Shown here: positions 1-20,611 of the stretch, in pieces | How positions within the stretch are numbered: the first letter of the stretch is position 1 | Layout of the letters: every line of letters starts with the position of its first letter | IMG/VR virus record: IMGVR_UViG_3300032086_001853 | Location: 1 to 20,611 of that record | Strand: one strand, 5' to 3' | Source: a virus | DNA length: 20,611 nucleotides | Made by a program: the position numbers and the translations under genes | Notes under the pieces: model-generated | Databases searched by the model: none | Told to the model about the DNA's origin: nothing | Seen by the model: the letters and a program-made list of their open reading frames with translations, nothing else

Positions 1-1122
1 AATGGCACTGAGAGATTCAAGGTGGAGGATACCGTAGTCACTTCTAGTGTGGGGTTGACCGTCAATGGTAGTATCACAGTAGCAGACAACATCATCCATA
101 GTGGAGATACCAACAACACAATCTCGTTTGGAACTGATACACAGTCCTTCAACACTGGTTCAACTTCTAGGATGAACATAAGCGATTCAGGTTTGCAGGT
201 TGGCACTGGTGCTAGAGTCACGACAATCCTAGATGAAGACAATATGGCTTCTGATTCTGCTACTGCCTTGGCAACTCAACAGTCGATAAAAGCATATGTC
301 GATGCTAATGCAGGTGGCGGTTCACCTGCTGGCTCAGATAGTCAGATTCAGTACAACAACGGTGGTAGTTTCGGTGGGGATGCAGACTTCACATGGGATG
401 ACACGAACAACAGATTGGTCATAGGCTCAATCGCATCACAGCATGACGCTCTAGGTAAGTTGACCGTCAAGGGAACTGATGCCTCGTTCCTATTGGAGAA
501 GCACGATGATTCCGCAAGCGGTGGTCCGAGCATGACTCTTTACAGGTATTCGGCAACTGAAGCCGATGGTGATTTGATTGGTCAAGTTGTATTTAGAGGT
601 GAAGGCTCAACAGGAAACCCATCGACATACATGATGTTGAGAGCCGAGATAGAAGATACCACTGAAGGAACTAAGGACGGCGCACTTATTATTAGAGGAT
701 TGGTCAATAACTCACAGACAAACATGGCTGAGTTTAATGCAGCAGGTCTTACGTTGAGTCAAGGGTCATACAATACAGGCAATGTATCTAAGGATGCTAA
801 TACGGTGTCGGGTTCCAGTTTGGCTAATGGAAGTTCTGTGACATTATTCACTGTCCCTGTCACTACTAGAGCATTCAAAGCGACTATATTCTTCAAGGAC
901 ACAAGCAACACCGAGTATCAGATAGAGGAAATAATGGGATACAATACAGGTTCTAGTGTTGACTTCACATCATTCGGTCAGGTCTACAGCGGTGCTGCTG
1001 CTATTGGTTCTCTAGATGCTTCAAACAGCAGCGGCACAACATTGATTAAATTTACAAACGCTCAAGGTAGTGCGATTAACTATCAAGCGACCATTAGTGT
1101 GACACATATGGACTTAAGTTGA
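1..1122 (+). CDS. Tail fibre-like structural protein (5' end outside window)
   Basis: The frame is already open at base 1 (it reads NGTERFKV before the first internal GTG at 22), so this is the C-terminal 373 residues of a longer protein. The sequence is rich in Gly, Ser, Thr, Asn and Asp and made of short beta-type repeats. Phrases such as ISFGTDTQSF, LATQQSIKAYVDAN and SQIQYNNGGSFGG followed by FTWDDTNNRLVIG are typical of the shafts of tail fibres in marine tailed viruses. The last 110 residues form a different, probably globular tip. Its role would be receptor contact or adhesion on the virion. It is followed after 9 bases by a second tail-type gene with its own ribosome site. The fibre assignment rests on composition and remembered phrases, not on an enzymatic motif. 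Confidence 0.75.
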   Translation, partial: NGTERFKVEDTVVTSSVGLTVNGSITVADNIIHSGDTNNTISFGTDTQSFNTGSTSRMNISDSGLQVGTGARVTTILDEDNMASDSATALATQQSIKAYVDANAGGGSPAGSDSQIQYNNGGSFGGDADFTWDDTNNRLVIGSIASQHDALGKLTVKGTDASFLLEKHDDSASGGPSMTLYRYSATEADGDLIGQVVFRGEGSTGNPSTYMMLRAEIEDTTEGTKDGALIIRGLVNNSQTNMAEFNAAGLTLSQGSYNTGNVSKDANTVSGSSLANGSSVTLFTVPVTTRAFKATIFFKDTSNTEYQIEEIMGYNTGSSVDFTSFGQVYSGAAAIGSLDASNSSGTTLIKFTNAQGSAINYQATISVTHMDLS

Positions 1123-1131
1123 GGTGATTGA

Positions 1132-1872
1132 ATGGGAAGACACCCTTTTAGACAGATAAGAGCAAATGGCAACAGCAAATCAGCAGATGATTCTGCAAGT
1201 GTGACATTACCGGGTCATGGCATTAACATAAGCAGAATACCTGATTCAAATGTAGCAACTATACAGAATGCCATGATACCAGTATCACCGGTAAGTGGCA
1301 CTAACAGTTTCAGTTCCACTGACTTCTTCTATTTCGCTAGAAGAATTTGGTTTGTTCCCATGTATTCAGCCTGTGGTGGGGTTCTTGAGCATCTAGTGCC
1401 ATACAGCGCAGGTGAGAATGGTGTCGCAGATACAGATGACTGGAAGTTCGCCATATACGATAATGGCAATGATGGATTACCTAAGACATTGATATCGAAT
1501 ACTATGCAATGGACTCCCGATAGCAGTTATAACCCCACCTATCTTGATGTCACCAACACAAGCGGTGGAGAACTGACTTTAGATGCAGACAGATGGTACT
1601 GGTGGGCCGCTTTGGGTGCTAGTTCTAGTAATGGAGGCAATATTCCAATGGGTTCTTTTTCTATGAATCGTGGTTATCAAACACAAGTCCCTTGTTCAAA
1701 CGGAACACCGTTTGGTGTGTTTTATTGGAGTAGGACAGGTCGAACATCGTTTGATACACCATTAACAATGAATGCCAATAGTTATGAGTTCAGGTCAACA
1801 AGCGAGAACAACGTGCCTCGTTGGTTCTTCCAATACAAGATAGAGAGCGATTTCGGATTCAAGGGAGCGTGA
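1132..1872 (+). CDS. Probable tail tip / receptor-associated structural protein
   Basis: This 246-residue protein has no signal peptide or membrane segment. The middle (about residues 75-165) reads like the beta-sandwich found in phage tail proteins: a stretch describing FAIYDNGNDGLPKTLI is followed by LTLDADRWYWWAALG, matching the usual pattern 'iYd...dGlP..L......L.ag.YWla'. This supports a virion tail or host-recognition role. The ATG at 1132 is preceded by GAGGTG at 1121-1126, a good ribosome site overlapping the stop of the upstream fibre gene. The downstream chaperone-like gene starts 4 bases after its stop. The exact function is not recognised; a carbohydrate-binding tip protein is the likeliest alternative description. 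Confidence 0.6.
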   Translation: MGRHPFRQIRANGNSKSADDSASVTLPGHGINISRIPDSNVATIQNAMIPVSPVSGTNSFSSTDFFYFARRIWFVPMYSACGGVLEHLVPYSAGENGVADTDDWKFAIYDNGNDGLPKTLISNTMQWTPDSSYNPTYLDVTNTSGGELTLDADRWYWWAALGASSSNGGNIPMGSFSMNRGYQTQVPCSNGTPFGVFYWSRTGRTSFDTPLTMNANSYEFRSTSENNVPRWFFQYKIESDFGFKGA

Positions 1873-1876
1873 TAGT

Positions 1877-2155
1877 ATGCCGGGTAGAGAGTGGTTCTTA
1901 CAGCAGAAGAAGGATGAGAACGGTGAGTGGCAATTCACTAGGGTTCTCACTGAAGACGAGGCTAGAGAGCAACTCAGAATGATAAGACAGGGTTGCTTGG
2001 AAGAGACTGATATGTGGACATACATGGATAGATGGAATTCATTGACTGATGCTCAACAAGCGGAATTGTCAGCGTACAGGCAAGCACTTAGGGACATACC
2101 AGCGTGTGATGACCCGTTCAACCCACCATTTCCAAGTAAACCGAGTTGGGTTTAA
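1877..2155 (+). CDS. Tail assembly chaperone-like small protein (Phage_tail_APC type)
   Basis: This 92-residue protein has the layout of the Phage_tail_APC family. A short N-terminal beta region (EWFLQQKKDENGEWQF) is followed by a helical segment, then by the family's hallmark near the C-terminus: a Trp/Asp-containing stretch (DMWTYMDRWNSLTDAQ), YRQALRDIP at residues 67-75, and a proline-rich end with FNPPFPSKP. In phages such proteins are encoded next to tail fibre genes and are thought to assist fibre assembly, which fits the two preceding genes. The ATG lies 4 bases after the previous stop. The ribosome site is weak (GTGATAGT), so translation may be coupled to the gene before it. Confidence 0.7.
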   Translation: MPGREWFLQQKKDENGEWQFTRVLTEDEAREQLRMIRQGCLEETDMWTYMDRWNSLTDAQQAELSAYRQALRDIPACDDPFNPPFPSKPSWV

Positions 2156-2156
2156 T

Positions 2157-2246
2157 ATGATAGTTAGAGGGATAGCACTACTTCTCATAGCCTCATCACT
2201 GGCAGGATGCGCGACACTACTACCATACCTAAACGGAACGGTTTAA
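2157..2246 (+). CDS. Candidate 29-residue lipoprotein
   Basis: A 29-residue frame starts at ATG 2157, immediately after the stop of the chaperone-like gene (TAA at 2153-2155). It begins MIVRGIALLLIASSLAGC: one Arg, a hydrophobic stretch and a canonical lipobox L15-A16-G17-C18, leaving only an 11-residue mature tail (CATLLPYLNGTV after cleavage, counted from Cys). A longer open frame extends upstream to 2049 but overlaps the chaperone gene and has no merit as coding. A tiny lipoprotein behind tail genes could be a lysis or superinfection-related peptide, but that is only inference. Its last 18 bases overlap the convergent membrane-protein gene on the other strand. Its shortness means chance cannot be excluded. 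Confidence 0.45.
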   Translation: MIVRGIALLLIASSLAGCATLLPYLNGTV

Positions 2247-2432
2247 CTTGCTTGACACATGTATCTGTATTATTATGCAGATAAATGCGATGTTGGAGTA
2301 TAGTATGAGCATCGTGGATATATCTACTCCGCTCTGTTGATTGATGAAAAGAGTCATCAGCATGGTGTATGTCATCAACAATGTTATGATGAGAAACGTG
2401 GAAACGTTGTAGCCAATTGAGCCGAACCTCAT
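2229..2432 (-). CDS. Small membrane protein with two predicted transmembrane segments
   Basis: This 67-residue protein has two strongly hydrophobic stretches, about residues 11-30 (STFLIITLLMTYTMLMTLF region) and 40-58 (MLILYSNIAFICIIIQI region), joined by a short polar loop and ending in a basic tail (SSKLNRSV). A hairpin in the membrane is expected. The start ATG at 2432 follows GAGG by 8 bases and shares its A with the stop of the preceding minus-strand frame (TGATG), which suggests coupled translation. It is the last gene of the long minus-strand array and overlaps the end of the convergent plus-strand lipoprotein candidate. No family is recognised; holin-like or envelope-modifying roles are possible but unproven. 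Confidence 0.55.
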   Translation of the reverse strand: MRFGSIGYNVSTFLIITLLMTYTMLMTLFINQQSGVDISTMLILYSNIAFICIIIQIHVSSKLNRSV

Positions 2433-2554
2433 CAGTTCAGCCTCAGTAGCGTCATGAGCGTGGTCATGAACCTATTTCTAGTCGGCACATCCAATGTTAA
2501 TTCGTCCATCGTCTCGTTAGCCCACTCGTTGAACCATTGGCAGTTCCGTTCCAC
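2432..2554 (-). CDS. Hypothetical small protein, about 40 residues, start uncertain
   Basis: A short minus-strand frame ends in a TGA that shares its last base with the ATG of the two-TM protein (TGATG), the same junction used throughout this array. It reads ERNCQWFNEWANETMDELTL followed by DVPTRNRFMTTLMTLLRLN, a protein-like composition with alternating charged and hydrophobic residues that suggests an amphipathic helix. The GTG at 2554 is a possible start; an ATG at 2509 would leave 25 residues. The frame stays open upstream to about 2590, with Cys residues just before the GTG, but no ATG and no convincing ribosome site. It is included because of the junction geometry; it could be non-coding leader of the next gene. 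Confidence 0.35.
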   Translation of the reverse strand: MERNCQWFNEWANETMDELTLDVPTRNRFMTTLMTLLRLN

Positions 2555-2665
2555 AGTGCAGAAAATACACTGGGTTGTAAATTAACATTTCTATAATTTC
2601 GGCTATAGAGGACCAAAAAATAATCCATATGCAGTATTTCCGAGTGCAATTTTTTTGAAAATTTT
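2555..2665. terminator. AT-rich gap with oligo-T tracts on both strands (candidate two-way terminator)
   Basis: This is the only clear non-coding gap in the minus-strand array. On the plus strand T7 at 2650-2656 and T6 at 2662-2667 come after the tail genes. On the minus strand T6 (the A run at 2615-2620) comes after the zinc-ribbon gene. Archaeal termination is known to use oligo-T tracts, so the segment could end transcripts from both sides. AT-rich stretches such as the minus-strand AAATTATAG could alternatively be a promoter for the last membrane gene. No strong hairpin was found. Confidence 0.35.
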
Positions 2666-2824
2666 TTAGGCAGGTATCGTGGGTTCCGACCATAAGCCGA
2701 AACACTCACGACACTGCCATATCTTCAGAGTCTTGGAAGACCCAACGTATGCACCCATGATACGCATAGGTATCGTCAATTCATTGCAATGTGGGCATTT
2801 GTCACGAAGAGCCACTTCTCTCAC
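2666..2824 (-). CDS. Small zinc-ribbon protein
   Basis: This protein of about 52 residues has two CxxC knuckles: CPHC at residues 10-13 and CREC at 38-41, separated by 24 residues of beta-type sequence (LTIPMRIMGAYVG, LKIWQC). That is the plan of a classical zinc ribbon, usually a nucleic-acid or protein-binding module. Longer frames extend upstream to 2899, but that part overlaps an overlapping gene for a membrane protein whose own reading frame is better. I therefore prefer GTG at 2824 (purine-rich AGAGAAGAGA in front) or GTG at 2815. The start codon overlaps the 3' end of the 52-residue membrane protein gene. No specific partner can be named. Confidence 0.55.
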   Translation of the reverse strand: MREVALRDKCPHCNELTIPMRIMGAYVGSSKTLKIWQCRECFGLWSEPTIPA

Positions 2825-2960
2825 TCTCTTCTCTGATGAGCGTTTCCATATACTCTTCCACGTTAGAGTGCGTGTATCGAGTGCTGCCAAACGCTGCAAA
2901 GAAAAGCAACGAGATTATTATTACAAATACTATCCAACCAAACCATTCCCAAGGTGTCAT
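2802..2960 (-). CDS. Single-pass small membrane protein (52 residues)
   Basis: The ATG at 2960 sits directly against the TAA of the DEDDy exonuclease gene (TAAATG), with GGAG 11 bases upstream. The product begins MTPWEWFGW, continues with a strongly hydrophobic helix at about residues 9-25 (IVFVIIISLLFFAAF) and ends with a charged, Glu-rich tail (VEEYMETLIREESERSGSS) that should be a cytoplasmic helix. Trp residues at the lipid interface and the clean topology make chance unlikely. The gene overlaps the start of the zinc-ribbon gene by about 20 bases in another frame. Function is unknown; membrane anchoring of a partner through the acidic tail is one possibility. Confidence 0.6.
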   Translation of the reverse strand: MTPWEWFGWIVFVIIISLLFFAAFGSTRYTHSNVEEYMETLIREESERSGSS

Positions 2961-3554
2961 TTACCATTCAACTCCTAATTCTATTTCTTCTTCCTTCTCT
3001 ATTGAGTATCCCTTAACAAAGGAATTTTCTTGACCGTACTTCCATAGGTCGTATACCAACTCACAGTCCTTCAGGCAATACTCTGCTACTTCAGAATATC
3101 CACCATTCTTCCATACCATAGGTGCATCTGCACTAGTCATCGTCTTGTCATCTCCCAGTGTTTTAGTCACTAAGTTGGACAATGTGAAACGCTCACCTGT
3201 TATAGATGCAATGTCCCTGCTTGTGTCTATGTAGGCTTTCTTGTCCATGTACTTCTTTATGCAGTATATGTCAAGTGCGTTCTTCAGAACAGGTAGGTCG
3301 AAGGACACTATGTTGTGTCCTAGTAGTTTACCTCCCTTCTCAAGATGGTCGTCCAAATCATACTTCAACTGTGAGATGGGCTTGATGTTGTATCCGCTCT
3401 TCTGTAGCGAATCAACTGGTTCATCGATGTATATCGTACCTGTGTTGCCATCCCAAGTGCATACTGTGGATACCTGAAACATATGGGTATTACCCCATCC
3501 TCCTATGTCGTAGGAGTAGTTCTTCGTCTCAAGGTCTATCGCTAGTACGCTCAT
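2961..3554 (-). CDS. DEDDy 3'-5' exonuclease (DnaQ / RNase H-like fold)
   Basis: This 197-residue stand-alone exonuclease domain would remove nucleotides from 3' ends. All three exonuclease motifs are present: Exo I with D7 and E9 (AIDLET), Exo II GHNIVSFDLPVL at residues 79-90 with D86, and Exo III with Y159 and D163 (EYCLKD), which places it in the DEDDy subgroup. The acidic C-terminal tail (EKEEEIELGVEW) follows the fold. The start ATG overlaps the stop of the DUF4177-like gene by ATGA. Because the polymerase in this window carries its own intact proofreading site, this enzyme probably has another job, such as end processing in recombination, host-DNA breakdown or RNA/primer removal. Confidence 0.85.
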   Translation of the reverse strand: MSVLAIDLETKNYSYDIGGWGNTHMFQVSTVCTWDGNTGTIYIDEPVDSLQKSGYNIKPISQLKYDLDDHLEKGGKLLGHNIVSFDLPVLKNALDIYCIKKYMDKKAYIDTSRDIASITGERFTLSNLVTKTLGDDKTMTSADAPMVWKNGGYSEVAEYCLKDCELVYDLWKYGQENSFVKGYSIEKEEEIELGVEW

Positions 3555-3781
3555 TTCTTATCATCTGACCATAGTTTGTCCAACTTCTTCTGCTCAGCGG
3601 CCTTGGGGTCAGGGGTTGTTGCTGGTGTTCCCCTCGTCATCCATGCACACAACTTGTCCCCACCTACGTTAATCATGGTCTTTACTTCCCATCCTTCTTT
3701 ACCATAGGTGTTCAGTGACTCTGTAATCACTTTAGGGCCATCACTCACGTCAAATATTAGATACTGGTGTTCGTATTTCAT
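3551..3781 (-). CDS. DUF4177-like small protein
   Basis: A 76-residue protein begins MKYEHQYLIFDV and contains LNTYGKEGWEVKTMINVGG, the pattern of the DUF4177 family (a beta strand, then 'LN.yG.eGWElv'). The C-terminal third is a low-complexity Pro/Lys/Asp tail (TPATTPDPKAAEQKKLDKLW). DUF4177 proteins have no established activity. It shares the ATG with the TGA of the 20-residue microprotein gene upstream and overlaps the exonuclease gene downstream, so all three are probably translated as a coupled set. Confidence 0.6.
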   Translation of the reverse strand: MKYEHQYLIFDVSDGPKVITESLNTYGKEGWEVKTMINVGGDKLCAWMTRGTPATTPDPKAAEQKKLDKLWSDDKK

Positions 3782-3840
3782 AAAAGCACCTTACTCAACA
3801 GTGAGTAGACTTCGGTTGGTATTTTAACATTGCCTAACAT
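3778..3840 (-). CDS. 20-residue microprotein
   Basis: Between the helicase-like gene and the DUF4177-like gene lies a 20-codon frame beginning MLGNVKIP and ending LLSKVLL. It has a strong ribosome site: GGAGGAAT lies a few bases before the ATG at 3840, inside the last codons of the upstream gene. Its TGA overlaps the ATG of the next gene (ATGA). It could be a true peptide or a translated leader that delivers ribosomes to the next gene; the next gene has no ribosome site of its own that I can see. Confidence 0.5.
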   Translation of the reverse strand: MLGNVKIPTEVYSLLSKVLL

Positions 3841-3841
3841 A

Positions 3842-5287
3842 TTATTCCTCCGGGTTCCACTTCACATACGCCTTCTTAGCAATGCGCTTTTCCTCGAAAT
3901 TATCCGATATCTTCTGCCACCATTTGTATATGGTAGACTCGCCTTTCTTGGTTGTTGACCTGACTTTACCAATCAATATCGTCTTGTTGACGAATCCATC
4001 TGAGCCTTCCCTGTTCAACTCATCATACGCTTTCTTGAAGACACCCACATTCGCTTTGTCCTGTAGTGTTCTTCTCTCTACCCTCAATGCTGTATCTAAC
4101 CAAGATACTAGGCTCTTGTAGCACTGCTTCACTAGGGAACCTGCCTGTGCTACGTTCCTAGAAGTCACGATGAATCTCTTTGACTTGTCTGTGATACTCG
4201 GTGCTTCTGCTATACAGCATAATATCGATAGACGAACTAGATGGTTGTTCAATCTAGTGATGAAGTTGCTCGCTATCTCCAATACCTCTGCCCTACTGCT
4301 CTCCACGTATTTCCTCATGCTCTCGTATTCACGTATTATCGCTGCATTGAAGTCATTGGAGTATGTTATCACCTCTGTAGGGTCACGGTCAACATCCTCG
4401 TATCTCTCCTTCAGTGTCTCATGTATCTTGGCGAATCCTCTAGCGAACTTGTCTATAGGGGCCTTGTTGTCCTTCTTGGTTCCAAATTCCTCAAGTACGC
4501 TCTTTCTTATCTCATCCTGAACAGACTGAGGAACCTCCCAAATGAATATCAGCATTCTCTGCATGATACCCTTTTCAGCGATGACGGATGTGAGCATCTT
4601 TGGTATGTATGATGTGGCATATGCTGAACGTTGACATCTACATTCCAATACAGTGTCTCCGTCCTTGAGTTTCTTCGTGATAACCCAGTTCTCTCCCCAA
4701 AGAGTATTCATCAATGTCATGAGATACATGACCACATTCTCTTTGTGCTGAGATTGCTTGAATACGCCTGAATACTCAAACTCGTCATACACAATCAAAC
4801 CATCTCCTTCCAATGCGCCTTTAATCTGCACATCGACATATACTCTCTCAGGGCCGTTTGCTCCTTCGATGGTCTGTTCCTCTTGCTTCATGGAACCTAT
4901 CAATGCTGCATCGGTAATCTCCTTCACATCGAATATGTCGAAATAGTTCCCTCTAGCCTGTAGTATCTCAAATGTCTTTCTAGCAACAGGACCGAAGAAG
5001 TTGTACATCTCCGTCTTTCCTGAACCTGAAGTCTGCATCCAAAGAAAGGGAACTCTAGTATCCTCTCTTCTCTTACCACCGACAATACACACCATATCCT
5101 TCGATAACTGCCCTAGTAATACAAAAGCAGTCAGTGCAGCAGGAACGTGGTTATACTTAGATACGTCTACTGCACTTGTGACATACTCCCGAATAAATGC
5201 GGGTAGTTCCAGTTTATTGCTCACTTGTTCTTGTTCTTCTTCTATGAACCCATAATATAGTTCATCTTCATCATAATCATCTATCAT
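3842..5287 (-). CDS. DUF3987-like P-loop ATPase, probable replicative helicase
   Basis: This 481-residue protein has a Walker A box MQTSGSGKT at residues 84-92 and a Walker B box LIVYDEFE at 164-171. The motif GIMQRML around residue 244 sits where an arginine finger is expected. The N-terminal part (LPAFIREYVTSAV, then HVPAALTAFVLLGQLSKDMV) matches the layout of DUF3987 proteins, ATPases often found with primases in mobile elements and thought to unwind DNA. The C-terminal 60 residues look like a DNA-binding winged helix (GFVNKTILIGKV, STIYKWWQKI). No MCM gene is seen here, so this is the best candidate for the fork helicase. The start is preceded by GGTGATG at the end of the ERCC4-type gene. 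SF3 or MCM-like membership cannot be excluded by eye. Confidence 0.65.
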   Translation of the reverse strand: MIDDYDEDELYYGFIEEEQEQVSNKLELPAFIREYVTSAVDVSKYNHVPAALTAFVLLGQLSKDMVCIVGGKRREDTRVPFLWMQTSGSGKTEMYNFFGPVARKTFEILQARGNYFDIFDVKEITDAALIGSMKQEEQTIEGANGPERVYVDVQIKGALEGDGLIVYDEFEYSGVFKQSQHKENVVMYLMTLMNTLWGENWVITKKLKDGDTVLECRCQRSAYATSYIPKMLTSVIAEKGIMQRMLIFIWEVPQSVQDEIRKSVLEEFGTKKDNKAPIDKFARGFAKIHETLKERYEDVDRDPTEVITYSNDFNAAIIREYESMRKYVESSRAEVLEIASNFITRLNNHLVRLSILCCIAEAPSITDKSKRFIVTSRNVAQAGSLVKQCYKSLVSWLDTALRVERRTLQDKANVGVFKKAYDELNREGSDGFVNKTILIGKVRSTTKKGESTIYKWWQKISDNFEEKRIAKKAYVKWNPEE

Positions 5288-5289
5288 AT

Positions 5290-5988
5290 TTACATCACCA
5301 TTTTATCTTCATTATTCAGCACATCCAATATTCGCTGTGCTAGGACTTTACCAAAGCCCTCTAGTTTTGATATCTCATCAACAGTCGCTTCCCCTATCTC
5401 CATGATAGAGCCAAACTCGTTCAAGAGCAATGTTCCCTTTGCAGGACTTATGCCCTTGATTGAAGAGAGAACATCTAATCTCAAATCACCTGTGCTTATC
5501 TTTTGTTTGATTAAAGTCGGTGTATACACAGGTCTGTCAACCGGCTTCATTTTACATACGGCAGTGATAATTCTAGCAGCCCTTCTAGCATTGTCAACTA
5601 ATATGATATTAGCATCAGTATCTAGTAGTATTCTACCTACACCACCTAGGAACTTGTTTGTGAACATCGCTATGGAGTTCCTGTTGAATTTCATTCCCAT
5701 CGTTCTTTTCGCGTACTCAGTGATAGCGGCATCCATGTCCCCATGAACTATCACTATGTTGTTCATATACGCTCTATCCATATTATCGAGTTGATTCCAT
5801 AGTCTCTTATTGACTACAGACATGAGGAAGTCAACTGCTGACTTAGCCTCAAAGCATACGTCGTCAAATACATAGTCGCCTATCTCCAACCACTTCTTCT
5901 CATATGGTATGTTCATCTTCTGTGCATGTGTCTCAACCAATTCGGCCAAGTCGGAGTTCTCCCTACTGTCTATCAATAGTTTATTCAT
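5290..5988 (-). CDS. ERCC4/XPF-type nuclease with helix-hairpin-helix domain
   Basis: This 232-residue protein consists of an ERCC4 nuclease domain followed by a (HhH)2 domain, the plan of helicase-less archaeal XPF. Nuclease residues visible: D7 and E10 in LIDSREN, GDY at 37-39 and FEAKSAVDF at 46-54. The family signature here is ERKxxxD, and the Arg is Ala (EAK). The C-terminal module (about 172-225) shows two hairpins, IKGISPAKGTLLLNEFG and LEGFGKVLAQRILDVL. Such enzymes cut branched DNA at forks, flaps and recombination intermediates, usually with PCNA. I chose ATG 5988, which overlaps the previous stop (ATGA) behind GGTGG, over an upstream TTG at 5994. The enzyme probably acts in repair or fork restart with the polymerase and PCNA in this array. 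Confidence 0.85.
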   Translation of the reverse strand: MNKLLIDSRENSDLAELVETHAQKMNIPYEKKWLEIGDYVFDDVCFEAKSAVDFLMSVVNKRLWNQLDNMDRAYMNNIVIVHGDMDAAITEYAKRTMGMKFNRNSIAMFTNKFLGGVGRILLDTDANIILVDNARRAARIITAVCKMKPVDRPVYTPTLIKQKISTGDLRLDVLSSIKGISPAKGTLLLNEFGSIMEIGEATVDEISKLEGFGKVLAQRILDVLNNEDKMVM

Positions 5989-6179
5989 ATGCAACCACCG
6001 ACTAGATTGAATGTGCTTTCTATAAAAGCCATCATACCTGTTAGATAGAATCCTACTCTAGTGTAGAATATCTTATCCTCTCTGCTTCTTTTCCTGATAT
6101 CGATAGCAGTTTCTATGTCTATCTCTATCTTCTCTTCAACTTCTTTCTTCTTAAATCTAGACATTATCCCTTTTATCAT
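5985..6179 (-). CDS. Hypothetical small protein with C-terminal hydrophobic segment
   Basis: This 64-residue protein starts at ATG 6179, which overlaps the primase stop (ATGA) and has GGAGGT seven bases upstream. An upstream start at 6197 would lie before that ribosome site and is not preferred. The N-terminal half is very charged (SRFKKKEVEEKIEIDIETAIDI is a basic patch followed by a helix). The last 20 residues (VGFYLTGMMAFIESTFNLVG) are hydrophobic enough to be a tail anchor or a buried helix. No family is recognised. It lies between the primase and the ERCC4 nuclease, both of which overlap it by four bases. Confidence 0.55.
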   Translation of the reverse strand: MIKGIMSRFKKKEVEEKIEIDIETAIDIRKRSREDKIFYTRVGFYLTGMMAFIESTFNLVGGCI

Positions 6180-7189
6180 TCTGCATACCTCCAACACTTA
6201 CCGATACAATATCCCTGTGGGATTAAGACGTTCTTACATCCCGGTGCATTGTATCCCTTCTCGACCACGCCTCTAAGATATCCCCTAGTGACCTGCTCAT
6301 TCCAATCGCCCCATACATCAGGCTTGGAGTTGGCGATATGCTCAAACTCTCTCATTATTGTATCCATAATCTCTTCTTTCTTCTCTCTAGTAATATTACG
6401 CTCACCTAATGCCAGTATGTCTCTATACCATAGTGCTAGGTACACTCTAGCATAGTGGCCCGGATTCTCCACCATGATTGCATTATGCAAACAGGGGAGG
6501 ATAGGCAGTTCGCCTATTGGTTTAGGTGCAACTATTTCTTCCTTGGAAATCGCAATAGGCTCGACGCTAGGCCATGAAATCAGTTCATTCCCACATGTGC
6601 CATCAACCAGTCTAGGCTCTTTAGCAAGACTCAGGATACGCTCTAAACCACCAATCAAATCATCGATGATTAGAGGGATGCAGAAATAGGGTTCCCCATC
6701 CTCATCACTGCTACTCATATTGACTGTGTTAGGTATTCTGCGAAGCCTGTTCGTTTGAATGCCACTGTCGTCCAATGTGTTCCTGCCTTCTCTAATTCTC
6801 ATATACCATCTCTGTATCTGTCGTATATTCTCTGCTTCCTCACCGAAGACTATCACATGGAAGCCCTTTCCGCTGAAGAAAGCCTTGAACTTGATATTAT
6901 CCTCAACCAAGTCATGCAATACAGAGGACATGTCATCAAACGCCTCTTGCAGTGTCTTGTCACCATGAGCATCGAAGTCCAAGAAAGCCCTGTCTAGTAT
7001 GATAGAGGAATCAATCTTGACATTATCATTGAATCTCTCGAAATCATAGATAGTGAAATAACAGTTCATCAAACCGTTATATGTATTTATGAAATCAATC
7101 AGTTCCCTTCTGTTTCTTACTATCCTTCTTTTCATCTGTCTTGCTTGCGGCAGGTGGCTCCCCGCCCAAACTTCCTTCGGATACATCAT
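6176..7189 (-). CDS. Archaeo-eukaryotic primase: PriS-like catalytic domain plus PriL-CTD-like Fe-S domain
   Basis: This 337-residue protein would make primers for DNA replication. The catalytic half has the AEP motifs: FLDFDAHG with D71 and D73, SGKGFHV with H111, and DSGIQTNRLRRIPNTVN from about D141. The C-terminal half (about 230-337) resembles the PriL iron-sulfur domain: PCLHNAI with C233, a helical stretch YARVYLALWYRDI, then PGCKNVLIPQGYCIGKCW with C318, C328 and C332, four Cys suited to a [4Fe-4S] cluster. In most archaea these modules are on separate PriS and PriL subunits. GGAGGT seven bases before ATG 7189 decides the start; a TTG at 7204 lies upstream of it. The first 95 bases overlap the tail of the preceding gene in another frame. 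Confidence 0.85.
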   Translation of the reverse strand: MMYPKEVWAGSHLPQARQMKRRIVRNRRELIDFINTYNGLMNCYFTIYDFERFNDNVKIDSSIILDRAFLDFDAHGDKTLQEAFDDMSSVLHDLVEDNIKFKAFFSGKGFHVIVFGEEAENIRQIQRWYMRIREGRNTLDDSGIQTNRLRRIPNTVNMSSSDEDGEPYFCIPLIIDDLIGGLERILSLAKEPRLVDGTCGNELISWPSVEPIAISKEEIVAPKPIGELPILPCLHNAIMVENPGHYARVYLALWYRDILALGERNITREKKEEIMDTIMREFEHIANSKPDVWGDWNEQVTRGYLRGVVEKGYNAPGCKNVLIPQGYCIGKCWRYAE

Positions 7190-7451
7190 TTTTATTACCT
7201 CCAAATTTTACCGTTGCAGTTGATAACTCAATTTTTATCGTCTCTGCTATCTCTGCTTTTATTTTCATTAGAACCTTCTTCTGAAAGTCTTCACCTATCT
7301 CATTCCACACCATATCCAGTTTATCTTTAGGGGTCATATGGTCGTATGCCTTATGCGCTAATATGTTTATAGTGGTCTGAACATTCGATATCTCTTCAAA
7401 GGTCCACTCTTTCTTCTTCAGTTCATTCATTATATATTGGTTCACATTCAT
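7095..7451 (-). CDS. Hypothetical helical protein with disordered charged tail
   Basis: This 118-residue protein starts at ATG 7451, sharing a base with the stop of the nuclease gene upstream (TAATG). Residues 3-75 are predicted helical by composition (MNELKKKEWTFEEI, NILAHKAYDHM, FQKKVLMKIKAEIAETIKIE). The last 35 residues are Gly/Lys/Asp/Ser-rich and probably disordered (GGEPPAASKTDEKKDSKKQK). That tail is encoded by DNA that also encodes the start and ribosome site of the primase. No family is recognised. Its place between the Cas4-like nuclease and the primase suggests a replisome accessory role, but nothing in the sequence shows which. Confidence 0.6.
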   Translation of the reverse strand: MNVNQYIMNELKKKEWTFEEISNVQTTINILAHKAYDHMTPKDKLDMVWNEIGEDFQKKVLMKIKAEIAETIKIELSTATVKFGGNKNDVSEGSLGGEPPAASKTDEKKDSKKQKGTD

Positions 7452-8317
7452 TACATCCAACTCTCTTCTTGTGCTTTCTCACATATGCCGTAGAAACTAC
7501 AGTTAGAGCATGTCTTGAAGAAATACTTCGCGTAGAAGTCATCCTTCTCGTATGCTGCAACTAATTCAACTAGTCCCTTCAATACTGCTGTGTGACTAGA
7601 CGTTTTGCATTCCTCGACATATGTGTAATTTGATGCGGGATAATACCATCCCCAATACTTCATGTCGTATTCGGGGTTGAGGCCGTTCTCCCTGAGAACA
7701 TCGGGTGATGAGTTATCGAATAGCAATTTGTAGAATGCCATCTCCTTCCTCATCATCGTTCTCTTGTAGTCCTTCCAAGGACCAGTCTTCAATTCCATAG
7801 GAATATAGAATTCATCTTCCTGAAAGATACGGTCAATGATTCCCTGTATGTGTACCCTATATGGTCTAGATAACTCTGCCTTCGGGTTCCAGTCAGGTTG
7901 TATCACTATCTCAGCATCAAGCATAACCTCATTGCCCGGTGGAAGATACTCGCTCAACCTACCTTCATCCCTTGCCTCAAGGAATCTTTGGGTCGCTGTA
8001 GTCGCCATTGTGTCGTACATGTCCACATGGTCATCTACGGGAAACAGGCTCATGCAGTATGACTTTACCTCGGACGGAGACATGCTCTCTGCCTTCTTGA
8101 TATCAAATGTATTGAAGAAATCCTCTTGAGAGTTATGCACTATACTACCCTTAGCCATTGCTGGTGATTGGTCTATCGGCATCCTCAAGGGATACTGAAA
8201 GAAATACTTCTGTGGACACCACTGAAACGAGCCGAATGAAGACTTCGTTATCTTCAATATCGGCTGGCTCTCATCATCATAGTCAATAGGATTCCATGCG
8301 TATGTATATTCTCTCAT
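7451..8317 (-). CDS. Cas4/RecB-like PD-(D/E)XK nuclease with four-Cys Fe-S signature
   Basis: This 288-residue protein has the layout of the Cas4/AddB/Dna2 nuclease group. C34 lies in FQWCPQKYFFQY, the usual first cysteine next to the N-terminal helix. H61 is in KGSIVHNSQEDF. The nuclease core is GIIDRI with D162 and MELKTG with E175 and K177, followed by Y196 in the QxxxY-like helix KEMAFYKLLF. The C-terminus carries C270, C273 and C279 (CSNCSFYGIC), completing a likely [4Fe-4S] cluster. Such enzymes process DNA ends or flaps. No cas1, cas2 or repeats are present, so a replication or recombination role (Dna2- or RecB-like) is more likely than CRISPR adaptation. I chose ATG 8317, which overlaps the polymerase stop (TAATG), over a GTG nine bases upstream. 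Confidence 0.88.
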   Translation of the reverse strand: MREYTYAWNPIDYDDESQPILKITKSSFGSFQWCPQKYFFQYPLRMPIDQSPAMAKGSIVHNSQEDFFNTFDIKKAESMSPSEVKSYCMSLFPVDDHVDMYDTMATTATQRFLEARDEGRLSEYLPPGNEVMLDAEIVIQPDWNPKAELSRPYRVHIQGIIDRIFQEDEFYIPMELKTGPWKDYKRTMMRKEMAFYKLLFDNSSPDVLRENGLNPEYDMKYWGWYYPASNYTYVEECKTSSHTAVLKGLVELVAAYEKDDFYAKYFFKTCSNCSFYGICEKAQEESWM

Positions 8318-9219
8318 TAAAACCACTCATCCAATGTTTTCTGCTTGCTGTCTTTTCTTATTTGTGCGTCGTCCCATCCCATCGCTCTGAACACAGGGCT
8401 GGCCTTCTTTATCACTGATTCAGCGTAATGGCTCCAATCAGGAGTGAAGTTCTTGAAATCTTCAATCTTCAACGCTGAGTAATAATCAGGCTTCACCACT
8501 GTTTGCTTTATTGGGTGAACAAGCGTATGTGGGTTGTTTCTAACTTTGAGATATAGATATGAATCATCTATGGGTTCCCTGTTCAGTTTGTTGTATAGTA
8601 GAGTGCCGATTATACCTGAACCAATAATCGGTGACTTACCTGCTGACTTCCAACCCTTTCCTGACTTGGATACTGTTCTCAAATCCATATCAGAACAGCA
8701 TACTGCCTTCGTTAGAAACATGAGGCTAGATGTCGTATCGCAGTTCCTACAGATTACGTGGAACCTCTCAGGCCTGTATCTAGACCTCTTGAGCAACCTT
8801 TGTATATCTACATTACCCGATTTGACATTCTCATAGATATCATTGAGATAGGAAACCACCTCTTCTTCTGACTTCTCTCCAACCCACATATTCAGAACAG
8901 AAATCTGTACTTCCTTATCCAGTGGTGTTTCTGATATTCTCTTAGCGGTAAATCCGGTCATGACGAATTCTTCTTCATCTAGGAACTCCCCATCCTTCCA
9001 AGTAATCAAACCAGCATTTCTGTTCTTGGTAGCACCCACACCTAGGGTTCTGAAATACTTCTCAAACTCCAAAGTGACAGGATGCTCATCAAGACCCAAT
9101 ACATTCGGGAACTTAGAGCGAACATGCTCATTCAATGTAGAGAGAACAGACTGTGCTTTCTCAACACTGTCCACTTGACAGTATATCGAATCTGTGTGTC
9201 CATATACCACTTTCATCAT
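8317..9219 (-). CDS. polB: DNA polymerase B, C-terminal part (motif C, thumb, PIP box)
   Basis: This 300-residue protein carries the end of a family B polymerase. Motif C reads VVYGHTDSIY at residues 4-13; the usual first Asp (YGDTDS) is His, while the catalytic D10 of TDS is kept. The thumb region follows. It contains an unusual CRNC at 157-160 and CC at 174-175, which could bind zinc. The protein ends exactly with QKTLDEWF (293-300), a textbook archaeal PCNA-interacting box. It begins just where the N-terminal part stops in the family order, so the two chains should assemble into one enzyme. The ATG at 9219 has GGAGG just upstream and overlaps the stop of the zinc-finger gene. A second ATG follows at 9216. 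Confidence 0.9.
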   Translation of the reverse strand: MMKVVYGHTDSIYCQVDSVEKAQSVLSTLNEHVRSKFPNVLGLDEHPVTLEFEKYFRTLGVGATKNRNAGLITWKDGEFLDEEEFVMTGFTAKRISETPLDKEVQISVLNMWVGEKSEEEVVSYLNDIYENVKSGNVDIQRLLKRSRYRPERFHVICRNCDTTSSLMFLTKAVCCSDMDLRTVSKSGKGWKSAGKSPIIGSGIIGTLLYNKLNREPIDDSYLYLKVRNNPHTLVHPIKQTVVKPDYYSALKIEDFKNFTPDWSHYAESVIKKASPVFRAMGWDDAQIRKDSKQKTLDEWF

Positions 9220-9392
9220 TCTTCCTCCCTGAATTGTCTAGCCCACTTCAACGGACTCATCATGAAGATGTAGTTGTTGAGCCAGTTCTGTACGCAAAAA
9301 TTGCAGACAAAACCGCTCTTCGTATCGCAACCAGTAGCATAATTACTACTTTCATGACACACATAGCATTCCTTGAATATCGATTCTTTCAT
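9216..9392 (-). CDS. Small zinc-finger protein encoded between the two polymerase parts
   Basis: This 58-residue frame fills the gap between the two polymerase genes exactly. Its ATG at 9392 overlaps the stop of the N-terminal part (ATGA) and its TGA overlaps the ATG of the C-terminal part. It has Cys pairs CYVC at residues 9-12 and CNFC at 30-33 plus C22, suggesting a zinc-binding knuckle, and then an aromatic/basic tail (NYIFMMSPLKWARQF). No intein, splice or endonuclease signature is visible. It could be a third subunit bridging the split polymerase, or an unrelated small regulator; both are inferences. The ribosome site is weak (GTGAGGCAG upstream). Confidence 0.65.
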   Translation of the reverse strand: MKESIFKECYVCHESSNYATGCDTKSGFVCNFCVQNWLNNYIFMMSPLKWARQFREEE

Positions 9393-11050
9393 GATAACTG
9401 CCTCACTTTGAATGCCGCTTCACGAATGGCCTCTCTAGCACTAGCGGTAATACTTGCTGCTAAGTCAACATCAGCCCAACCGAATCCCTGATACGCAATG
9501 ATACCATAGAAAGATGCCATCAGTCTCTTGACTGCAAGTTGATTGTTGTTCCACTTGGCATACTCAGATTTGCTCTCTGCTTGCTTCATGTTCTTCTTGT
9601 ATTGATTCCTTAACTCCTTCAACTCCAATACTGCCCTAGGCAATAGACCTAGAGCATCTGTGTTGTAATACAGCATCTTGGTATCCTCTATGTCAGAGAA
9701 GTCCTTGGGTGTGAATATGTTCACAGCGAACTCAGTGGGAGTATTTGATTTAGTCTCCCAAGATATGTTTCTCGCTATCATCATAGATGGGTATAGTCCA
9801 GCGAAATCAAATGCTGCTACACCTAGGTGAAGACCATTCGTTCCTGCTTCCAATGGGTCATATACCATAGCACCATCATAGTCAACCCTATCTTCCTTCC
9901 TACCTGTAGGAGCCTTCCATGATGCATTTCTCATGAAGTATATGCCTCCCATGTGACTAGCATAGAAACAAGCATCGAATGGTGCTTTCAGAAGACGCTG
10001 AAGGGATACTATCGCCTCACTGGTGAAGTTTTCCTCATCAATTCTCTTGATTAGGTCAACATCCAGTTTAGCATACTTGAGATAAGTGTCGGTATCCTCC
10101 AACCATCCTCTTGAGAAGAACTCAGACTTCTCAGGAAACTTCTCACTGACTAGTTTCTGCTCATTCAATACTTCTGTTGAGATATAATCCAATGACATCG
10201 AGGGTAGTGTGCCTCTTTGCGAATCATTCCACTGTCTCTCGAATGCTAGGTCTAAATTAAGCGTTATTCTCCCTTTAATTGGCTGCTCGATAGGAGAAAA
10301 CGACTCTTTTCTGAACGTGTAGCCATCTTTTGACTCGTAAAAGCCCGTTATTTCCAACATTGGAGAGATAATTCTCGCATCAATACCGTTTTTCACGCAT
10401 CTTTCTAATAGTTTTGGTAAATCGAACTGATTTCCGAACCATGATATAAGCATATCAGGGTCATCTAACACTATTCTCGTTAGGAACGATAATAACATTT
10501 CATTTTCGTTATTGAAGATTAATATATCTTTAGATTCATAATGATTATCTTCAGGAAACCATGCATATTGATGAAATACCTCTTCATAGTTATCATACGC
10601 TATGATACAAGTAATAGCACCACTATGTTCACCGCCTTGTTGCCATTCCATATCCCAATAATACTTTCTTAGACGATATTCGGATATGTTTTGTATTCTG
10701 TCAACGGCATACCTGTGATGATAGGGTACATCAGCCTCATATGTCTGATTGAACGCTTCTCTCACATCCCTCATGTGCTTTGGATGATTAGGAGTGTAGT
10801 ATACCTTCGATAGAGACTCCCCATCTAAGTTCAACGCACAGTCATGCTCATATGTAAATTCAAATGGAGATGTCTTCTTGCTCCACTTGTTAGATACAAA
10901 GGCACTTTGCTTGTTAGCATCCTGCTTCTTGATGTAGAAGTATGGCTGGAAATCATTGTGGGAAAGAACCTCTTGCCTTCTATGTGGCTTGTCTCCCTCT
11001 CCTTCTCGCCATCTAATACAGATGCCTTCATTCGTTGGTGAAATTATCAT
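9389..11050 (-). CDS. polB: DNA polymerase B, N-terminal part (exonuclease, motifs A and B)
   Basis: This 553-residue protein contains the proofreading domain and the first half of the polymerase domain of a family B enzyme. The exonuclease residues are all present: D133 and E135 in YWDMEW, N207 and D210 in GNQFDLP, and Y326 and D330 in YAKLD. Motif A is FDFAGLYPSMM with D415. Motif B is VKRLMASFYG (K508 to G516), where the family's Asn of NSxYG is Ala. The chain ends at TASAREAIREAAFKVRQLS, just before where motif C would follow; motif C is on a separate gene 170 bases downstream. The start ATG 11050 has AGGT six bases upstream and lies 4 bases after the PCNA stop. Together with its partner it is the replicative polymerase of this element. 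Confidence 0.92.
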   Translation of the reverse strand: MIISPTNEGICIRWREGEGDKPHRRQEVLSHNDFQPYFYIKKQDANKQSAFVSNKWSKKTSPFEFTYEHDCALNLDGESLSKVYYTPNHPKHMRDVREAFNQTYEADVPYHHRYAVDRIQNISEYRLRKYYWDMEWQQGGEHSGAITCIIAYDNYEEVFHQYAWFPEDNHYESKDILIFNNENEMLLSFLTRIVLDDPDMLISWFGNQFDLPKLLERCVKNGIDARIISPMLEITGFYESKDGYTFRKESFSPIEQPIKGRITLNLDLAFERQWNDSQRGTLPSMSLDYISTEVLNEQKLVSEKFPEKSEFFSRGWLEDTDTYLKYAKLDVDLIKRIDEENFTSEAIVSLQRLLKAPFDACFYASHMGGIYFMRNASWKAPTGRKEDRVDYDGAMVYDPLEAGTNGLHLGVAAFDFAGLYPSMMIARNISWETKSNTPTEFAVNIFTPKDFSDIEDTKMLYYNTDALGLLPRAVLELKELRNQYKKNMKQAESKSEYAKWNNNQLAVKRLMASFYGIIAYQGFGWADVDLAASITASAREAIREAAFKVRQLS

Positions 11051-11054
11051 ATCA

Positions 11055-11807
11055 TTACCTTTCCAAATATGGTGCTTTCAGAAGCATCCTACTACCTGAA
11101 CGAATCAATACTGGGAAATCATCTTTCAGATATATGCTCGTCACGCCGTCTAGTATCGCACTAAATGCTCCTGTTATCTCAACAGTTGACTGCTCACCCA
11201 TCACTGCTAGAGTGTCGATTATGGTGGAGTAGTTCTGTATAGTTCCGCTCCTACTACTCGATAGGGTGAAGTTCTCACCGTCATAGTCAAACTTGTACTT
11301 CGCCGTCTTCAGCACATCACAGCCCTTTGCTGCATCGACCATGACATCATCATTCACAATCACATGTGTCTCAAAGGCAGTGTTGTTCTTTCCAAATGTA
11401 GGCATACCCTCAGTTGGTATGACAGTGTTCCTGAGTCTCTCAATCATGGCATAGTGCCTATGTCCGACAGCAATGCCGAATGACGCTGTTTTACTTGCCG
11501 TCTTCAGGTTCACATAGTCGCCTATGGTGACTATTACATCACCGCTAAACGTCTTGAGATACTTGGAGAATGTCTCTACATCGATGGCACATTCGCCTAT
11601 GTCTTCTACAGTATCTAATGGTATGAAGGAAGAGCAAACGGTGCTAAGGTCTGCATTATACAGTTTAACACCGTTTGGCTCAACAACAACATATGCTGAT
11701 GGAGAAAGGTTTCTTCTCGCTACAGATGCTCCATTGGGATAGTCGCCTCGCATTAGGATATCATTTAGATTGTTAATTAGTATCTTACTATCCACAGTGA
11801 ACCTCAT
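11055..11807 (-). CDS. pcn: PCNA-type sliding clamp
   Basis: At 250 residues it has the normal length of an archaeal PCNA, which forms a trimeric ring around DNA and tethers polymerase, ligase and nucleases. Family features seen: the N-terminal start MRFTVDSKILINNLNDIL, the middle FSKYLKTFSGDVIVTIGDYVNL, and the C-terminal YLKDDFPVLIRS followed by LLKAPYLER, equivalent to the usual 'yLkdd.Pl.i' and 'LAPrie' ends. The gene lies directly upstream of the polymerase and its ATG overlaps the stop of the Sak4-like ATPase gene (ATGA). The C-terminal polymerase part in this window ends in a PIP box that should dock on it. Confidence 0.88.
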   Translation of the reverse strand: MRFTVDSKILINNLNDILMRGDYPNGASVARRNLSPSAYVVVEPNGVKLYNADLSTVCSSFIPLDTVEDIGECAIDVETFSKYLKTFSGDVIVTIGDYVNLKTASKTASFGIAVGHRHYAMIERLRNTVIPTEGMPTFGKNNTAFETHVIVNDDVMVDAAKGCDVLKTAKYKFDYDGENFTLSSSRSGTIQNYSTIIDTLAVMGEQSTVEITGAFSAILDGVTSIYLKDDFPVLIRSGSRMLLKAPYLER

Positions 11808-12688
11808 AGTTTACCATTCCTTAATTCATCTATACCGAACCACTTGTTATCTCCATTCGTGGAGAAGACAACCCATTCCTTTCCAACGAGGTCGGGGTTC
11901 GTCTTACTTGCCTGTAGTTCTGCGACGTAGTTAGTGACAGAACCTGACTTCATTCTCTTGATGTGAATCATCTGATTGAATCTAGCCGGAGTTGACTTGT
12001 GCCAATCAGGTACTTCACCCACAGGAACAGGGACAGCGATTCCCTCATACACAGGTTTCATGTGTGTAATTAGGAATCTGTCTGCATTCACTGACAGGAA
12101 AGCATCAAGCAATCTGTTGTATATCCTATTCCTTATCTTCCAATCTAACGGAGTCACAGTCACTGAGTCTGTGTCTTTTATGATAGAGCCTGACTTAGAT
12201 TGATTCTTAGCCAAATGCTCTCTCAGAGCGTCACTAGACCCTTCGTATGCTTTGTCAACACCATCAAGAATAAACGCCTTGGTATTCTTATCCTGATTAG
12301 TCTCTTCTTTTACCATCTCGATGAAAGCATGTGCATTGTTGAAACTCTCGTTCCAATCAATAGACCCATCACTTGACATCTCAAGAGGATTGAATATAAC
12401 GATATCATCAGTTCTATTCCATCCAGCATCCCATGTAGGTTCTGCACCATTGTCGAAATCCAAGACGAATATCTTCATGCCCTTCTCTATCTCTTCAGGT
12501 GTTCTGCAATCTAGGGCAGTACCGGTCTTACCGACTTTAGGATTACCTGTGATAGAACATAGTAGATATGACCTATCCCTCGCTTTCCTGAGTTTCATCT
12601 GCTCAAGAATCTTGGCTTTCCTTTCCTCAAAGGATATTCTGCTCACTGTTTCTTCTTTCTTCTCGTTGTTATTGTTCGTCCAACTCAT
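11804..12688 (-). CDS. Sak4-like RecA-family ATPase
   Basis: This 294-residue ATPase has a Walker A box GNPKVGKTG at residues 48-56 and a Walker B box AFILDGVD at 138-145, with FVLDFDNGAEPTW between them. This arrangement, a single RecA core without extra domains, is typical of the Sak4 (AAA_24) proteins that viruses use for single-strand annealing and recombination. The C-terminal half contains FLITHMKPVYEG and a TPARFNQMIHIKR stretch expected for that fold. I chose ATG 12688, preceded by AGAGGAAT at the end of the upstream gene. The longer frame to 12757 overlaps that gene and lacks a ribosome site. It lies next to a candidate ssDNA-binding protein, as recombinases of this class often do. 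Confidence 0.75.
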   Translation of the reverse strand: MSWTNNNNEKKEETVSRISFEERKAKILEQMKLRKARDRSYLLCSITGNPKVGKTGTALDCRTPEEIEKGMKIFVLDFDNGAEPTWDAGWNRTDDIVIFNPLEMSSDGSIDWNESFNNAHAFIEMVKEETNQDKNTKAFILDGVDKAYEGSSDALREHLAKNQSKSGSIIKDTDSVTVTPLDWKIRNRIYNRLLDAFLSVNADRFLITHMKPVYEGIAVPVPVGEVPDWHKSTPARFNQMIHIKRMKSGSVTNYVAELQASKTNPDLVGKEWVVFSTNGDNKWFGIDELRNGKL

Positions 12689-12926
12689 ATTTATTCCTCT
12701 TATACTCAATTGGTATTGTGTTTCCATTTGCTCTACTGTACTTGTCCAGTAAATCATTCAGTTCCTCTAACGAGGAATGAATTCGTATCTCCTTGCCTGA
12801 TACAGTATGGAACTTAATCCAATACTCACCAGTCTCGGTGTTCCTTCGCCATGTGGTGAAGTCTATGTTTTTGAAGGGAAGAGCAAAAGACGCACCGTGT
12901 ATGAAATCCTGCGTCACCTCAAACAT
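12669..12926 (-). CDS. Hypothetical protein, 85 residues
   Basis: This 85-residue protein has alternating strands (FALPFKNIDFTTWRRN, GEYWIKFHTVSGKEIRIHS) and then a helix (LEELNDLLDKYSRANG), so a small alpha/beta fold is likely. No cysteine motif, membrane segment or known family was recognised. Its ATG shares a base with the stop of the OB-fold candidate gene (TGATG) and its last 20 bases overlap the start of the Sak4-like gene. It is therefore translated with an ssDNA-binding candidate and a recombinase-type ATPase and may serve the same complex; this is inference from position only. Confidence 0.6.
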   Translation of the reverse strand: MFEVTQDFIHGASFALPFKNIDFTTWRRNTETGEYWIKFHTVSGKEIRIHSSLEELNDLLDKYSRANGNTIPIEYKRNKYELDEQ

Positions 12927-14158
12927 CAGAACCAGTCCGTGTTATCCTCGACTGAGATTGCAACAGGCTCGGCTGTTCCTCTCTTCTCCATTGCGTAAAG
13001 CCCACTTACATTTATTGTAGCGGAGTTTAGATTACCATCCTCATCTCTCGATTGGGATGTCCTACCTACTACAATAACATTAGAACCGATACCGAAATCT
13101 AATTCGATGTGTGGTGGTATCCAACAGGTAGTTCCTGCGAAACCATCACCATCATAGTCGAAGTCAGAGTTCAAGTCTGTAATCGATATGATGCGGTTGC
13201 CGTTCTTCGTAGGGTTCATGTTCATGCTTGACACAGAACCGTCAGTGACAACGAATCTCTCGTTGTAGTTCTTCATAGCAGCGAGGCCATGATACCTGTC
13301 TAGGTCTAGCAGTGGGGAGTAGTTGTCCTCACAGAACTGCATTAGCATCGTATCCATAGATATTGCACTGGCATCTCTCTTATCCTCAGAGCCATCAGGC
13401 AACGACTCGTTATAGACTAGAGATGCAAGAGTGGTATCTGTCGCACCATGTATCTTCAGTTTGTCATTGCTGTTCGGGATACACGTAAAGTGTACCAACT
13501 CGAAAGTCTTAGGCTCAAAGCCCCTGCTTGCCTCACCCTTGTAGTTGAAGAAATAGATACCGAATCCATTGTCTTCCACTTCACCGATGAATATACCGCT
13601 TCTCCTGTATTCCTCTACAGGAAGTGGTCTGCCGTAGTTCTTGTTCGGGTTCATTCCATATGCCTTCATAGCATCTAGTGGAATGATATGTACCCCATCA
13701 CCCACGTCTATCGCTGCTGCGTGTAGGCTATCTGATTCCATAGACCGCTCTTCGCCGTCATGCATTCTTCTAACGCTGAACTTACCGCTTGCTATGTTCT
13801 TCTCTACTATAGCGACTTTACCGTTGTTGTAAGTCATATCAGCAGAAACCATGTATTCCTTCTTTACTCTGTCACGCTGCATTGCCATCATGTCTCTTGC
13901 TTCATCAAGAGAGATGAAGAATCCGAAAGCCTTCTTGAAAAGAGAGCCACCGCTGTTGGTGCTGCTCTTACTGGCTTGTCTTGCACTGCTGAAATACTGT
14001 CTCCAAAGAGACAATACAATCAGAGTATCGGAATCCTTGTTGAGATTGTTCTGTGAACATATCTCATCCACCTTGGCCCAAGCATCTTCTGATGCCATCC
14101 CAAGGAGTTCCGCTCCTTTCTCTACTTCGTTCTTCAATTTCATTTCATTTTCACTCAT
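12926..14158 (-). CDS. Candidate RPA/SSB-like OB-fold ssDNA-binding protein
   Basis: This 410-residue acidic protein has no catalytic motif. Two regions look like OB folds: about residues 205-255 (SGIFIGEVEDNGFGIYFF then ELVHFTCIP) and 320-395 (NRIISITDLN, WIPPHIELDFGIGSNVIVVG, SATINVSGLYAM). The C-terminus is acidic and aromatic (EDNTDWF), recalling the exposed tails by which SSB proteins recruit partners and also the PIP-like tails on other proteins here. The N-terminal 100 residues are helical. The position, two genes upstream of a Sak4-like ATPase and three upstream of PCNA, fits a replication protein A role. ATG 14158 with AGGTGA five bases upstream is preferred over the GTG at 14167. 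The assignment is by pattern only; a structural prediction would decide. Confidence 0.5.
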   Translation of the reverse strand: MSENEMKLKNEVEKGAELLGMASEDAWAKVDEICSQNNLNKDSDTLIVLSLWRQYFSSARQASKSSTNSGGSLFKKAFGFFISLDEARDMMAMQRDRVKKEYMVSADMTYNNGKVAIVEKNIASGKFSVRRMHDGEERSMESDSLHAAAIDVGDGVHIIPLDAMKAYGMNPNKNYGRPLPVEEYRRSGIFIGEVEDNGFGIYFFNYKGEASRGFEPKTFELVHFTCIPNSNDKLKIHGATDTTLASLVYNESLPDGSEDKRDASAISMDTMLMQFCEDNYSPLLDLDRYHGLAAMKNYNERFVVTDGSVSSMNMNPTKNGNRIISITDLNSDFDYDGDGFAGTTCWIPPHIELDFGIGSNVIVVGRTSQSRDEDGNLNSATINVSGLYAMEKRGTAEPVAISVEDNTDWF

Positions 14159-14324
14159 TTTTATCACCTATGTTTTTCTTTCTTTCTTCATATTCTGACT
14201 TCGGGCCGTCAAGTGCCTCATCATATTTTACGTCGTTGATGACACGACGATACTGGTTCCGTGTGCAGCCGAACCTTCGCTGATAGTAGTTATCTGTCCA
14301 ATATTTGTTTTCATTTTCTTTCAT
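14151..14324 (-). CDS. Hypothetical basic protein, 57 residues
   Basis: An uninterrupted 57-codon frame starts at ATG 14324 with a near-perfect AGGAGGT six bases upstream and ends in a TGA that overlaps the start of the OB-fold gene by 8 bases. The product begins MKENENKYWTDNYYQRRFGC, continues with TRNQYRRVINDVKYDEALDG and ends in a charged tail (EYEERKKNIGDKNE). It is rich in Tyr, Asn and Arg and probably a small helical nucleic-acid or protein binder. The stretch FGCTRNQYRRVINDVKYDEA resembles a short helix-turn-helix in outline, but this is weak. No family is recognised. Confidence 0.6.
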   Translation of the reverse strand: MKENENKYWTDNYYQRRFGCTRNQYRRVINDVKYDEALDGPKSEYEERKKNIGDKNE

Positions 14325-14335
14325 TCTATTACCTC

Positions 14336-14599
14336 CTAATACTTTGACATCTCATAATCATATGAGAGTCGAACATAATCTTCCCACGTAGTAATCGCTT
14401 TGGCTACGTTATCATCATAATTCGCAGTGATGATTGTTCCTGACTTCAGGTGTATATCCACCGTCATGTCATAAATTATATTCAAAACCGCAGGGTTAGT
14501 TTCCCTCTTCTTCCTCTTAGTGATGAAGGAAGATATCTCCCTTATGTCAATTAATTTCTCTGTATCTTCATTACAATGTACACTCAATATGCAATCCAT
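14336..14599 (-). CDS. Hypothetical protein, 87 residues
   Basis: This 87-residue protein appears beta-rich in the middle (AVLNIIYDMTVDIHLKSG, GTIITANYDDNVAKAI), with a helical end (TTWEDYVRLSYDYEMSKY). The region around residue 30 is basic (ITKRKKRETN). The ATG at 14599 abuts the stop of the clamp-loader small subunit (TAAATG) behind GGTGATG, so it is probably co-translated with it. No motif or family was recognised. It is followed after 11 bases by the 57-residue gene, whose ribosome site overlaps this gene's TAG. Confidence 0.6.
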   Translation of the reverse strand: MDCILSVHCNEDTEKLIDIREISSFITKRKKRETNPAVLNIIYDMTVDIHLKSGTIITANYDDNVAKAITTWEDYVRLSYDYEMSKY

Positions 14600-15517
14600 T
14601 TACATCACCATCTGTCCTATCATCCAAGATGCGAGTATCTTGGGAGTCATTGTTCTGCTTCTCCATTCAGACTCCCCGATGATTCTCAGGAACTTGAACT
14701 TCGTAGTGTGGTCTAGGTCTTCCATGTTTACAACGCAGTCGTGTAGATTAACACAAATCTGCGTCATGTCTGAAGTCTCGTAAATCATCTTATGCACCTT
14801 GTCCAACGCTGATTGAAATTGTTTCATTTGTATTTGTTCTATTATTTCGTTGTAAGATGTTAAACTCTTTACTAACTGTTCTGTTAACGGAGTACCACTG
14901 TGAACTGCTGCTTGCAGTTCTGTGACGCCCCTGCGCATGTCTCCATGTAAACCGGATATAAACATTCTCAAATCGTTCAATTCGATGTGGTCAATGTTCT
15001 CCCTGTCCAGTATATTCGTGAGCATTGTCTCCATGTCTGCATCGCTCAACCTGCTGAAGTTGTAATTAGCGCATCGAGATTGTATTGGCATGATTATCCT
15101 ATGCCTCTCATTGCAGGTCATGATGAATCTACAGTTCGACGCATATCTCTCCATCACTCTCTTCAGTGCATTCTGAGAATCCTTGGTCATACCATCCATC
15201 TCATCCAATAGGATTATCCTGAATGGTATATCACCAATCTTGGATGTTGATGCTATCTCCTTGATGAGAGTTCTAACTGTCTCTAGTTTCCTATCATCAG
15301 AGGCGTTTATCTCAAAGAAGTTCTCATCCCTGTACTCTGATAATATATCATTAGACAATGCACCTGCTGCTGCGGTCTTACCTGTTCCGGCAACACCGAA
15401 CAATAGGATATTCGGCATGTCTCCATTGACAACCCAAGAACGCGCATCTCTCACGAACTTCTCTTGTCCTATAATTTCAGTCATTGATTTTGGTCTGTAT
15501 TTTTCTGTCCATAACAT
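14600..15517 (-). CDS. rfcS: Replication factor C small subunit (clamp loader)
   Basis: This 305-residue AAA+ ATPase would load the PCNA ring onto primed DNA. RFC-boxes seen: MLWTEKYRPKSMTEIIGQ at the N-terminus, Walker A FGVAGTGKTAAA at about 40-51, Walker B LLDEMD at 103-108, sensor 1 FIMTCNER at 131-138, and the clamp-loader arginine motif QSRC at 146-149. The C-terminal collar follows. I prefer ATG 15517, which gives the standard RFC N-terminus and has AGGAG eight bases upstream. An in-frame ATG at 15538 exists but would precede that ribosome site. The gene begins inside the last 41 bases of the preceding gene. A PCNA gene and a probable large subunit are encoded nearby. Confidence 0.92.
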   Translation of the reverse strand: MLWTEKYRPKSMTEIIGQEKFVRDARSWVVNGDMPNILLFGVAGTGKTAAAGALSNDILSEYRDENFFEINASDDRKLETVRTLIKEIASTSKIGDIPFRIILLDEMDGMTKDSQNALKRVMERYASNCRFIMTCNERHRIIMPIQSRCANYNFSRLSDADMETMLTNILDRENIDHIELNDLRMFISGLHGDMRRGVTELQAAVHSGTPLTEQLVKSLTSYNEIIEQIQMKQFQSALDKVHKMIYETSDMTQICVNLHDCVVNMEDLDHTTKFKFLRIIGESEWRSRTMTPKILASWMIGQMVM

Positions 15518-15761
15518 TTTCATTTCTCCTGTATTCATATAGGTAGTAGTAATTCCTACCTACTAGTTTTCGTCCTACTTTGTCTAATCTCTTAGACATT
15601 CTAAGCATCTGTGCCATAGACTTGATGCCCATAGCATGATGCTTATACTTCTCATTCCAAGCATCCATCGCATCCAATGTGGTGAATGGCTCGTCTACAT
15701 CTTGAGCAAAAGTAAGAACGAACTCTCTTGCTCTCTGTGTTCTGTAGTATTTCTTCTTCAT
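15477..15761 (-). CDS. Small basic protein, possible winged-helix
   Basis: This 94-residue protein is very basic (MKKKYYRTQRAREFV at the start, RKIQTKIND at the end). The centre reads as helices followed by a hairpin: FTTLDAMDAWNEKYKH, GIKSMAQMLRMSKRLDKVG and NYYYLYEYRR. This is the order of a winged-helix DNA-binding domain, like those that test dsDNA in small regulators. Confidence in the fold is modest. ATG 15761 overlaps the stop of the clamp-loader large-subunit-like gene (TGATG) and has GGAGGA six bases upstream; a TTG three bases earlier was rejected. It lies between the two clamp-loader genes. Confidence 0.55.
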   Translation of the reverse strand: MKKKYYRTQRAREFVLTFAQDVDEPFTTLDAMDAWNEKYKHHAMGIKSMAQMLRMSKRLDKVGRKLVGRNYYYLYEYRRNENVMDRKIQTKIND

Positions 15762-16594
15762 CAAAAGTCCTCCAATAGAGATGATTTCGGAGTGGGGTCT
15801 GTCTTCTTCCTTCTCCTTTTCTCACCTAGTTTCAATACCCTACACTGCTTGTTGTCCAACACTGTCTTAGCATAGGAAACAAAATCCGGGTCTTCCAATA
15901 GGCCATCTAATAGATACGACTCTCTTTTCTTCAGTCCTAGTTTCCTACAGATACTAGGCAAGTCACTCTTAGGGTATCTCTTGTCGAATGATAACCTACG
16001 GTAAATCTTACCCTCATGCTTGTACGCAATCAATTCATAGAAATAATCCACAGACCATTTTCTCTTTACCTCTGAATCAACGAATACTAGTTTATTGGGA
16101 TGTATGTTTGATGATAGCAGACTGAGGAATAGAGCATCAGGAGGTTTGTTTAGTTTCAATAACTCAACTACCTCATCCCTATTCTCATTCTTCAGGTACT
16201 CCACGACTAGACTGAATACATCTAAGTCGTATTCCCTAGGTTCTACTGCATTGGGAGCCATATTGCGTATCGTATCTTGCAGATGCTTCTTACTACCTGC
16301 TCTCTTTAGTTTGCACATGTTGAAGATGTCCTTCGGAACACTCTTCTGATTGATTGAAGTGATTACTATCTGACCCCTGTATTCTCTCAGAGTCTTCTTT
16401 ATCGCATCTGTGTTTGGTTTGTGATGAACATCCTCAATCAGTATGCCCCTAGATGTGGGTATGCTGTAGTTATCATGTATGTCATATTCATCTGCGTGAA
16501 TGACGATGGGGTCATCAGACAGGTATTCCATCGCCTTCGTCGTCTTTCCCGTTCCGGGTTTGCCCACCATTAGTATTGGTCGTATCTGTTTCAT
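15761..16594 (-). CDS. AAA+ ATPase resembling a reduced clamp-loader large subunit
   Basis: This 277-residue protein begins almost directly with a P-loop, MVGKPGTGKTTKA at residues 9-21, then a Walker B-like ILIEDVHH at 51-58 and a sensor-like IVITSINQKSVPKDIF at 76-91. The rest is helical (VFSLVVEYLKNENRDEV, PDALFLSLLSSNIHPN) and resembles the collar of RFC large subunits. The C-terminus KSSLLEDF looks like a PCNA-binding box, as on RFC-L proteins. It neighbours the small clamp-loader subunit. It is shorter than cellular RFC-L (usually over 400 residues), and Walker B has IEDV rather than DExx, so activity may be degenerate. The ATG at 16594 was chosen over an upstream TTG; the ribosome site is weak and the gene overlaps the preceding one by 80 bases. 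Confidence 0.6.
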   Translation of the reverse strand: MKQIRPILMVGKPGTGKTTKAMEYLSDDPIVIHADEYDIHDNYSIPTSRGILIEDVHHKPNTDAIKKTLREYRGQIVITSINQKSVPKDIFNMCKLKRAGSKKHLQDTIRNMAPNAVEPREYDLDVFSLVVEYLKNENRDEVVELLKLNKPPDALFLSLLSSNIHPNKLVFVDSEVKRKWSVDYFYELIAYKHEGKIYRRLSFDKRYPKSDLPSICRKLGLKKRESYLLDGLLEDPDFVSYAKTVLDNKQCRVLKLGEKRRRKKTDPTPKSSLLEDF

Positions 16595-16907
16595 TTTCGT
16601 CAGGGTCAATTAACCTCACATCCATTATTTCTGTATATTTACTATCACATGCAGCACAGTCTATCTGTGCCATGTAATACTTGAATTCACCTTCGTACAT
16701 TATTCCGGCTTCGTAGGCGAAACTCTTGTCATTGCATTCCCTACACCCATTGAATATCAATAGCAATAGGGACTTCTCTATTATCTCATCATCACTCGCT
16801 GTCTCGTCGTATTCAGGAATTATGCTTCTAGCCATGTGGCATGAACTACATAGATTACCATACTCTGCCATGTATACATTACAACGAGTGCATCTCAAGT
16901 GAATCAA
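16515..16907 (-). CDS. Protein with two zinc-ribbon pairs
   Basis: This 130-residue protein has eight cysteines as four CxxC knuckles: CTRC at 6-9, CSSC at 20-23, CREC at 55-58 and CAAC at 84-87, forming two probable zinc sites. Between them is a helix (DDEIIEKSLLLLIF). The last 30 residues are acidic, Gly/Asn/Thr-rich and probably disordered; they are read from DNA that also encodes the P-loop of the next gene in another frame. The likely start is TTG 16907, which forms a TTGA overlap with the preceding stop; a second TTG lies nine bases on. The role is unknown: RNA-polymerase-associated or nucleic-acid-binding ribbons look like this. Confidence 0.65.
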   Translation of the reverse strand: MIHLRCTRCNVYMAEYGNLCSSCHMARSIIPEYDETASDDEIIEKSLLLLIFNGCRECNDKSFAYEAGIMYEGEFKYYMAQIDCAACDSKYTEIMDVRLIDPDENETDTTNTNGGQTRNGKDDEGDGIPV

Positions 16908-17323
16908 GCCACCGAGATTATTTCTGCTTCAGGATTCTTCAACTCAATCATTCTGTCTAGACCAGTCATCGTGTGCTGTAGATTTCTATCGAATATTTCT
17001 ACAGCCTCTCTGAATGTATCCCAAGAGTCCCTGACATCAGGAAGATGTCGTGGTAGTAATTCACAAAGCCTCGTTAGGTTCTTTTTTCCAGTCACCATTA
17101 ATATCGGTCTTGGTCTAGTTTTATGCTCCTTCTCCTTATACTTGGATTCTATGTTGTGCTGTAGGAGAGTGCGTTGCACTGCCTGAAGCATTCTAGCACC
17201 TCCCCTGAAACTAACCTTCAATCTCACTCTGTATCCGATACGAGTGCTATCATCCTTCGATACATGTATCTCAGTCTTAGCCAGCGAGAGCAGTATGCCT
17301 ATTAATTGGTCCTTTGAATACAT
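16904..17323 (-). CDS. Possible LAGLIDADG-fold protein
   Basis: This 139-residue protein has a stretch reading GYRVRLKVSFRGGARMLQAV, then LLQHNIESKYKEKEH, RPRPILMVTGKKNLTRLCEL and LLPRHLPDV. This order (strand, helix, 'gI.sk', strand with 'I.g..nl..l..llp') is that of LAGLIDADG-type domains found in homing endonucleases and in non-catalytic relatives of archaea. A clear LAGLIDADG catalytic helix is not evident at the N-terminus (LIGILLSLAKTE), so an inactive DNA-binding version is more likely than a working homing enzyme. ATG 17323 has GAGTGA four bases upstream, inside the end of the previous gene; an ATG at 17353 is an alternative. The match is remembered, not computed. Confidence 0.4.
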   Translation of the reverse strand: MYSKDQLIGILLSLAKTEIHVSKDDSTRIGYRVRLKVSFRGGARMLQAVQRTLLQHNIESKYKEKEHKTRPRPILMVTGKKNLTRLCELLPRHLPDVRDSWDTFREAVEIFDRNLQHTMTGLDRMIELKNPEAEIISVA

Positions 17324-17327
17324 CGAA

Positions 17328-17825
17328 TCACTCTTTCGCATAGTACGTGTCACGTAAATGCAAAGCCCAATCGTCTGCTTCGGGATTTATATGTTGTGCC
17401 TCTACTTTGTCCAACTTAGGCCAATACACATGTCTAGGGGAAACTCGGTTGGTGTCTTCCCTAATTGCATTATCAACCGCGTAATCAGCAGCCAATGTCA
17501 CGAATGACTCAAGCATGTCATGCAAGTAATATGACATGGACCTAGATACCGAGAACTTCTTCTCATGTGATTCCGATAAGTCCTTCACGGTATCCTTGAA
17601 CATCTTCATCACATTGATGTTCTTGGCCTCTCTTCTCTTCTTCTTCTTGACCAATGGCTCAGGAACTATCAGTTCACTACCCTCGAAATAAGGACATCGA
17701 TTGACATCTATCTTCCTAGGCCTTCCTCTCTTTCCCACTTCATTCAAGTAAGCATAGCCATCTTCTATCTTTATGCAGGTGTATACCTTACCGTCTATCA
17801 TCGTACCAGCATTTACTATAATCAT
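17328..17825 (-). CDS. Histone-fold candidate with AT-hook-like motif
   Basis: This 165-residue protein starts at ATG 17825, overlapping the ligase stop (TGATG), with GGAG eight bases upstream. Residues 32-38 are RGRPRK-type, an AT-hook-like minor-groove binder, and a lysine patch (KKKKRREAK) follows at about 60-68. From about 91 to 135 comes FSVSRSMSYYLHDMLESF, then a long helix (VTLAADYAVDNAIRED) and TNRVSPRHVYW. This matches the histone-fold order: short helix, long central helix, then a loop with 'rVs..Hv' leading to the third helix. The protein would bind and compact DNA. Cellular archaeal histones are about 65-70 residues, so this is an extended form. Detection is by pattern and needs structure prediction. 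Confidence 0.55.
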   Translation of the reverse strand: MIIVNAGTMIDGKVYTCIKIEDGYAYLNEVGKRGRPRKIDVNRCPYFEGSELIVPEPLVKKKKRREAKNINVMKMFKDTVKDLSESHEKKFSVSRSMSYYLHDMLESFVTLAADYAVDNAIREDTNRVSPRHVYWPKLDKVEAQHINPEADDWALHLRDTYYAKE

Positions 17826-19354
17826 CAAATCATCTCCATTATATCTTGTAGCGTATTTATCTCACTAGCATACTTATCCTCACGTATCGATTTCACTCTT
17901 GGGAATCTTATTCCATACCCATCATCTGTTTTTGTTATAGCCTCAAAGACAACAGTAAGAACTATTCTAGGTAGGAAGAAATACTCTGTTCCACTTACCT
18001 TCTCTATATTCTTCCTCAATCTACCAGTTAGTCTCTCTAGGTCTGCATCACTTAATCCAGTGCCTACATAACTCAGAAACTCGTAGTTGCCATTGTTCAA
18101 TACAGCAACACCGAATGAGCCGAATAGTCCCATCCTGTTTCCTGTACCCATCTTGCCCTTCACAATTACGACATCTAATTCATATTGTGCTGGTTTGTAT
18201 TTCCACCAAGAGTTGCTTCGCCTTCCAGCATCATACTTTGATGTGGCATCTTTCAGCATAATACCTTCAAAGCCTTCCTCAATCGACATGTTGTATAGTG
18301 CATTAATGTTGAACGACTCATCCTCTGTCTCGTAATGGTACTTACAATGAGGATAACTAGTTTTGGATAGTATCTGCTTTCTTTCTAACTGCGTCTTCTC
18401 CATAAGATTCTCACTATTGTAGAAAAGTATGTCAAAAGCAACCACTTCTATTGGACACTTCTCAACTGCCTTGAGAACGTCCTTAGAATGCACCCTAGTA
18501 GCCATCCTATGATGAGGTAATGGTCTTCCGGTAGTATCTACAGGGTAAAACTCACAGTCCAATATGACGCTCGTATCGGGCCATTTTAGGGCCATGTCCA
18601 AAACATCGGGAAACTTGTCAGTGACTCTCTTTCCCTTCCTATTGAAGATAGAGACAGTATTGATGTTCTTATGTATCTGATACCTATTACCATCGAACTT
18701 GTAGTCTACTATTGTATTCGTGAACTTTCTCTTTCCGGGTCTAGGTTTAGCCAGCATCGGTTTGATGAATTGACCTACGGTGATATTCGACTCAGGCTCG
18801 GTTTCATCCTCTAAACACTCTACGATGTAGGAAAGGGGATGTAGTTTGGCCCACTCATATACGGTATCATTCTGATAGTATTCAGCGATGCCCTTGGTTA
18901 GATTCTTGGTCATGATGCCAATTCTAGGCTTTCTGAGCCAAAAACGTATAAACCATTTCAACTCTATCCTCGACATGTTTGTTATTGCTTCACGTAATAG
19001 AATCGTATTGTTAGAGTCGAATCTATTACAATCTAATGATAATAGATTATCCATTTGCTTTAGCGTTAAATTACTCTTATCTTCATTACCCCACATAAAA
19101 TGAAATAATGACTCGCCTAAATCCTCATAGACACTACAGAAACTAAGCAGTTCCTCTTCAAATACATCGAAGAAAGAGGAACACCATTTAATCGCTTTAT
19201 TCTCAGCGATGTTATTAGGCTCATATTCTAGATTAAGAATCTTAACCATAGTAGCCTTATCATCGAATGATGAGAAGTTATTACGAAAGTATTCCTTGAA
19301 GTTATTAGGTGATTGCTCATATACCTCTAGAAAATAACACAAGTTCCACATCAT
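17825..19354 (-). CDS. lig: ATP-dependent DNA ligase
   Basis: This 509-residue enzyme would seal nicks, for example between Okazaki fragments. The N-terminal part (1-190) resembles the DNA-binding domain of ligase-I-type enzymes. Nucleotidyltransferase motifs follow: motif I VDYKFDGNR with the adenylated K219, motif III LDCEFYPVD with E268, motif IV EGFEGIMLKD at 360-369, and motif V WWKYKPAQYELD with lysines 385 and 387. The C-terminal OB domain contains FGSFGVAV and ends with FPRVKSIREDK (motif VI region). Length is a little under the 550-600 residues usual in archaea. Its ATG overlaps the stop of the preceding gene (ATGA). It is transcribed between two histone-fold candidate genes. Confidence 0.93.
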   Translation of the reverse strand: MMWNLCYFLEVYEQSPNNFKEYFRNNFSSFDDKATMVKILNLEYEPNNIAENKAIKWCSSFFDVFEEELLSFCSVYEDLGESLFHFMWGNEDKSNLTLKQMDNLLSLDCNRFDSNNTILLREAITNMSRIELKWFIRFWLRKPRIGIMTKNLTKGIAEYYQNDTVYEWAKLHPLSYIVECLEDETEPESNITVGQFIKPMLAKPRPGKRKFTNTIVDYKFDGNRYQIHKNINTVSIFNRKGKRVTDKFPDVLDMALKWPDTSVILDCEFYPVDTTGRPLPHHRMATRVHSKDVLKAVEKCPIEVVAFDILFYNSENLMEKTQLERKQILSKTSYPHCKYHYETEDESFNINALYNMSIEEGFEGIMLKDATSKYDAGRRSNSWWKYKPAQYELDVVIVKGKMGTGNRMGLFGSFGVAVLNNGNYEFLSYVGTGLSDADLERLTGRLRKNIEKVSGTEYFFLPRIVLTVVFEAITKTDDGYGIRFPRVKSIREDKYASEINTLQDIMEMI

Positions 19355-19911
19355 AGTATTGCCGCCAACTCATCCCACATATGCTCATTAGCAGTGAAAC
19401 TAAGTCTGCTATAGTATGGGTTCCTTATCCTAATAGAAGTATAGACTCTAAAGGAAACCACTTTTATCTCATCTCCTAGGTTGAACTTTCCGCTCTGCCA
19501 AAAGTCCCTGTCTCTGATATATCCATCTCCAACATTCAAGAAATCCTCGTTGATTACTATGTTATCGGATTGCCAATCGACATCACTATCCATCCATTGA
19601 CCTCCCTCCACTATAATCACATCATGTCGGAAGTCTCCTTCCTTATCCTTGAGTAGTTCATCAATGAACCACTGCAAGAAACATACGTTGTAGTTTGGGT
19701 GTCCCTTGAGATTGAAGTTGTGAAAGAAATCTCTATCGCTCTTATCTATGAAAACATTCTCTTTCTTCTTGTTGGCTTCAGGTGGGTTAGGGAACTTGTA
19801 GGACCCTGTGCTTTCCATCCTGAAGTCTCGTATATCCAATATATCTGACATGCCTGATGCGATTAGTGTCTTCTGATATTCGTTCCACTCACTCAAGGGA
19901 AGCAGCCCCAT
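19351..19911 (-). CDS. Hypothetical protein, 186 residues
   Basis: This 186-residue acidic protein is rich in Trp, Asp and Phe (KSDRDFFHNFNL, CFLQWFIDELLKDKEG, DSDVDWQSDNIVINEDFL). It has no cysteine motif, P-loop or membrane helix. The C-terminal half looks like beta strands (DEIKVVSFRVYTSIRIRN, YYSRLSFTANEHMW). The ATG at 19911 lies inside the last codons of the histone-fold candidate gene (23-base overlap). Its stop overlaps the ligase start, so it is translated with both. No family is recognised; a DNA-mimic or ligase accessory role cannot be judged from sequence. Confidence 0.6.
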   Translation of the reverse strand: MGLLPLSEWNEYQKTLIASGMSDILDIRDFRMESTGSYKFPNPPEANKKKENVFIDKSDRDFFHNFNLKGHPNYNVCFLQWFIDELLKDKEGDFRHDVIIVEGGQWMDSDVDWQSDNIVINEDFLNVGDGYIRDRDFWQSGKFNLGDEIKVVSFRVYTSIRIRNPYYSRLSFTANEHMWDELAAIL

Positions 19912-20128
19912 CGTTGTTTCCCATTCTAGAGAAGAGAGTCACATGCACATGTCTCTCACTCACCTTACTGTCTCCCGACTTATTGAACTCTGATACCAAG
20001 TCATCGAGAAAGTCTTGGAAGTGTGCTGTCACTACTTTCTCAAGTGCATCATACGTGTTCGGGTTAACATAAGTCCATTCATCTAACTTGTTCTTCAATG
20101 CTATCTTCATTTTCCTGTTTGAAATCAT
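19889..20128 (-). CDS. Small histone-fold candidate
   Basis: This protein of about 79 residues has the size of an archaeal histone. A basic N-terminus (NRKMKIALKNKLDEW) is followed by VNPNTYDALEKVVTAHFQ, the long helix FQDFLDDLVSEFNKSG and the loop SKVSERHVHVTLF. In histone folds the second loop typically has a Thr/Ser-Val/Ile pair before the third helix, as in 'kvs.rHV', and the same phrase occurs in the larger candidate encoded just past the ligase. It could pair with that protein. The start is uncertain: ATG 20128 has GAGTGG in front, and ATG 20110 is a close alternative. Other small DNA-binding folds remain possible. Confidence 0.5.
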   Translation of the reverse strand: MISNRKMKIALKNKLDEWTYVNPNTYDALEKVVTAHFQDFLDDLVSEFNKSGDSKVSERHVHVTLFSRMGNNDGAASLE

Positions 20129-20330
20129 AATTACCACTCATCATTCTGTTTAGAGTCTCGACTACCTTAGCAGCCTCGCTCTGATTGAACCTAACTCCCT
20201 TTCTCGTAGGGCTACCGTTTTGATACCAACGAATATCCACAATGGGTATATTCCAGTATTCGCCCGTTAAAACAACCAATTCTTGTGATGGACTCCTAGG
20301 AATCCTTACTAGTATCCTCTCATTCTTCAT
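20079..20330 (-). CDS. PC4-like single-stranded DNA-binding protein
   Basis: This 83-residue protein has the outline of the PC4/p15 transcription coactivator fold: strands RILVRIPRS, ELVVLTGEYW and PIVDIRWYQN, then TRKGVRFNQSEAAKVVETLN, where 'VDIR.yy....p..KGi.ls' followed by a helix is the family hallmark. The tail (QENEDSIEEQVR) is acidic. PC4-like proteins bind melted or single-stranded DNA as dimers and act in transcription or replication. ATG 20330 with GAGTGG upstream is preferred over a GTG nine bases earlier. The 3' end overlaps the histone-fold candidate gene in another frame, so they are likely co-translated. Confidence 0.55.
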   Translation of the reverse strand: MKNERILVRIPRSPSQELVVLTGEYWNIPIVDIRWYQNGSPTRKGVRFNQSEAAKVVETLNRMMSGNYDFKQENEDSIEEQVR

Positions 20331-20611
20331 ACCAACCACTCTTGAAATTGTTTAGTTCCTTCAACGATTTAAAGTATCTAGGAGATGCGAGGGCGTCTAG
20401 GCGGTTCACTACCCAAACAACACCTCCCAAACTCGCTATCTTCACTATCTCATACTGACCATCATCGATATCAACCACCTCATCAGTAGTAATATCGGGG
20501 GTCATTCCATACTGCTTCGTAAGTAAAGTGCCTATGCTACCAATATGCTCAGCAACATACTTCACAATCAAAGAACGCTGTATGGGTACTTTAGCATCAA
20601 CAGTCACACTA
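20320..20611 (-). CDS. Hypothetical protein, N-terminus probably outside the window
   Basis: The frame runs from the right edge to 20320 without a stop. A GTG at 20607 could be the start, but the frame is still open before it, so the true start is probably outside. The visible 95 residues show a helix (RSLIVKYVAEHIGSIGTLL), an acidic strand region (TTDEVVDIDDGQYEIVKI) and a hydrophobic strand (GGVVWVVNRLDA), ending with a helix (KSLKELNNFKSG). No family is recognised. Its TGA lies just inside the PC4-like gene. Confidence 0.5.
   Translation of the reverse strand, partial: SVTVDAKVPIQRSLIVKYVAEHIGSIGTLLTKQYGMTPDITTDEVVDIDDGQYEIVKIASLGGVVWVVNRLDALASPRYFKSLKELNNFKSGWYEE

Follow-up and report, generated by a model that had tools for sequence, protein, structure and literature searches.

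Two small proteins encoded around the DNA ligase gene of an archaeal tailed virus, H1 and H2, are both supported as histone folds by profile searches and structure models. Our preferred reading, to which we give a probability of about 55%, is that they form a diverged histone-fold pair that binds viral DNA inside the infected archaeon; the pairing, the DNA binding, the timing and the role are what we infer beyond the fold. The window analysed here is the entire virus record IMGVR_UViG_3300032086_001853 (20.6 kb), and its relevant features are collected in Table 1. The original prediction of histone-fold candidates on both sides of the ligase gene was confirmed by the open reading frames, by controlled profile searches and by AF2 models.

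Table 1. Features of the H1-H2 region and the tail gene of the window. Residue numbering of H2 starts at the Ile at position 20125.
Feature	Position	Strand	Details and basis
H1 gene	17328..17825	-	165 aa, ATG; ORF list, homologues in other contigs, AF2, PDB profile matches
H1 N-terminal small beta domain	17667..17807	-	predicted strands within residues 7-53; AF2 pLDDT ~85-91 for most
RGRPRK, AT-hook-like string	17712..17729	-	H1 residues 33-38, between predicted strands
H1 alpha1	17568..17612	-	residues 72-86; AF2
H1 alpha2	17460..17543	-	residues 95-122; AF2
H1 loop 2 and short alpha3	17430..17459	-	residues 123-132, invariant R127 and H132; AF2, alignment
ATP-dependent DNA ligase, between H1 and H2	17825..19354	-	PF01068 E=3e-40, PF04679, PF04675
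H2 gene	19889..20128	-	79 aa, ATG; ORF list, homologues, AF2
H2 alpha3	19919..19957	-	residues 57-69, invariant H59; AF2, alignment
H2 alpha2	19976..20062	-	residues 22-50; AF2
H2 alpha1, basic	20087..20119	-	residues 3-13, invariant K7 and K11; AF2, alignment, charges
Tail-assembly chaperone	1877-2155	+	PF16778 E=1e-8

Both genes belong to a co-directional cluster on the minus strand. In reading direction, a 95-aa ORF and an 86-aa ORF that weakly matches PC4 are followed by H2, a 186-aa ORF (19351-19911) that separates H2 from the ligase, the ligase itself, H1, a LAGLIDADG-like ORF, a 130-aa ORF, an ATPase and RFC, with PCNA and a split PolB further on. The ligase and H1 are joined by a TGATG junction in which the ligase TGA shares one base with the H1 ATG. 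As a yardstick for the order Magrovirales, we used an archaeal tailed virus that encodes PolB, RFC, PCNA, ligase and ERCC4 nuclease and whose replication and structural modules are opposed. The window may belong to this order: PolB, RFC, ligase, ERCC4 nuclease and the tail chaperone were identified, and PCNA was assigned by eye from the sequence, without a Pfam match. Because this gene content is magrovirus-like, the host presumably belongs to the order Poseidoniales. The co-directional genes, the archaeal-type replisome and the tail-assembly chaperone agree with the earlier description of two histone-like chains that a tailed virus of archaea encodes in a single cluster.

The neighbouring genes have their own particularities. 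The 86-aa ORF upstream of H2 (20079-20339), with its weak match to the transcription cofactor PC4 (E=0.009), is conserved among magrovirus-like contigs. The 186-aa ORF was seen only in contigs near-identical to the window, plus one distant match in contig L085, far from the H2/ligase place. The LAGLIDADG-like gene after H1 (16904-17353) scores 22.7 bits against LAGLIDADG_3 for a Pfam cut-off of 22.5, is next to the ligase/H1 site of almost every magrovirus-like contig examined and probably starts at an ATG just after H1 rather than at the listed GTG. PolB (8317-11050) is split, its ORFs 9389-11050 and 8317-9219 flanking a small Cys-rich ORF (9216-9392). The window's ligase, together with that of contigs L006 and L009, stands on a very long branch, separated from the other magrovirus ligases by ~3 changes per column, and the RFC of the same group has no such branch (~1.1 changes per column); the window ligase gene, at its site between H2 and H1, may be a replacement for an earlier one.

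Taken as single sequences, the H1 and H2 of the window found no useful match in Pfam, PHROGs, NCBIfam or the PDB, but profiles of their relatives did. All PDB matches of the H1 profile with E<1 were histone folds (22/22 and 20/20), HmvA (E=0.004) and NC2beta (E=0.0085) being the best. When 24 virus records were scanned with PF00808, the archaeal histone/NF-Y family, ten matches were obtained, every one at H1 or H2, and an H2 relative matched the family at full length (residues 5-64, E=0.004). These single E-values are marginal and nothing rose above the Pfam cut-off, the best PF00808 score (19.1 bits) missing the gathering threshold of the canonical family (21.4). In profile-profile comparisons with archaeal histones, H1 scored 26.4 (maximum of 200 column shuffles, 19.7) and H2 18.9 (maximum 14.2), which is not a strict control, since the helical periodicity is lost on shuffling. 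A narrow archaeal-histone HMM run over the viral ORFs picked up RFC noise and did not discriminate.

Modelling of each chain, one of the checks proposed with the original prediction, returned a histone fold for H2 and a beta domain followed by a histone fold for H1. The H2 model is a textbook case (pLDDT 85.6), with helices of 11, 29 and 13 residues. In the H1 model (pLDDT 76.9), alpha1 and alpha2 measure 15 and 28 residues, alpha3 is stunted to 3 residues in a low-confidence stretch and a C-terminal helix is doubtful. A histone fold has a short, a long (about 28 residues) and a short helix; this arrangement is complete in H2 and is shortened at alpha3 in H1. Foldseek searches of the PDB, with weak E-values (0.03-0.2), matched H2 to structures of nucleosomes, NF-Y, TAFs and the like, with NF-YB reaching the highest TM (0.79), and H1 mostly to H2B, H2A and MHF entries. 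H1 also matched entries that bear Spt4/5 and TnsB, which may reflect its beta domain, and a BFVD fold search with H1 was uninformative. The support for the fold is stronger by sequence for H1 and stronger by predicted structure for H2.

H2 could nevertheless be another small helical or ribbon-helix-helix DNA-binding protein and no histone. The best PDB match of its profile is TraM (E=0.058), the single sequence weakly matches a nickel-responsive regulator (E=0.75) and, of eleven other viral families, the unrelated RFC reaches a higher raw score against archaeal histones than H2 (21.8 over 22 columns against 18.9 over 61 columns), with a weaker P-value. We consider this explanation very improbable in the face of the AF2 model, which has a continuous alpha2, histone-like loops and zero strands, of Foldseek matches that are overwhelmingly histone-fold entries and of the PF00808 match that spans the full domain in relatives.

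The canonical archaeal signature consists of Arg-Val in L1 and, in L2, the Arg of RKTV with an Asp seven residues on (PMC13260811). In a by-eye alignment it is absent here, the L1 site being taken by Ser in H1 and by Tyr in H2, and the Asp site by His in both. At the L2/alpha3 junction, H1 and H2 have in common a His that is preceded, five places earlier, by a basic residue: R127 and H132 are invariant in the H1 alignment, and in that of H2 H59 is invariant and K54 is found in 9/10. The 'VS.RHV' string that first drew attention to the two proteins is present in both ('VSPRHV' in H1, 'VSERHV' in H2), but its conserved part comes down to this His and the basic residue before it. H2 additionally keeps K7 and K11 invariant in its basic first helix. 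In the window, the net charges are +2 for H1 and -2 for H2, compared with +3 for HMfB.

An AT-hook had also been read into H1. Family alignments restrict the RGRP core to ~98%-identical contigs, with RGRMRK, RGRLRK, RGRFKK, RGRYKT or nothing alike elsewhere; since RGRPRK is not conserved, and with the string lying between predicted strands, this reading was dropped.

Homologues of H1 and H2 occupy the matching two places in other magrovirus-like contigs, with identities down to 21-30%, so both ORFs are more than chance. An RFC search gave 80 viral contigs, some >90 kb, and searches with H1, H2 and growing alignments recovered family members of 21-67% identity to the window proteins, plus near-identical ones. 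Co-occurrence was assessed in 47 magrovirus-like contigs in which the PC4-like, ligase and LAGLIDADG-like genes were all placed: 14 carry both genes, 33 carry neither and none carries one alone. In the pair-bearing contigs, H2 lies between the PC4-like gene and the ligase, and H1 between the ligase and the LAGLIDADG-like gene; in the others, the PC4-like gene overlaps the ligase and just 16-298 bases come after the ligase. The 47 contigs are related and do not count as independent, the distribution corresponding to one presence/absence change on the RFC tree (support 94/96) and two on the ligase tree. No copy of H1 or H2 was found elsewhere in the available sequence of each of 15 pair-less records.

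Beyond these contigs, a tblastn search of phage records with H1 returned nothing significant, and a direct scan of bacterial and archaeal genomes with the H1 family gave no match. One pair-bearing contig, L117, was recovered through RFC and is binned to a Maricaulis genome. L117 and L118 both carry a magrovirus-type RFC (59-60% identity) within this bacterial genome assembly, and their binning is very likely contamination. The search for host histones, conducted in the phylum of a Thermoplasmata genome, found PF00808 matches in 22/293 genomes.

Both chains are predicted to have the handshake topology, which in known histone folds requires a partner. The strict co-occurrence of the two genes makes an H1-H2 heterodimer plausible and favours it over two homodimers. 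The comparison of evolutionary distances does not: across seven lineages, the H1-H2 correlation is rho 0.08, which gives no support for co-evolution, and H1 distances track those of the ligase (rho 0.77), both values resting on crude, few and dependent data. In these lineages, mean identity is 27.5% for H2, 38.8% for H1 and 62.6% for RFC, H2 being the fastest-changing of eight proteins compared. H1 may act together with the ligase. An alternative in which each chain forms a homodimer with a function of its own, H1 acting for instance with the ligase or some other protein of the replisome and H2 serving as a regulator that binds DNA, would accommodate these distances as well as the extra domain of H1; we judge this arrangement unlikely, given genes that are never found apart and distance data that are not independent.

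For the preferred H1-H2 pair, the following mechanism can be proposed. H1 and H2 most likely associate by a histone handshake, and the pair would bind the virus's own DNA within the infected archaeon. Both proteins are probably made along with the viral replisome, because their genes lie in its co-directional cluster and the H1 start codon overlaps the ligase stop. H2 would contribute a histone fold of minimal size whose first helix is basic; H1 would add the second fold, its small beta domain and a basic linker, with which it could hold on to DNA or to some other protein. The pair would probably give structure to viral DNA that has just been replicated, or assist viral replication or transcription as a histone-fold accessory; filling the capsid is the less likely task. 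In eukaryotes, NC2, NF-Y and POLE3/POLE4 are such histone-fold accessories of replication and transcription.

The original prediction had also suggested virus-encoded genome packaging. H1 and H2 might indeed compact the viral genome for the virion like the histone doublets of Marseilleviridae: both are histone folds, and PMC11390915 cites giant-virus histones as packaging virion DNA. This proposal was not supported, because the genes sit in the replication cluster, on the strand opposite to the tail gene, because the proteins are near-neutral and because the usual DNA-contact signature is absent. Related viruses of 78-99 kb moreover manage without the pair, and packaging appears to us a poor prospect, somewhat less probable still than the separate homodimers. 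That the genes lie in the replication cluster suggests that their products work inside the cell alongside replication, and action in replication or transcription is more likely than virion packaging.

H1 and H2 can be set against several known systems. They are like archaeal histones and NF-Y (PF00808; HMfB, HmvA, NC2beta) in the predicted three-helix fold, the H1 profile matches and the loop-2 basic residue. They differ from them by scores below the Pfam cut-off, by the lack of the L1 Arg and of the L2 Arg-Asp clamp, by the beta domain and stunted alpha3 of H1 and by being two dissimilar chains whose genes flank that of a ligase. For giant viruses, histones of their own are established (PMC11222145, PMC11500106). 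Those of Marseilleviridae and Medusavirus likewise use unlike histone folds together; however, they are similar to the four core histones of eukaryotes and frequently fused into doublets, whereas H1 and H2 are separate and far more diverged.

Closer to Archaea, and compared here by description, adjacent histone-like proteins of Borgs are predicted to form a heterodimer (ipTM ~0.86); Borgs are extrachromosomal elements too, but huge ones, of methane-oxidising archaea, unlike this tailed virus (PMC12660748). The alpha3 class of 'phage histones' (PMC11390915) brings a histone fold with an alpha3 truncated as in H1 to tailed-virus metagenomes. Its members are single chains with the fold at the N terminus and a tetramerisation helix at the C terminus, whereas H1 begins with a beta domain and is accompanied by a second chain. 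In the presumed host order, the 'cluster 5' histones of Poseidoniales, also compared by description, carry four folds per long acidic chain, in contrast to the single-fold chains of the virus (PMC13260811).

Histones of giant viruses, of Borgs and of one phage class are thus already known, and we found no report of the H1-H2 pair in magroviruses; ICTV profiles and one survey are silent on magrovirus histones, within an incomplete literature search. To our knowledge, good studies of virus histones are confined to the giant viruses of eukaryotes. It is quite possible, though we hold it with less confidence than the DNA-binding pair itself, that a lineage of archaeal tailed viruses possesses its own two-subunit histone, one that arose independently of host histones, is linked to the viral ligase gene and makes up a dedicated viral chromatin or a histone-fold subunit of the replisome. 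If true, such a two-chain system of histone folds, carried by tailed viruses of marine archaea, would constitute a small, separate case of unlike histones pairing. It would bear on why viruses carry histones and on how the paired histones of eukaryotes began, and the pattern of presence and absence among close relatives makes the H1-H2 system testable.
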